NCBI GenBank assembly: GCA_009926135.1
Contig: RFPL01000001.1
Location: 248,001-312,000 of the forward strand
Source: Sphingomonadaceae bacterium
Lineage (GTDB): Bacteria > Pseudomonadota > Alphaproteobacteria > Sphingomonadales > Sphingomonadaceae
Direction of reading: 5' to 3'
Length of the DNA stretch: 64,000 nucleotides
This document shows positions 1 through 64,000 of this stretch, piece by piece (within the stretch, counting starts at the first letter, position 1; each line of letters opens with the position of its first letter). Made by a program: the position numbers and the translations under genes. The notes below the pieces were generated by a model. It was not told where the DNA came from, made no database searches, and saw only the letters and a list, made by a program, of their open reading frames with translations.

Positions 1-961
1 CGTCAAGTTCCGGTCCGCGCTTGCCCTTCATCAGATCGCCCAGGTCAAATGGCTTGTCGCGGGCGACATGGCGCGTTTCCAGCCGAAACAATGTCGCCAG
101 CTTGCCGATCTCGTACTGTGCCCAATAGGCTTCGGACACCGGCAGCCATTCGCGGTAGGCCTTCTCGGCCACGCTCTCGCGCACCGAATAGGGGCCCTCC
201 GTCTCCGGCTGATGGTTCTCCGCGCCGTCCTTCCAGGCATCGTTGGCGACCTCGTGATCGTCCCACATGGTGATCACCGGATAGAGCTGGTGCAGCCGCT
301 GCAGGTCCGGGTCATTGCGATAGGTCGAAAAACGTTCGCGGTAGCCGGCCAGGGTCACCGCTTCGTCCACGGGCAGCAGGCGTTCGGCCAGGCCTTCCTT
401 GGCGTCCGGATAGGTGCCGCGGGCATATTCGTAGAAATAGTCGCCCAGGTGCAGCACCAGATCGAAATCGCCCGCCTCGGCGGCATGGCGATAGGCGTTG
501 AACCAGCCGAAGCCGTAGTTCGAACACGAGAAGACCGCGATCCGGAACTTGTCGACCTTGCCGACTGGAAGCGTTTTCGTCCGGCCGACCGGGGACTTTT
601 CGCCATCGGGGGCGATGAAGCGATAGAAATACCAGCGGCCCGGCTTCAGCCCCCTGGCCCAGGCCCGGGCGCAGCAATCGTTGGCGGGGGAGGCGGCGGC
701 CTCACCCTGGACCACGACCCGGGTGAAGTCGGCATCCTCGGCCAGTTCCCACTTGAGCGGGGTTTCGTCCCCGCTGGCATAGCGGGTCCACAGCAGGACT
801 TGGGTCGGTCCTGGCTCACCGCTGGCGACGCAATGGGTAAAGCCCTTCGCCCCCTGCGCCAGCACTGGCGCACCGATCCCAGCGAGGCCCAGCAGGCCCA
901 GCTTCATGGCACTGCGACGGCTGGCAGCAAGCAGCGGTGCCTCGGGCGGCGGTGGCAGCAT
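1..961 (-). CDS. PhoD-like alkaline phosphatase/phosphodiesterase (partial, runs off window start)
   Basis: Manual reverse translation from the ATG at 961: MLPPPPEAPLLAASRRSAMKLGLLGLAGIGAPVLAQGAKGFTHCVASGEPGPTQVLLWTRY...; Tat-like N-terminus and PhoD-type 'VASGEPGPTQVLLWTR' and 'LHLGDYFYEY' segments. Confidence 0.85.
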   Translation of the reverse strand, partial: MLPPPPEAPLLAASRRSAMKLGLLGLAGIGAPVLAQGAKGFTHCVASGEPGPTQVLLWTRYASGDETPLKWELAEDADFTRVVVQGEAAASPANDCCARAWARGLKPGRWYFYRFIAPDGEKSPVGRTKTLPVGKVDKFRIAVFSCSNYGFGWFNAYRHAAEAGDFDLVLHLGDYFYEYARGTYPDAKEGLAERLLPVDEAVTLAGYRERFSTYRNDPDLQRLHQLYPVITMWDDHEVANDAWKDGAENHQPETEGPYSVRESVAEKAYREWLPVSEAYWAQYEIGKLATLFRLETRHVARDKPFDLGDLMKGKRGPELD

Positions 962-1035
962 CGGTCTCTCCCTGATCTCTTGGCCGCGCAGACTAGCCTT
1001 GAATTGCGACGGGGCAATGGCGCAGAGGTACCGGG

Positions 1036-1782
1036 ATGACAGAGACCCGTTTTCATGCGCTGCCCGATGGCAGCCGTCTTGCCTTCCGTCGCACGCCCGG
1101 CACTGGCCCGACGCTGGTCTTCCTGCCCGGCTATATGTCCGATATGGCCGGCGGGAAGGCGTGTGCCGTGTTCGACTGGGCTGCTGCCGAAGGGCGGGCC
1201 TGCCTGCTGCTCGATTACTCGGGCTGCGGGGAGAGCGATGGCAGTTTTGCCGATGGCACGCTCAGCCGCTGGCGAGACGAGGTGCTGGCTTTGATCGAGG
1301 CACAGGCGCCGGGGCCAGTGGTGCTGGTCGGCTCGTCCATGGGCGGCTGGCTGATGCTGCTGGTTGCGCTGGCCATGCTGGAGCGAGTCCAGGCGCTGGT
1401 CGGGATCGCCGCCGCGCCGGACTTCACCGACTGGGGCTATGACGCCGCACAGCAGGCGCAATTGGCGGCGGGTGCGACGGTGCTTGAGGACAATCCCTAC
1501 GGTCCGGAGCCGACGCCCACTCATGCGGCCTTCTGGGCCGATGGGCAGTCTCAGCGCTTGCTCGGCGGGCCAATTGCTCTCTCGTGCCCGGTCCGTCTGC
1601 TGCACGGCCAGCGCGATCCCGACGTGCCGTGGGAACTGGCGCTGACCCTCGCTGAACAACTCCATTCGGACGATGTTCAGGTGACCCTGATCAAGGACGG
1701 CGATCACCGCCTCAGCCGCGAGGGCGATATCGCCCTGCTGCTGCGGACGCTTGAAAGTCTCTTTGCTGCGGAGCCGACATGA
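1036..1782 (+). CDS. alpha/beta hydrolase
   Basis: ORF 248 aa; FLPGYMSDM...LLLDYSGCGESDG...VGSSMGGW nucleophile elbow, C-terminal DGDH. Confidence 0.9.
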   Translation: MTETRFHALPDGSRLAFRRTPGTGPTLVFLPGYMSDMAGGKACAVFDWAAAEGRACLLLDYSGCGESDGSFADGTLSRWRDEVLALIEAQAPGPVVLVGSSMGGWLMLLVALAMLERVQALVGIAAAPDFTDWGYDAAQQAQLAAGATVLEDNPYGPEPTPTHAAFWADGQSQRLLGGPIALSCPVRLLHGQRDPDVPWELALTLAEQLHSDDVQVTLIKDGDHRLSREGDIALLLRTLESLFAAEPT

Positions 1783-2627
1783 TCCTTTCCATTCTGCTGC
1801 CGCTCCTTGCCCAGGTCGGCCCCAGCGTCGGCGTCGGGGCTGGCGGTTCGCTGCCTCAGGCGCCGCTCGAAATCCCGCGCAAGAAGACAGAGGCGGCTGC
1901 CCCGACCGCGTCGCTTTCGCAGGCCGCGCAGTGCCGCAAGCTGCTGGCGACCAGCCCGATCGAGGCCGCGGACTATGCCGAGACCTGGCTGGACAGCGCC
2001 AAGGGCTTCGCCCGCGCCGAACCCGGACAGTGCCTGGGGCTGGCGCGCGCCGCGCAGGGACAGTGGGACGATGCCCAGGCGGCCTTCATGGCGGCGCGCG
2101 AACTGACCCCGGCCAGTGAACCGGCCAATCGCGCGCGGCTGGGCGGCATGGCCGGCAATGCCCTGCTTGCCGCTGGCAAGACCGAAGCAGCACTGGCCCT
2201 GCTTGACCAGGCCCATGGCGAAGCGCTGGGGGCAGGCAGTCCCCGGCTGGCGGGTGAGATCTCGATCGACCGCGCCCGCGCGCTGGTGGCGCTGAAGCGT
2301 GATGGCGATGCTGCCGCTGCGCTCGCCACCGCGCGGACCAACGCAGCCGAGAACGGCCAGGGCTGGCTGCTCTCGGCCACGCTTTCGCGCCGTCAAGGCA
2401 AGCTGGCCGAAGCGCAGCAACAGATCCAGGTCGCGGCTCAGCTGCTCCCGCTCGATCCCGAAGTCGGGCTGGAGGCCGGCGTGATCGCCGTGCTGGCGGG
2501 TAAAGATGGTGCCGCGCGGCGCTCGTGGCTGTCGGTGGTCAAGGCGGCGCCTGGCAGCGAAACTGCACGTACCGCGCAATCGTACCTTGACCAGTTGGGG
2601 CCAGACCCGGCACCATCCGGCCGGTGA
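1779..2627 (+). CDS. tetratricopeptide-repeat-like secreted protein
   Basis: ORF 282 aa, 4-nt overlap with upstream gene; Ala-rich helical repeats, N-terminal signal-like segment. Confidence 0.7.
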   Translation: MILSILLPLLAQVGPSVGVGAGGSLPQAPLEIPRKKTEAAAPTASLSQAAQCRKLLATSPIEAADYAETWLDSAKGFARAEPGQCLGLARAAQGQWDDAQAAFMAARELTPASEPANRARLGGMAGNALLAAGKTEAALALLDQAHGEALGAGSPRLAGEISIDRARALVALKRDGDAAAALATARTNAAENGQGWLLSATLSRRQGKLAEAQQQIQVAAQLLPLDPEVGLEAGVIAVLAGKDGAARRSWLSVVKAAPGSETARTAQSYLDQLGPDPAPSGR

Positions 2628-3607
2628 TCCCCTTATCTGTCCTTGACCTTGTCCCCGTGCGCGAAGGCGGGACCTTGTCCGAAGCCTTCGTCAGCGCGGC
2701 CAGCCTCGCCCACGCGGCCGAAAACGCCGGCTACAAACGCTTCTGGGTGGCCGAGCATCACGCGATGGACGGAATTGCCGGCGGGGCGACCGCGGTCGTG
2801 CTGGCACATGTCGGTCATGCCACACGGACCATCCGGATCGGGTCGGGCGGGATCATGCTGCCCAACCACAACCCCTTCGTGATCGCCGAGCAGTTCGGCA
2901 CGCTCGATGCGCTGTTTCCGGGCCGAATCGACCTGGGCCTTGGCCGCGCGCCGGGGGCAGACAGCCGGATCGGCCAGGCGCTGCGCAAGGACCTGATGCG
3001 GGTGGCGGAATACTTCCCGCAGGACGTGGTCGAATTGCGCGCGCTGGTGACCGGGGAACCGGATCTTGGCCTGCGTGCCACGCCAGGCCTCGGCGCAGCG
3101 ATCGAATTCTGGATCCTCGGCTCCAGCCTGTTCGGCGCGCAGCTCGCCGCCGCGCTGGGCATGCCCTATGCCTTCGCTTCGCACTTTGCGCCCGATCACC
3201 TTGATGCGGCGCTGAAGCTTTACCGCGAACGCTTCACGCCCTCGCCTGCGCTCGACAAGCCGCATGTGATGGCGGCGATGACTGTGCTGACGGCTGAAAC
3301 GGATGCCGAGGCGGTGCTGCTCTCCTCCTCGCTTGAACAGAGCTTCGTCGCCCTGCGCAGCGGCACGCCGGGCCGACTCAAGCCGCCGATCCCGGGTTAC
3401 CGCGAAAGCCTGCCGCCGGGCATGCAGGGCATGCTGGCGCACACCCGTCAGGCCAGCGCCGTCGGTGCGCCGGCGACCGTCCGCGAAGCGATCGGCCGCT
3501 TTGTCGAACGCACCCAGGCGGATGAAATTATTGTCTCTGGCGCGACTTACGATCCGGCCGCGCGTGAACACTCGCTGGCGCTGACGATGGAAGCCCTGGC
3601 CGGCTAA
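2624..3607 (+). CDS. LLM class flavin-dependent oxidoreductase (luciferase-like)
   Basis: ORF 327 aa, GTG start overlapping previous stop; FWVAEHHAMDGIAGG..., RIGSGGIMLPNHNPFVIAEQFGTLDALFPGRIDLGLGRAPG. Confidence 0.92.
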   Translation: MIPLSVLDLVPVREGGTLSEAFVSAASLAHAAENAGYKRFWVAEHHAMDGIAGGATAVVLAHVGHATRTIRIGSGGIMLPNHNPFVIAEQFGTLDALFPGRIDLGLGRAPGADSRIGQALRKDLMRVAEYFPQDVVELRALVTGEPDLGLRATPGLGAAIEFWILGSSLFGAQLAAALGMPYAFASHFAPDHLDAALKLYRERFTPSPALDKPHVMAAMTVLTAETDAEAVLLSSSLEQSFVALRSGTPGRLKPPIPGYRESLPPGMQGMLAHTRQASAVGAPATVREAIGRFVERTQADEIIVSGATYDPAAREHSLALTMEALAG

Positions 3608-3764
3608 GCCCAATGCCTGCCGCGGGTTAGGCAGGTTTCCCTAGCGGCAAACTGGTTGCAGTGGTGACCACTTGTCCGTATCATGAATACGAATGCTGCT
3701 TGAGACGGCAATAATATTGTTTGCACGGGCAACGGCTGAGGGCTGGCCCGCAGGAGTGTGATCG

Positions 3765-6700
3765 ATGGGTGCCAAGTCCGCCAACGGCTCTGCCAATGTC
3801 CTCGAAGCAGCGCTGGCCAAGCGCCTCAGTGCCGCGCTGCTGCCGGGTGATGCGCCCTTCTCGGCCGAGGGTTTGTCCGCTGCGGCCGCATTCCTGTGCA
3901 GCGCCGCCAGCCAGCGCGACGCCGGCGAAGCGGCGATCACGATTGAAACCGTCTCGGGTTCGGCGGCAGAGCGCTTCATGCGGATCGGCGTGATCAATGA
4001 TGACATGCCGTTCCTCGTCGATTCGATTGCCACGACTGTCGCTGCCCAGGGCCTGACGATTGACCGGCTGGTTCACCCGGTCCTGCCGGTCCGCCGCGAT
4101 GGCGACGGGGGGTTGGCCGCCGTGGTCGAGGGTGAGGCTGCCGGCGAAAAGCGCGAATCGATGGTCTACATCGAGACCCGCCGCGCCGACGCCAAGGTCC
4201 GCCGCGCGCTCGAATCCGCGCTGCGCACCACGCTGGGCGATGTCCGCGCCGCGGTGGCCGACTGGCCGAAGCTGCAGGAAGCCATGGCCGCCGACGCCGA
4301 GAGCCTGGCTGATGGCGAGGGTGCGGCGTTGCTGCGCTGGTTCAAGGACGGAATGTTGACCCAGCTTGGCCATGTACTGCGCCACCGCGACGGCACCCAA
4401 TCAGGCGCGCTGGGCATCTGCCGGCGCGGAGCGAAGAGCCTGCTGGGACCCATCTCTTATGACCGCGCCTTTGCCTGGTTCGCGGGCAAGGGCAAGGCGC
4501 GCCGCGGGCCATTGGTGGTCAAGTCCAACCACGTCAGCAACGTCCACCGCCGCACGCCGCTCGATTTGTTCATCGTGCCGGTGTTTGAAGGCGGGAAGCT
4601 CGAAAGCCTCTCGGTCCACGCCGGGATCTGGACCAGCGCGGGCCTTGCCGCTGCACCCACCCAGGTGCCGCGGATGCGCACTCAGTTGACTGACCTGATG
4701 AGCCGCTTCGGTTTTGCGGCGCAGGGCCATGCCGGCAAGGCGCTGGTCCATGCCTTGACCGCGCTGCCACATGACCTGCTGATCGGGTTCGCTGACGAAG
4801 ATCTGGAGCGCATCGCGACCGCGATGATGAGCCTGGTCGATCGCCCCCGCCCCAAGCTGGCGCTGGTTCCGGCGGCGCTGATGCGCCACCTGTTCGCCTT
4901 TGTCTGGCTGCCACGCGATATCATGTCGACCGCGACGCGGCGGCAGATCGAGGCCATGCTGGTTGAGGCGTGCGGCGCGCCGATGCTCGACTGGAGCCTT
5001 GAGGTCGAGGGTAGCCTTGCCGTGCTGCGCTATGTGCTCGACCTGCCGGAAGTGGCCTCGCTGCCCGATGAGGCCGCGCTCGACGCCCGCCTGCAAGGCA
5101 TGCTGCGCGGCTGGAACGAGGCGGTCGAAAGCGAGATTGCCGCAAGCGAGGAGCCGAGCCGCGCCGCGGCCATTGCCTCCCGCTATGCCGAGGCTTTCCC
5201 GCTGTCCTATCGCGGTGCCTATGGCCCGGCCGAAGCAGCGCATGATATCGGCCGGTTGCGCAAGCTGGTTGGCGAGGGTGAGGCAGGCGTGCGCCGCGAT
5301 GCCCGTCTGCATGAGATGGCAGGGGACGAGCCCGGCACCTTGCGGCTCAAGCTCTATCAGCGCGGCGGAGCGATTGCGCTCTCCGACGCCGTTCCGGCGC
5401 TTGAGAACTTCGGCTTCCGGGTGGTCGAGGACCTGCCGACCGAGCTTGATCAGGGCCGGCTTGGCACGATCCACGATTTCCAGTTGGCGCTGCCTGCCGG
5501 ACTGGCCGCCAGCACTGTCATGGCCCGCGCCGGTGCGATCGAGGCCGCCTTTGCCAACGTGCTGAACGGCGCGGCCGAGGACGATCCCTTCAATCGCCTG
5601 ATCACCACGGTCGGGCTCTCGGCGTCTGAAACCAACTGGCTGCGCGCCTGGTATCGCTACCTGCGCCAGGCTGGGCTCAACTATGGGGTGCCGACCGCAG
5701 TCGACGCGCTGCAGCACGCCCCGCAAGTGACGCGCGGGTTGGTCGACCTGTTCGTCACCCGCCACGATCCGGCCTTCAAGGGCGACCGGCTGGCGGCCGA
5801 AGCCAAGGCGCAGGATGCGATCCGCGATGGCTTGGCGCTGGTTTCCGCGATCAACGATGATCGCCTGCTGCGTCAGTACCGCGCCGTGGTCGAAGCGATG
5901 CTGCGGACCAACGCCTTTGCCCCCGCCGGGCAGAACGCGCTGGCTTTCAAGCTCGATTCGGCGCTTGTTCCCGGCCTGCCCAAGCCGCTGCCGTGGCGCG
6001 AGATCTTCGTCTATTCGCGGCGGGTCGAGGGCATTCACCTGCGCTCTGGCCCGGTCGCACGGGGCGGGCTGCGGTGGTCCGACCGGCGCGACGATTTCCG
6101 CACCGAAGTGCTTGGCCTGATGAAGGCCCAGCGGGTTAAGAACGCGGTTATCGTGCCGACGGGAGCCAAGGGCGGGTTCTATCCCAAGCAGCTCCCAGAC
6201 CCGGGCCGCGACCGCGATGGCTGGCTGGCAGAGGGCAAGGCGAGCTACCAGCTGTTCATCCGCACGCTCCTTTCGATCACCGACAATATCGTCGGCGCCA
6301 AGGTGGTCCACCCAAAGCACGTCGTGATCCGCGATGGCGAGGACCCGTACTTCGTGGTCGCCGCCGATAAGGGCACCGCGACCTATTCCGACACCGCCAA
6401 TGCCATTGCCGAAGAACATGACTTCTGGCTTGACGACGCCTTTGCCAGCGGCGGGTCGAAGGGCTATGACCACAAGGCGATGGGCATCACTGCCAAGGGT
6501 GCCTGGCTCTCGGTCCAGCGGCACTTCCTGGAAATGGGCGTCGACGTCCAGACCCAGTCGGTCCGCGTCGCGGGCTGCGGTGACATGTCGGGCGACGTGT
6601 TCGGCAACGGCATGTTGCTGTCCAAAGCCTTGAAGCTGGTCGCCGCTTTCGACCACCGCCACATCTTCCTCGACCCCACGCCCGACCCCGCCAAGAGCTG

Positions 6701-8444
6701 GGCCGAACGCGCGCGGATGTTCGCCCTGCCGCGGTCCTCTTGGGAAGATTATGACAAGGGTCTGATCTCCAAGGGCGGCGGGGTCTTTGCCCGCAGCCTC
6801 AAGGAAGTTCCGCTCTCCAAGGAAGTCCAGGCCATGTTGGGCCTCGACCAGCCGAGCATCGATCCCGACGGCCTGATCAGCGCGATCCTCAAGGCCGAGA
6901 TCGACCTCCTCTGGTTCGGCGGGATCGGCACCTATGTGAAGGCCAGCACCGAGAACAACGTCCAGGTCGGCGATCCGGCCAACGATGCCTTGCGGGTCGA
7001 TGGGTCTGCGGTCCGCGCCCGGGCGATCGGTGAAGGCGCCAACCTGGGCTGCACCCAGGCGGGCCGGATCGAGTTTGCCCTCAAAGGGGGGCGCATCAAC
7101 ACCGACTTCATCGACAATTCGGCCGGGGTCGATTGTTCGGACAACGAGGTCAACATCAAGATCGCGCTTGCCGGGGCCAAGCGCGCCGGGCGGCTCATAG
7201 AGCCTGACCGGGTCAAGCTGCTGGTCGCGATGACCGACGAGGTTGGCGGGATCGTGCTGGAAGACAACCGCCTCCAGGCGCTGGCCCTATCGATCGCCAC
7301 GGCCGGCGGCGCGGCGACCACCGCTTCGCACCTGCGGCTGATCGAGACGCTGGAAGCAAGCGGCCAACTTGACCGCAAGACCGAAGGTCTGGCCGAGGGC
7401 GACGTGCTTGCGCGCCGCGCGGCGGAAGGCCAGGGCCTCACCCGGCCCGAACTCGCAGTGGTGCTCTCCAGCACCAAGCTGGTGCTGCAGGATGCGCTCG
7501 AGCATTCGGCGGTCCCTGACGATCCGCTTCTCGAAGGCGAGCTGCTTGCCGCCTTCCCCGCGCCGATGCGGACAAAGTTCAAGGCCGATATCCTAGATCA
7601 CCGGCTGCGGCGCGAGATCATTGCAACCAAGCTGGCCAATCGCATGGTCAACCGGCTCGGCTTGATCCACCCGTTCGAACTGGTCGAGGAAGAAGGCGCG
7701 ACGCTGGCCCAGGTCACTACGGCTTTCGTTGCCGCCGAGCGCCTGCTTGGGATGGGCGCAATCTGGCAGGGGATCGAAAGCCAGCCGATGCCCGAAGCCG
7801 CGCGCATCCTGCTGTTCGACCGCGCGGCGGCAGCCATGGTCAACCACATGGCTGATCTGCTGCGGGTTTCGGGCGGAGCGCTCTCGGCGGGCGAGCTGGT
7901 TTCCCAGCTCGAAGGCGGCGTAAAGCTGCTGTCGGGCGCGACCGGGCACCTGCTGTCGCGCGAAGGCCAGGCCCAATCGGCTGCGGTGCAGGAGCGGTTC
8001 GTCGCCGCCGGGGCACCGGTGGAACTGTCGGCCGCGGTCGCGCATCTGTTCGATCTTGATGGCTCGGTCGGCCTAGCCATGCTGGCCCGCCAGACCGGGA
8101 CCAAGCCCGAGGCCCTGACCCGCGCCTTCATCGCGCTGGGCCGCGAACTCGGGCTCGACTGGGCGCAACAGGCGGCCGAACGGCTGTCTCCCACCGATCC
8201 GTGGGAGCGCCTGCTGGTCAACAGCCTCGCGCGCGATATCCAGCACATGCGGCTGGATTTCCTGCACCGTCACGCAGCCGAAGAGGGCGAGCCGCTGGCA
8301 GTGGTCGAACGCTGGACCGAAGGCCAGGCCCCCGCAATCCGCCAGTTCCGCGCGGTCGTCACCCGCGCCCAGGCCGCTCCGGCGCTAACCCCGACGATGA
8401 TCGCCCAGATCGGCAATCAGGCCAGGAACCTTTTGGCCCGCTAA
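3765..8444 (+). CDS. NAD-specific glutamate dehydrogenase, large (about 180 kDa) type
   Basis: ORF 1559 aa; [64 protein letters not shown]. Confidence 0.95.
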
Positions 8445-9505
8445 GTGGAGAGTTGCGCAAGGGCCCAGCCGGCAGCTTCGGCGACAACCGGGTCCGGATC
8501 GGCCGCCAGCGCCTGTACCTGCGGCAGCAGCGCGGCTTCACCGCTGTTTCCGGCGGCGTAGAGACAATTGCGCACGAAGCGGTTGCGGCCAATCCGCTTG
8601 ATTGGCGATCCGCTGAACAGCTGGCGGAACGCCGCATCGTCCAGCGCCAGCAGGTCGGCCAGCCGCGGCGCCGCCAGCTCGGCGCGGGGCAGGAAGGCAC
8701 GCATGGTGTGGGCCGTGCTGGCAAACTTGTTCCATGGGCAAACCGCCAGGCAATCGTCGCAGCCATAGATCCGGCTGCCCAGCGCCTTGCGGAACTCTTC
8801 CGGCACGGGTCCTTTGTGCTCGATCGTCAGGTAGGAAATGCAGCGCCGCGCATCGAGCTGGTAGGGCGCGGGAAACGCGTTGGTCGGACAAGCGGTCTGG
8901 CAAGCCGAGCAGGTGCCGCAGCGGTCCTCCCCCGGCTCGTCCACCGGTAGCCCCAGCGTCGTATAGATCGCGCCGAGGAACAGCCATGAGCCATGCTCGC
9001 GGCTGACCAGGTTGGTGTGCTTGCCTTGCCAGCCGAGGCCGGCGGCCTGGCCCAGCGGCTTTTCCATCACCGGGGCGGTATCGACGAAGACCTTGACCCC
9101 GATGTCTCCCAGGCCGCGCTTCGCTGCTTCTGCCACCAGCCAGCGGGCCAGTGCCTTCAGTGCCTTCTTGACCGTGTCGTGATAGTCCGAGCCTTGCGCA
9201 TAGACCGAAATCCGCGCCCGGCCTAAGCGTTCGGCCAGTGGATCGGCGCCGGGGGCGTAGCTCATGCCCAGTGCAATCACCCGCTCTGCTTCGGGCCACA
9301 GGCCTTGCGGGCTGCGGCGGTGGTGGGCGCGATTTTCCATCCAGTCCATGGCGCCATGGCGGCCTTCGCCCAGCCATTCTTCCAGATGCCGGGCGCGCAA
9401 GGGGTCCTCCGCCGCAGCGGTCACGCCGCAGGCAGCAAAGCCCAACCGCTGCGCTTCGCGCGCCAGATCGGCCTTAAGCGCCGTGATTTCGGCAGCGTTA
9501 ACCAA
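8441..9505 (-). CDS. queG: epoxyqueuosine reductase
   Basis: ORF 354 aa; [16 protein letters not shown] and [11 protein letters not shown] 4Fe-4S motifs, ALGMSYAPG. Confidence 0.93.
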
Positions 9506-9552
9506 ACTTCCTGTTGCTCCTGTTCACTCCGCCTCCATAGTGGCCGCTGTCT

Positions 9553-10539
9553 ATGAAGCTAGGGGAAGCACCGATGGCGAGCAACGCGGGTTGGCAGACA
9601 GCCCGCCCCCTGGCAATCGAAGCGCGCGGACTGGTCAAGCGGTTCGACGGGTTCACCGCGGTCGATGGAGTCGACATCTCGGTTCCCGAAGGCGCGATCT
9701 ATGGCATCCTCGGCCCCAACGGCGCGGGCAAGACCACGACGCTGCGGATGCTGCTGGGGATCATCGATCCTGACGAAGGCGTGCGCCGCGTGCTGGGGCA
9801 TGACCGCCCGCATGAGATCAGCCACGCGATCGGTTACCTGCCCGAAGAGCGCGGACTCTATCCAGCGATGAAGGCCTATGAGGCGATTGCCTTTCTGGGC
9901 GCGCTGCGCGGCCTGCCGCTGGCCGAAGGGCGCAAGCGCGGACGCGCCATGCTGGAAGAACACGGCCTGGGTTATGCGACCGAGCGTCAAATCCGCCAGC
10001 TGTCCAAGGGCATGGCCCAGCAGGTCCAGCTGCTAGGCACCCTAGTCCACGAACCGAAACTGGTGGTGTTTGACGAGCCGTTCTCCGGTCTCGATGCGCT
10101 TAACCAGGGCAAGCTGGAAAAGATGATCCGCGCGCTCGCGGCCAAGGGCACCACGGTGATCTTTTCGACTCACGTGATCGCCCATGCCGAGCGGCTTTGT
10201 GATGAGGTGGCGATCATCGCCGGGGGCAAAGTGCCATTTGCCGGTCCGGTCGATGTGGCGCGCGACCGGATCCGTCCGCAGGTGCGCCTTGAAACGCGGG
10301 CCGGGGACGGGCCGTGGCGTGCGGCGCTGCCTGCCGATGCGCGGCATGAAGGGGACTATTGGCTGTTCTCGCTCCCCGAAACCGGGATCGAGCCATTGCT
10401 CCGCGCGCTGATCGAGGGCGAGGCGGGCATCCTTTCGCTCTCGATCGAGCGGGCCGGGCTGCACGATGCCTTCGTCGCGATTGCCGGTGAAGCCGCCGCG
10501 CGGGCGCTCGAAGAAGGCAATGGCGAGGAGGCCCGCTGA
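9553..10539 (+). CDS. ABC transporter ATP-binding protein (NatA-like)
   Basis: ORF 328 aa; Walker A GPNGAGKTTT, LSKGMAQQVQ signature, VVFDEPFSGLD Walker B. Confidence 0.93.
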   Translation: MKLGEAPMASNAGWQTARPLAIEARGLVKRFDGFTAVDGVDISVPEGAIYGILGPNGAGKTTTLRMLLGIIDPDEGVRRVLGHDRPHEISHAIGYLPEERGLYPAMKAYEAIAFLGALRGLPLAEGRKRGRAMLEEHGLGYATERQIRQLSKGMAQQVQLLGTLVHEPKLVVFDEPFSGLDALNQGKLEKMIRALAAKGTTVIFSTHVIAHAERLCDEVAIIAGGKVPFAGPVDVARDRIRPQVRLETRAGDGPWRAALPADARHEGDYWLFSLPETGIEPLLRALIEGEAGILSLSIERAGLHDAFVAIAGEAAARALEEGNGEEAR

Positions 10540-10540
10540 A

Positions 10541-11788
10541 ATGACCGGACGACTTTCCACCCTCGCCGCCGCATTCGTCATTGCCCGGCGCGATTTCACC
10601 GCGATCCTCTTTTCGCGCTCGTTCTTCTTCTTCCTGCTCGGGCCGCTGTTCCCGATCATGGTCGGGGGGCTGGCCGGCGGGATCGGCAAGGAAGTGCAGA
10701 GCAATGCCGCGCGGCCTGAGCTCGGCATCGCCATGTCGGCCGCTGATAGCCAGGCGCTGCTGGCGGCGCGGCAACGGCTGGAGCCACAATTGGGTGCTGC
10801 CATACCCATGCTGGTCGTGGTCAGGAATGTCGGACCCGGCGAGAGCTTCGATGCCGCCGCCGCCATGCAGGACAAGCGCGTGAACCTTGCCGCGGTGGTG
10901 ACCGGCACCCTGCAAAGACCCCAGCTTGCGGGTCCGGAAGAGCGCATCGCCGACTGGCGCGGGCCAGTCGCCGTACTGGCCGGCGAAGCACAGCGCACTG
11001 GCGCGACCGATTACCCCACGGTCGACCTGGCGCCCCTGAAACTTGCCACCACGGCGGACGAAGCGCGTAGCCGGATGGTCACGGCGCAGCTTGGCCAGAC
11101 CGTGCTGTTTCTGCTGACCATGTTGCTGGCCGGGATGGTTCTGTCCAACCTGGTCGAGGAAAAGGGCAACAAGATCATCGAGGTCCTGGCCGCCGCGATC
11201 CCGATGGATGCCGTGTTCCTGGGCAAACTGTTTGCCATGCTGGCCGTGTCCTTCGTCGGCATCTCGGTCTGGGCTGGCGCGGGGAGCGCGGTGTGGCTGG
11301 CAGCGGGCGGAAGCCTGGGCCAGTATCCGGCCCCGGCTGTCGGCTGGCCGCTGTTCTTCGCGCTGGGCACGGCCTATTTCGCGATGGGCTACCTGCTGCT
11401 CGGCTCGCTGTTCCTGGCGATCGGTTCGATGGCCAGCACCGTGCGCGAGGTGCAGACCCTGTCTATGCCGGTGACCATGCTCCAGCTGCTCAACTTCTTC
11501 TTTGCCTCGTGGGCGATGGCCCGGCCGGGCTCGGCGGTAGAACTGGCGGCGATGATCGTGCCGTTCAGCTCGCCCTTCGCCATGCTGGCCCGCGCCGCGC
11601 AGAGCGATGCCTTGCTGCCGCACGTGCTGGCGCTGGGCTGGCAAGTGATTTGCGTGGCGGTCTTTGTCCGGGTCGGGGCAACGCTGTTCCGTCGCTGGGT
11701 GATGAAGAGCGGCCCCGCCCGCAGTGATGGCAAGGGGCCCTGGAGCCGACTGTGGTCAAAGGTGTTTACGCGCCGGGCCGTGCGCTGA
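10541..11788 (+). CDS. ABC transporter permease (NatB-like)
   Basis: ATG at 10541 in ORF 10466-11788; multiple TM segments, NLVEEKGNKIIEVLAAAIPMDAVFLGKL; directly follows ATPase. Confidence 0.88.
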   Translation: MTGRLSTLAAAFVIARRDFTAILFSRSFFFFLLGPLFPIMVGGLAGGIGKEVQSNAARPELGIAMSAADSQALLAARQRLEPQLGAAIPMLVVVRNVGPGESFDAAAAMQDKRVNLAAVVTGTLQRPQLAGPEERIADWRGPVAVLAGEAQRTGATDYPTVDLAPLKLATTADEARSRMVTAQLGQTVLFLLTMLLAGMVLSNLVEEKGNKIIEVLAAAIPMDAVFLGKLFAMLAVSFVGISVWAGAGSAVWLAAGGSLGQYPAPAVGWPLFFALGTAYFAMGYLLLGSLFLAIGSMASTVREVQTLSMPVTMLQLLNFFFASWAMARPGSAVELAAMIVPFSSPFAMLARAAQSDALLPHVLALGWQVICVAVFVRVGATLFRRWVMKSGPARSDGKGPWSRLWSKVFTRRAVR

Positions 11789-11890
11789 ATCCGGTCCATT
11801 CCGGAGCGGCTATTGACTCTTAGGTAAGTTAGACCAAGTAAGTCTTGATAGGAAACTGATTGCGGCCCACGCAGCAGAAGAGGATTCGCC

Positions 11891-13222
11891 ATGGCTACCC
11901 AGATTGCTGATGCCCCCTTCCAGTACCGGACGTCGCCTACCGCGACCGAGGCGTTTGAAGCCTGGCTGAAGGAATATGGACAGAACCTGCCGGCGCACAC
12001 CCATCCGTGGGACGTGTCGCGCTCTGACATCTATGTCGAGGACCGCTGGCAGCCGATCTTTGCGGAAATGCGCGCCAAGGCCCCGGTCAACAAGGTTACT
12101 GGCACGCCATATGGCGATTACTGGAACGTCACCACGGTCAAGACCATCCAGCATGTCGAATCGCTGCCGGAGCTGTTCTCCTCATCCTGGCAGCACGGCG
12201 GGATCACGATCGGCGATCCGCCGGCCGACATCACGCCCGAGCATCTTGAGGAACGCCGCCTGCCGATGTTCATCGCGATGGACCGGCCCGAGCACACCGG
12301 CCAGCGCCGCACGGTCGCTCCGGCCTTCACGCCGGGCGAGATCGACAAGATGGCCGCCGAAGTGCGGATGCGGACCGCAGCTACGCTCGATAGCCTGCCC
12401 TGGGGCGAGGAGTTCGACTGGGTCGACAAGGTCTCGATCGAACTGACCACGGGGATGCTTGCAATCCTGTTCGGCTTCCCCTGGCAGGACCGCCGCCTGC
12501 TGACCTTCTGGTCGGACTGGGCTGGCGATGTCGAACTGGGCCTGGCCCGCGAACTGGCTGACACCCGGCACGAAATCCTGCTCGAGATGGCCGGCTATTT
12601 CCAGCGCCTGTGGATGGAGCGCACCGGCGCCCCGCCGAGCCGCGACCTGATCTCGATGATGATCAATTCCGACGCGATGAACCACATGAGCCCGCAGGAG
12701 TTCATGGGCAACCTGGTGCTGCTGATCGTCGGCGGCAACGATACCACTCGCAACACGATGTCGGGCATCGTCCACGGACTCGACAAGTTCCCCGACCAGC
12801 GCGCGATTTTCGAGGCGGATCCGTCGGTGATCCCCAACGCGGTGCAGGAATGCATCCGCTATGTCACCCCGCTGGCCCACATGCGCCGCACCGCGACCGA
12901 TGATGCCGATCTGTTCGGTAATCAGGTCAAGAAGGGCGACAAGCTGATCCTGTGGTACCTTTCGGCCAACCGCGACGAGACAGTGTTCACCAATCCCGAC
13001 CAGCTCGACATCACGCGCGAAAATGCCCGCCGGCACCTCTCGTTCGGCTATGGCATTCACCGCTGCGTCGGTGCGCGCCTGGCTGAATTGCAGCTCAAGA
13101 TCCTGCTCGAAGAAATGCACGCCCGCCGGATGCGCGTGAACGTGACTGGCCCGGTCCAGCGGGTTCGCGCCAACTTCGTGCACGGCTTCCGCAAGCTGGG
13201 CGTGACGTTGAGCAAGTTCTGA
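11891..13222 (+). CDS. cytochrome P450 (CYP153-like)
   Basis: ORF 443 aa; GGNDTTRN I-helix, heme-binding FGYGIHRCVGARLAELQ; PMFIAMDRPEH and ITIGD segments resemble CYP153-type alkane hydroxylases. Confidence 0.9.
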   Translation: MATQIADAPFQYRTSPTATEAFEAWLKEYGQNLPAHTHPWDVSRSDIYVEDRWQPIFAEMRAKAPVNKVTGTPYGDYWNVTTVKTIQHVESLPELFSSSWQHGGITIGDPPADITPEHLEERRLPMFIAMDRPEHTGQRRTVAPAFTPGEIDKMAAEVRMRTAATLDSLPWGEEFDWVDKVSIELTTGMLAILFGFPWQDRRLLTFWSDWAGDVELGLARELADTRHEILLEMAGYFQRLWMERTGAPPSRDLISMMINSDAMNHMSPQEFMGNLVLLIVGGNDTTRNTMSGIVHGLDKFPDQRAIFEADPSVIPNAVQECIRYVTPLAHMRRTATDDADLFGNQVKKGDKLILWYLSANRDETVFTNPDQLDITRENARRHLSFGYGIHRCVGARLAELQLKILLEEMHARRMRVNVTGPVQRVRANFVHGFRKLGVTLSKF

Positions 13223-13698
13223 TGCAGGCGCGGCGGCAGTTCCTGGGCTGGCTGGCGGCAGGCGTCGCGGCCTGCGGCATCGCGGCCTGTTCGAATGCCG
13301 AAGCCAAGGGCTATCCCGTCCGCTTGAGCGATGCCGAATGGAAGAAGCGGCTGACGCGGGAGCAGTATTACATTCTGCGTCAGAAGGGCACCGAAGTGCC
13401 CGGATCATCGCCGCTGCTACATGAAAAGCGCAAGGGCGTGTTCGTCTGCGCGGCTGATGGCAACGTGCTCTATTCCAGCGCCACGAAGTACGACAGCAAG
13501 ACTGGCTGGCCCAGTTTCTGGGACGTCTTGCCCGGCGCGATAGGTACCTCGACTGATTGGGAAACTGGTTATCCGCGCACTGAGGTACACTGCGCCAAAT
13601 GCGGCGGGCACCTGGGCCACGTTTTCAACGACGGTCCCAAGCCCACCGGCAAACGTTACTGCATGAACGGTGACGCGCTGATCTTCCGCCCTACCTGA
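13222..13698 (+). CDS. msrB: exported peptide-methionine (R)-S-oxide reductase
   Basis: ORF 158 aa; ATG overlaps P450 stop; N-term RRQFLGW...GIAAC (Tat/lipobox-like), GWPSFWD, EVHCAKCGGHLGHVFNDGPKPTGKRYCMNGDAL. Confidence 0.93.
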   Translation: MQARRQFLGWLAAGVAACGIAACSNAEAKGYPVRLSDAEWKKRLTREQYYILRQKGTEVPGSSPLLHEKRKGVFVCAADGNVLYSSATKYDSKTGWPSFWDVLPGAIGTSTDWETGYPRTEVHCAKCGGHLGHVFNDGPKPTGKRYCMNGDALIFRPT

Positions 13699-13813
13699 CC
13701 GAATAGCACCAAAGCGCTCGCTTCAGGCAACCTTGTGCAAGCCGGCATGAGAGGCTGAAGCGCGGCGCGGACCGAAGCCAGCGCGCGCCTCCCAGAGGCG
13801 AAGAAACACCTGA

Positions 13814-14446
13814 TCAGTGGTGGACACGCTGGGGAGAGCCCGATGATTGCGGGCGATTCTGGATCCGTGCGACCAGCATGGCGAGCTCGTCCAGGCGGAA
13901 CCCGTCGGAGAAGACCAGGCCGTGCAGCTTGCCCTGGCGCCACAGCACCCGGCCATGGCGCACCGGCAGCTCGCCTCCGCCAACCTGCACCAGCTGGCGC
14001 AGCGCCAGGGGGAAGTCGAGTTCGATCAATGCGCCATGCTGCGAGAGGTTGCTCAGTGTGGCGGGCAGGTTGATGGCATTGGCGGTAATTACCACCGGAC
14101 GGTTGAGCGCCAGCCGCAATTGCCGCTTGGGGAAGTGGCCTGCTTCATCGACCAGTGCGGTCAGGTCGATCGGCCCGTCGCGGAACCGAAAGCCGGCGTG
14201 GCCATCGCGCTCCCAGACCAGTTCCAGTCGATAGCTTTCGCCAGTGCCCAGTTCGATGGCGAAGGGGCCTTGTTCAGGCAGCGGATGAAACAGCTTTGCC
14301 TTCAAACCGGTCGCCGAGACATCGCGCAGGATGCACAGGTATTCTCCAGTGGCGGCAGTCAGCTTGGCGGCGCGCAGCATCAGCGAGATACGGGGTGCTG
14401 CACGCAGTTCGTCGCCAATCGCTTCGCAGGTTTCCGTCTCGGTCAT
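13814..14446 (-). CDS. PilZ-domain protein (possibly tandem PilZ)
   Basis: ATG at 14446 in ORF 13814-14485; RDVSATGLKAKL (DxSxxG) and NLSQHGALIEL (NxSxxG) motifs. Confidence 0.75.
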   Translation of the reverse strand: MTETETCEAIGDELRAAPRISLMLRAAKLTAATGEYLCILRDVSATGLKAKLFHPLPEQGPFAIELGTGESYRLELVWERDGHAGFRFRDGPIDLTALVDEAGHFPKRQLRLALNRPVVITANAINLPATLSNLSQHGALIELDFPLALRQLVQVGGGELPVRHGRVLWRQGKLHGLVFSDGFRLDELAMLVARIQNRPQSSGSPQRVHH

Positions 14447-14542
14447 GGGGTTTCTCCTGTCGCAAAAACTGCGGCGACGGGACAACGCTAGGCTGACGGA
14501 GTATGACTGCGCTTAAGCGCGGCCTCAGGATTATACCCTAAC

Positions 14543-14626
14543 TGGTGCGGACGGTGGGACTCGAACCCACACGAGCAAGCTCAGGGGATTTTAAGTCCCC
14601 GGCGTCTACCATTCCGCCACGTCCGC
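14543..14626 (-). tRNA. tRNA-Leu (anticodon TAA)
   Basis: Reverse complement GCGGACGTGGCGGAATGGTAGACGCCGGGGACTTAAAATCCCC...GGTTCGAGTCCCACCGTCCGCACCA; acceptor stem, anticodon stem GGGGA/TCCCC, T-loop GTTCGAGTC, encoded CCA. Confidence 0.95.
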
Positions 14627-14756
14627 GCCGTACGGGTTGCCGGCGTCATAGCAAGCCCGTCCGGGATATCCATCCCTGTAAAGGCGACGGCCCGCCTCCC
14701 CCCGAAAGCGGGCCGATCAGAATTGTGGTTCGGACTGGCCGAACCAGTTCAGCGCA

Positions 14757-15038
14757 TCAATCCGCGTTCAGGCGCGCGCGCATTTCCTTGCCCGGCTTGA
14801 AGTACGGCACCTTCTTGCCTGGAACCGCTACGCTGGCGCCGGTGCGCGGGTTACGGCCCTGGCGCGCTTCACGTTCGCGGGTAGAGAAAGCGCCGAAGCC
14901 GCGCAGTTCGACCCGCCCGCCCTGGGCCAGCCGCTGCTCGATCTCTTCGAAGAAGGTATCGACCACCTTTTCAATCTCTTCGGCCCGAAGGCCCGGATTA
15001 TCGCGGGCTAGCGCCTGCAGCAGTTCGGATCTGATCAT
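14757..15038 (-). CDS. ihfB: integration host factor subunit beta
   Basis: ORF 93 aa; [67 protein letters not shown]. Confidence 0.95.
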
Positions 15039-15194
15039 TTCGTGCCTTCCTAGGGGTTTGCTATAACCCCCTGACCTGATTTTTGGTTCATTTTTTGGTG
15101 CGGCGCGGCCCTCGACCCGAAGCAGGACACGCTGCAGTCAACCAAATGCCAGAGCGCAACTCTGTACGCAATGCACGATTCTGACAGATGTGAC

Positions 15195-15533
15195 TTAAAT
15201 CGCAAGCAAATCTGCGGCAGTCAGCCCTAGACGTTCCATTCTGGCGCGAATCTCCGGCCAGTCGCGCGCCAGGAACAGCTCACGCTCACTGCGCCGCAAC
15301 CGCTCGGCCGCGCCGCGGGCCACGAACATGCCGACGCCGCGCTGCACTTCGACCAGGCCATCGAGCTGAAACTGCTGATAGGCCTTGGCGACGGTGAGCG
15401 GATTGGCACCCTGTTCAGCCGCCAGCGCCCGGACTGAGGGCAGCATCGCGCCTTCCGGATAGGTGCCGTCGATGATCGCCGCCGCGATAAGGTCGCGCAG
15501 CTTCAGGTAAACAGGTTGTGTGTGCCCAGCCAT
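15195..15533 (-). CDS. GntR family transcriptional regulator (YtrA-like, short)
   Basis: ORF 112 aa; VYLKLRDLIAAAIIDGTYPEGAMLPSVRALAAEQGANPLTVAKAYQQFQLDGLVEVQRGVGMFV. Confidence 0.9.
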   Translation of the reverse strand: MAGHTQPVYLKLRDLIAAAIIDGTYPEGAMLPSVRALAAEQGANPLTVAKAYQQFQLDGLVEVQRGVGMFVARGAAERLRRSERELFLARDWPEIRARMERLGLTAADLLAI

Positions 15534-15721
15534 GCTGTTTCAGTGCCATAATACAGCGTGGCAGGCAAGCGGTTTCAGAGCAGGGCTCTCTCGCCACGAG
15601 TCAGCAACAATCCTATAGGCGGAGGCGAATTTTACTTCACAGCGGCGCAAAGGTGGCTAGTCTCCGACGTCATAATGGCCCGGCAAGCAGCGCGGGCCTT
15701 TCCGATATCGGGGAGCAATTC

Positions 15722-17296
15722 ATGAAAGACATGTCCTTGTGGAACGAGGGTGACTGGATCGCGGCCATCGCGGTCGTCGTCCTCGGCATTTTCCTGGCGA
15801 TTGGCAGCAAGATCGCGATCCAGAAAGAACCGGAATTCGCAGGCCATCCCAAGGGCCTCTACATGCTGTTCTTTGCTGAAATGTGGGAACGCTTTTCCTA
15901 CTACGGCATGCGTGCGCTGCTGATCTTCTACCTGACCAAGCACTGGCTGTTCAGCGATGGCAATGCCAACCTGATCTATGGCGCCTATACCAGCCTGGTC
16001 TACATCACCCCTGTCCTCGGCGGCTACCTGGCTGACCGTTACCTGGGCCAGCGCAAGGCGGTGCTGTTCGGCGGTCTGCTGCTCGCAATCGGCCACAGCC
16101 TGATGGCGGTCGAGGGCATGCACGGGATCACTGATGCGGCGGTCAAGCAGGCCGATCCAGCCATCAACGTGTTCTGGGCAGCGCTGGCCTTCATCATTGT
16201 CGGTTCGGGCTTCCTGAAGGCCAATATCTCGGTGATGGTCGGCCAGCTCTACAAGCTGACCGACGTGCGCCGCGATGGGGCCTATACCGTCTTTTACATG
16301 GGCATTAACGTCGGCGCGGCGATCGGCACGATCCTCGTCGGCTACCTCGGTGAAACGATCGGCTGGGGCTATGGCTTCGGCCTCGCCGGCATCGGCATGC
16401 TGCTCGGACTGGTTGTCTTTGTCCTGGGCAAGAGCGCCCTAAACGGCGCGGGTGAGGCTCCGGTGCCGCTTTCGCGCCAGCGCGAAGTGACGCTTTATGG
16501 TATCGGCATTGCTGCGGTCGCAGTGTGCTGGGCGCTGGTCCAGTACCAGTCGGTGATTCAGAACCTGCTGGTGGTCTCTGGCCTCGGCCTGCTCGGCTAT
16601 GTGCTGTTCGAAACCTTCAAGCTCGACAAGGAACCGCGCGAGCGGATGTTTGCCGTGCTGTTCCTCATCAGCCTCAACCCGCTGTTCTGGGGCCTGTTCG
16701 AACAGGCCGGCGGCTCGATGAGCCTGTTTACCGATCGCTATGTCGATCGCGGCGCCACCCCGGCCTCGCTGTTCCAGTCGATCAACCCGATCTACATCAT
16801 CATCCTCGCCCCGCTGTTCGCCGGCCTGTGGCAGTGGCTTGGGCGGCGCGGCAAGGAGCCTTCGGCCCCGGCCAAGTTTGGCCTGGCGCTGGCGCAGATG
16901 GGCCTGGCCAACCTGGTGCTGGTCTGGGGCGCGGAAGCCTATGGCATCGCGGCGATGACCCCGGTGCTGTTCGTCTTCCTCTATTACCTGCTGGCCACCA
17001 CGGGCGAGCTTTGCCTTTCCCCGGTCGGGCTCTCGGCGATGAACCGCCTGGCACCCAGCTATCTCGCCTCGCTGATCATGGGCGCCTGGTTCTACATGAC
17101 TGCGGTCGGTAACTTCGTTGCCGGCAAGATCGGTGAAGCGACCGGCGGACATGGCGGCGAAATGAGCAAGGAAAAGCTGCTCGAAATCTACCAGATGTTC
17201 GGCTGGATCTCGATCGGCGCAGCTGTTGTCGTCCTGCTGCTTTCGCGGATCGTGAAGGGCTGGATGCACCTCGATACCCTGGAGGACCGCAAGTGA
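15722..17296 (+). CDS. POT/PTR family peptide MFS transporter
   Basis: ATG at 15722; FAEMWERFSYYGMRALLIFYLTKH signature, GGYLADRYLGQRK. Confidence 0.93.
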   Translation: MKDMSLWNEGDWIAAIAVVVLGIFLAIGSKIAIQKEPEFAGHPKGLYMLFFAEMWERFSYYGMRALLIFYLTKHWLFSDGNANLIYGAYTSLVYITPVLGGYLADRYLGQRKAVLFGGLLLAIGHSLMAVEGMHGITDAAVKQADPAINVFWAALAFIIVGSGFLKANISVMVGQLYKLTDVRRDGAYTVFYMGINVGAAIGTILVGYLGETIGWGYGFGLAGIGMLLGLVVFVLGKSALNGAGEAPVPLSRQREVTLYGIGIAAVAVCWALVQYQSVIQNLLVVSGLGLLGYVLFETFKLDKEPRERMFAVLFLISLNPLFWGLFEQAGGSMSLFTDRYVDRGATPASLFQSINPIYIIILAPLFAGLWQWLGRRGKEPSAPAKFGLALAQMGLANLVLVWGAEAYGIAAMTPVLFVFLYYLLATTGELCLSPVGLSAMNRLAPSYLASLIMGAWFYMTAVGNFVAGKIGEATGGHGGEMSKEKLLEIYQMFGWISIGAAVVVLLLSRIVKGWMHLDTLEDRK

Positions 17297-18699
17297 TGCG
17301 CGCGCACAAACTGCTGGCCGGGATGGCCGCGCTGGCTCTGGTGGCGAGCCCGGGCCTGGCCGAAAAGAAGAAGAAGGAAGAGACCGTCTCGCCGGCCGCG
17401 AAGGCCGCGCGGGAGTTCAACAAGAACCCCTTCCCTTCAACCTACCGGCCCTATGCCGGAGAGCCAACCGCACTGACTGGCGCGACCGTGTTCGATGGCG
17501 CCGGCGGGCGGATCGAGAACGGCACGGTGCTGCTGGCCGATGGCAAGGTGGTCGCCGTGGGCGGCGCGGACCTGACGATCCCGGCGAATTTCCGCCGGGT
17601 CGATGCCGCCGGCAAGTTCGTCACCCCCGGGATCATCGATATCCACTCGCACCTCGGTGACTATCCCTCGCCGAGCGTCCAGGCCAATTCCGATGGTAAC
17701 GAGGCGACCGCGCCGACCACGCCCGAAGTCTGGGCTGAACATTCGGTCTGGCCGCAAGACCCGGGCTTCAGCCGCGCGCTGGCCAATGGCGGGATCACCT
17801 CGCTGCAGATCCTGCCGGGTTCGGCCAACCTGATGGGGGGGCGTTCGGTGGTGCTCAAGAACGTCTATTCGCGCACCATCCAGGGCATGAAGTTCCCCGG
17901 TGCGCCCTATAGCCTGAAGATGGCCTGCGGGGAAAATCCCAAGCGCGTCTATGGCGCGAAGGGCCGGATGCCATCGACCCGGATGGGCAACATGGCGGTT
18001 AACCGCGCGACCTGGCTGAAGGCGCAGGAATACCGCGCCAAGCGCGCGGCCGGCAAGCTGGAGAGCCGCGACCTGGCGATGGAGACCCTGGCCGGGGTGC
18101 TGGACGGTGAAATCCTGATCCAGAACCACTGCTACCGCGCCGATGAAATGGCGCTGGTGCTCGATATGGCCAAGGAGTTCGGCTACAAGGTCAGCGCCTT
18201 CCACCACGCCACCGAAGCTTACAAGATTGGCGACCTGCTGAAAGCCGCAGGAACCTGTTCGGCGATCTGGTCCGACTGGTGGGGCTTCAAGATGGAAAGC
18301 TATGACGGCATTCCGGAAAACGCCGGGATCCTGCAAAAGGCCGGGGCCTGCGTGGTGATCCACTCGGATGATGAGAACGGTATCCAGCGCCTCAACCAGG
18401 AAGCCGCCAAGGCACAGGGCGATGCCCGCCGCGCCGGGATCGATATTTCCGACGCTGAAGTGATCCGCTGGCTCACTCTCAACCCCGCCACGGCGATGGG
18501 GATCAGTCAGCAGACCGGCAGCCTCGAAGCCGGCAAGATGGCCGACGTGGTCCTGTGGAACGGCAATCCACTGTCGGTCTATTCGCGGCCGGACAAGGTC
18601 TGGATCGATGGCGCCCTGCTGTTTGATGCGGCCGATCCCAAGCGCCGCCCGGTCAGCGATTTCGAACTCGGCCAGGTTGGTGAAGGAGACGTGAAATGA
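17296..18699 (+). CDS. amidohydrolase family protein, exported
   Basis: ATG overlaps upstream TGA; signal-like N-term; VTPGIIDIHSHLG (HxH), AFHHATEAYKI, VVIHSDDENGI. Confidence 0.9.
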   Translation: MRAHKLLAGMAALALVASPGLAEKKKKEETVSPAAKAAREFNKNPFPSTYRPYAGEPTALTGATVFDGAGGRIENGTVLLADGKVVAVGGADLTIPANFRRVDAAGKFVTPGIIDIHSHLGDYPSPSVQANSDGNEATAPTTPEVWAEHSVWPQDPGFSRALANGGITSLQILPGSANLMGGRSVVLKNVYSRTIQGMKFPGAPYSLKMACGENPKRVYGAKGRMPSTRMGNMAVNRATWLKAQEYRAKRAAGKLESRDLAMETLAGVLDGEILIQNHCYRADEMALVLDMAKEFGYKVSAFHHATEAYKIGDLLKAAGTCSAIWSDWWGFKMESYDGIPENAGILQKAGACVVIHSDDENGIQRLNQEAAKAQGDARRAGIDISDAEVIRWLTLNPATAMGISQQTGSLEAGKMADVVLWNGNPLSVYSRPDKVWIDGALLFDAADPKRRPVSDFELGQVGEGDVK

Positions 18700-20024
18700 G
18701 CCCGCGCAAGATGCTGCTGGGCGCAGCTGCGCTCCTCGCGCTCTCTGCTCCCGCGATTGCCGAGGACGTGGCGATCACCAATGCCACGGTCGTGATCGGG
18801 GACGGTTCCGCGCCGATCCCAAATGGCACTGTTGTGCTGCGTGCGGGCAAGGTCCTCGCCGCTGGTGCCGGCGTGGCCGTGCCGGCAGGCGCGCGCACCA
18901 TCGACGCGACTGGCAAGTGGGTCACCCCCGGCCTGGTCGTCGCGGTCACCGATATCGGCCTGTTCGATGTTGAAGGGGTCGAGGAATCGAACGACGAGCG
19001 GGCCGACAAGGGCCCGTTCAACGCTGCGCTCGATCTATCCCCGGCGATCAACCCATTGGCCCAGCATATCGCCGTCAGCCGCGCCGGCGGGGTGACCCGG
19101 GCGGCCGTGGCGCCCCTGCGCACCGGGGCGATCTTCGGGGGGCAAGGCGCGATCATCGATCTCGCCTCGGATAGCCAGCCGATCACCCAGGCCCGCGCCT
19201 TCCAGTATGTCGAGCTTGGCGAAAGCGGGGCTCGTGCAGCTGGCGGCAGCCGTGCTGCGGTCCATGCCCTGTTGCGCAACGCCTTCATGGAAGCGCGCGA
19301 ACTGGCCCGCCGCGGCGGCGGTCAGGGCACCGACCCGCGCCTGCAGGACGCTGCGCCCGAACGGCCCGGCGATGCCCTGCTCACCCGCTTCGATGCCGCC
19401 GCGTTGGTCCCGGTAGTCACCGGCCGCCAACCGCTTTACGTCCGCGCTGAACGTGCCTCGGATATCCGCATGGCGCTTGCGCTCAAGACCGATTTCCCGG
19501 CGCTGAAGCTGGTGATCGTCGGTGCGACGGAAGGCTGGATGGTGACGAAAGAGCTGGCTGCTTCCGGTGTGCCGGTACTGGCCACCCCGCTCAATGACCT
19601 GCCGGCAAACTTCGAGCAGCTGGCCGCGACCCAATCCAACGTTGGCCGCATGGCGGCTGCGGGCGTGCGGGTCGGTCTGGGCGCATTTGGCGATCAGCCG
19701 CGTTATGCCCCGCAGTATGCTGGCAACCTGGTTTCGCTAACCAAGCTGCCGGGTGCCAGCGGGCTTGATTGGGGGCGGGCTTTCGCTGCGATCAGCTCGG
19801 TTCCGGCCGGGATCCTTGGCATGGGTGACAAGTTTGGCAGCCTGAAAACGGGCCTGGCTGGTGACGTGGTGATCTGGGATGGTGATCCACTGGAAAACAC
19901 CTCGGGCGTGGTCAGGGTGATGATCGACGGGGTCGAACAATCGCTGGTCAACCACCAGACCAAGCTGCGCGACCGCTACAAGGTGCCGACCGAAGGTGCG
20001 CTACCCAAGGCCTACGAGTGGTAG
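18696..20024 (+). CDS. amidohydrolase-like protein, exported, HxH motif absent
   Basis: ORF 442 aa overlapping upstream gene by 4 nt; ITNATVVIGDGSAPIPNGTVVLRAGKV fold signature, but VTPGLVVAVTDIG instead of VTPGxxDxHxH. Confidence 0.85.
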   Translation: MSPRKMLLGAAALLALSAPAIAEDVAITNATVVIGDGSAPIPNGTVVLRAGKVLAAGAGVAVPAGARTIDATGKWVTPGLVVAVTDIGLFDVEGVEESNDERADKGPFNAALDLSPAINPLAQHIAVSRAGGVTRAAVAPLRTGAIFGGQGAIIDLASDSQPITQARAFQYVELGESGARAAGGSRAAVHALLRNAFMEARELARRGGGQGTDPRLQDAAPERPGDALLTRFDAAALVPVVTGRQPLYVRAERASDIRMALALKTDFPALKLVIVGATEGWMVTKELAASGVPVLATPLNDLPANFEQLAATQSNVGRMAAAGVRVGLGAFGDQPRYAPQYAGNLVSLTKLPGASGLDWGRAFAAISSVPAGILGMGDKFGSLKTGLAGDVVIWDGDPLENTSGVVRVMIDGVEQSLVNHQTKLRDRYKVPTEGALPKAYEW

Positions 20025-20062
20025 GGGGATCGCGTCACGCTGATTGAGGGAAAGGGAGAGTT

Positions 20063-20746
20063 ATGGAGCAAGGACTTGCCAATCTGGTCGCCGCGGCGGT
20101 GGCCTTTGTCGGAACCCACTTCGCACTCTCCCACCCCTTGCGGGCGCCGCTGGTGCGGATCGTCGGCGCGGTAGGCTTCCAGATTGTCTACTCGCTGGTT
20201 GCCTTTGCAACGCTGGGCTGGATGGTGCTGGCCTATCGGGCGATCGGGCCGGGCGCCGGCCTGTGGGACGGTTATGGAGCGGCCACCTGGACGCTCTCCA
20301 GCCTGCTGACCCTGATCGCTGCCGTACTGTTCGTCGGCAGCTTGCTAGGCAATCCGGCCCTCCCCGCACCGGGCGCGGCGGCGCTGGCGGAGAAGCCGGT
20401 CCACGGCGTATTCCACGTCACCCGTCACCCGATGATGTGGGGCTTTGCGCTCTGGGCGGCCAGCCACGCCCTGGTCAGCCCGACCCCGCGCAGCCTGGTC
20501 CTGACCGGGGCGGTCGGGTTCCTCGCGCTGGTCGGCTCGCACCTACAGGACCGCAAGAAGGAAGCGCTGATGGGCGCCGCCTGGGCCGGGTGGGAGGTCA
20601 AGACCTCGTACTGGCCCAAGCTGGGCGGGCTGGCCAAGGCGGGCCTGGTCCCCTGGCTCGGCGGACTGGTCCTGTGGCTGATCGCGACCTGGGCCCATAT
20701 CCCCGGCAACGGCATGGCCGCCGGGCTATGGCGCTGGGTGGGTTAG
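20063..20746 (+). CDS. NnrU family membrane protein
   Basis: ORF 227 aa; AAVAFVGTHFALSHPLRAPLVRIVG, VHGVFHVTRHPMMWGFALWAASHALVSPTPRSLVL. Confidence 0.85.
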   Translation: MEQGLANLVAAAVAFVGTHFALSHPLRAPLVRIVGAVGFQIVYSLVAFATLGWMVLAYRAIGPGAGLWDGYGAATWTLSSLLTLIAAVLFVGSLLGNPALPAPGAAALAEKPVHGVFHVTRHPMMWGFALWAASHALVSPTPRSLVLTGAVGFLALVGSHLQDRKKEALMGAAWAGWEVKTSYWPKLGGLAKAGLVPWLGGLVLWLIATWAHIPGNGMAAGLWRWVG

Positions 20747-20762
20747 CTGTCGCAGCCGAGTT

Positions 20763-22685
20763 TTAAGCCCGGGCTTCTTCCACCCCGGCGCTGTTATGGC
20801 GCAGCGCCTTCAGTACCGCATCGACGATGTTCGGCGCGTTGAGGCCGGCTTCGTCGTATTGCTTGTCGGGCGCATCGTGGTCCTGGAAGGTGTCGGGCAG
20901 TCGCAGGGTGCGGATTTTCAGGCCAGCGTCGAGCAGGCCTTCGTCGCTGGCCATGGTCAGGACGTGCGCGCCCAGCCCGCCAATTGCGCCTTCCTCGACT
21001 GTCACGATCACTTCGTGGCTGGCCATCAGGCGACGGATCAGATCGGTATCGAGCGGTTTGGCAAAGCGCAGGTCCGCGACTGTGGTCGAAAGCCCGCGCG
21101 CCTCGAGCGCTTCGGCCGCTTTCAGCGCTTCAGCCAGCCGCGTACCAAGCGATAGCAGGGCGACCTTGGTGCCTTCGCGCACGATCCGGCCCTTGCCGAT
21201 ATCCAGCTGCTGCGGAACCTCAGGCAGCGGCACGCCCACGCCATTGCCGCGCGGATAGCGGAAGGCGATTGGGCCGCTATCATGCAGCGCTGCAGTATAG
21301 GTCATGTGGACCAGCTCGGCCTCATCCGCCGCGGCCATCACCACCATGTTGGGCAGGGTGGCAAGGTAGGTGATATCGAAGCTGCCAGCGTGCGTAGCGC
21401 CGTCGGCCCCGACCAGCCCGGCGCGGTCGATCGCGAAGCGCACCGGCAGGTTCTGGATCGCCACGTCGTGGACCACCTGATCGAAGGCGCGCTGCAGGAA
21501 GGTCGAATAGATCGCACAGAACGGCCGCATCCCTTCGGCGGCCAGACCGGCGGCAAAAGTCACTGCGTGCTGTTCGGCAATGCCAACGTCAAAGCTGCGG
21601 TCCGGGTGGGCTTTCGCGAACCGATCAACGCCCGTGCCGCTGGGCATGGCCGCGGTAATCGCGCAAATCTTCGGATCGCTGTCCGCCAGCTTGGCCAGGG
21701 TCTCGCCGAACACGTTCTGATAGGCGGGGGCCTTGGCCGGGGCCTTGACCTGTTCGCCGGTGATCACATCGAACTTCTGAACGCCGTGATACTTGTCGGC
21801 GCTGGCTTCGGCCGGGGCATAGCCCTTGCCCTTCTGCGTCACGACATGGATCAGGCACGGCCCTTCGGCAGCATCGCGGACATTCTCCAGCACCGGGATC
21901 AGATGCTCGAGGTTATGCCCATCGACCGGGCCGACATAATAAAAGCCCAGCTCCTCGAACAGGGTGCCGCCCATTGCCATGCCGCGCGCGAACTCATCGG
22001 TCTTCTTGGCGGCGCGATGCAGCGGTTCGGGCAATTTGCGCGAGATCTTGCGGGCCACTTCCCGCAGTTCCAGGAACGGACGCGAGGACACGATCCGGGC
22101 GAGATAGGCCGAGAGCCCGCCAACCGGCGGCGCGATCGACATGTCGTTATCGTTGAGGATCACGATCAGCCGGTTGCCGGCATCCCGCGCGTTGTTCATC
22201 GCCTCATAGGCCATGCCCGCGCTCATCGCGCCGTCGCCGATCACGGCAATGCCCTTGCCCGGCTGACCCTGCAGCTTGTTGGCAATGGCAAAGCCCAGCG
22301 CGGCCGAGATCGAGGTGGAGCTGTGCGCCGCGCCGAACGGATCGTACTCGCTCTCGCTGCGCTTGGTGAAGCCGGACAGGCCGCCGCCCGTGCGCAGGGT
22401 GCGGATCCGGTCACGGCGTCCGGTGATGATCTTGTGCGGATAGGCCTGGTGGCCCACGTCCCAGATCAGCTTGTCATCCGGCGTATTGAAGACATAGTGG
22501 ATCGCCACGGTCAGCTCGACCACGCCCAGACCCGAGCCGAGATGGCCACCGGTGGTGCCCACGGCACTGATCATTTCTGTGCGGAGTTCATCGGCCAGCT
22601 GCCGCAACTGCTCGGGCGCTAGTTTGCGCAGATCGGCCGGAACATCAACGGTATCCAGCAAAGGCGTGGCAGGAGGCTGACTCAT
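20763..22685 (-). CDS. dxs: 1-deoxy-D-xylulose-5-phosphate synthase
   Basis: ORF 640 aa; [76 protein letters not shown]. Confidence 0.97.
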
Positions 22686-22749
22686 GATCCGGGCCTTACA
22701 CGCTTGGCTTGTTGGTGTCGATTGAGACTATCGGTCCATTGCGGGCCGA

Positions 22750-23214
22750 TCAGCTACACCGCTCGCACACGCCGCGCAGCTCCACCACTGGGCGGATGTC
22801 CGCAAAGCCGGCTCTGTGCGCGGCTTCGACCAGCGATCCGGTCAACTTGTCATCGTCGATGTGCTCGGCCCGGCCGCAAACATCGCAGATCAGGAAGATG
22901 CAATCATGCCGGCAGCCGGGATGACTGTTGGCGATATAGGCGTTGGCGCTTTCGACCCGGCGCGCCAGGTTGGTCTTCACGAACAGATCGAGGATCCGGT
23001 AGACCGAGTTGGCCGCCACCCGCTTGCCGCGGCCCTTGGAAACATTCTCCGCGACGTCATAGGCCGAGACTGGCCGGTCCTGCGCGGCGAGCGCGTGGAA
23101 TACCTCGGCGCGCATCTCGGTCCATTGTTCGCCCGCATCGGTCAGCGCGTGGCGCGCCGCCTCAACCAGGCCGGGGCCGGAATGCTCGTCGTGGTTGTGA
23201 TGGTGACCTGACAT
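22750..23214 (-). CDS. Fur family transcriptional regulator (Zur-like)
   Basis: ATG at 23214 in ORF 22750-23421; His-rich MSGHHHNHDEHS, NSVYRILDLFVKTNLARRVES, CGRAEHIDDD, CERC. Confidence 0.85.
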   Translation of the reverse strand: MSGHHHNHDEHSGPGLVEAARHALTDAGEQWTEMRAEVFHALAAQDRPVSAYDVAENVSKGRGKRVAANSVYRILDLFVKTNLARRVESANAYIANSHPGCRHDCIFLICDVCGRAEHIDDDKLTGSLVEAAHRAGFADIRPVVELRGVCERCS

Positions 23215-23234
23215 CGCGCTGATATAGGCGCTAG

Positions 23235-23912
23235 TTAGCCCTTGGTGAAGTCCGGCTTGTAGAAACCGGGGAAGCGCTTCTTGAGCGCCGCCACCTTGGC
23301 CACGTCCCAGGCCAGTATATAGGGATGACGCGGGTTCCTGGCCATGAAGTCCTGATGATAACCCTCGGCCGGGTAGAACTTGCGATAGGCTTCGATCGGG
23401 GTGACGATCGGCCGTGCCCACACGCCCGAGGTCTTCATCTGCGCCAGGTAGGCGCTGGCGACGAGGCGCTGCTCTTCGCTGGTCGGGACGAGGGCGGCGC
23501 GATATTGCGGGCCGACGTCCGGACCCTGACGATCCTTCAGCGTCGGATCGGCGGCAACCGAGAAGAAGATCCGCACCAGCTGGTCATAGCGGACGACGGC
23601 CGGGTCGTAAGTGACCTGCACCGCCTCGGCGTGACCGGTATCGCCCTCGCCGACACGGTCGTACTTCGCGCTCTTGCCGTCGCCACCGTGATAGCCGGTC
23701 AGCACGCTCTTTACGCCCAGCACATGGCTGAACACGGCCTCGACGCCCCAGAAGCAGCCGCCGGCAAAGACCGCGGTTTTCAGGCCGGGTGCTTCCCTGG
23801 CCTGGCGCGCGGCGGCGGGGGCGAGCACGTCTACCTCACCGGCGCTTGCTGGAGTTTGCTGACAGGCGGCGGCAAGCGCCAGAATTGCAGGCAGGAAAAG
23901 CTTGCGCCTCAC
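23235..23912 (-). CDS. msrA: peptide-methionine (S)-S-oxide reductase, lipoprotein-like signal
   Basis: ORF 225 aa; [44 protein letters not shown]-term [10 protein letters not shown] lipobox-like. Confidence 0.95.
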
Positions 23913-24070
23913 CGGGTGCGGTCGGGCAGGGCGGCGGCTTCGGCCTTGGGGATCACCTTGCCGGAAATACCGTCTTCGCTCTGGGCCCAGACCGAGCCGA
24001 CCAACAGCACGGCCCCCAGCGCGAAGCCGAGGCCGAAAGAGCGGAACAGGTCGGTCTTGAACAGGCCCAT
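23909..24070 (-). CDS. small single-TM hypothetical protein (53 aa)
   Basis: Manual translation [57 protein letters not shown] overlap with msrA start; below length cutoff of supplied ORF track. Confidence 0.55.
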
Positions 24071-24202
24071 CAGGTGTAGTCCGAAACGAAGTTTGCGTGC
24101 GGCGCTCTCCCTGCGGAAAAACGCCTTACTTCCAAGTGAACAATGCGCCTCACCGTACGGCAGAGCGGTGAAGCGATTATGGTTTGCGGTAAGCCGAGGA
24201 AC

Positions 24203-25792
24203 TCAGTGCCGGAAGTGCCGCATTCCGGTGAAGACCATGGCAAGGCCGGCTTCGTCCGCTGCGGAAATCACTTCCTCGTCGCGAATCGATCCGCCGGGCT
24301 GGATCACAGCGGTCGCCCCTGCTTCTGCCGCAGCCAACAGGCCATCAGCGAAGGGGAAGAACGCATCGGAAGCCACCGCGCTGCCGACCGCGCGGCTCTG
24401 CGCCCAACCGAACTTTTCGGCAGCCTCGGCGGCCTTCATCGCGGCGATGCGGCTGGAGTCGCGGCGGTTCATCTGGCCCGCACCGATCCCGGCGGTGATC
24501 CCGTCACGCGCATAGACGATGGCGTTGGACTTGACGTGACGGGCAACGGTCCAGGCGAACAGGCAGTCCTTCAGTTCCTGATCGGTGGGCGCGCGCTTGG
24601 TCACGACCTTCAGGTCAGCCGCGCCAATCGCGCCATTGTCGCGGGTCTGGACCAGCAGGCCGCCGGTGATTGGCTTGACCATCAGCCCGCCGCGGCGCGG
24701 ATCGGGCAGGTCGCCGGTCAGCAGCAGGCGCAGGTTCTTCTTCCTGGCGAAGGCGGCAATGGCGGCTTCATCGGCAGCAGGGGCGACGACGACTTCGGTG
24801 AAGATCTGGCAGATCGCCTCGGCGGTCGGGCCATCAAGCGGCACGTTGACCGCCACGATCCCGCCAAAGGCCGAAACATCATCGCACTGCAGCGCGCCGG
24901 TCCAGGCCTCAAGCAGGCTGGAGCCTTGGGCAACGCCGCAAGGGTTGGCGTGCTTTACGATGATCACGGCCGGGTCCTGGCCACGGAATTCGGCGGCGAG
25001 TTCCAGCGCCGCGTCGGCGTCGTTGTAATTGTTGTAGGACAGTTCCTTGCCCTGGACCTGCCGTGCCTGGGCGATCCCGTGGCCGTGCGGCCCGCGCGGG
25101 AGATAGAGCGCGGCGCGCTGATGCGGATTTTCGCCATAGCGCAGCTCTTCGGCGCGGGTGCCGATCACGGCGAGCGTTTCCGGGAAGAGCTGCTGCTGGT
25201 CGGCAAAGGCGAACCACTGGCTGATCATGCTGTCGTAGGCAGCGGTCGCGGCATAGGCGCGGGCGGCCATCAGGCGGCGGAAATCATACGACGTGGCGCC
25301 CTCGTTGGCCTCCAGCTCGGCCAGCAGGCCGGCGTAATCGGCCGGGTCGGTGAGGATAGTCACATAGGCGTGGTTCTTGGCCGCCGAACGGACCATGCTG
25401 GGCCCGCCGATGTCGATGTTTTCGATGATCTCGTCGCGGTCCGCGCCCTTGGCGACGGTCGCCTCGAAGGGATAGAGGTTTACCACGACGAGGTCGATCG
25501 CGCCGATCTGGTGCTCCGCCATGGCGGCGGCGTGTTCGGGGTTGTCGCGCACGGCCAGCAGCCCGCCGTGGACCTTGGGGTGCAGCGTCTTGACCCGGCC
25601 GTCCATCATTTCAGGGAAGCCGGTCAGTTCGGAAATGTCCATCACAGTCAGGCCGGCATCGCGCAGCGCCCTCGCAGTGCCGCCGGTCGAAACCAGTTCC
25701 ACCCCGCGCCGCGCAAGCTCCTGGCCCAGATCGACCAGCCCGGCCTTGTCTGACACCGAAAGCAGCGCCCGGCGGATCGTTACCTCAGTCAT
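24203..25792 (-). CDS. purH: bifunctional AICAR transformylase/IMP cyclohydrolase
   Basis: ORF 529 aa; [62 protein letters not shown]. Confidence 0.97.
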
Positions 25793-25799
25793 GTGAATG

Positions 25800-27650
25800 C
25801 TATCCCATCTTCTTCAGCAGCCAGGCAAAGTTGCCGCCGCCGCGTGATACCAAGCCCTGCAGGACCAGTTGCTGGATCGGCTGCGGCCGGCCCTGGCCAT
25901 CAGCCCAGATGCTTTCCTCGACCGTTACCTGGCCCCCGGCGCGGAACTGCCAATAGGATCCATCGGGCAGGGCAAGGCCCGCACCCTGGCCGTCTTCGCT
26001 CAGGCCTACTTCGATTCCCGGGCCGAGATGGAAGCGGATCGCAAAGGCCACCTTGCCGCTCTTGCCTTTGCCGCCGGCGGGGATCAGCAGGTCCTCGCCG
26101 CGGAGTTCGGAACCCTCGTCACGCAGGATCAAGATGCGGCGGTGGGTCAGGCCATAGCGCTGGACATAGCCATTGTGGCTCGCTTCAAGCCGGGTCGCGC
26201 CCGACAGTTTTTCACCGGCAATGGTGCGGCGGTCCACCTCCACCTCGGAGACCCCGCTCCCGATCCGGCCATTGATCAGCACGGCCGTGGAGTTCACATC
26301 GTCCAGCGCCAGGGTTGAATGCGCTGCCGTGGCGCGCAGGCCCTGTTCAAGCCGCACCGGGATCAGGCCGCCGGCGCAGGCCGAGCCGCCGCAGTTGACC
26401 ACGATCCGCTGGCCCTGGTGCGAAAACTCGAAGGCGAGGGTCGAGGCGCAGCCCGAGCGGGCGTGCTTGGCGAGCGGAGGCGGAGCAGCATCGAACTGCA
26501 GGATCGATTTCTGGGCGACAGCGCGCTGGTAGCCCCACTGGCGCACGTCGCGCAGGGGCCGGGTGCGCACGCCAGAGGCGGCGATCAGCGCCGAAACGTC
26601 AGCCGCATCAACCGCCCAGCCGCCTTGCCATGATCCCAGCGAGCCATCGCCATGCGTCAGCGCCAGCAGCGGGGGGACCAGCAGGGCCAGGATTGCTTCC
26701 AGCGCGGCGGGCGGATCGCGCCGCACAGCGTTGTAGCAGGCGCGCAGCCGCACCAGCAGGGCGATGACCTCCATCTGCCCCAGCGGCGAGCGCGAGAGAA
26801 TGCCGCCATCGTCACCGACCAGCTCGCCCAGCGCCTTGATCAGGCCAGCCTCGCCGAACAGGCGGCGCGGCTTGCCATCGGGCAGCAGCAGGCCGGCGGC
26901 GACGATCCCGCACCAGCCGGCCACCTCGGCCAGCAGGTCTTCGGCGCGACCGACATTCTTGTCCAGCCAGCGCGCGGTATCGTTCATCGCCGCAAGCACG
27001 CGCGCGCGCTGGGCCTTGTCGTTGCCCGAGAGGATCAGCGGGGCGTGGACCAGCCAGTTCAGCTCACGCGTGCCGGCATTGGCAACGGTCCAGCCCGGTC
27101 CCTTACCCGGTCGGGAAGGCGGTGAAGGGTTGGCAGCCAGCCAGGCGGCAAGGACACGTTCCGCTACGGGCACGACCTGGTCGCGCGGGGCCGAAGCTTC
27201 GAGATCAGCCAGCCAGGCGAACGAATGAACCGCCCGCTCCAGCGGCGGGGCCATGCGTGCTGCGCTGGCAAAGTCGATCTGCGCGATCGGCGCCTTGACC
27301 CCATGGACCAGGAAATGTCCGGCCCGAATCGCCGTGCCGGCCATTTTCTGGCCGGGCAGTGGATTAAGCACGGTCGCCAGCAGGCGCGGCTTGGCGGGCT
27401 TGCGGAATGGTGCGGCCAGCGTCGATCCCGGCACGCCCATGCGATAGGCCAGTCGCAGCAGGCGTTCCCCCGCCCCCAGCGTCGGCGGCGAGAAATCGGC
27501 AAGGGCCAGGGCGCGGCCGGGTTCGACCAGCTCGCTCGGTGCCGGGCCAGCGCCATGATCGATCAGTGCAGCTTCGCTGCCCGCGCCCAGCGGGATGGCC
27601 ATGCCCGGCTCCGCGCGGTCCGGGGTCGTATCGTCACGGGTCTGGCTCAT
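25800..27650 (-). CDS. heparinase II/III family protein
   Basis: ATG at 27650; long ORF with heparinase II/III-like C-terminal ([33 protein letters not shown]); lies between purH and rpe. Confidence 0.85.
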
Positions 27651-27658
27651 CGCCTCGA

Positions 27659-28327
27659 TCATGCCCCGCCGGATTCCTTGAGCGCCGCGATGTTGGCGGC
27701 ATAGCGCTCTGGCCCGCCGCGGAAGGTCGCGGTCCCGGCCACCAGCACGTCCGCTCCGGCCATCACGCACAGCCGCGCCGTTTCGATATCGACCCCGCCA
27801 TCAACTTCCAGCCGGATGTCGCGCCCGCTCTTGTCGATCGCCTTGCGCACGGCCTCGATCTTGCGGAGCTGGCTGGTGATGAAGCTCTGCCCGCCAAACC
27901 CGGGATTGACGCTCATCACCAGGACGAGGTCAATGTCATCGATCAGGTAATCGAGCATCTTGGCCGGGGTGCCGGGATTGAGCGAAACGCCCGCCAGCTT
28001 GCCCAGCCCCTTGATCGCCTGGACCGTGCGGTGGATGTGTGGGCCAGCCTCGGGGTGCACCGTGATGATATCGGCGCCGGCCTCGGCAAAGGCGGCCAGG
28101 TAGCTGTCCACCGGACTGATCATCAGGTGGACGTCAAGCGGCTTGGTAGTGTGTGGGCGCAGCGCCTTTACTACCATCGGGCCAATGGTGATGTTGGGCA
28201 CGAAATGCCCATCCATCACGTCAACATGGATCCAGTCCGCTCCGGCGGCGTCAATGGCACGCACTTCCTCGCCCAGCCGGGCGAAGTCGGCAGACAGGAT
28301 CGAAGGTGAAATCAGCGGCTGGGGCAT
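27659..28327 (-). CDS. rpe: ribulose-phosphate 3-epimerase
   Basis: ORF 222 aa; [64 protein letters not shown]. Confidence 0.97.
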
Positions 28328-28480
28328 GGCTGTGGCGGAGGCCTCCCTTTACCGGCGCTTACCTACCACATCTGGTACCGACAACCGGACAACCAGCGTT
28401 TTCCACACGGTATCCGGCGTATAAATGCCCCGGCTGGACGATTGACCGCCGCGGGCGGCGGCGGCACAGCGTGCACACCG

Positions 28481-29344
28481 ATGATCGCCGCGCGCACACC
28501 CGCCCAAGCCATGGCCCTGCTGGCCCGTGAAACCGCCTGGCGACACGGCCAGACTCCGCGCGGGCTGGACGGGATTGCAGTGCCCCCGGGCCACCGGCTC
28601 ATCGCGGGTGGGCGCTATCTGCAATGGAGCGAAAGCGGGTACGGCTATTGCTACGCTCCGGGCGAGGGGATCGTGGTCGAGCGGCCCGCCGGGGCCGATC
28701 CGGACGAGGAAGCATTGTGGCTCTACGGGAGCGTCTATGCCGCGGTCGCCTGCCTCAATGGGTTCCTGCCGATCCATGCTTCGGCGGTGGCGCATGATGG
28801 CAAGGTCATTGCCTTCACCGGTCCGACCGGTGCCGGAAAATCGACGCTGGCGGCCGGGCTTGGCCAACTGGGCTTGCCGTTATTCTGCGACGACACCTTG
28901 CTGGTCGATCTGCACAGCACTGCCGGTCTGATCGCCATGCCCGGCCACAAGCGGTTGAAACTGCTGCCCGATGCCCTGGCCCTTGCCGGAGCGGACGCGG
29001 AGCAACCGGTCGGCGCGGAAACCGGCAAGTTCTATGCTCGGCCAGCCGCGGGGGACGTGGGCGAGCCTCTGCCGCTGGCGGGGTTGGTCTTCCTTGAGCC
29101 TGGGCCGGAAACCACCTGGCAAATTCTTCGCGGCGCGGAGCGGTTTGTCCGGCTGGAGGATGATCACTATACGCAGGACATCTTCCGCGAGGCGGCGCAA
29201 CCGGGCCGCGCGGGGCTGTTTGCGCTGCGGGCGCGGTTGGCAGGGCAGGTAGCGATGGTGCGGCTCAGCCGGCCGATCTCGGAGCAGGGGTATGCCGCTT
29301 CGCTGGCACTGGCGGCAGAGCGGATCAGGGAGTTTGAAGCATGA
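28481..29344 (+). CDS. HprK-like serine kinase of a lasso-peptide-type RiPP locus
   Basis: ATG at 28481 (ORF from TTG 28442); IHASAV...FTGPTGAGKSTLAAGL Walker A, LFCDDTLLVD; first gene of RiPP operon. Confidence 0.85.
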   Translation: MIAARTPAQAMALLARETAWRHGQTPRGLDGIAVPPGHRLIAGGRYLQWSESGYGYCYAPGEGIVVERPAGADPDEEALWLYGSVYAAVACLNGFLPIHASAVAHDGKVIAFTGPTGAGKSTLAAGLGQLGLPLFCDDTLLVDLHSTAGLIAMPGHKRLKLLPDALALAGADAEQPVGAETGKFYARPAAGDVGEPLPLAGLVFLEPGPETTWQILRGAERFVRLEDDHYTQDIFREAAQPGRAGLFALRARLAGQVAMVRLSRPISEQGYAASLALAAERIREFEA

Positions 29345-29604
29345 AGCTGGCCAAGGCCGACGGGCAGTTTACCGAGACCACGATTGATGACGAAGTGGTG
29401 GTGATGAGCCTGGCGAGCGGGGACTTCTTCTCGCTGACCGGTACCTCGCGGGCGATCTGGCTGGCATTGGACCAGCACCACGACCGGATCGGCCTGGTCA
29501 CCTGGGCGGCGGCGGAGTTCGGGGCTGACGCCGAGGCGATTGCCGGCGACGTCGATGCCTTCCTGGCCCAGCTTGCCGCCGCCGGATTGCTCAGCGCGGC
29601 ATGA
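29341..29604 (+). CDS. PqqD family protein (lasso B1 / RiPP recognition element)
   Basis: ORF 87 aa; FTETTIDDEVVVMSLASGDFFSLTGTSRAIWLAL...; 4-nt overlaps with both neighbours. Confidence 0.9.
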   Translation: MKLAKADGQFTETTIDDEVVVMSLASGDFFSLTGTSRAIWLALDQHHDRIGLVTWAAAEFGADAEAIAGDVDAFLAQLAAAGLLSAA

Positions 29605-30002
29605 TCCGCTGGCGCCTGCTGGTGGCCGAGGCCCTGGTCCTGCTGCTGGTCGCACGGCTGCTGGTGGCGGGCTTGCGCTTTGGCTGGTGGCGGTCTCTGC
29701 TCGGGCCGGTGGCCGCCGCTCCGGCAACGGCACGGGCCAGTGCCAATGATCGCCAGTTGGCCCGCGCGGTCGATCGTGCAGCGCTGCGCCTGCCTGGGCA
29801 GAGCAAGTGCCTGCCGCGCGCGATGACGCTGCGCTGGATGCTGGCCCGCCGCGATCGGCCCGGACAGCTGGTCATCGCCGTGCTGCCCGGCGCGGTGCGG
29901 GGCGGCCTCGACAATCTTCATGCCTGGGTCGAGAGCGGCGGCGAGATCCTGATCGGGGAACTCGATCAGCCGTTCCGCCCGTTGGCGCGTTTCGGCCACT
30001 AG
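29601..30002 (+). CDS. lasso peptide biosynthesis B2 protein (transglutaminase-like leader peptidase)
   Basis: ORF 133 aa; LPGQSKCLPRAMTLRWMLARR...LVIAVLPG...LDNLHAWVESGGEIL with catalytic Cys and His positions. Confidence 0.9.
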   Translation: MIRWRLLVAEALVLLLVARLLVAGLRFGWWRSLLGPVAAAPATARASANDRQLARAVDRAALRLPGQSKCLPRAMTLRWMLARRDRPGQLVIAVLPGAVRGGLDNLHAWVESGGEILIGELDQPFRPLARFGH

Positions 30003-30073
30003 CCAGCCCCTTGCAGGATATGTATAAACTCTGTCAAAGGGCCGGGTCGCCCGCACCAGCGGAGTTGTAAACG

Positions 30074-30202
30074 ATGTCGCAGCAGAAGAAGTCGCAGGGC
30101 AAGGTCTGGACCAAGCCGGAACTGGTGCGGCTTGGACAACTGGCCGATGTCGGTCCTTCGCCGAACCCGGGTGCCGCACAGGGAATCAATAACCGCTCCT
30201 GA
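30074..30202 (+). CDS. candidate RiPP precursor peptide (42 aa), lasso-type leader
   Basis: Manual translation MSQQKKSQGKVWTKPELVRLGQLADVGPSPNPGAAQGINNRS*; GGAG 9 nt upstream of ATG; WxxPxLxxxG matches the YxxPxLxxxG leader motif with W for Y; sits between B2 and cyclase genes. Confidence 0.85.
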   Translation: MSQQKKSQGKVWTKPELVRLGQLADVGPSPNPGAAQGINNRS

Positions 30203-30238
30203 GCGTGAAGGGCCTGTGTTGAGCGCCTTGCTGCCAAC

Positions 30239-32155
30239 TTGATTGCCCTGGATTGGCAGCGCTCGGCGGCGACCGAGGCCACTGCCGTGCTACTGGCCCA
30301 ATCCCTTGCTGCTGGCAGCGGTCGCCTTGCTGGTGCTCGTGCAATCGGGGGCTGCAACGTCGCCGCGTTGCTGCCTCACGCCGACCAGCGCCGCAGCCGC
30401 GCCTGGCAGCCAGTCACGGTCGGGCCACTGGTCGTGCTCTTTGCCGGCCACATCGACAATGCGCGCGAGATCGCCGGGGCGCTGGACGGCGAATACCCCG
30501 GCGATTTGCCCGACCCCGCCAAGCTGGCGCGGCTCTATGGCCAGGCCCGGTTGACCTGGGGCGATGGTGCGGACCTGCGGCTGATCGGGGAATATGCCGC
30601 AATCCTGTTTGATCCCGCGGCGCAAGTCTTGCGGTTGATCCGCAGTCCGCTGCGCGCGCCGCCGCTCCATGTCCATGCCCGTGGCGGGCGGATCATCGCC
30701 GCCTCCGTCCCGCGGGCGATCTTTGCCTGCGGCGTGCCGCAGCGGATCAACGAAGCCAAGTTTGCCGACAATGCCCTGTTCAACCCCGGGGACCACCGAC
30801 AAGGGTGGTTTGAGGGCGTGGATTATGTCCCGCTCGGCACCGAGCTGCGGTTCGATCCCGCCGGGATGCGCGCGCGCCGTTATCACGATCTTTACAGCCT
30901 GCCCAAGGTGCGGCTGGGCAGCGATGCGGAATACCTTGAAGCTGCGCACAGCCTGCTGGCAGAAGCGACCCGCGCGGCGCTGCGTGGCCGTCAGCGTCCC
31001 GCGATCATGCTTTCTGGTGGGCTGGACTCCCCCCAAGTCGCGGCCAAGGCGCTGGCCGAAATGCCGGCGGGCGGCAGCCTTCACGCCTTTACCTTCACGG
31101 TCGAGCCGGCGTGGGACGGCCATGTCAGTGCCGGGCAGTTCGGGGACGAGCGCCCCAATGTCGAAGCCTTCGCGGCGCTGCATCCCCGGTTGGTGACTCA
31201 TTTCGAAGACAATGCCGGATCAGGCTTCGATGCAGGGCTGGCGGAGATGTTCTTTGCCACGGGTTCGGCCACGATCAACCAGTCCAACTTTTCCCACTTC
31301 CACGCGTTGTGGCGCGGCGCGCGGACGGCGGGCTGCGACGTGGTGCTTGGCGCTGACTATGGCAACTTCACCTTCAGTGCCGAGGGCGGCTGGGGCTTTC
31401 CGGAATACCTGCTGCGCGGGCGCTGGCGGCAATTGTACCGCGCGCTGTGCCATGCCGGGGCTGATGGCCGCTCGCTGCTGCGGCGGTTCCTGGCGCTCAG
31501 CGTGCTACCCTTCTTCCCTGCGCCGCTGTGGCACTGGCAACGGCAGCTGCGGGGGCAGCCGGACGTGTTCGCGATCGCTTCGCCACTGCGGGCCGACTAT
31601 GCCAAGGCTTCCGGCGCACGGGATCGCGCCCGCCGGGCTGGCCAGCCCGTCCGGCGCTGGCCGGAACTGGGCCGCTGGCGCGAGTTCGAGCTATTCCAGC
31701 GCAATGACCATTGCGACGTGATGCATGGGTTCGAGCAGATCTACGGCATTCCCCAGCGCGATCCCACGGCCTACCGACCTTTTGTCGAATTCTGCCTGGG
31801 CCTGCCCACCGACCTGTTCCTGCGCGATGGACAGACCCGCTGGCTCGCGCGTGAAATGGCGCGCGGGATCATGCCCGAAGCCCAGCGGCTGGAGACCCGC
31901 CACGGCCGGCACGGCGCCGACTGGCACCTCAAGCTGACCCGGCGGCGGGCCGAGCTGCTGGCCGAGGTCGAGCGGCTCGCGGAAAGTGAAAGGCTGAGCG
32001 CCATGATCGACTTTCCCCGGATCCGCCGCGCGCTGGAAGACTGGCCGAAGAGCGGCGCTGTGCCGGTGGAAGAGCGCTTGCTGCGCGAAGCTGCAGTGCC
32101 GCGCGCGATCATGCTGGCGCGCTACGTCAACCACATCGAAGGACGTAACCAATGA
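30239..32155 (+). CDS. asparagine synthetase-like protein (lasso C / cyclase homologue)
   Basis: ORF 638 aa, apparent TTG start; AIMLSGGLDSPQVAAKAL PP-loop motif; degenerate glutaminase-like N-domain. Confidence 0.9.
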   Translation: MIALDWQRSAATEATAVLLAQSLAAGSGRLAGARAIGGCNVAALLPHADQRRSRAWQPVTVGPLVVLFAGHIDNAREIAGALDGEYPGDLPDPAKLARLYGQARLTWGDGADLRLIGEYAAILFDPAAQVLRLIRSPLRAPPLHVHARGGRIIAASVPRAIFACGVPQRINEAKFADNALFNPGDHRQGWFEGVDYVPLGTELRFDPAGMRARRYHDLYSLPKVRLGSDAEYLEAAHSLLAEATRAALRGRQRPAIMLSGGLDSPQVAAKALAEMPAGGSLHAFTFTVEPAWDGHVSAGQFGDERPNVEAFAALHPRLVTHFEDNAGSGFDAGLAEMFFATGSATINQSNFSHFHALWRGARTAGCDVVLGADYGNFTFSAEGGWGFPEYLLRGRWRQLYRALCHAGADGRSLLRRFLALSVLPFFPAPLWHWQRQLRGQPDVFAIASPLRADYAKASGARDRARRAGQPVRRWPELGRWREFELFQRNDHCDVMHGFEQIYGIPQRDPTAYRPFVEFCLGLPTDLFLRDGQTRWLAREMARGIMPEAQRLETRHGRHGADWHLKLTRRRAELLAEVERLAESERLSAMIDFPRIRRALEDWPKSGAVPVEERLLREAAVPRAIMLARYVNHIEGRNQ

Positions 32156-33849
32156 GCGGCGGCTCCCCCTCCGGCCTCCCCGATCTGCTGACCGGAAGGC
32201 AACACGGCCAGGCGCTGCAGCTCAGCCTGTTGATGCTGGCATCCGCCCTGACCGAAGGCCTTGGGTTGGCGTTGCTGGTGCCGCTGCTGGCCCTGCTGCT
32301 GCCCGCCGGCGGGGTTGCTGGACCGGACTGGCTGGCTGGCTTCATGCCAACGTGGCTGGGATTGGAAGGGCTGCTTGCGGGCTTTGTCGGGCTGGTGCTG
32401 CTGCGCGCCGTCATTGCCCTGCTGCGAACCCGCGCCGCGCTCGAACTGGAACTGGCCGTGGTCAATGGTCTGCGCCAGCGAACCTGGCGGGCGCTGCTTC
32501 ATGCCGACTGGCGATTTTTGTCGGGGCTGCGCCGCTCGCAGCAGGCCAGCCTGTTAATCAGCAACCTCGACCGCGTCGGCTTCGGGCTTAACCAGGCGCT
32601 GGCGGGGTTCTCCGCTGCGGTCACGCTGCTGGCGCTCGGCCTGGCCGCGCTGGCCATCTCGCCACTGCTGGCGCTAGCGGCGGGTGCTGGCTGCGCCCTG
32701 GTCCTGCTGGCCTATGCGGGTCTGCGCCAGCGTGCGGCCAGCGAGGGAGCGGCGCTGGGCCGGGCGTGGGATCAGGTCCATGCGGCGCTGCATGACGGCC
32801 TTGCGGCCTTGCGACTGACCAAGGCGAGCGGCGCTGAAGCACAGATGGAGCGCGATGCGGCCGAGGCCTTTTCTGGTCTGGCGGCGGCGCGGCGCAGCTT
32901 CGTAAGCAATGCCAGCCTTGGCGCGCTGGTGCTGCATGGCGGCGGGGCCGTAGTGCTGGCCGTGCTGGTCTGGCTCGCGATATCGCGCTGGGCAGTCCCG
33001 CTTGTATCGCTGCTGCCGATGGCGGCATTGTTCGCCCGCGCCGTGCCGCTGTTGGGGGCCGTGCAGGAGGCCTGGCAGCAATGGCATCATGCGCGGCCGG
33101 CACTGGCCGAATCGCGGGCGTTGATTGTTTCGGCCGAAGCCGCGTGTGAGCCACCCGTGCGCGCCGACGCAGCGCCGCAGCTGGCTCAGGCGATCACGCT
33201 GGCAGGCGCCGTGGTGCACTATGCCGGCCAGCCCGCCGCGGCGGTGGATGCGGTCTCGCTGGTAGTGCCGGCCGGCAAGATCACGGCCCTGGTCGGCCCT
33301 TCAGGGGCTGGCAAGAGCACGCTGGCCGACCTTTTGGCTGGTCTGCTCGCCCCCGACCGGGGATTGGTCGCGATCGATGGGGTGCCGCTTGATCCGGCGC
33401 ACCAGCGCGCCTGGCGCGGCCAGGTGGCCTATATCGCGCAGGAACCGCTGCTGCTGGCGGCGAGCCTTCGCGAGAACCTGCGGTGGGGCGCGCCCAATGC
33501 AACTGATGCCCGGCTCTGGGCTGCCCTCGAAGATGCCGCGGCCGCTGATTTCGTACGCGCGCTGCCCGCCGGGCTGGACACGCTGCTCGGCGATGGCGGA
33601 CGCGCGCTGTCGGGCGGTGAGCGGCAACGGTTGATGCTGGCCCAGGCGCTGCTGCGCGATCCGCAAATGTTGATCCTGGATGAGGCAACCTCGGCGCTGG
33701 ATCCCGCGAACGAGGCGGCAATTGCGGCTGCGTTGGGGCGCCTGCGCGGGCGCATGACGATCCTGCTGATCGCCCACCGCGGCGTTTTGCTGGGCCGCGC
33801 CGATCGGATCATCCACCTTGATCGCGGCCGCGTGGTTGACGAATCCTGA
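32152..33849 (+). CDS. ABC transporter ATP-binding/permease protein (peptide exporter)
   Basis: ORF 565 aa; TM domain then VGPSGAGKSTLADLLAGLL, LSGGERQRLMLAQALLRDPQMLILDEATSALD. Confidence 0.93.
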   Translation: MSGGSPSGLPDLLTGRQHGQALQLSLLMLASALTEGLGLALLVPLLALLLPAGGVAGPDWLAGFMPTWLGLEGLLAGFVGLVLLRAVIALLRTRAALELELAVVNGLRQRTWRALLHADWRFLSGLRRSQQASLLISNLDRVGFGLNQALAGFSAAVTLLALGLAALAISPLLALAAGAGCALVLLAYAGLRQRAASEGAALGRAWDQVHAALHDGLAALRLTKASGAEAQMERDAAEAFSGLAAARRSFVSNASLGALVLHGGGAVVLAVLVWLAISRWAVPLVSLLPMAALFARAVPLLGAVQEAWQQWHHARPALAESRALIVSAEAACEPPVRADAAPQLAQAITLAGAVVHYAGQPAAAVDAVSLVVPAGKITALVGPSGAGKSTLADLLAGLLAPDRGLVAIDGVPLDPAHQRAWRGQVAYIAQEPLLLAASLRENLRWGAPNATDARLWAALEDAAAADFVRALPAGLDTLLGDGGRALSGGERQRLMLAQALLRDPQMLILDEATSALDPANEAAIAAALGRLRGRMTILLIAHRGVLLGRADRIIHLDRGRVVDES

Positions 33850-33852
33850 GTG

Positions 33853-33914
33853 GTTACCCAATTGTTGCCAAATTCACCCGTTATTCAGCGGGCGAATCGT
33901 AATTGGGGGGTAAC
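33853..33914. repeat. nested inverted repeat downstream of the ABC exporter (possible terminator/processing structure)
   Basis: GTTACCCAATT (33853-33863) pairs with AATTGGggggGTAAC (33901-33914, with bulge); inner ATTCaCCCG (33872-33880) pairs with CGGGcGAAT (33889-33897). Confidence 0.55.
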
Positions 33915-33988
33915 ACTGGCAGGCAATGCACCGGTTAGCGGTGCCGGGCGCGCATGCCAGGCTTCCCAACAAACAGGATGACGAAGCG

Positions 33989-34492
33989 ATGATCCAGCCC
34001 CGACGTATCCGCGCCGCGGCCCTCGCCCTTGCTGCCTTGACTGCGGTTTCGACTGCCTCGACGCCGATTGCCGCAAGCGCGCCGGTACCAGCCCCGGCGG
34101 GCTGCACTGGCCCGGCCAGCGGGACCTGGCTCAACGTGGTGATCGATGGCGTCCGCAATGGCAACGGCGTGGTCGCGATCACGCTCTATGCCGATGACTC
34201 GTCGAAGTTCCTGGTCAAGCGCGGCTCGCTTTATGTCGGCCGGGTCGAGGCCAATACCGGCACCACGCGAGGCTGCATCTTCGTGCCCAAGCCGGGGGTC
34301 TATGCCCTGGCGCTCTATCATGATGAGAACCGCGATGGCCGGTTTGACCGCACGGGCCTGGGCCTGCCGGCCGAAGGCTATGGCTTCTCGAACAATCCAG
34401 CGACGCTGGCCGGCTTGCCGCAGTTCCGCTCGGTTCGACTGAACGTGCCAAAGCCCGGGCTGACGACCCGGATCTCGCTGAAGTATCCCTAA
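33989..34492 (+). CDS. DUF2141-like exported protein
   Basis: ATG at 33989; signal peptide, LYHDENRDGRFDRTGLGLPAEGYGFSNNP typical of DUF2141. Confidence 0.88.
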   Translation: MIQPRRIRAAALALAALTAVSTASTPIAASAPVPAPAGCTGPASGTWLNVVIDGVRNGNGVVAITLYADDSSKFLVKRGSLYVGRVEANTGTTRGCIFVPKPGVYALALYHDENRDGRFDRTGLGLPAEGYGFSNNPATLAGLPQFRSVRLNVPKPGLTTRISLKYP

Positions 34493-35265
34493 GCGGGTCC
34501 GTAGATCTCGGGCAGTTCGCGCGGCGCCTGGTCTTCGGCCAGTTCATAAGCGCGCGGATCATCGACATCGAGCCACCAGGCCGTGCCGATATCCATCGTC
34601 GCCGCGCGCCCTGCATCCGCCAGCCGCTGCATCCCTTCGGACAGGCTCCCGGCCTTGCCCTCGGCAATCGCGGCACGAATTGCCTGCGCCAGTTCCGGCG
34701 TTGCCAGAAAGGCCCCGCAATCGACCGCATCGTAAGCGGCAATGGTCTTGCCAATGCCAGTGATGAAGCCGCGCCCGTCCAGCTTGACCCAGGTCGCGTC
34801 ATCGGGATCGACCAGCGGATTGTCGCACGCGAAGTCGACCGCCAGGGTCACGCCGCGATCTGGGCCGTGCTGCTGCGCCAGGTTGCGCAGGATTGATCCG
34901 GAAAAGATGTGGTCTGACATCATCAGCAAGTAATTGCCGTCAATAACGTCAGCGCCGGCCATGACCGACCAGCCGTTGGGCTTTGACCAGTCCTCCACCC
35001 GCTGGGCAACGACCGGAATCCCGACGCGTTCTGCTATCGCGGGCAGCGCCACCTCAATCCGTTCGGCCTCATGCCCGGTCACCACGACGACGCGCTGCAC
35101 CCCGGCTGCCCTTGCTTGCCGCGCGCCGAGTTCGAGCAGCGGAATTCCGGCGATTGGCGTAAGCGGCTTGGAATCGGAAACGTCACGCAGGCGGCTGCCG
35201 AAACCAGCGGCAATGATCAGGGCGTCCATGCAGGCATCCTCAAACAGAAACGGCGCCGGGATCAA
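34489..35265 (-). CDS. nucleotidyltransferase, inositol-1-phosphate cytidylyltransferase (IPCT)-like
   Basis: ORF 258 aa; MDALIIAAGFGSRLRDVSDSKPLTPIAGIPLLE; MMSDHIFSGSIL; ITGIGKTIAAYDAVDCGAFL; located next to MIPS. Confidence 0.8.
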   Translation of the reverse strand: MIPAPFLFEDACMDALIIAAGFGSRLRDVSDSKPLTPIAGIPLLELGARQARAAGVQRVVVVTGHEAERIEVALPAIAERVGIPVVAQRVEDWSKPNGWSVMAGADVIDGNYLLMMSDHIFSGSILRNLAQQHGPDRGVTLAVDFACDNPLVDPDDATWVKLDGRGFITGIGKTIAAYDAVDCGAFLATPELAQAIRAAIAEGKAGSLSEGMQRLADAGRAATMDIGTAWWLDVDDPRAYELAEDQAPRELPEIYGPA

Positions 35266-35297
35266 CCGGCGCCGTTCCTTGAACCAATTGGCTGGGC

Positions 35298-36398
35298 TTA
35301 TTCAGCAGCCAGCGCAGTGTCGGCGATGTATTCCTCAACCATCTGGGCGGCGAGGTCATCGTTGAACTGCTGCGGCGGATGCTTGCAGAAGTAGGCCGAG
35401 GCGCCGATCACGGCCCCGCCTTCGCCGCGGTCCAGCGCCAGCTTGGCGCAGCGGATCGCGTCCATGACGCAAGCGGCCGAGTTCGGGCTGTCTTCCACCG
35501 AGAGGCGCAGTTCCAGTTCCATCGGCACGTTGCCCCACTGCAGGCCTTCGAGGCGCAGGAAGCAAAGCTTGTTGTCCTTCTGCCAGGGAACATAGTCCGA
35601 CGGGCCGACGTGGATGTTCTCGTCTTCCAGGCGCTGGGCGAGCATGGCCTGGACGGCTTCAGTCTTCGATTCCTTCTTGGAACCAAGACGCTGGCGGTCC
35701 AGCATGTTCATGAAGTCGGTGTTGCCACCAGTGTTGAGCTGGTAGGTCCGCTCCACCGTCACGCCGCGAGCGGCGAACAGGCTGGAGAGCACGCGGTGAA
35801 CGATCGTGGCGCCGACCTGGGCCTTGATGTCGTCACCCACGATCGGGATGTTCTTGGCCCGGAACTTGGCTTCCCATTCCGGGTTGCTGGCGATGAACAC
35901 CGGCATGCAGTTGACCACGGCAACGCCGGCTTCGAGCGCGCATTCCATGTAGAATTCGGTGGCGGCCTGCGAGCCGACGGGCAGGAAGTTGACGAGCACT
36001 TCTGCGCCAGAATCCTTGATCGCCTGGACGATGTCGGCGTGGCTGGGCTCGGCTGCGTCAGCAACGATGAAGCCCTTTTCACCGACCGTGGTCATGTGCG
36101 GAGCAACGCCGTCCGAAATCTTGCCCATGATCACCTTGGTGCCGGTCAGCGGCACTTCGGCCTGGAACACGGCGGTGTTGTTGGGCTTGGCGAAGATGGC
36201 TTCGGCAATATCCTTGCCGACCTTGCGGGCATCGACGTCGACGCCGAGCACGAAATCTACGTCACCCGCGCCAAAGCCGCCGATCTTGTCGTGGATCAGG
36301 CCCTGCGCGGAGTTGTTCTGGCGATAGTAGGTAACCCCCTGAACCAGCGAACTGGCGCAGTTGCCAACGCCAATAATGGCGACCTTGATCGGCTTCAT
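35298..36398 (-). CDS. myo-inositol-1-phosphate (inositol-3-phosphate) synthase
   Basis: ORF 366 aa; MKPIKVAIIGVGNCASSLVQGVTYY, VNFLPVGSQAATEFYMECALEAGVAVVNCMPVFIAS, GDDIKAQVGATIVHR, LNTGGNTDFMNM. Confidence 0.95.
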   Translation of the reverse strand: MKPIKVAIIGVGNCASSLVQGVTYYRQNNSAQGLIHDKIGGFGAGDVDFVLGVDVDARKVGKDIAEAIFAKPNNTAVFQAEVPLTGTKVIMGKISDGVAPHMTTVGEKGFIVADAAEPSHADIVQAIKDSGAEVLVNFLPVGSQAATEFYMECALEAGVAVVNCMPVFIASNPEWEAKFRAKNIPIVGDDIKAQVGATIVHRVLSSLFAARGVTVERTYQLNTGGNTDFMNMLDRQRLGSKKESKTEAVQAMLAQRLEDENIHVGPSDYVPWQKDNKLCFLRLEGLQWGNVPMELELRLSVEDSPNSAACVMDAIRCAKLALDRGEGGAVIGASAYFCKHPPQQFNDDLAAQMVEEYIADTALAAE

Positions 36399-36769
36399 TA
36401 GATTTCAATCCTTCTCGAACGGCGCAGCGCGGCCTCAATGAAAGGTCGCCCCATTGTAAAATCGCGCGCCAAAAGCAAGAAGTTTGGCGCAGGTCAAGCC
36501 GAATGCAGAAAACCGGCGGCTGCCAGCGGCAACCGTTTGCTTCCCGTTCCGACCACCGATTCCAGTTGATTCCCTTCGGAATATGACCGGACCCGGATCG
36601 TGCGCCTGCGCAATGCAGGCTTACAAGCATAGCACCAATCCTGCGCGAGGCAAATCCGGACTGGGCAAACTGTGCAGGACTCCTCTTACAGGCCTCTTGT
36701 GAGGCCGCCCTCTGCCCCTCTAAGGGGAAGGCAGGCCTGCAGCGGCCGGGTCGAACAGGTGAGGGCAAG

Positions 36770-37678
36770 GTGGATCAGGTCGTGGCGGGATTGGAACGGG
36801 CAAAGCCAGTGCGGCCGCAGCGCCCGCGCGAACTGCAGGACCCGCTTAATCATTACCTCTATCACCCGCTGGCGTGGCAGCTGGCGCGCGGCCTGGCGCA
36901 TACGCCGATAACCCCCAACATGGTTTCGGTCCTTGGCGGGCTGATGGTGGTTGCCGCCGGGATTGCCTATACAAATTTAGCCTGGCCGGTGGGCGCGGCG
37001 CTGGGCATGGCGCTGCACATGGGCTGGCACGTGGTCGACGGGGCCGATGGGGATCTGGCGCGGATGACCGGTCGGTCCAGTCCGATCGGTGAGATGGTCG
37101 ACGGCATCTGCGACTATGCCAGCCATATCGTGCTCTACCTGATCCTGGGTGCGGTGCTGGCGGGTGAGACCGGGTTCTTCAGCGGCGCTGCGGCATGGAT
37201 CCTGCTGGTGGTGGCCGGGGTCAGCCATGCGGTGCAATCCAACCATGTCGAGGTCCAGCGCCGCCAGTACCAGTGGTATGTCTATGGCACGCCGTGGATC
37301 CGTCACAGCCATGGTCAGGCGGGTTCGGCCACCAGCAAGAGCCTGTTCGGGGTATTTGTCTCGGCCTATCTCAACGCCGCCAGCGGGATGACCCCGCATG
37401 CGCTGCGGATTGATGCGGCGGTCGATGCGGCCAAGGGCGATCCTGCCCGCCTTGCGGCGATTGCCGCCGCCGTCCGCGCCGAAGCGCCCCCGCTGCTGTT
37501 GATGTGCAAGGTGCTTGGCCCCAACCCGCGCGCGATCGTGCTCGGGCTGTCGATGTTTGCCGGATCGCCGCTCTATTACATGATCTACCAGGCAGTCGTG
37601 CTGAATGTGCTGCTGGCAATTTCGGTGCTGATGCACAATGCTGCGGCGCGGCGCATCGCGGCAAAGATCGGAGCCTAG
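36770..37678 (+). CDS. CDP-alcohol phosphatidyltransferase family protein
   Basis: ORF 302 aa, GTG start; DGADGDLARMTGRSSPIGEMVDGICD matches the DxxDGxxAR(x8-12)GxxxDxxxD signature. Confidence 0.92.
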   Translation: MDQVVAGLERAKPVRPQRPRELQDPLNHYLYHPLAWQLARGLAHTPITPNMVSVLGGLMVVAAGIAYTNLAWPVGAALGMALHMGWHVVDGADGDLARMTGRSSPIGEMVDGICDYASHIVLYLILGAVLAGETGFFSGAAAWILLVVAGVSHAVQSNHVEVQRRQYQWYVYGTPWIRHSHGQAGSATSKSLFGVFVSAYLNAASGMTPHALRIDAAVDAAKGDPARLAAIAAAVRAEAPPLLLMCKVLGPNPRAIVLGLSMFAGSPLYYMIYQAVVLNVLLAISVLMHNAAARRIAAKIGA

Positions 37679-37724
37679 GCTTTCGGGACCTAGACGCTGG
37701 CGGCGGGTGGGCTATCATCCGCCC

Positions 37725-38918
37725 ATGTTCCATAGTCATCTGCTTGAAGCCGCCCGCGCGATCTCTGCCGAGGTTGTCGCGCTGCGCCGCGCGATCCATG
37801 CCGAACCCGAACTGGGGCTGCACACGCCCCGCACCCGCGACAAGGTCCGCGCAGCCCTTGCCGACCTGCCGCTGACCTGGCGCGAGGGGTCGTCGACCAC
37901 GGGCATGGTCGCCACGCTGCAGGGCGCTGCGCCGGGCCGCCATGTCCTGCTGCGCGGCGATATGGATGCCTTGCCGATGCCCGAGGAGACGGGTCTGCCG
38001 TTCGCCTCGCAGGTGACTGGTGCAATGCATGCCTGCGGGCACGATGCCCACACCGCCATGCTAGCCGGCGCGGCGCGGGTGCTGGCGGCGCGGCAGGCGG
38101 AACTGAAGGGCACGGTCTCCTTCATGTTCCAGCCGGGCGAGGAAGGGCACCACGGCGCGCGCTTCATGCTTGATGATCGCCTGATCGACCCATTGCCTGA
38201 TGCCGCCTTTGCGCTCCACGTCATGCCGAATGCGAAGCACGGCCTGGTTGCCGGGCGCGCGGGACCGCTGATGGCCGCGGCTGACCAGTTCGAGATCGTG
38301 GTCAAGGGCGCGGGCGGCCATGCCTCGATGCCGCACCAGACCCAGGATCCGGTGCCGGTTGCCTGCGAAATCGTGCTGGGCATTCAGACGCTGGTGACGC
38401 GCCAGTTCAATGCCCACGATCCGGTGGTGGTCACAGTCGCGCGGATCGAGGGCGGGACGGCGCATAACGTCATCGCCGATTTCGCGACGCTGAAGGGGAC
38501 GATGCGCACCCTCTCGCCGCGCCACCGCGCCAAGCTGCACGATGCCTTGCGTCAACTTGCCAGCGGCATCGCGTCTGCGCATGGCCTGACCGCCGAGGTC
38601 ACGGTGATCGAAGGCTTCCCGGTGACGATCTGCGATGCCCGCGCCGTTGCATTTGGCGAGCGGGTAACCGGCGCGCTATTCGGTGACGGAGCCTGGCAGA
38701 CCCTGCCCGCGCCGATCATGGGGGCGGAGGACTTTTCTTACGTGCTGGAAAAAGTCCCCGGCGCGATGTTCTTCCTGGGCGTGGCCGAAGACGGAGCAGA
38801 CTGGAATTCGTGCTGCGGAATCCATTCGCCGCGGATGATGGTGGACGAGGCGGTCCTGCCGCGCGGCACCGCCCTGCTGGCAGGGCTGGCCGAAGAGTTC
38901 CTCGCTAGCGGATTCTGA
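37725..38918 (+). CDS. M20 family amidohydrolase/peptidase (hippurate hydrolase-like)
   Basis: ATG at 37725; LRRAIHAEPELGLHTPRT, LLRGDMDALPMPEETGLPFAS, MHACGHDAHTAML, FMFQPGEEGHHGA. Confidence 0.93.
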   Translation: MFHSHLLEAARAISAEVVALRRAIHAEPELGLHTPRTRDKVRAALADLPLTWREGSSTTGMVATLQGAAPGRHVLLRGDMDALPMPEETGLPFASQVTGAMHACGHDAHTAMLAGAARVLAARQAELKGTVSFMFQPGEEGHHGARFMLDDRLIDPLPDAAFALHVMPNAKHGLVAGRAGPLMAAADQFEIVVKGAGGHASMPHQTQDPVPVACEIVLGIQTLVTRQFNAHDPVVVTVARIEGGTAHNVIADFATLKGTMRTLSPRHRAKLHDALRQLASGIASAHGLTAEVTVIEGFPVTICDARAVAFGERVTGALFGDGAWQTLPAPIMGAEDFSYVLEKVPGAMFFLGVAEDGADWNSCCGIHSPRMMVDEAVLPRGTALLAGLAEEFLASGF

Positions 38919-38928
38919 AGCGCCGAGG

Positions 38929-39528
38929 TCAGACGGGGCGCGACATCGACCAGAAGTGCGGGCCGTCGCTGGCCGGCACGTCCCATTCCTCGTGTACCGC
39001 AAAGCCCAGCCGCAGGTAGATGCCGACATTCGCCTCGGTCGCGGTTTCCAGCAGCGTGGGCCTGCCAGCGGCCGTTGCCTCGGCAATGCCCGCGCGGATG
39101 GTCAGGCCGCCAAGGCCCTGGCCCTGGCAATCGGGCCGCACCCCGGCATAGCGTAGATAGTACCATTCCTCGTCCTTCGGCAGGTGCGAAGAAATTGCAT
39201 CGCCGACCTTGGCACCGCGCAGGATGCGCCGCCCGAAGATCCTCAGCAGCCGCGCCAGTTCGGGCGGCCAGAGCGGATCGTGGTGGTGGACCTTGCCCGG
39301 CAAGCGCCACAGCGTCACCGCCTCGCACCCCGGCGTGCCCAGCGCGATGCCATGACGCTGGTGATCGTCCCACAGCCAAGCGAACATCCGCGGCAGGCGG
39401 CGCGCGCGCTCGGCATCGTCAGGAATGATCCAGCTGACCGCCGGATCGGTCTGGAATGCCGCTGCCAGGGTCGCAATCGCGCCTGCACGGTGCTGCGGGC
39501 CCAGGCGGATGATCGTGCGCTCCATCAA
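38929..39528 (-). CDS. GNAT family N-acetyltransferase
   Basis: ORF 199 aa; YYLRYAGVRPDCQGQGLGGLTIRAGIAEA. Confidence 0.88.
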   Translation of the reverse strand: MMERTIIRLGPQHRAGAIATLAAAFQTDPAVSWIIPDDAERARRLPRMFAWLWDDHQRHGIALGTPGCEAVTLWRLPGKVHHHDPLWPPELARLLRIFGRRILRGAKVGDAISSHLPKDEEWYYLRYAGVRPDCQGQGLGGLTIRAGIAEATAAGRPTLLETATEANVGIYLRLGFAVHEEWDVPASDGPHFWSMSRPV

Positions 39529-39869
39529 CCCAATCGCCTGGCCGGGCCCAGCAGCAGGGCGAGGAACCCCGCGGTAAAGATCAGATCACCGGCCAGCACC
39601 GGGGCTGATCCCGGTGCTGCGGTGCCCGCCACGATTGACGGCGCAAGCAGCGCGACGAGGCCCAACTTGCCGACCACCCCGGCCCACAGTGTCGCAGCCA
39701 ACCGCGCCGGGTTTATCGCGACCAGCGCATAAAGCACGCCGAAGGCCGCCACCAACACGGCGCTCACCTTGTCTTGCGCGGCCACTGTGCCGTTCAGCAC
39801 CACGGGCAGGCTGATCAGCCAGTTATAGGCCGCCGCCCCCCACAGCATCCAACTCCATCCCTTTGCCAT
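39525..39869 (-). CDS. hypothetical membrane protein
   Basis: ATG at 39869; MAKGWSWMLWGAAAYNWLISLPVVLNG..., several hydrophobic segments; 4-nt overlap with GNAT gene. Confidence 0.7.
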   Translation of the reverse strand: MAKGWSWMLWGAAAYNWLISLPVVLNGTVAAQDKVSAVLVAAFGVLYALVAINPARLAATLWAGVVGKLGLVALLAPSIVAGTAAPGSAPVLAGDLIFTAGFLALLLGPARRLG

Positions 39870-39977
39870 CGCTGCACCTCCTGTCGCCGGCAAGACTTGG
39901 CCGACGGCGGCTTCCTGTCAACGCCCGTTGCGCGGGCGCCCTCCGCCTGTCATGGCCGCTATGGAAGGGGAACCCAC

Positions 39978-40286
39978 ATGGCCGGTGACGACGAAGACTA
40001 TGTCTATGACGAGGACAGCGGCGAATGGCTGCCCGCCTCCGAACTTGCCGCCAAGCGCGCGGCGGAGAGCGCGGTCGAAGTGCGCGATGCGGTTGGCAAC
40101 ATCCTGGCTGACGGGGATTCGGTCACGCTGATCAAGGACCTGACCGTCAAGGGTGCCGGGCAGACGCTGAAACAGGGCACCGTCATCCCCTCGATCCGCC
40201 TGACGGGCGATGCGCAGGAGATTGACTGCAAGTACCCCGGCATCAAGGGCCTGGTCCTGCGCGCGGAATTCGTCCGCAAGCGCTAG
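39978..40286 (+). CDS. PhnA/YjdM-like protein
   Basis: ATG at 39978; VRDAVGNILADGDSVTLIKDLTVKGAGQTLKQGTVIPSIRLTGDAQEIDCKYPGIKGLVLRAEFVRK. Confidence 0.9.
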   Translation: MAGDDEDYVYDEDSGEWLPASELAAKRAAESAVEVRDAVGNILADGDSVTLIKDLTVKGAGQTLKQGTVIPSIRLTGDAQEIDCKYPGIKGLVLRAEFVRKR

Positions 40287-40390
40287 ACTGCGCCGCGCCA
40301 AGGCGGGTGGCGGCGCAATGGGTCCTCGCTTTCCCGCGTCAACAAGCCTAGGCCGGGGCTTGGGGCATCTGCCCCGCAAAGGAACGTGCC

Positions 40391-40522
40391 ATGGCCAAGA
40401 GCCAGAAGAAATCGAGCCGCGAAGTTCGCAAGCCCAAGGCGGAAAAGCCGCCCAAGCAGAACGCCTCGAAGCCGAGCCTCAAGCCGGGCGTCCTCGCCGG
40501 GCTGGAGCACATGAAGCGCTGA
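40391..40522 (+). CDS. small basic hypothetical protein (43 aa)
   Basis: Manual translation MAKSQKKSSREVRKPKAEKPPKQNASKPSLKPGVLAGLEHMKR*; upstream AAAGGAACGTGCC ribosome-binding-like context; below ORF-track cutoff. Confidence 0.65.
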   Translation: MAKSQKKSSREVRKPKAEKPPKQNASKPSLKPGVLAGLEHMKR

Positions 40523-40535
40523 CCGCCTGCCGCCG

Positions 40536-40997
40536 ATGACCAAGCCGCCGCTCCGGATTCTGGTCGATGCCGATGCCTGCCCGGTGAAGGAAGAGATCTA
40601 CAAGGTCGCCTTCCGCCGCCAGGTCCCGGTCCACGTGGTCAGCAACATGCGGCTGCGCGTGCCCGATCACCCGCTGATCGCCCGCGTCACCGTATCCGAC
40701 GCCTTCGACGCCGCGGATGACTGGATCGCCGAACGCGCCGATGCCCGGGCCGTCGTCGTGACCAGCGACATCCTGCTGGCCGACCGCTGCCTCAAGGCCG
40801 GGGCCACGGTGCTCTCCTCCACCGGCAAGCCCTTTACCCATGCCTCGATCGGCAGCGCCATCGCCACCCGCGCGATCATGGCCGATCTGCGCGCCGGCGG
40901 CGATGCGATTGGCGGACCGGCGCCCTTTGCCAAGACCGACCGATCGCGCTTCCTGCAAGCCCTGGACGAAGCGCTGGTGCGGCTGGCCCGAGGCTGA
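40536..40997 (+). CDS. YaiI/YqxD family protein (DUF188)
   Basis: ORF 153 aa; ILVDADACPVKEEIYKVAFRRQVPVHVVSN. Confidence 0.93.
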   Translation: MTKPPLRILVDADACPVKEEIYKVAFRRQVPVHVVSNMRLRVPDHPLIARVTVSDAFDAADDWIAERADARAVVVTSDILLADRCLKAGATVLSSTGKPFTHASIGSAIATRAIMADLRAGGDAIGGPAPFAKTDRSRFLQALDEALVRLARG

Positions 40998-41006
40998 ACC
41001 GGCTGG

Positions 41007-41429
41007 CTAGCCCGGATTGCCCGGCACCCCGGGCACATCCGGGATCTCGATCCAGTGCTGCTTGCTGTCGGTCCAGAACTGGATCGCAGGCGCGAAGCTG
41101 GACGTATCGTCGAGCGTCCCGGCCTTGACGAAGATCCCGCCCACTTGCGCCGGCACGCGGGTGAAGACCGGCGATCCGCAGGTTGGGCAGAACTGGCGAT
41201 GCACTTCGCCGCCACTGGTCCCGTGATCGACATAGGTCTGCACCGTTCCGGTGATTTCCACGCCGCTTTCCGGCAGGCCCAGGATCATCGACCAGCCGCT
41301 GCCGGCCTGGCGCTGGCAATTCTTGCAGTGGCACACCGCCTGCATGAACGGCTCAGCCGTGATCTTGTAGCGCACCGCGCCGCACAGGCAGCCGCCGGTC
41401 TGTTCCCCAAATTGGCCGTGCTCGGTCAT
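41007..41429 (-). CDS. GFA family (glutathione-dependent formaldehyde-activating-like) protein
   Basis: ORF 140 aa; GGCLCGAVRY, CHCKNCQRQAGS, FCPTCGSPV. Confidence 0.92.
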   Translation of the reverse strand: MTEHGQFGEQTGGCLCGAVRYKITAEPFMQAVCHCKNCQRQAGSGWSMILGLPESGVEITGTVQTYVDHGTSGGEVHRQFCPTCGSPVFTRVPAQVGGIFVKAGTLDDTSSFAPAIQFWTDSKQHWIEIPDVPGVPGNPG

Positions 41430-41719
41430 CCTCGTATCCCGCCAGTTATCATTGTGGGTATTGTGCTACCGCACCGCGACCTTGCTGCCCACTGCCAGAA
41501 TTGGCGACGGCAACGTTACGCCGAACTTGACACAGTTGACACGCAGTCCGCTTCTTCCAACACACTAAAGCCCGCAGAACTCCCGGCCTGGCGGGCAGAA
41601 CGGGCCGAGCGCCACACGGGCCGAAAAAATTTCCCGCCGCGTGCGCCAGCCAGTGCCGATCAACAATTGCAAAGAGCCGCTGCGAACATAGCAGGCGGCG
41701 CGCGAGTAGGAAAACGGAC

Positions 41720-42187
41720 TCAGCGCTGCTGCGGCTTGTGCGCCCAGCACTCCATCTCCACCCGCGCGCCCAGCGCCAGCCCGTTCACCCCCATCGCCGA
41801 GCGCGCGGGATAGCGGCCGGGCTTGAAGTGGCGCGCGTAGATCGTGTTGAAGGCTGGCCAGTCCGCCATGTCGGCCAGGAAGACCGAGCATTTGAACACG
41901 TCGTCAAAGCTCAGGCCGTGCTGGGTCAGGGTCTGGCCGATCCGCTTGAACATCTGCTCGCTCTCCGGCCCGATCCCGCCTGGGACCACCTTGCCGCCCC
42001 CATCCTCGGCGCCCAGCTGGCCCGAAAGGTACAGCACATCCCCCACCTGCACCGCGCTGGAGAACGGATAGGGCAGCTCCGATGGCGTGAAGACCGGGCC
42101 GGGCGCAGACGCAGGCTTGTTTGCGGCAACGGGGGGAGCGGCGACCAGCGCGGCGGAGAGCAGGGCGACGGGGATCAGGCGAGGCAT
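41720..42187 (-). CDS. RidA family protein, exported
   Basis: ORF 155 aa; PYPFSSAVQVGDVLYLSGQLGAEDGG, VEMECWAHKPQ; signal-like N-term. Confidence 0.9.
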   Translation of the reverse strand: MPRLIPVALLSAALVAAPPVAANKPASAPGPVFTPSELPYPFSSAVQVGDVLYLSGQLGAEDGGGKVVPGGIGPESEQMFKRIGQTLTQHGLSFDDVFKCSVFLADMADWPAFNTIYARHFKPGRYPARSAMGVNGLALGARVEMECWAHKPQQR

Positions 42188-42286
42188 GGCTTCTCCGGGG
42201 TTCAGAGGACTAGGCCGGAGGTTCGCATGAATGGGGGTCGGTGGGTAGTGGAGTTGATGCGGCTGGTCAGCGTTTGTTTCCGAACA

Positions 42287-42595
42287 TCAAGATCCCGCGC
42301 CTGCACTCCACTTTCCGGCGACTGTGGCCCACTCGCGCACGGACCAGCGCGTGACCAAGCCTTGCGCCACGTAGGGATCGCTGCGAGCGAAGGCCTCCGC
42401 CGTGCTGGCATCTTCGCCCGCGAACAGCAGCAGGGCCTCGGCGGGCGCAGCGCCAGCCTCATAAGTGGCCCCGCCCAGCAGCAGTTGGCCCCGCTCGGCC
42501 GCGCCCTGGGCGAGAGCCAGGTGCTCTGCCCGAAGCGCGGCGCGGCGTTCAAGGTAATCAGGGGCGAGGGTGTAGGTCAGCAGCCAGTGCTTCAT
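42287..42595 (-). CDS. YciI family protein
   Basis: ATG at 42595; MKHWLLTYTLAPDYLERRAALRAEHLALAQGAAERGQLLLGGATYE...EAFARSDPYV. Confidence 0.85.
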   Translation of the reverse strand: MKHWLLTYTLAPDYLERRAALRAEHLALAQGAAERGQLLLGGATYEAGAAPAEALLLFAGEDASTAEAFARSDPYVAQGLVTRWSVREWATVAGKWSAGAGS

Positions 42596-42609
42596 CGCCC
42601 CCGCTCCGC

Positions 42610-44600
<1,991 letters not shown>

Positions 44601-44642
44601 GGATGGCCCATAGATAGGCGTTTGCCGCGCGAAGGTCCAGCG

Positions 44643-45545
44643 TCAGGCGAAGCGGGCGGGGATTTCCGGATCGGCCGTGTCGAGCAGCGGGATGCGCCCT
44701 TCCGGCAGGCCGGCATAGGCCCCGGCCCATTGCGCCACCCAGGCCGGATCGCGCGCCTTGGACGGGTGATAGCCGGGCAGCAGCGAGCGCAGCATGGCGG
44801 GCGAGGCATGGCGCAGGAACCGCGCGACCATCGTCCACAGCCGCAGCCGGCTGCGCGCGCTCCGCCAAAGGCCGTCGCGCCGCAGCATCCGGACATAGCC
44901 CTTGCGGCTGGCCAGCGCGACGTGGACCGTGCCGCAGATCAGCCCCCAGGTCCGGCCGAACCAATCGCCATAGAGGTGGTTGTAGAGATCCCAGGCGACG
45001 TTCTTGTGCTCGGTCTCCTCGACCATGTGCCACAGCACCAGCGAGGCAATCGCGCTGTCCGACCCGGCGAACAAGGGCTGGCGGCGGCGGATCAGCCATT
45101 CGGTGATGCCCATGGTCATCGTCTCGAACCCGGCGGTATAGGCCAGCCGCCACTTCAGGCTGCGCTGCTGGAAGCGGCGGTAGTCCGTGTCCAACTCTGC
45201 CTCGGTCAGGGCGAGCTCCGGGTAGGTCTGCTTGAGGATCTCGTTGTAGCGGCGGTGGCTTTGATAGTGGACGCCCTCCTGGCCGATGAAGGCCTGGACA
45301 TCGGCCTTCAGCGCCGGGTCGTTCACCTGCTTCAGCGCCTCGGTCACGGTCTTGATCAGGAACGGCTCGAGATAGGGCATGGCCAGCGAAGCGCCGTTGA
45401 CCATGTGGCTCCATTCCGGCTGGCCGGGGTTCCAGACCGGGTCGATCCCCTCGTCAAAGGCGAAGGGGATGCGGCGGACGAGGATTTGGGGCCGCGCAGT
45501 CGCTGGCTCGCTCACTGCCCGGCTCCGTGGCGATTGTGCTGCCAT
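44643..45545 (-). CDS. metal-dependent hydrolase-like protein (PF10118-type)
   Basis: ORF about 300 aa; FIGQEGVHYQSHRRYNEIL, HMVEETEHKNVAWDLYNHLYG. Confidence 0.8.
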   Translation of the reverse strand: MAAQSPRSRAVSEPATARPQILVRRIPFAFDEGIDPVWNPGQPEWSHMVNGASLAMPYLEPFLIKTVTEALKQVNDPALKADVQAFIGQEGVHYQSHRRYNEILKQTYPELALTEAELDTDYRRFQQRSLKWRLAYTAGFETMTMGITEWLIRRRQPLFAGSDSAIASLVLWHMVEETEHKNVAWDLYNHLYGDWFGRTWGLICGTVHVALASRKGYVRMLRRDGLWRSARSRLRLWTMVARFLRHASPAMLRSLLPGYHPSKARDPAWVAQWAGAYAGLPEGRIPLLDTADPEIPARFA

Positions 45546-46009
45546 GCGCCCCACAGCAGCAGGACGATCGATACGTGCACACCGATCATCGCCGGCCACC
45601 CGGCCAGGAAGATCACGTTGTTGATCGTGACATCGCCGGGAAACGGCCCGCCACCAAACTCCAGCCCGCGGGTGCCGAACAGGGCATTGGCGATGGCCGG
45701 CAGGGTAAACAGCCAGCCGAACGCCAGCGCCGCCCAGAACAGCACCGCCTGGGCCCGCTCGCCCAGCCGGAGATAGCTGCCCGCTGCCCCGATCGCGATC
45801 AGCATGGTGCCGTTAGTGATCCCTTCCAGATGCGCCATGTTCCAGGCCCGGCGGTCACCCGCGATGCTGACGGGCAGATCGGTGACGAAGGGCCAGAGGT
45901 CGATCGCCCCCAGCAGGAAGAAGAAATAGATCCAGCCCGACAGGATCGCTGTCGCGATCAGTCCGATGCCGTTGAATACCAGCAGGCTGCGCCGCTTTTC
46001 GCTCAACAT
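45512..46009 (-). CDS. hypothetical membrane protein
   Basis: ATG at 46009; MLSEKRRSLLVFNGIGLIATAILSGWIYFFFLLG..., about four hydrophobic segments. Confidence 0.7.
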   Translation of the reverse strand: MLSEKRRSLLVFNGIGLIATAILSGWIYFFFLLGAIDLWPFVTDLPVSIAGDRRAWNMAHLEGITNGTMLIAIGAAGSYLRLGERAQAVLFWAALAFGWLFTLPAIANALFGTRGLEFGGGPFPGDVTINNVIFLAGWPAMIGVHVSIVLLLWGAWQHNRHGAGQ

Positions 46010-46083
46010 GGCAGTTCCCCCTACCCGGCCGCTTGTGCGCGGCGCGCTGGACAATATGGCAGCACCTCGCGAAAGGTCCAGCA

Positions 46084-46707
46084 ATGACCGTGCTTTACCG
46101 CCTCAACGCCTGCGCTGCCGAGATCGCGGTGCGGTTTGGCGCGCGGGCCAGTGCGGATGATCCCTGGTCGGGCGGTACCATCGGGCCAGGCAGCTTCGCC
46201 CCGGTGGTGACGGCCGGGCGCGAGTTCGTTGCCGGGCCGCGACCGGCGGGCGAGGCTGAGCGGCGGCTGGTGCCGCGCTTGTGGAGTGTGCCGCCGCCGC
46301 CTTCGGTCGGGGAGGCGGGCCGTTCCGTCCTGACCGTGTGCAATCCGGATTCGCCGTTCTGGATCGGCAACCTGCGCAACAGCGAGTTCCGCTGCCTGGT
46401 CCCGGCTACGTCTTTGATGCTGTGGGGCAGGACCGACCCCGTCACTGGCAAGCGCCGCCAGCACTGGCTGTCCTGCGCCGATCAGCCGCTGTTCGCGCTG
46501 GCCGGGGTGTGGAAGGACAGCGAGGTTGCCAGTTTCGCCCTGCTGACCTGCCCGGCCAATGCCATGCTGCGCGAGCTGGGCGTGGAGCGGATGCCGGTGA
46601 TCCTCCCCGGCGATCCGGCAAGGCTGCACCTGTGGCTGCTGGGCGGCTGGGACCGGGCGGGCGCACTGGTCGCACCCTATGCCTCGGGATTGACGCAGCT
46701 GGGTTAG
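46084..46707 (+). CDS. divergent SRAP (SOS response-associated peptidase, YedK/HMCES)-like protein
   Basis: ATG at 46084; NLRNSEFRCLVPATSLMLWG...PLFALAGVWKDSEVASFALLTCPANAMLRELGVERMPVIL resembles the SRAP core, but no MCGR N-terminus. Confidence 0.7.
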   Translation: MTVLYRLNACAAEIAVRFGARASADDPWSGGTIGPGSFAPVVTAGREFVAGPRPAGEAERRLVPRLWSVPPPPSVGEAGRSVLTVCNPDSPFWIGNLRNSEFRCLVPATSLMLWGRTDPVTGKRRQHWLSCADQPLFALAGVWKDSEVASFALLTCPANAMLRELGVERMPVILPGDPARLHLWLLGGWDRAGALVAPYASGLTQLG

Positions 46708-46726
46708 GCCGGGATAGTCCGGCCCT

Positions 46727-48427
46727 ATGACCATCACTGCCACGCGCCGCGGCTTTACCGCCGGCCTCGCCGCTCTCGCTGTCTCGCCCGCGATCGCTGA
46801 AGCGCGAAAGTCCGGGCGCTATGACACGATCGTGCGCGGCGGGACGGTGTTCGACGGGCTGGGCACCGCCGGGCGCGAGGCTGACGTCGGCATCATCGAC
46901 GGCAAGATCGCGGCGATCGGCAACCTTTCCGCCGCGCGCGGTACGCTGGAACTCGATGCCAAGGGCCAGGCGGTTGCGCCCGGCTTCATCAACATGCTGT
47001 CCTGGGCCAACGACAGCCTGATCGAGGATGGCCGCTCGCAAAGCGATATCCGCCAGGGCGTAACGCTGGAAGTGATGGGCGAGGGCTGGTCAATGGGCCC
47101 CCTGACGCCCGAGATGAAGGCGCGCGAGCGGCGCGAGCAGGGCGATATCAAGTTCGACATCGGCTGGACCACGCTCAGCCAGTACCTCGGCTTCCTCGAG
47201 GCCAAGGGCGTATCGTGCAATGTCGCTTCCTTCGTCGGGGCGACGACGCTCAGGATGCACGAGGTTGGCTATGATGATGTCCGTGCCAGCCCGGAGCAGC
47301 TGCGGCGGATGCAGGAGCTGGTGCGGATGGAAATGCGCGCCGGGGCGCTCGGGATCGGCTCCTCGCTGATCTATGCCCCGGGTAACTTTGCCAATACCGA
47401 CGAGCTGGTTGCGCTGACGACAGCGGCGGCCGAGTTCGGCGGCAGCTATATCAGCCACATGCGCAGCGAGGCGGAACGCTACCTCGAATCGATCGACGAG
47501 TTGTTGGAGATCGGGCGGCGCGCGAAGGCGCGGGTGCAGATCTACCACATCAAGCCGGGCGGGAAGGACAACTGGTACAAGGCCGACCTGGCGCTGGCGA
47601 AGCTCGATGCCGCGCGGCAGGCGGGAATCGACGTCTCGGCCAATCTCTATTCCTATACCGCCGGCTCGACCGGGCTCTACGCCACCATGCCGCTGTGGGT
47701 GCAGCAGGGCGGGCACGATGCCTGGGTCGCGCGGCTCAAGGACCCGGTGATCCGCGCCCGCGTGCTGGCCGAAATGCGGGGCGTGCCGCAGGGGTGGGAG
47801 AACCTGCTCCACAATACCGGCTCACCAGAAGGCGTGCTGCTGATCGGATTCAAGAACCCGGCGCTGAAGCCGCTGACGGGCAAGACCCTGGCCCAGGTCG
47901 CAGCGATGCGCGGAACCAGCCCGGAAGACACGATCATCGATCTGGTGATCGAGGATGACAGCCGGGTCGACGCCGCCTTCTTCCTGATGAGCGAAGAGAA
48001 CATCAAGAAGAACATCCGCTGGCCGTGGACCATGCTGGGGTCCGATGCCGGGTCGATGGCGCCCGAAGGCAAGTTCCTGCTCAAGAATACCCACCCGCGC
48101 GCCTACGGCAATGTCGCCCGGTTCCTGGGCAAATATATCCGTGATGAGCAGGTGATCGGGCTGGCCGAGGGGATCCGCCGCCTGACCTCGCTCCCTGCGC
48201 AGCAAGCCGGCATTCGTGGGCGCGGGCGGCTGGCGGCGGGCTATGCGGCGGACGTGGTCGTGTTCGATCCCGCCAAGATCGCCGACACCGCGACTTACGA
48301 CAAGCCGCACTCCTACGCGGTTGGCGTCTCCGACGTGCTGGTCAATGGCACGGCCGTCCTGCGCAGCGGCGAACACACTGATGCGCGCCCTGGCCAGTTC
48401 GTGAAGGGGCCGGGCTGGAAGGCCTAG
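46727..48427 (+). CDS. N-acyl-D-amino-acid deacylase family amidohydrolase
   Basis: ORF 566 aa; YDTIVRGGTVFDGLGTAGREADVGIIDGKIAAIGNLS, GSSLIYAPGNFANTDEL, SYISHMRSE, VQIYHIKPGGKDNW. Confidence 0.9.
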   Translation: MTITATRRGFTAGLAALAVSPAIAEARKSGRYDTIVRGGTVFDGLGTAGREADVGIIDGKIAAIGNLSAARGTLELDAKGQAVAPGFINMLSWANDSLIEDGRSQSDIRQGVTLEVMGEGWSMGPLTPEMKARERREQGDIKFDIGWTTLSQYLGFLEAKGVSCNVASFVGATTLRMHEVGYDDVRASPEQLRRMQELVRMEMRAGALGIGSSLIYAPGNFANTDELVALTTAAAEFGGSYISHMRSEAERYLESIDELLEIGRRAKARVQIYHIKPGGKDNWYKADLALAKLDAARQAGIDVSANLYSYTAGSTGLYATMPLWVQQGGHDAWVARLKDPVIRARVLAEMRGVPQGWENLLHNTGSPEGVLLIGFKNPALKPLTGKTLAQVAAMRGTSPEDTIIDLVIEDDSRVDAAFFLMSEENIKKNIRWPWTMLGSDAGSMAPEGKFLLKNTHPRAYGNVARFLGKYIRDEQVIGLAEGIRRLTSLPAQQAGIRGRGRLAAGYAADVVVFDPAKIADTATYDKPHSYAVGVSDVLVNGTAVLRSGEHTDARPGQFVKGPGWKA

Positions 48428-48825
48428 TGGAAGCGGGTTGCTGAAAGCACCGCCAGCACCAGCCCGAACAGGCTGGTCGTCATGGCCCAGCCGCGGTGCA
48501 TGTGGGTGAGGTTCTTCAGCCAGAACTGGCTGTAGATGTCGACGAAGCCGAGGATCACCAGCGCCTCGATCATCATCAGCCCGCCGATGCCTTTCATCAC
48601 GCAGGCCAGCAGATCGGCCGGAACCCAGGGGTTGACTAGGTAGACCACCGTACCGACCACCAGTTCCAGCATCCCGCAGAGGAATTGCAGCGCGGGTGAA
48701 CCTTCAACCTCTTCCAGCATGGTCCGCCAGGCGCCGGGTTTGCGCAGCGCGCCGATGCCCGCGAACAGTGCGGTAAAGCCAAGCACCAGCCCGGACCAGG
48801 CGGTGGGATCGAAGGTTTCGTTCAT
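48424..48825 (-). CDS. hypothetical membrane protein
   Basis: ORF 133 aa, multiple hydrophobic segments. Confidence 0.65.
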   Translation of the reverse strand: MNETFDPTAWSGLVLGFTALFAGIGALRKPGAWRTMLEEVEGSPALQFLCGMLELVVGTVVYLVNPWVPADLLACVMKGIGGLMMIEALVILGFVDIYSQFWLKNLTHMHRGWAMTTSLFGLVLAVLSATRFH

Positions 48826-48997
48826 TGCGGCAGCTCTCCATTGCCGTCCCTGTGCCGGGACTTCCCCAAGGCTGATCTAACCAGCGTGGGCGGCAAGCGC
48901 TTTGCGCCAGATCAATCAAATGGCCGCTGGACTTTAATCGCGCGCTTAAACATACTCCGCACCAAGGCCCGCCAGAGGCCTATCAAGAGAGGCACAA

Positions 48998-50371
48998 ATG
49001 GCTGAAACGCGCGCACTGCCCCGGGTCTGCATCATCGGCGCGGGTTGTTCCGGATTTACCACGGCCAAGCGGCTGCAGGATCACGGCATTCCGTTCGATG
49101 TCTACGAGGCATCGGACGACATCGGCGGTACCTGGTATTACAACAATCCCAACGGGATGAGTGCTTGCTACCAGAGCCTGCACATCGATACCTCGAAGTG
49201 GCGGCTGGCGTTCGAGGACTATCCCGTGCCGGCGGACTGGCCCGACTATCCGCACCATTCGCTGCTGCTGCAGTACTTCCATGATTACGTCGATCACTTT
49301 GACCTGCGCCGCCACATCCGCTTCAACACCCGGGTCGAAAGCGCCGAGCGAATGACCGAAGGCGGCTGGCGGATCACGCTCTCCACTGGCGAGGTGATGC
49401 ATTACGATGCCCTGTGCGTTGCCAATGGCCACCACTGGGCGGCGCGGATCCCGGAATATCCGGGCCAGTTCGATGGCGCGCAGATCCACAGCCACAATTA
49501 CCGCACCCCGTTTGAACCGGTAGACTGCATCGGCAAGCGGGTGCTGGTGGTCGGCCTGGGCAACAGCGCGATGGATATTGCCAGCGAGTTGTCGCAGCGG
49601 CCCATGGCGGCGCGGCTGTTCGTCTCGGCCCGCCGGGGCGTCTGGATCTTTCCCAAGTATCTGGGCGGACAGCCGATCGACAAGAATCCGGCCCCGGCCT
49701 GGATGCCCAAGGCGATGCGGCAGTGGCTGGGCGGCAAGATGATCCGCAAGGCGGTCGGCAAGATGAGCGACTATGGACTGCCTGAGCCGGAGATCGAACC
49801 GTTCGAAAGCCACGGCACCGTCTCGGGCGAGTTCCTGCTGCGCGCCGGGTCAGGCGATATCGTGGTGCGACCGGGAATCGAGCGGCTCGATGGCGACGGC
49901 GTGGTCTTCACCGATGGCACGCGGGAGCAGATCGACGTGATCGTCTGGGCGACCGGCTATGACATCAGCTTCCCGTTCTTCAAGGATCCGGCCTTTACCG
50001 CCGATACCGACAACCGCCCGCCGCCGCTCTACAAGCGGATCATGAAACCGGGGGTGCCGGACCTGTTCTACATGGGCCTGGCCCAGCCGCTGCCGACGCT
50101 GGTCAACTTTGCCGAGCAGCAGTCAAAGCTGGTCGGTGCCTACCTGGCCGGCCAGTACCTGCCGCCTGACCCGGCGGAGATGGAAGCGATCATCCGCGAG
50201 GACGAGGATTACTACACCGGCCAGTATTATGCGGCGCGGCGGCACACGATCCAGCTCGACTTCGATCACTATGTCCGCGCGCTGAAGAAAGAGCTGGAGC
50301 GCGGCGCCAAACGGGCGACTGCTGCGGGTAACGAATTGCCGGTGCGCAGCCGCCAACTGGAGACTGCCTGA
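48998..50371 (+). CDS. flavin-containing monooxygenase (class B)
   Basis: ORF 457 aa; GAGCSGFTTAKRLQDHGIPFDVYEASDDIGGTWYYNNP; FDGAQIHSHNYR; second Rossmann VLVVGLGNSAMDIA. Confidence 0.92.
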   Translation: MAETRALPRVCIIGAGCSGFTTAKRLQDHGIPFDVYEASDDIGGTWYYNNPNGMSACYQSLHIDTSKWRLAFEDYPVPADWPDYPHHSLLLQYFHDYVDHFDLRRHIRFNTRVESAERMTEGGWRITLSTGEVMHYDALCVANGHHWAARIPEYPGQFDGAQIHSHNYRTPFEPVDCIGKRVLVVGLGNSAMDIASELSQRPMAARLFVSARRGVWIFPKYLGGQPIDKNPAPAWMPKAMRQWLGGKMIRKAVGKMSDYGLPEPEIEPFESHGTVSGEFLLRAGSGDIVVRPGIERLDGDGVVFTDGTREQIDVIVWATGYDISFPFFKDPAFTADTDNRPPPLYKRIMKPGVPDLFYMGLAQPLPTLVNFAEQQSKLVGAYLAGQYLPPDPAEMEAIIREDEDYYTGQYYAARRHTIQLDFDHYVRALKKELERGAKRATAAGNELPVRSRQLETA

Positions 50372-50372
50372 A

Positions 50373-51602
50373 ATGAGCGCCACGACTATCGATCGCCCGA
50401 TCAATCCTTATGACGTCAGCCAGGACGCGCTCTACGTCCATGACACCTGGCGCGAGCCTTTCGCGCAGCTGCGCCGCGAAATGCCGATTTCCTGGCGGCC
50501 CGACAGTCCGTTCGGGGGCTACTGGTCGGTGGTGACGCACGAGCTGGTCCAGGAAACCGAGCTGCGCCATGACGTTTTCTCCAGCCGCTGGGACCTCGGC
50601 AACATCACCATTGCCGAGGCCGTGAATGGTGAGGGCTTTCCCAATTTCATCGCCCAGGACCCGCCGATCCACACTGCCCAGCGCCGGGTGATCGCCCCGG
50701 CTTTCTCGCCCAGCCAGATGCAGAAGCTGGATGTGCAGGTGAAGGCCCGCACGAAGCAGCTGCTCGACGGCCTGCCGGTGGGCGAGACCTTTGATTGGGT
50801 CGAACGCGTCTCGATCCCGCAGACGCTAGGGATGCTGTGCATCCTGTTCGACATGCCGTTCGAGGAATGGCGCGACATCAAGCGCTGGTCTGACTGGGCC
50901 AGCGGGGTATCGGCCGAAAACCTCTCGGAAGAATACCGCGCCCAGTTCCTGGTCCAGATGGGCGAGATGCTGGCGCGCTTCGACCGCGAGCTGGAGGACC
51001 GCCGCGCCAAGCCGCCGACCGACGACCTGCTCAGCCGGATGGTCCATTCCGAGGCCATGGGCCACATGGAGCCAATGGAGCGGATCGCCAATATCGCACT
51101 GCTGATCGTCGGCGGGAACGACACGACGCGCAATTCGATGTCGGCGCTGGTCGAAGCCTTCCACAAGTATCCGCAGGAGCTGGACCGGCTCCGTGCCGAT
51201 CCTTCGCTGGTCCCCAATGCCGCGCAGGAGATCATCCGCTGGCAAAGTCCGGTCACCCACATGCGCCGCACCGCGCTGGCGGATACCGAGCTGGGCGGAC
51301 AGACGATCCGCCAGGGTGAGAAAATCGTGATGTGGTACATTTCCGCCAACCGCGACGAGCGCGTCTTCGCCGATGCCGAGCGGTTCGACGTGGGCCGCGA
51401 AAACGCGCGGCGGCACCTCGGCTTTGGCCACGGCATCCACCGCTGCGTCGGCGCGCGGCTGGCCGAAAGCCAGCTCGCCACCGTGATCGGGGAGATCGCC
51501 GCTCGCAACATCCGGATCGTGCCGCAGGGCGAGGCCGGGCGCTTGCCCAGCCCGTTCCTGCATGGCTTCACGTCGATGCCGGTGCGGATCGAACCGCTTT
51601 GA
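50373..51602 (+). CDS. cytochrome P450
   Basis: ORF 409 aa; GGNDTTRNS, heme motif FGHGIHRCVGARLAESQ. Confidence 0.95.
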   Translation: MSATTIDRPINPYDVSQDALYVHDTWREPFAQLRREMPISWRPDSPFGGYWSVVTHELVQETELRHDVFSSRWDLGNITIAEAVNGEGFPNFIAQDPPIHTAQRRVIAPAFSPSQMQKLDVQVKARTKQLLDGLPVGETFDWVERVSIPQTLGMLCILFDMPFEEWRDIKRWSDWASGVSAENLSEEYRAQFLVQMGEMLARFDRELEDRRAKPPTDDLLSRMVHSEAMGHMEPMERIANIALLIVGGNDTTRNSMSALVEAFHKYPQELDRLRADPSLVPNAAQEIIRWQSPVTHMRRTALADTELGGQTIRQGEKIVMWYISANRDERVFADAERFDVGRENARRHLGFGHGIHRCVGARLAESQLATVIGEIAARNIRIVPQGEAGRLPSPFLHGFTSMPVRIEPL

Positions 51603-51619
51603 GCGCGCCGTTTGAAACG

Positions 51620-52468
51620 ATGCTGGTAGAGCAGGAAGGGCCGATCCTCTGGGTCCGGCTCAATCGGCCCGAGGTACTCAACGCCTATACCAGCCAGATG
51701 GGTGCCGAACTTGTCCGTGCGATCCGGCAGGCCGACGCGGATGACAGCATCCGTGCGTTGGTCCTGACTGCCACCGGTCGGGTGTTCTGCGCCGGGGCCG
51801 ATGTCTCGGCCGGGGCCGGGGCCTTCGATACGACAAGCGGCGATGGCGCGAAGAACTTTGGCAGCCGCGACGGGACCCGCACCGACAGCGATTTCACCGC
51901 CGCGATGATGGCGGCCAAGAAGCCGCTGCTGGTCGCCTTCAATGGCTCGGCGGCGGGGGTCGGCCTGACGCTGACCCTGCCCTGCGATATCCGCATCGCG
52001 GCAGACACCGCGAAGTTCGGCTGCGTGTTCACAAGGCGCGGGCTGGTGCCGGAAGCTGGCTCGGCCTGGTTCCTCCCGCAGCTGGTCGGCCTGTCGACCG
52101 CGCTCAAGTGGTGCATGACCGGGGCGCTGGTTCCCGCGCAGGAGGCCCTGGCGGCGGGGCTGGTGACCGAGCTGGTGCCAGCGGATCAGGTCGAGGCGCG
52201 GGCCCGTGAACTGGCGCTGGAGATTGCCGAGAACTGCTCTCCCGTCGCGCTGGCGCTGACCCGGCAGATGCTGTGGAAGTTCGCCAGTGAGGACAGCCCC
52301 AAGGGTGCGCTCTCGGTCGATGCCGCGCTCAATATCGCGCTGGGCGCACGGGCCGATGTCCACGAGGGCGTCGCGGCTTTCCTCGAAAAGCGCAAGCCGC
52401 AGTTTCCGCTCAAGGTCTCGAGCGATCTCGCCGGGTTGCCCTGGTCGATCGCGAAACCGGGGGGGTAG
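51620..52468 (+). CDS. enoyl-CoA hydratase/isomerase family protein
   Basis: ATG at 51620 (alternative TTG 51599); RLNRPEVLNAYTSQMGAELVRAIRQADADDSIRALVLTATGRVFCAGADVS. Confidence 0.92.
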   Translation: MLVEQEGPILWVRLNRPEVLNAYTSQMGAELVRAIRQADADDSIRALVLTATGRVFCAGADVSAGAGAFDTTSGDGAKNFGSRDGTRTDSDFTAAMMAAKKPLLVAFNGSAAGVGLTLTLPCDIRIAADTAKFGCVFTRRGLVPEAGSAWFLPQLVGLSTALKWCMTGALVPAQEALAAGLVTELVPADQVEARARELALEIAENCSPVALALTRQMLWKFASEDSPKGALSVDAALNIALGARADVHEGVAAFLEKRKPQFPLKVSSDLAGLPWSIAKPGG

Positions 52469-52473
52469 CGACG

Positions 52474-53457
52474 ATGTACACGCTCTATGGCGCATTGGGT
52501 TCGCCCTATTCGCAGAAGATCCGTGCGCTGCTGCGCTATCGCCGGTTGCCCTTCATCTGGGTTGACGAAGGCGCGCGGCGGCAGGCGGCGCTCGCATCAG
52601 TCAAGGCTCCCGTCATTCCGGTGCTGGAATATCCGGATGGCAGCTTTGCCAACGATTCGACGCCGCTGGTCTATGATCTGGAAGCGCGGCACGCGCCGCG
52701 CGGCGTGGTCCCGCCCGATCCCGCACAGGCCTTCATCGCGCACTTGCTGGAAGACTTCGCCGATGAATGGCTGACCAAGGCGATGTTCGGCTATCGCTGG
52801 CTGGAAGAGGTCGATCAGGTGCAGATGAGCCGCTGGCTGGCCTTCGATACGGCGAAGGGCGGCGGACTGGAGCAGAGCCAGAAGTTCGCCGAAATGTTCC
52901 GCGCGCGGCAGGTCGGGCGGATGGCGCTGGTTGGCTGCACGGCGGCCAACTTCCCGCTGATCGAGGCCAGCACCCGCGCGGTCCTGGCGGCGCTGGAAGC
53001 CCATGTGGTGGAGCGTTTCTGCCTGTTCGGCACCCGCCCCAGCCTGGCCGAGTTCAGCATTTTTGGCCAGCTTTCGCAGCTTGGCACCGATCCCACGCCG
53101 CAGGCGATGATGCGCGCCGACTATCCCTATACCTATCGCTGGCTGGCCCATATTGATGACATGAGCGGGCTGGAGGGCGAGTGGGAACCCGGCTTTGCCC
53201 CGGTCGTGGCCGAACTGGTGCGGATTGCGGGCGAAGTCTATGCCCCGTTCCTCACCGCCAATGCCGCCGCAGCCGAAGCGGGGGCGGAGACCTTTCGGAT
53301 GGAGGCGATGGGCCTGCCTTACGAACAGGGCGTGTTCAAGTACCAGCTCAAGTGCCTGGGCGATCTGCGCAGCCGCTACGCGGCGCTGGACGATGCGGCG
53401 CGCAAGGCTGTCGATCCGCTGCTCGGGCCAGCCTGGCTGGCGCTGCTACGAGCCTGA
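52474..53457 (+). CDS. glutathione S-transferase family protein
   Basis: ORF 327 aa; MYTLYGALGSPYSQKIRALLRYRRLPFIW...VPVLEYPDGSFANDSTPLVYDLE-type thioredoxin-like N-domain. Confidence 0.85.
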   Translation: MYTLYGALGSPYSQKIRALLRYRRLPFIWVDEGARRQAALASVKAPVIPVLEYPDGSFANDSTPLVYDLEARHAPRGVVPPDPAQAFIAHLLEDFADEWLTKAMFGYRWLEEVDQVQMSRWLAFDTAKGGGLEQSQKFAEMFRARQVGRMALVGCTAANFPLIEASTRAVLAALEAHVVERFCLFGTRPSLAEFSIFGQLSQLGTDPTPQAMMRADYPYTYRWLAHIDDMSGLEGEWEPGFAPVVAELVRIAGEVYAPFLTANAAAAEAGAETFRMEAMGLPYEQGVFKYQLKCLGDLRSRYAALDDAARKAVDPLLGPAWLALLRA

Positions 53458-53481
53458 GCTCGCGCAGCGCCAAGCCGGCAG

Positions 53482-55302
53482 TCAGCCCTTCTTCGTCGCC
53501 TTGATCCAGGCGCGGATCTTGGCTTCCAGCACCGGCATCGGCAGGGCGCCGGTATTCAGCACCTGGTCGTGGAAGGCGCGGATGTCGAACTGCTTGCCCA
53601 GCGCCTTCTGCGCTTCGGCGCGCAGCCGCTGGATGGTCAGCGCGCCAACCTTGTAAGCCAGCGCCTGACTGGGGATCGCGATATAGCGTTCGACTTCGGC
53701 CGTGGCGTCGGTCTTGCCCATCGCCGAGTTGGCCAGCATGTATTCGATCGCCTGATCGCGGGTCCAGCCCTTGGCGTGGATGCCGGTATCGACCACCAGG
53801 CGCATCGCGCGCAACATCTCGTCATCGAGCGTGCCCAGCCGCGAATAGGGGTCCTTGTAGAAGCCCATGTCGTAGCCCAGCGTCTCGGCATAAAGCGCCC
53901 AGCCTTCGACATAGGCGGTGTTGCCGCCGAACCGCATGAAGGCGGGGAGCTTGTCGTTCTCCTGCGCCAGGCTGATCTGGAAGTGGTGCCCCGGCGCGCC
54001 TTCATGCAGGTAAAGCGTGATTTCGCCCGGGGTGGTCCGGCTCGGCAGGTCATAGGCGTTGAAATAGAAAGTGCCCGGGCGTGACCCATCGGGCGTGCCC
54101 TGCTGATAGGAGCCGCCCGCCTCGAACTTCTCGCGGAATTCTTCATAGGGGCGGATCTGCAGCGGGCTCTTGGGCAGGACCGAGAAGTACTGGCCAACCT
54201 TGGCATCGACCAGCTTGCCGATGTCGTAGTAGCGCTGGGTCAGCTCTTCGCGGCTCTTGCGCTTGAACTGCGGGTCGGTGCGGATGAAGGTGAAGAATTC
54301 GGGCATGGTACCCTTGAAGCCGACCTCGGTCTTGACCTGCTCCATGCCCGCGCGGATGCGCTTTACCTCGCTGAGGCCCAGCTGGTGCAGCTCTTCGGCC
54401 TTGTACGGCAGGGTTGTCGAACCCTCGATCAGCAGCTCGTAAAGCTTGTCCCCGCCCTTCATCTGGCTGAGGCCCACGCTGTCGCGGGCCGAGGCGAGGT
54501 AGCTGCCCTTGAGGTAATCGAGCAGCCGCTGGTTGGCGGCAAAGACCTCGTCCGTCACGCGGCGGTAATCGGCGGTCAGCCGGGCCTTGTCAGCATCGGA
54601 AAAGCTGGCCGGCATGGCCTTGACCGGTTCCCAGTAGGGGCTCTCTTCCATCGGCTGCTTGAGCTGGGTTTCCAGCTGCTCGATCACATTGCGGATCGTC
54701 AGCTTGGTTTCGAGGACGCCCGACTTCTGCCCTTCCTGGAACTTGGCGATCGAGCGGTCGATCAGCTTCACATAATCGGCGTGGCGCTTCAGGTTGTTTT
54801 CGTAATCGGTAACTGTCTTGAACGGGATCCCGGTCTTGCCGCTGGCGAGGGTCGGGTAGAAAGTGTGGAAGCCGAAGAAGTGGTTGATCGGCCGCACTTC
54901 GGTCAGGGCCAGGATTTCCGGCGTCAGCTGCTTCAGGCCCTGGACATTGGATTCCTTGAAGACGTCGTAAGCGATCTGGTCGGTAGCCGAAAGCTTGGCC
55001 CGATCGATCTTCGCCAGCGCCGCCAGATCTGCAGTCGCGGCCTGGCGTTCGCCCTCGTTGAATTCGGGCGTCAGGTAATTGCCGAGCCGGTCGGCGTAGC
55101 GCATGTCGCCGCGAAACAGCGCCGACAAGGGGTTGCGCTTGAGGCTGTCTTCGTCCGATGCAGCGAACAGTGCGAACAGCTTGTCATGCTCGGTCTGGGC
55201 AGCAGCGGCAGCCGGAGCGGCGGACTGGGCCAGGGCTGGGGTGGCGGTGATCGGAGCGACCAGCAGGGCCGTGGCAAGCAGGGCAGAGCGCAGGGTTTTC
55301 AT
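53482..55302 (-). CDS. DUF885 family protein, exported
   Basis: ATG at 55302; signal peptide; ITLYLHEGAPGHHFQISLAQEN, AYVEGWALYAETLG. Confidence 0.92.
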   Translation of the reverse strand: MKTLRSALLATALLVAPITATPALAQSAAPAAAAAQTEHDKLFALFAASDEDSLKRNPLSALFRGDMRYADRLGNYLTPEFNEGERQAATADLAALAKIDRAKLSATDQIAYDVFKESNVQGLKQLTPEILALTEVRPINHFFGFHTFYPTLASGKTGIPFKTVTDYENNLKRHADYVKLIDRSIAKFQEGQKSGVLETKLTIRNVIEQLETQLKQPMEESPYWEPVKAMPASFSDADKARLTADYRRVTDEVFAANQRLLDYLKGSYLASARDSVGLSQMKGGDKLYELLIEGSTTLPYKAEELHQLGLSEVKRIRAGMEQVKTEVGFKGTMPEFFTFIRTDPQFKRKSREELTQRYYDIGKLVDAKVGQYFSVLPKSPLQIRPYEEFREKFEAGGSYQQGTPDGSRPGTFYFNAYDLPSRTTPGEITLYLHEGAPGHHFQISLAQENDKLPAFMRFGGNTAYVEGWALYAETLGYDMGFYKDPYSRLGTLDDEMLRAMRLVVDTGIHAKGWTRDQAIEYMLANSAMGKTDATAEVERYIAIPSQALAYKVGALTIQRLRAEAQKALGKQFDIRAFHDQVLNTGALPMPVLEAKIRAWIKATKKG

Positions 55303-55454
55303 CGACAAATCCTTTGGCGGAAGGCAACGGTGTATTGCCCGACTAATACAGATTACCGCCACGTGCAAGCGGTAGCATTGGGCGCGACTTAAGCCGGGCC
55401 GGCGCTGCGGATCGTCAACCTTCGATCAACGGCGCGGTCAGCTCGACAGACAGC

Positions 55455-56723
55455 TCAGGGCGCGACCCGCCCGCGCTCCATAACCCAGCGGACCTTCTCA
55501 AGCGTGCGGATGTCCGCCAGCGGATTGGCATCGACCGCGATCAGGTCGGCCGAGAAGCCGGGCGCGATTTGGCCCAGCTCGCCTTCCATGCCCAGCGCCT
55601 TGGCGGCCACCGTGGTCGCACTTGCCAGCGCTTCGCGGTTGGTCAGGCCGTTCTTGACCAGCAGGGCGAATTCTTCGCCGTTGCGGCCATGCTCGAACAC
55701 CCCGGCGTCGGTCCCGAAGGCCACCGGCACGCCCAGCTGCTTGGAGCGTTGCACCTGCTTGCCGGCGGCCTCGACCGCCTGCCTGCCTTTGACCTCGACT
55801 GTCGGGGTATAGACCCCCTTGCCGAGCCGCGCGCGGACACCTTCCAGCGCCATCAGCGTCGGGACCATGTAGGTGCCCTTGGCCTTCATCGCCTTCAGCG
55901 CGGCCTCGTCAGCGAAGGTGCCGTGCTCGATCGTGTCGACGCCGGCCAGCACCGTGCTTTCGATCCCGCGCGCGCCATGGGCGTGGGCCATCACCTTGAG
56001 CCCCAGCGAATGGGCGGTGGTCATGATCGATTCGAGCTCGGCCGTGCTGAAATGGCCCTCAAGCCCGCGGCCTTGCTGGCTCAGCACGCCGCCGGTGGAA
56101 GTGATCTTGATCACGTCGGCCCCGGCGCGGCTCGCCTTGCGGACCTTTTCGGCGCATTCGACCGGGCCAGTGCAGGTATAGCCCTGGTCGAGCACCGAAT
56201 GGACATCCTCGCGGAAACCGGTCGTGTCGCCGTGGCCACCAACGATGGAGATGATCGGCCCGGCGGCCACGATCCGCGGACCGGGAATCAGCCCTTCCGC
56301 CGTACCCCGGCGCAGCGAGAACGCGGTGTATTGGGCGGAACCGGCATCGCGCACAGTGGTAAATCCGGCCCGCAGGGTCAGCAGCGCATTCTTGGCGCCG
56401 ACCACGACGCCCCATTCGTCCGGCTCGACCGCCTCGTTGCGGTAATCGGTGCCGGGATCGGAGGTGAGGTGAACGTGGAGGTCGATCAGGCCGGGAACGA
56501 CCGTCTTGGTCGACAGGTCAACTTCGCGCGCGCCGGCCGGGGCGGCGGGAGCGCCGGGAACGATACTGATGATCTTGCCATCGGTCACCGTGATCGTTGC
56601 CGGGCCGCTCGGCTCGCTGGCCGCATCGCGCAGGACCGATCCGGCCCGGATGACGATCGTTTCGGCGAGCGCCGGACTGGTGCTGGCCAGCAGACCAGCG
56701 ACGGCGATCAGGATTCTGCGCAT
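55455..56723 (-). CDS. metal-dependent amidohydrolase, exported
   Basis: ORF 422 aa; TKTVVPGLIDLHVHLTSDPGTDYRNE, KVMAHAHGARGIESTVLAGVDTIEHGTF, FGTDAGVFEHG. Confidence 0.93.
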   Translation of the reverse strand: MRRILIAVAGLLASTSPALAETIVIRAGSVLRDAASEPSGPATITVTDGKIISIVPGAPAAPAGAREVDLSTKTVVPGLIDLHVHLTSDPGTDYRNEAVEPDEWGVVVGAKNALLTLRAGFTTVRDAGSAQYTAFSLRRGTAEGLIPGPRIVAAGPIISIVGGHGDTTGFREDVHSVLDQGYTCTGPVECAEKVRKASRAGADVIKITSTGGVLSQQGRGLEGHFSTAELESIMTTAHSLGLKVMAHAHGARGIESTVLAGVDTIEHGTFADEAALKAMKAKGTYMVPTLMALEGVRARLGKGVYTPTVEVKGRQAVEAAGKQVQRSKQLGVPVAFGTDAGVFEHGRNGEEFALLVKNGLTNREALASATTVAAKALGMEGELGQIAPGFSADLIAVDANPLADIRTLEKVRWVMERGRVAP

Positions 56724-56858
56724 TTCTTTATCCCCTCAATCTGGGGTTCAGGTGTGCCGCCTTATCGGCTGGCTGACAAGCCATGCCGCCCTTCAAGGAA
56801 CCTGCGGATCGCGTTCGGGTTCAACTTGATGCAGGGCGGCGAAAGGGGCAATTAGCTC

Positions 56859-58334
56859 GTGATCAAGATGATAACCCGCTGCGGGATGGGGCAGCGCCTG
56901 CAACGGAGTACAATGATGGTTGGGCATGGCTGGGCACTTTGGCGGGCGGCGCGCGGCGCCTCTGCCCTGGCGCTGGCACTCGCGGCCGGGGCGGCAATCG
57001 CCCAGGCGAATCGCGTCCCTGAAAGTATCCTGCCCGCGCCGAAGCCCTCGGCTCCGGCCACCCCTGCTGCGCCTGCCAACCAGCAGCCAGTCGCGGTCCC
57101 GACGGTGCCGGCCACCCAGACCCCGATCGCGCCGGCGGCCGAGCCGGAGTTGCCGATCGTGGAGCCGGTGCTGACCTGGGCCGTTGCTGATGCCCAGGCG
57201 CTGGCCAAGGTGATCGACGGGATTGGCGCACACGGGCTGATCCCGGCCGACTACCAGTTGATCGAGCTGCGAGCAGCCATCCTCGCCGGCCCTGGTGCGG
57301 CGCTTGATGCCCAGGCCAGCCGGTCCTTGGCTTGGCTGATCGAGGATATGCGCGATGGCCGCACCCGGATGGATTCGCGCGTCCAGTGGTTCGTCGTCGA
57401 TCCCGATGTCGACCAGCGCCCGACCGCGACCGTGATGGCCGAGGCGCTGGCCAGCAAGGACATTGCCGGAGCCATCGCCAGTCTCGCGCCGACCCACCCC
57501 GACTATGCCAAGCTCAAGGAAGCACTGGCCAAGGCGCCGGCGGCTGACAAGGCGGGCCGCGCCCTGATTCAGGCCAACCTGGATCGCTGGCGCTGGATGC
57601 CGCGCGATCTCGGCAAGTTCTACCTGCTTACCAACGTCCCCGAATTCCAGCTGCGGCTGACCGTCGATAACGAGATCATCCGGTCGTACCGCACCATCGT
57701 CGGCAAGCCTGGCCGCACGGCCACGCCGCAGCTGGCCGAGATTGTCGAAGGGGTGATCTTCAACCCGACCTGGACCGTGCCGCAATCGATCGTGAAGGGT
57801 GAGAACCTGGGCGCGCAGCTGCTGGCCAATCCGGCGCGCGCCAAGCGTGAAAACTACAAGGTCACCAAGAACAAGGACGGTTCGATCACGGTCGTCCAGC
57901 AGCCAGGCCAGGGCAATGCGCTCGGTCTGATGAAGCTCGACATGCCAAACGAGCATGCGATCTTCCTGCACGATACGCCGAACCGCAACCTGTTCAAGCT
58001 GGCCCAGCGGGCGCTCAGCCACGGCTGCGTGCGGACCGAGCGCGCGACCGAACTGGCGATAACCATGGCGATCCTGGGCGCGGGCCTGACGCCGGATGAT
58101 GCGGTGGGGATCGTTACCTCGGGCAAGTATACCCGGGTCGCCATGACCCGGACCTTCCCGGTCTACCTGACCTATTTCACCATGGCGTCCGACATCACCG
58201 GCAAGATGGGCACCTTCAACGACCTCTACGGCCGTGACGCCCCCGTCATTGCCAGCTTCGCCGCCCCCCGCGCCGCCTGGGACGGCAAGCGCAAGTCGAC
58301 CGAGAAGGTGATCAAGCTGGATAATCCGCTTTAG
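56859..58334 (+). CDS. L,D-transpeptidase (YkuD family, YcbB-like)
   Basis: ORF 491 aa; FNPTWTVPQSIVKGENL, LKLDMPNEHAIFLHDTPNRNLF, catalytic SHGCVRTERATELA; exact start uncertain. Confidence 0.92.
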   Translation: MIKMITRCGMGQRLQRSTMMVGHGWALWRAARGASALALALAAGAAIAQANRVPESILPAPKPSAPATPAAPANQQPVAVPTVPATQTPIAPAAEPELPIVEPVLTWAVADAQALAKVIDGIGAHGLIPADYQLIELRAAILAGPGAALDAQASRSLAWLIEDMRDGRTRMDSRVQWFVVDPDVDQRPTATVMAEALASKDIAGAIASLAPTHPDYAKLKEALAKAPAADKAGRALIQANLDRWRWMPRDLGKFYLLTNVPEFQLRLTVDNEIIRSYRTIVGKPGRTATPQLAEIVEGVIFNPTWTVPQSIVKGENLGAQLLANPARAKRENYKVTKNKDGSITVVQQPGQGNALGLMKLDMPNEHAIFLHDTPNRNLFKLAQRALSHGCVRTERATELAITMAILGAGLTPDDAVGIVTSGKYTRVAMTRTFPVYLTYFTMASDITGKMGTFNDLYGRDAPVIASFAAPRAAWDGKRKSTEKVIKLDNPL

Positions 58335-58342
58335 TTGGGTGC

Positions 58343-58364
58343 GCCCTTCGCATCCGCGAAGGGC
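58343..58364 (+). terminator. short hairpin just downstream of the L,D-transpeptidase gene
   Basis: GCCCTTCGC-ATCC-GCGAAGGGC, 9-bp perfect stem, 4-nt loop, 9 nt after the TAG at 58332-58334; no strong T-tract. Confidence 0.4.
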
Positions 58365-58367
58365 TTG

Positions 58368-58451
58368 GCAACACCGGCCCGCTCCCCCGGTCCAACCACC
58401 CACAGGGTATCCTTATCGGGTGGTTGGACCGGGGGAGCGGGCCGGTGTTGC
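58368..58451. repeat. perfect 34-bp inverted repeat with 16-nt loop
   Basis: GCAACACCGGCCCGCTCCCCCGGTCCAACCACCC (58368-58401) / loop ACAGGGTATCCTTATC / GGGTGGTTGGACCGGGGGAGCGGGCCGGTGTTGC (58418-58451). Confidence 0.95.
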
Positions 58452-58490
58452 AAGTGAGGCCCGGATGGGCCGAACGCACCTAACGAGGAC

Positions 58491-59180
58491 TCAGACCTCG
58501 ATCTGGTCCGCGTAGAGCAAGCGCCCGCCCGAGAGGTTCCACAGCGCTTCGTTGAAGTGCGCGGGCGACATGGCAAAGCAACCTTCGCTGCGGCCCAGAC
58601 GGCCAAAGCGGGTGATGTAATCCTCTCGCGCATAGTCGGCCGGATGCATCACGATGGCGCGGTCGAGCGCGTGCGAGTTATCCGCGTCCAGCCCTTCGAG
58701 CCGCACCGAGGTGCCGTACTTGCCCTTGTACCACTCGCACGTCAGGTAAGCCCCGCGCGAGGTCGCTTCCGATCCGGGGACGTTGGAGAAGGCCTGCAGG
58801 AAGCCGCTGTGTGCCGGGTCCGACCCGCGTCCGTGGCTGACCAGGAATGACTTGATCGTCCCTGCCTCAAGATTGACGAAGTGGAAGCGCGGCAGGCTGC
58901 TCGGCCGTGCGAAATCGGCAATGCCGACGATGTCGTGACGCCAGACAGTCTTGCCAGCGCGTTGCAGTTCGCGGCGGGCGACGGCGAGTAGCCGCGCGTC
59001 ATAGGCCGGATTCGGCTCAACCGTGACCGGCAGGGCCGGCGGCGGAGGCGGCGAGGGCATAGGCCGTGCGCCAAAGGCTTCCTCGAAAGCGCGGGCCAGA
59101 TTGCGGGCATGGGCCGGAGACGGCACGGTCAGCGCCGCGCCGGCAGCCAGGCCGCCCAGCAAGATGTCACGTCTGTTCAT
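58491..59180 (-). CDS. murein L,D-transpeptidase catalytic domain family protein, exported
   Basis: ATG at 59180; MNRRDILLGGLAAGAALTVPSPAHA signal; LVSHGRGSDPAHSG, GRLGRSEGCFAMSP. Confidence 0.87.
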   Translation of the reverse strand: MNRRDILLGGLAAGAALTVPSPAHARNLARAFEEAFGARPMPSPPPPPALPVTVEPNPAYDARLLAVARRELQRAGKTVWRHDIVGIADFARPSSLPRFHFVNLEAGTIKSFLVSHGRGSDPAHSGFLQAFSNVPGSEATSRGAYLTCEWYKGKYGTSVRLEGLDADNSHALDRAIVMHPADYAREDYITRFGRLGRSEGCFAMSPAHFNEALWNLSGGRLLYADQIEV

Positions 59181-59234
59181 GGCCCCGCTCATATCGGCCT
59201 GTGGATAACCGACCGCTTAACGAGGTTTCAAGCC

Positions 59235-59732
59235 CTAAGCGGCAGAAACACGCGCGCCAGCGCCAAGTTGCTGTAATGCCGTCCCATCAACCCGCATCAC
59301 CGTCCATTCGTCCATCAGCCGGGCACCCAGCTTCTTGTAGAATCCGATCGCCGGGTCGTTCCAGTCGAGCACCGACCACTCGAGTCGGGCGCAATCGCGC
59401 TCCACCGCCAGCATCGCGAGGTGCGAGAGCAGCGCCTTTCCAAGCCCGGAACCGCGCGCCTCGGGCCGCACGAACAGGTCTTCCAGGTAGATCCCCGGCC
59501 TGCCTTCGAAGGTCGAGAAGTTGTGAAAGAACAGCGCAAAGCCCTGCGGAACGCTGTCCAGCTCGCCGATCACGACTTCGGCATAGGGATGGGCACCGAA
59601 CAGCTTCTGGCCCAGCACGGCTTCGTCGAAGCGGACTTCGTGGGCGAGCTTTTCGTATTCGGCCAGGTCGCGGATCAATTGCGCGATCAGCGGCAGATCG
59701 GCGGGCGTGGCGGGGCGGATCGAGAGTGTCAT
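59235..59732 (-). CDS. GNAT family N-acetyltransferase
   Basis: ORF 165 aa; IYLEDLFVRPEARGSGLGKALLSHLAMLAVERDCARLEWSVLDWNDPAIGFYKKLGA. Confidence 0.93.
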   Translation of the reverse strand: MTLSIRPATPADLPLIAQLIRDLAEYEKLAHEVRFDEAVLGQKLFGAHPYAEVVIGELDSVPQGFALFFHNFSTFEGRPGIYLEDLFVRPEARGSGLGKALLSHLAMLAVERDCARLEWSVLDWNDPAIGFYKKLGARLMDEWTVMRVDGTALQQLGAGARVSAA

Positions 59733-60634
59733 GGACGCGCCATTACCTTATTTTTCGTCATAAATCTCGGCCACAGCACACCCAGCGACAGCCCGGCCAT
59801 TACCAGCACGAAGGCCAGGATCTTCCACCATTGCAGCGGCTCACCCAGCAGCAGCGCGGATGAACCCAGCCCGAAGACCGGGACCAGCAGCGCCAGCGGC
59901 GCAACCTGCGCTGCCGGATGCTGGCCCAGCAGCCAGCCCCAGGCGGCATAGCCGAACATGGTATTGCCGACCGCCTGCCAGACGACAGCGGCCCAGGTGG
60001 CGCTATCGGCGGCGGCGATGCCTTCGGAGATCCTCGGCCAGCCCTCGGTCAGCAGCGCCATGGCAAACAGCGGCGGAACTGCGAACACGCTCGACCAGAC
60101 GACGTAGTTCAGCATCGGCACTGGCCCGGCCGCGCGCGCGGTCATGTTGCCGAGCGACCAGCTGAGCGCCGCGCCCAGCACCAGCAGCAGGCCCAGCGGG
60201 GTGGCGCTGCCATCGGTATGCCAGCCGATTACGCCAAGACCGGCGACGGCCAGCGCCATGGCGGCAACCTGGTATAAGGCGATCTTCTCCCCGGTCAGCC
60301 GCATCGACAGGCCAATGGTGATGAACACCTGGGTCTGGACCACCAGGCTGGCGAGGCCCGGCGTGATGTCGGCCCGCATCGCAGTGAACAGCAGCCCGAA
60401 CTGCCCTGCCCCGATCAGCACGCCGTAGGCCGCGAGGTTGCGCAGCGGCACGGCCGGGCGCTTGATGAACAGCGCCATCGGCAGGAAGGCCAGGGTAAAG
60501 CGCAGCGTCGCCAGCGTCAGCGGCGGCAGGTGCGCCAGCGCCAGCTTGATTACCACGAAATTGGTGCCCCAGACGGCCATGACGCCCAAGGCCAGCAGCA
60601 GGTGGAGCGGCGGCAGACCGCTACGTGCGCTCAC
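59729..60634 (-). CDS. EamA/DMT family transporter
   Basis: ORF 301 aa; [29 protein letters not shown], ten hydrophobic segments. Confidence 0.92.
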
Positions 60635-61779
60635 GCCGCCTTGCCGTGCAGGCTGTCCATGCTGGCGACGGTGCCGGCCTCGATCTCGGCGGCTTTTTCC
60701 TCGACCAGTTTGACGATGTGGTCGATCATCCCGTCGTCGGAAACGTGGTGATCTGTCACCCCGCGCAGGTAGACCATGTGCTTGCCGTTGCCGCCGCCAG
60801 TCACGCCGATGTCGGTCTCGCGCGCTTCGCCGGGGCCGTTGACCACGCAGCCGAGCACTGAGAGGCTCATCGGCGTCTTGATGTGGCTCAGCGCGTCTTC
60901 CAGTTTCTGGACGGTGCGGATCACGTCAAAGCCCTGCCGCGCGCAGCTAGGGCACGAAACGACGCGGACGCCGCGGGTGCGCAGGCCGAGGCTCTTGAGG
61001 ATTTCGTAGCCGACCCGCACTTCCTCTTCCGGCTCGGCCGAAAGGCTGACGCGGATCGTGTCCCCGATCCCGGCCCACAGCAGGTTGCCGATGCCAATAG
61101 CGCTCTTGACCGTGCCGCCGATCAGTCCGCCGGCCTCGGTGATGCCAAGATGCAGCGGGCAATCGACCGCTTCGGCCAGACCCATGTAGGCACCGACCGC
61201 CAGGAACACGTCGCTGGCCTTCACCGCCACCTTGTATTCGTGGAAGTCATGGTCCTGCAGCAGCTTGATGTGATCGAGCGCAGATTCCACCAGCGCTTCG
61301 GGGCACGGCTCGCCGTACTTCTCGAGCAGGTCCTTTTCGAGGCTGCCGGCGTTGACGCCGATGCGGATTGCACAGCCATTGGCCTTGGCGGCACGGACCA
61401 CTTCGGCGACGCGTTCGCTGCTGCCGATATTGCCTGGGTTGATCCGCAGGCAGGCCGCGCCAGCGTCGGCTGCTTCCAGCGCGCGCTTGTAGTGGAAATG
61501 GATGTCGGCGACGATCGGGATGCGCGCCGCCTTGACGATCTTGCCCAGCGCCGCGGTGCTCTCAACATCCGGGCAGGATACGCGGATGATGTCGGCCCCG
61601 GCCTCTTCACAGCGGCGGATCTGGTTGATCGTGGCGACCGGATCGGAGGTCAGCGTGTTGGTCATGGTCTGGACCGTGATCGGCGCATCGCCGCCCACCG
61701 GGACCGCACCCACCATGATCTGCCGGGACTTGCGCCGCGCGATATCGCGCCAGGGTCTGACTGAGGACATGGGCGGCAT
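60631..61779 (-). CDS. ispG: 4-hydroxy-3-methylbut-2-en-1-yl diphosphate synthase
   Basis: ORF 382 aa; [84 protein letters not shown]. Confidence 0.97.
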
Positions 61780-61829
61780 ATAGGGGAGAGGACGGGCGGC
61801 GCAAAGCCCGTTCCTTGGGCGGATTCAGC

Positions 61830-62360
61830 TCAAAACATTTGCGCGAAGAGGAATTCCTCGTCGAGCTGTTCGCCAACCCGGAACGTGATGTCCGCCACCT
61901 TGTCAAAGCCATAGCGGCGGTAAAAGCGGTGGCCGCCGTCGTTGTAGGCATAGACGGAGATCTGGACCTCGTCCGCACCGCGCGCGGCAAAGGTGTTCAT
62001 CGCCCAGTCCATCAGCTTGCCGCCGATCCCCATGCCCGTCGCGTCGGGTGCGGTGTAGAGCTGTTTCAGCTCCATCACCCGTTCGCCTCGGGCATGGTCC
62101 GGAAAGCCGCAGGTCAGCCCGACCTTGCAATAGCCCAGCAGCACCCCGTCACGCTCGGCCAGGCGATAGATCCGGTCGGGATTGGCCAGCTCTGCCGCAA
62201 TCGCGGGCTCGGAGAGGCTTTCCGCAAGGAACGTGGCGAGGTCCGCTTCCGAATAGAGCGGCCCGAACTTGGCGACGAAGGAATCGATCGCCAACCGCGA
62301 CAGGGCAGGCACGTCGGCTTCGGTGGCGGGGCGCAGGATCACAGGGATTTCGTCATGCAT
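61830..62360 (-). CDS. GNAT family N-acetyltransferase
   Basis: ATG at 62360; ELKQLYTAPDATGMGIGGKLMDWAMNTFAARGADEVQISVYAYNDGGHRFYRRYGF. Confidence 0.92.
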   Translation of the reverse strand: MHDEIPVILRPATEADVPALSRLAIDSFVAKFGPLYSEADLATFLAESLSEPAIAAELANPDRIYRLAERDGVLLGYCKVGLTCGFPDHARGERVMELKQLYTAPDATGMGIGGKLMDWAMNTFAARGADEVQISVYAYNDGGHRFYRRYGFDKVADITFRVGEQLDEEFLFAQMF

Positions 62361-62818
62361 ATCGAAAAGGCATCTTCGGTATAGTCCGCAAACGGCGGGC
62401 ACTCGGCAAAGCCGTGGCTTTCATAGAGCCGCCGCGCGGGAAGGAAGGGTTCCGGCCGCCCGGTCTCCAGGCTGACCCGGCCATAGCCGCGCGCCTGCGC
62501 CACGCCAAGCAGGTGCAGCAGGATCGCCTTGCCGGCGCCCCGCCCGCGATAGTCAGGATGGGCGCGCATGGATTTCAGCTCGCCGTGCCCGGCGCCAAGG
62601 TGCTTGATCGCTCCGCAAGCCGCCAACCGCTCGCCGTCCCATGCGGAATAGAAGGTAACGTCGTCCTGCCGCAGCCGCTCGATCGGCATGGCGTGAACGC
62701 TCTCGGGCGGTGACCACTGGTGCATCTCGTCGAGGTGCAGCCGCAGCAGCGTGGCGATCTCGGGACCGGTCAGGTCATCCTCGATGATGCAGTATTCTGG
62801 CATCGGGGCATTCTGCAT
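62339..62818 (-). CDS. GNAT family N-acetyltransferase
   Basis: ATG at 62818 (alternative 62803); GELKSMRAHPDYRGRGAGKAILLHLLGVAQARGYGRVSLETG. Confidence 0.9.
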   Translation of the reverse strand: MQNAPMPEYCIIEDDLTGPEIATLLRLHLDEMHQWSPPESVHAMPIERLRQDDVTFYSAWDGERLAACGAIKHLGAGHGELKSMRAHPDYRGRGAGKAILLHLLGVAQARGYGRVSLETGRPEPFLPARRLYESHGFAECPPFADYTEDAFSICMTKSL

Positions 62819-63010
62819 AAGGGCGATATGTGCGCAAGTGGGCGAATAAGTAGTTTCCCTTACGGAATCTTTGACTCTGTCAGGCGACCGTCCTAGCCTC
62901 TTGCGCACTTGGTGCCGGTAAAAACCGGGTCGCCCGACTCCAGGCAAAGGTGGTGCGACAGAACCGGCAGGGGGTCGGCGCTGATCGCATCCTCAACAGG
63001 AGAGAAGCCC

Positions 63011-63460
63011 ATGAAGCTGATGCTCAAGGCGGTCGTTCTGGCCGCAACCCTGTCGTTCGCCTGCGCCACGCCGGCCTTCGCCGACGATCCATGGCCGAAC
63101 GAGGAGGGCGATTATGTCCAGGTCGGGATGATCTCGGTCGAAGATGGACATGACCTTGAATACATGACCCACATGGCCGGGCAGTGGCGCAAGGGCCAGG
63201 ACTTCGCCGTGGCCCAGGGCTGGATCACGAGCTACGAAATCCTCGCCAATGTGAACAAGCGTCCGGGTGAGCCCGACTATTATCTGATCACCCGCTTTCC
63301 GCGTTTTGCCGACAAGGCTGAATCGAAGAAGCGCGCCGATGCCTATGATGCCTACATGAAGCAGACCGTGGCCGAATTGCAGGCTGGTTCTGCCAACCGG
63401 GCGAAGTACCGCACCGTCATGGGCAGTCAGCTGCTCCAGGCGCTGGTCTGGAAGAAGTAG
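63011..63460 (+). CDS. hypothetical exported protein
   Basis: ATG at 63011; signal peptide MKLMLKAVVLAATLSFACATPAFA; RBS-like AGGAGAGAAGCCC upstream. Confidence 0.8.
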   Translation: MKLMLKAVVLAATLSFACATPAFADDPWPNEEGDYVQVGMISVEDGHDLEYMTHMAGQWRKGQDFAVAQGWITSYEILANVNKRPGEPDYYLITRFPRFADKAESKKRADAYDAYMKQTVAELQAGSANRAKYRTVMGSQLLQALVWKK

Positions 63461-63501
63461 CCATCAAAGGACCGGGCGGTGCAGCAGCGCCGCCCGGACT
63501 T

Positions 63502-64000
63502 TTACTGGCCGCGCGGGCGACCCTGCGGGTAGGTGCCGAGGATCAGCAGCTCCTTGCAGTGGAAGGCCAGTTCCTCCAGCGCGCGGTCCACCGCCGGATC
63601 GCCCGGCGCACCCACGATATCGGCGTAGAACCGCGTCGCGGCAAAGCTGGCGCCGCGCTGGTAACTTTCCAGCTTGGTCATGTTGACACCGTTGGTGGCG
63701 AAGCCGCCCAGCGCCTTGTAGAGCGCGGCCGGGATGTTCTTCACCTCGAACACGAAGGTGGTCATCGTGACCGTGCCGGCGAGGCTGGCCGGATCGAGCG
63801 GCTGGCGTGACAGCACCACAAACCGCGTCATGTTGTCGGCCGCGTCCTCGACGTTCTCGGCGATGATCTTCAGGCCATAAAGCTCGGCGGCGATCTTCGG
63901 CGCGATCGCGCAGGCCTCGGGATCGCCCTGTTCGGCAACGAAGGCGGCGGCCCCGGCGGTATCGGCATAGGCCAGCGGCACGATCCCCCGCTCGCGCAGG
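63502..64000 (-). CDS. pheA: prephenate dehydratase (C-terminal part with ACT domain; runs off window end)
   Basis: TAGAAAFVAEQGDPEACAIAPKIAAELYGLKIIAENVEDAADNMTRFVVL and ACT segment TTFVFEVKNIPAALYKALGGFATNGVNMTKLESY; frame open to the end of the window. Confidence 0.93.
   Translation of the reverse strand, partial: LRERGIVPLAYADTAGAAAFVAEQGDPEACAIAPKIAAELYGLKIIAENVEDAADNMTRFVVLSRQPLDPASLAGTVTMTTFVFEVKNIPAALYKALGGFATNGVNMTKLESYQRGASFAATRFYADIVGAPGDPAVDRALEELAFHCKELLILGTYPQGRPRGQ

Follow-up and report, generated by a model that had tools for sequence, protein, structure and literature searches.

A lasso-type RiPP locus in the window (the whole stretch of DNA analysed, 64,000 nucleotides from a Sphingomonadaceae bacterium) encodes a precursor whose predicted core lacks Asp and Glu, and a glutamine, Q36, fills the column in which relatives carry their ring-closing residue. 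Since this Gln recurs in nearly all related clusters, we favor, at a probability of roughly 0.6, a lasso-type RiPP whose ring is closed directly through the Gln side-chain amide, with the chemistry inferred from comparative evidence. Q36 at the acceptor position had escaped the first-pass annotation of this DNA, which reported a lasso-type locus without a ring-forming acid.

As that annotation had it, a six-gene set (K, B1, B2, A, C and D) lies at positions 28481-33849, with all genes on the + strand. The 4-nt overlaps that it described are found between K and B1, B1 and B2, and C and D, but not around A, which has gaps of 71 and 36 bases on its two sides. The features are as follows.

28481..29344, + strand: K, HprK-like peptide kinase (open frame from TTG 28442)
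29341..29604, + strand: B1, PqqD-like RiPP recognition element, RRE (PF05402, E 4.5e-15)
29601..30002, + strand: B2, leader peptidase, transglutaminase-like Cys protease (NF033537 and PF13471, Transglut_core3)
30074..30202, + strand: A, 42-aa precursor, aligned with homologues
30107..30124, + strand: RRE-binding leader motif WxxPxL (WTKPEL); W12, P15, G21 and D25 invariant in the alignment
30155..30199, + strand: predicted core PSPNPGAAQGINNRS, cut after D-V-G with Val at -2, from comparison with the columns of the Asp8-type outgroup
30179..30181, + strand: CAG codon of Q36, the proposed ring-closing Gln at core position 9; column kept in 55 clusters
30239..32155, + strand: C, asparagine-synthetase-type cyclase (PF00733, Asn_synthase; TTG start)
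31013..31030, + strand: ATP pyrophosphatase loop SGGLDS, C residues 259-264, kept in Gln-type and Asp-type enzymes
31883..31885, + strand: Gln549 of C; Gln in 44/55 Gln/Glu-type enzymes, Val/Ile/Tyr in Asp-type
31910..31912, + strand: His558 of C; His in 48/55 Gln/Glu-type enzymes, Gln in 21/21 Asp-type or outgroup
32152..33849, + strand: D, ABC exporter (PF00005, PF00664)

The window thus holds the genes that define a lasso cluster: a precursor, a B1/B2 leader peptidase and an asparagine-synthetase-type C gene. B2 scores 77.9 bits against the lasso B2 model NF033537 (cut-off 33), while K matches TIGR04352 with E 5.5e-10, far below the cut-off of that model, and carries a Walker A motif (GPTGAGKS) and a DD motif. 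C is related to the lasso isopeptide-bond-forming cyclases of NF033535 but does not fall inside the model (101.9 bits, E 3.5e-29; cut-off 525 bits). Its homologues likewise start with MIA-, as C of the window does from its TTG start. The AlphaFold model of C has a pLDDT of 91.7, and its best PDB folds are TsnB9, beta-lactam synthetase and asparagine synthetase.

The precursor of the window, MSQQKKSQGKVWTKPELVRLGQLADVGPSPNPGAAQGINNRS, contains only two acidic residues, E16 and D25, and every residue beyond D25 is non-acidic, exactly as first reported. The WxxPxL sequence is described as an RRE-binding leader motif (PMC13381572), and leaders with Ile/Val at -2 are described for lasso precursors of Sphingomonadales (PMC10368454). 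At -2, where lasso leaders carry Thr or Ile/Val, the window has Val and nearly all relatives have Val or Ile. The core of the window could start one residue later than PSPNPGAAQGINNRS. The precursor matched no NCBIfam model, NF033524 (paeninodin family) included, which two Asp-type relatives match weakly, below its cut-off. The acid-free core is neither chance nor a sequencing slip: dozens of other genomes have closely similar leaders next to the same C gene, and 38 of the 55 cores of the clade lack Asp and Glu entirely, while core positions 7-9 are free of both in the window and in 40/55 clade members. A second precursor of the window type was not found in the same genome (the sole significant match was the window's own, the next having E 0.27), and a second, acid-bearing one was rejected there since neither single-sequence nor profile search returned any.

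C homologues were collected from 54/299 genomes of the family and 48/299 of the order, along with 29 named loci, nearly all from Sphingomonadales (for example Novosphingobium, Sphingomonas, Qipengyuania, Croceicoccus and Pontixanthobacter). Small ORFs beside C with a WxxP leader motif were taken as precursors, 71 of which were paired with cyclases, and core boundaries were set manually by the rule Asp-Val/Ile-x|core, with Val/Ile at -2. In 55 related clusters the acceptor column holds Gln in 51 and Glu in four, at core position 8 or, in three clusters including the window, at position 9. Counted instead at a fixed position 8, the 55 distinct cores have Gln in 48, Glu in four and another residue in three, these three (window included) being the ones with Gln at 9. 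These cores have a Gln background of 3%. Examples of Q/E-type cores are GPPVPFAQAAGNKRS, GKPTPIVQAVNTKS and GPSGSGPQGTPLRS. In thirteen relatives whose leaders follow the same logic, the column holds Asp (for example AKNQPGND, QKRSGNTD and GTAQVFGD); their 13/13 count is no test of the column, because they were classed by that residue. Two further loci, L046 and L173, carry Asn, again an amide, at core position 9 and are acid-free at 7-9; Ser8 was considered as the acceptor in L046 and dropped in favor of Asn9, since L173 has the same pattern. The weakest cases are 11 Gln-type cores in which an Asp adjoins the Gln (position 7 or 9) and could serve instead. Outside Sphingomonadales, no Gln-type cluster was recognised in 289 genomes of the class, among which some hits yielded no precursor. 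At L097 and L090, second precursor-like ORFs lie downstream of C, for example WQAPVLLRLGTLDAVAHHKPGHQTPPGQCKKNPLLCS in L097.

The absence of an acid is thus heritable across the whole clade, which makes ring chemistry other than the standard one likely, as the first-pass annotation proposed; its list of candidate bonds (an ester, a different amide or a backbone bond) can be narrowed, because a nearly invariant Gln fills the acceptor column. A conserved acid in homologues, which it named as a refutation, is found only in part: the two closest relatives, L003 and L072, have Glu in the column, but both are nested within the Gln clade. Its statement that a canonical macrolactam is not possible is right for a standard Asp/Glu macrolactam as encoded but too strong as a rule on products, since Gln, if it lost ammonia, would give the ordinary isopeptide of a Glu lasso.

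One route to that isopeptide would be hydrolysis of Gln to Glu by C or a host enzyme, followed by ordinary Glu macrolactam formation. Four members naturally have Glu in the same column, Gln and Glu codons are one base apart, and the ATP site of C is kept, all of which speak for such a route. Yet Gln is retained in 51/55 clusters although Glu would yield the same product, and an unsystematic look at the loci noticed no deamidase gene. Moreover, the N-terminal amidotransferase domain lacks the glutaminase catalytic Cys after the start Met throughout the clade (C begins M-I-A-L, and relatives are similar), so that C probably has no glutaminase function. We therefore regard prior hydrolysis as rather unlikely. 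The strong preference for Gln over Glu suggests a role for the nitrogen or for the amide as such, whereas the four Glu members indicate that the amide nitrogen is not always needed. In known systems, putting Glu for Asp or Asp for Glu at the acceptor mostly stops production, and cyclases rarely tolerate the swap (PMC4960549).

The other end of the core offers C a different target. The C-terminal residue is Ser in 50/51 Gln cores and Thr in one, and asparagine-synthetase-like enzymes are known that amidate or nitrilate peptide C-termini (PMC13060819), so C might act on the Ser carboxylate (giving a head-to-tail ring, an amide or a nitrile), or convert Gln to a nitrile, with no ring between N-terminus and Gln. 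But Asp-type relatives end in Ser too, so that this residue fits the kinase; furthermore, Gln sits exactly in the acceptor column, and cyclase residue 558 changes together with the acceptor. Taken together, this makes action elsewhere than on a ring to Gln an improbable account. Past the Gln, short tails of 4-17 residues remain, with few aromatic or bulky side chains, which makes threading of the tail through the ring doubtful.

In the cyclase tree, one group of 56 (SH-aLRT 99) unites the Q/E-type rows with the two Asn9-type rows, and the Asp-type rows lie outside it. Glu appears at two places inside the Gln clade, and L172 (G462:C8:6000-16500), which has an acid-free Gln8 core, GTSGFNSQNAGRSFKSGGQS, falls within the Asp8 group and has a separate origin; acceptor-state changes on the tree number at least five. 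A Gln-type and an Asp9-type cluster, each with its own precursor, occur together in two Croceicoccus genomes and in one more genome of that genus group. Among loci with enough flank, counted by hand after removal of duplicates, 37/41 of the Q/E/N-type have the same ribulose-phosphate epimerase and heparinase-like neighbours as the window cluster, against none of some 20 Asp-type or outgroup loci. Because of these shared neighbours, the Q/E/N-type locus looks vertically inherited, and its fixed place on the chromosome in many genera suggests that it serves the physiology of the cell and is not a short-lived weapon. In the window the flanks (25800-28327; 33926-34492) comprise a heparinase II/III-like gene, a ribulose-phosphate 3-epimerase gene and a gene for a secreted DUF2141 protein; the first two border most Gln-type clusters in other genera and the DUF2141 gene borders many. 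Beyond them, at 34489-37678, lie adjacent genes for an NTP transferase, a myo-inositol-1-phosphate synthase and a CDP-alcohol phosphatidyltransferase, which may make up an inositol phospholipid pathway.

This conservation also bears on whether the clusters have decayed or are non-productive, so that the missing acid would have no chemical meaning. In one genome a cyclase copy has degenerated and carries three internal TGA stops (L070, G173:C1:2629394-2630146), and the genes are scattered in several genomes; against this, enzymes that share only 35-40% identity still come with the ORFs, the motifs and the Gln column preserved, and the locus keeps its chromosomal place. Decay is thus a highly improbable explanation.

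In many Gln-type genomes B2 and K lie outside the cluster, with homologues elsewhere. B2 homologues occur in 26/26 C-bearing genomes and in 10/25 without C, and K homologues in 26/26 and 8/25, counts that are associations only, because carriers and controls differ in relatedness; some of the unlinked copies belong to other lasso clusters. Their presence in all 26 carriers indicates that leader removal is likely retained in Gln-type systems, and we rejected absence of B2 from a cluster as a sign that the leader stays on, since every carrier tested has a B2 homologue elsewhere. A lone B2 leader peptidase gene lies far from the cluster in many Sphingomonadales (L130-L147).

Gln-type and Asp-type cyclases have further core residues in common besides SGGLDS, and the clearest difference between them is one loop that holds residues 549 and 558. 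Residue 558 in the 55 Gln/Glu-type enzymes is His in 48, Trp in four, and Gln, Pro and Asp in one each, the Asp being that of L172; it is Thr in both Asn9-type enzymes, and Gln occurs there in only 1/57 enzymes outside the Asp-type and outgroup set. Shared descent largely explains the correlation of 558 with the acceptor, because independent co-change events are few, and Fisher tests on these counts ignore that descent. Residue 558 aligns, at low confidence in a weakly aligned region, with S440 of McjC (hhalign of McjC against the clade covers the N-terminal part only, at 19% identity), a residue placed near the acceptor Glu8 by a published model; the S440Y change lowers yield to 2.4% (PMC11420955). 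A low-scoring hmmsearch alignment places the 549/558 loop over the 'RPKLGVHE' segment of beta-lactam synthetase. By the McjC alignment, residue 558 probably lies beside the acceptor position.

For ring closure on Gln, we propose that B1 would bind the WxxPxL leader, as known RREs do, and B2 would cut after Asp-Val-Gly. C would bind ATP and activate the side-chain amide of the conserved Gln, which the freed core N-terminus would then attack. On the model of paeninodin-type systems, K is probably the kinase of the C-terminal Ser, and D would export the product. Amide activation has a precedent in the asparagine-synthetase-like PesC, which uses ATP to make a nitrile from a peptide amide, probably via an AMP-imidate (PMC13060819); attack of an amine on a similar intermediate would by analogy give an amidine. 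We tentatively suggest that the cyclases of the clade use ATP to activate the amide of Gln (in a few, Asn) and form an amidine-linked, lasso-like macrocycle. An amidine, in which water is lost and the Gln nitrogen kept, is slightly more likely than an isopeptide formed with loss of NH3.

In the papers surveyed, the lasso class is always described with an Asp or Glu acceptor, and precursor finding that demands an acid would miss these genes. If the ring closes on Gln, the lasso class would be widened by a clade of 55 or more clusters in which Gln or its relatives take the acceptor place. The Gln-type clade would also add a new reaction to those of the asparagine-synthetase fold, for which residues 549 and 558 would offer a small enzyme switch open to testing.

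Among known systems, the paeninodin-type (HprK kinase-associated) lasso peptides share with the window the K, B1, B2, A, C, D gene set, the WxxP leader, the C-terminal Ser and a discrete RRE, but have an acid acceptor instead of Gln and Thr instead of Val/Ile at -2; their rings close on an acid. The macrocyclic amidine of bottromycin is made by an enzyme of a different family, YcaO. Bottromycin resembles the proposed product in its amidine-closed ring and differs in using a backbone amide, not a Gln side chain (PMC5103208). Linear polyphosphorylated peptides (LPP) combine an RRE, an HprK-like kinase and an exporter, as the window does, but have no cyclase, a protease of the signal-peptidase type and YxxP leaders (PMC13381572). 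PesC and the AS-like amidating enzymes have the asparagine-synthetase fold of C, and PesC, as proposed for C, activates a peptide amide with ATP; unlike the proposed action of C, it acts on the C-terminus, with ammonia from Gln and without a ring, a distinction drawn from its description (PMC13060819).

The Ile/Val(-2) lasso peptides, BsfA and its Sphingomonadales relatives, share Val/Ile before the cut, a linked kinase and the order with the window (PMC10368454). The text of that paper does not contain the word 'glutamine', a 2026 review gives Asp/Glu acceptors only (PMC13352647), and searches of the open literature returned no Gln-acceptor lasso, although subscription papers or supplements may list such precursors. 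The BsfA ring closes on Asp8 (PMC10368454), whereas the window has Gln. The conserved Gln of the clade, together with the change at cyclase residue 558, points to an undescribed ring-closing route.
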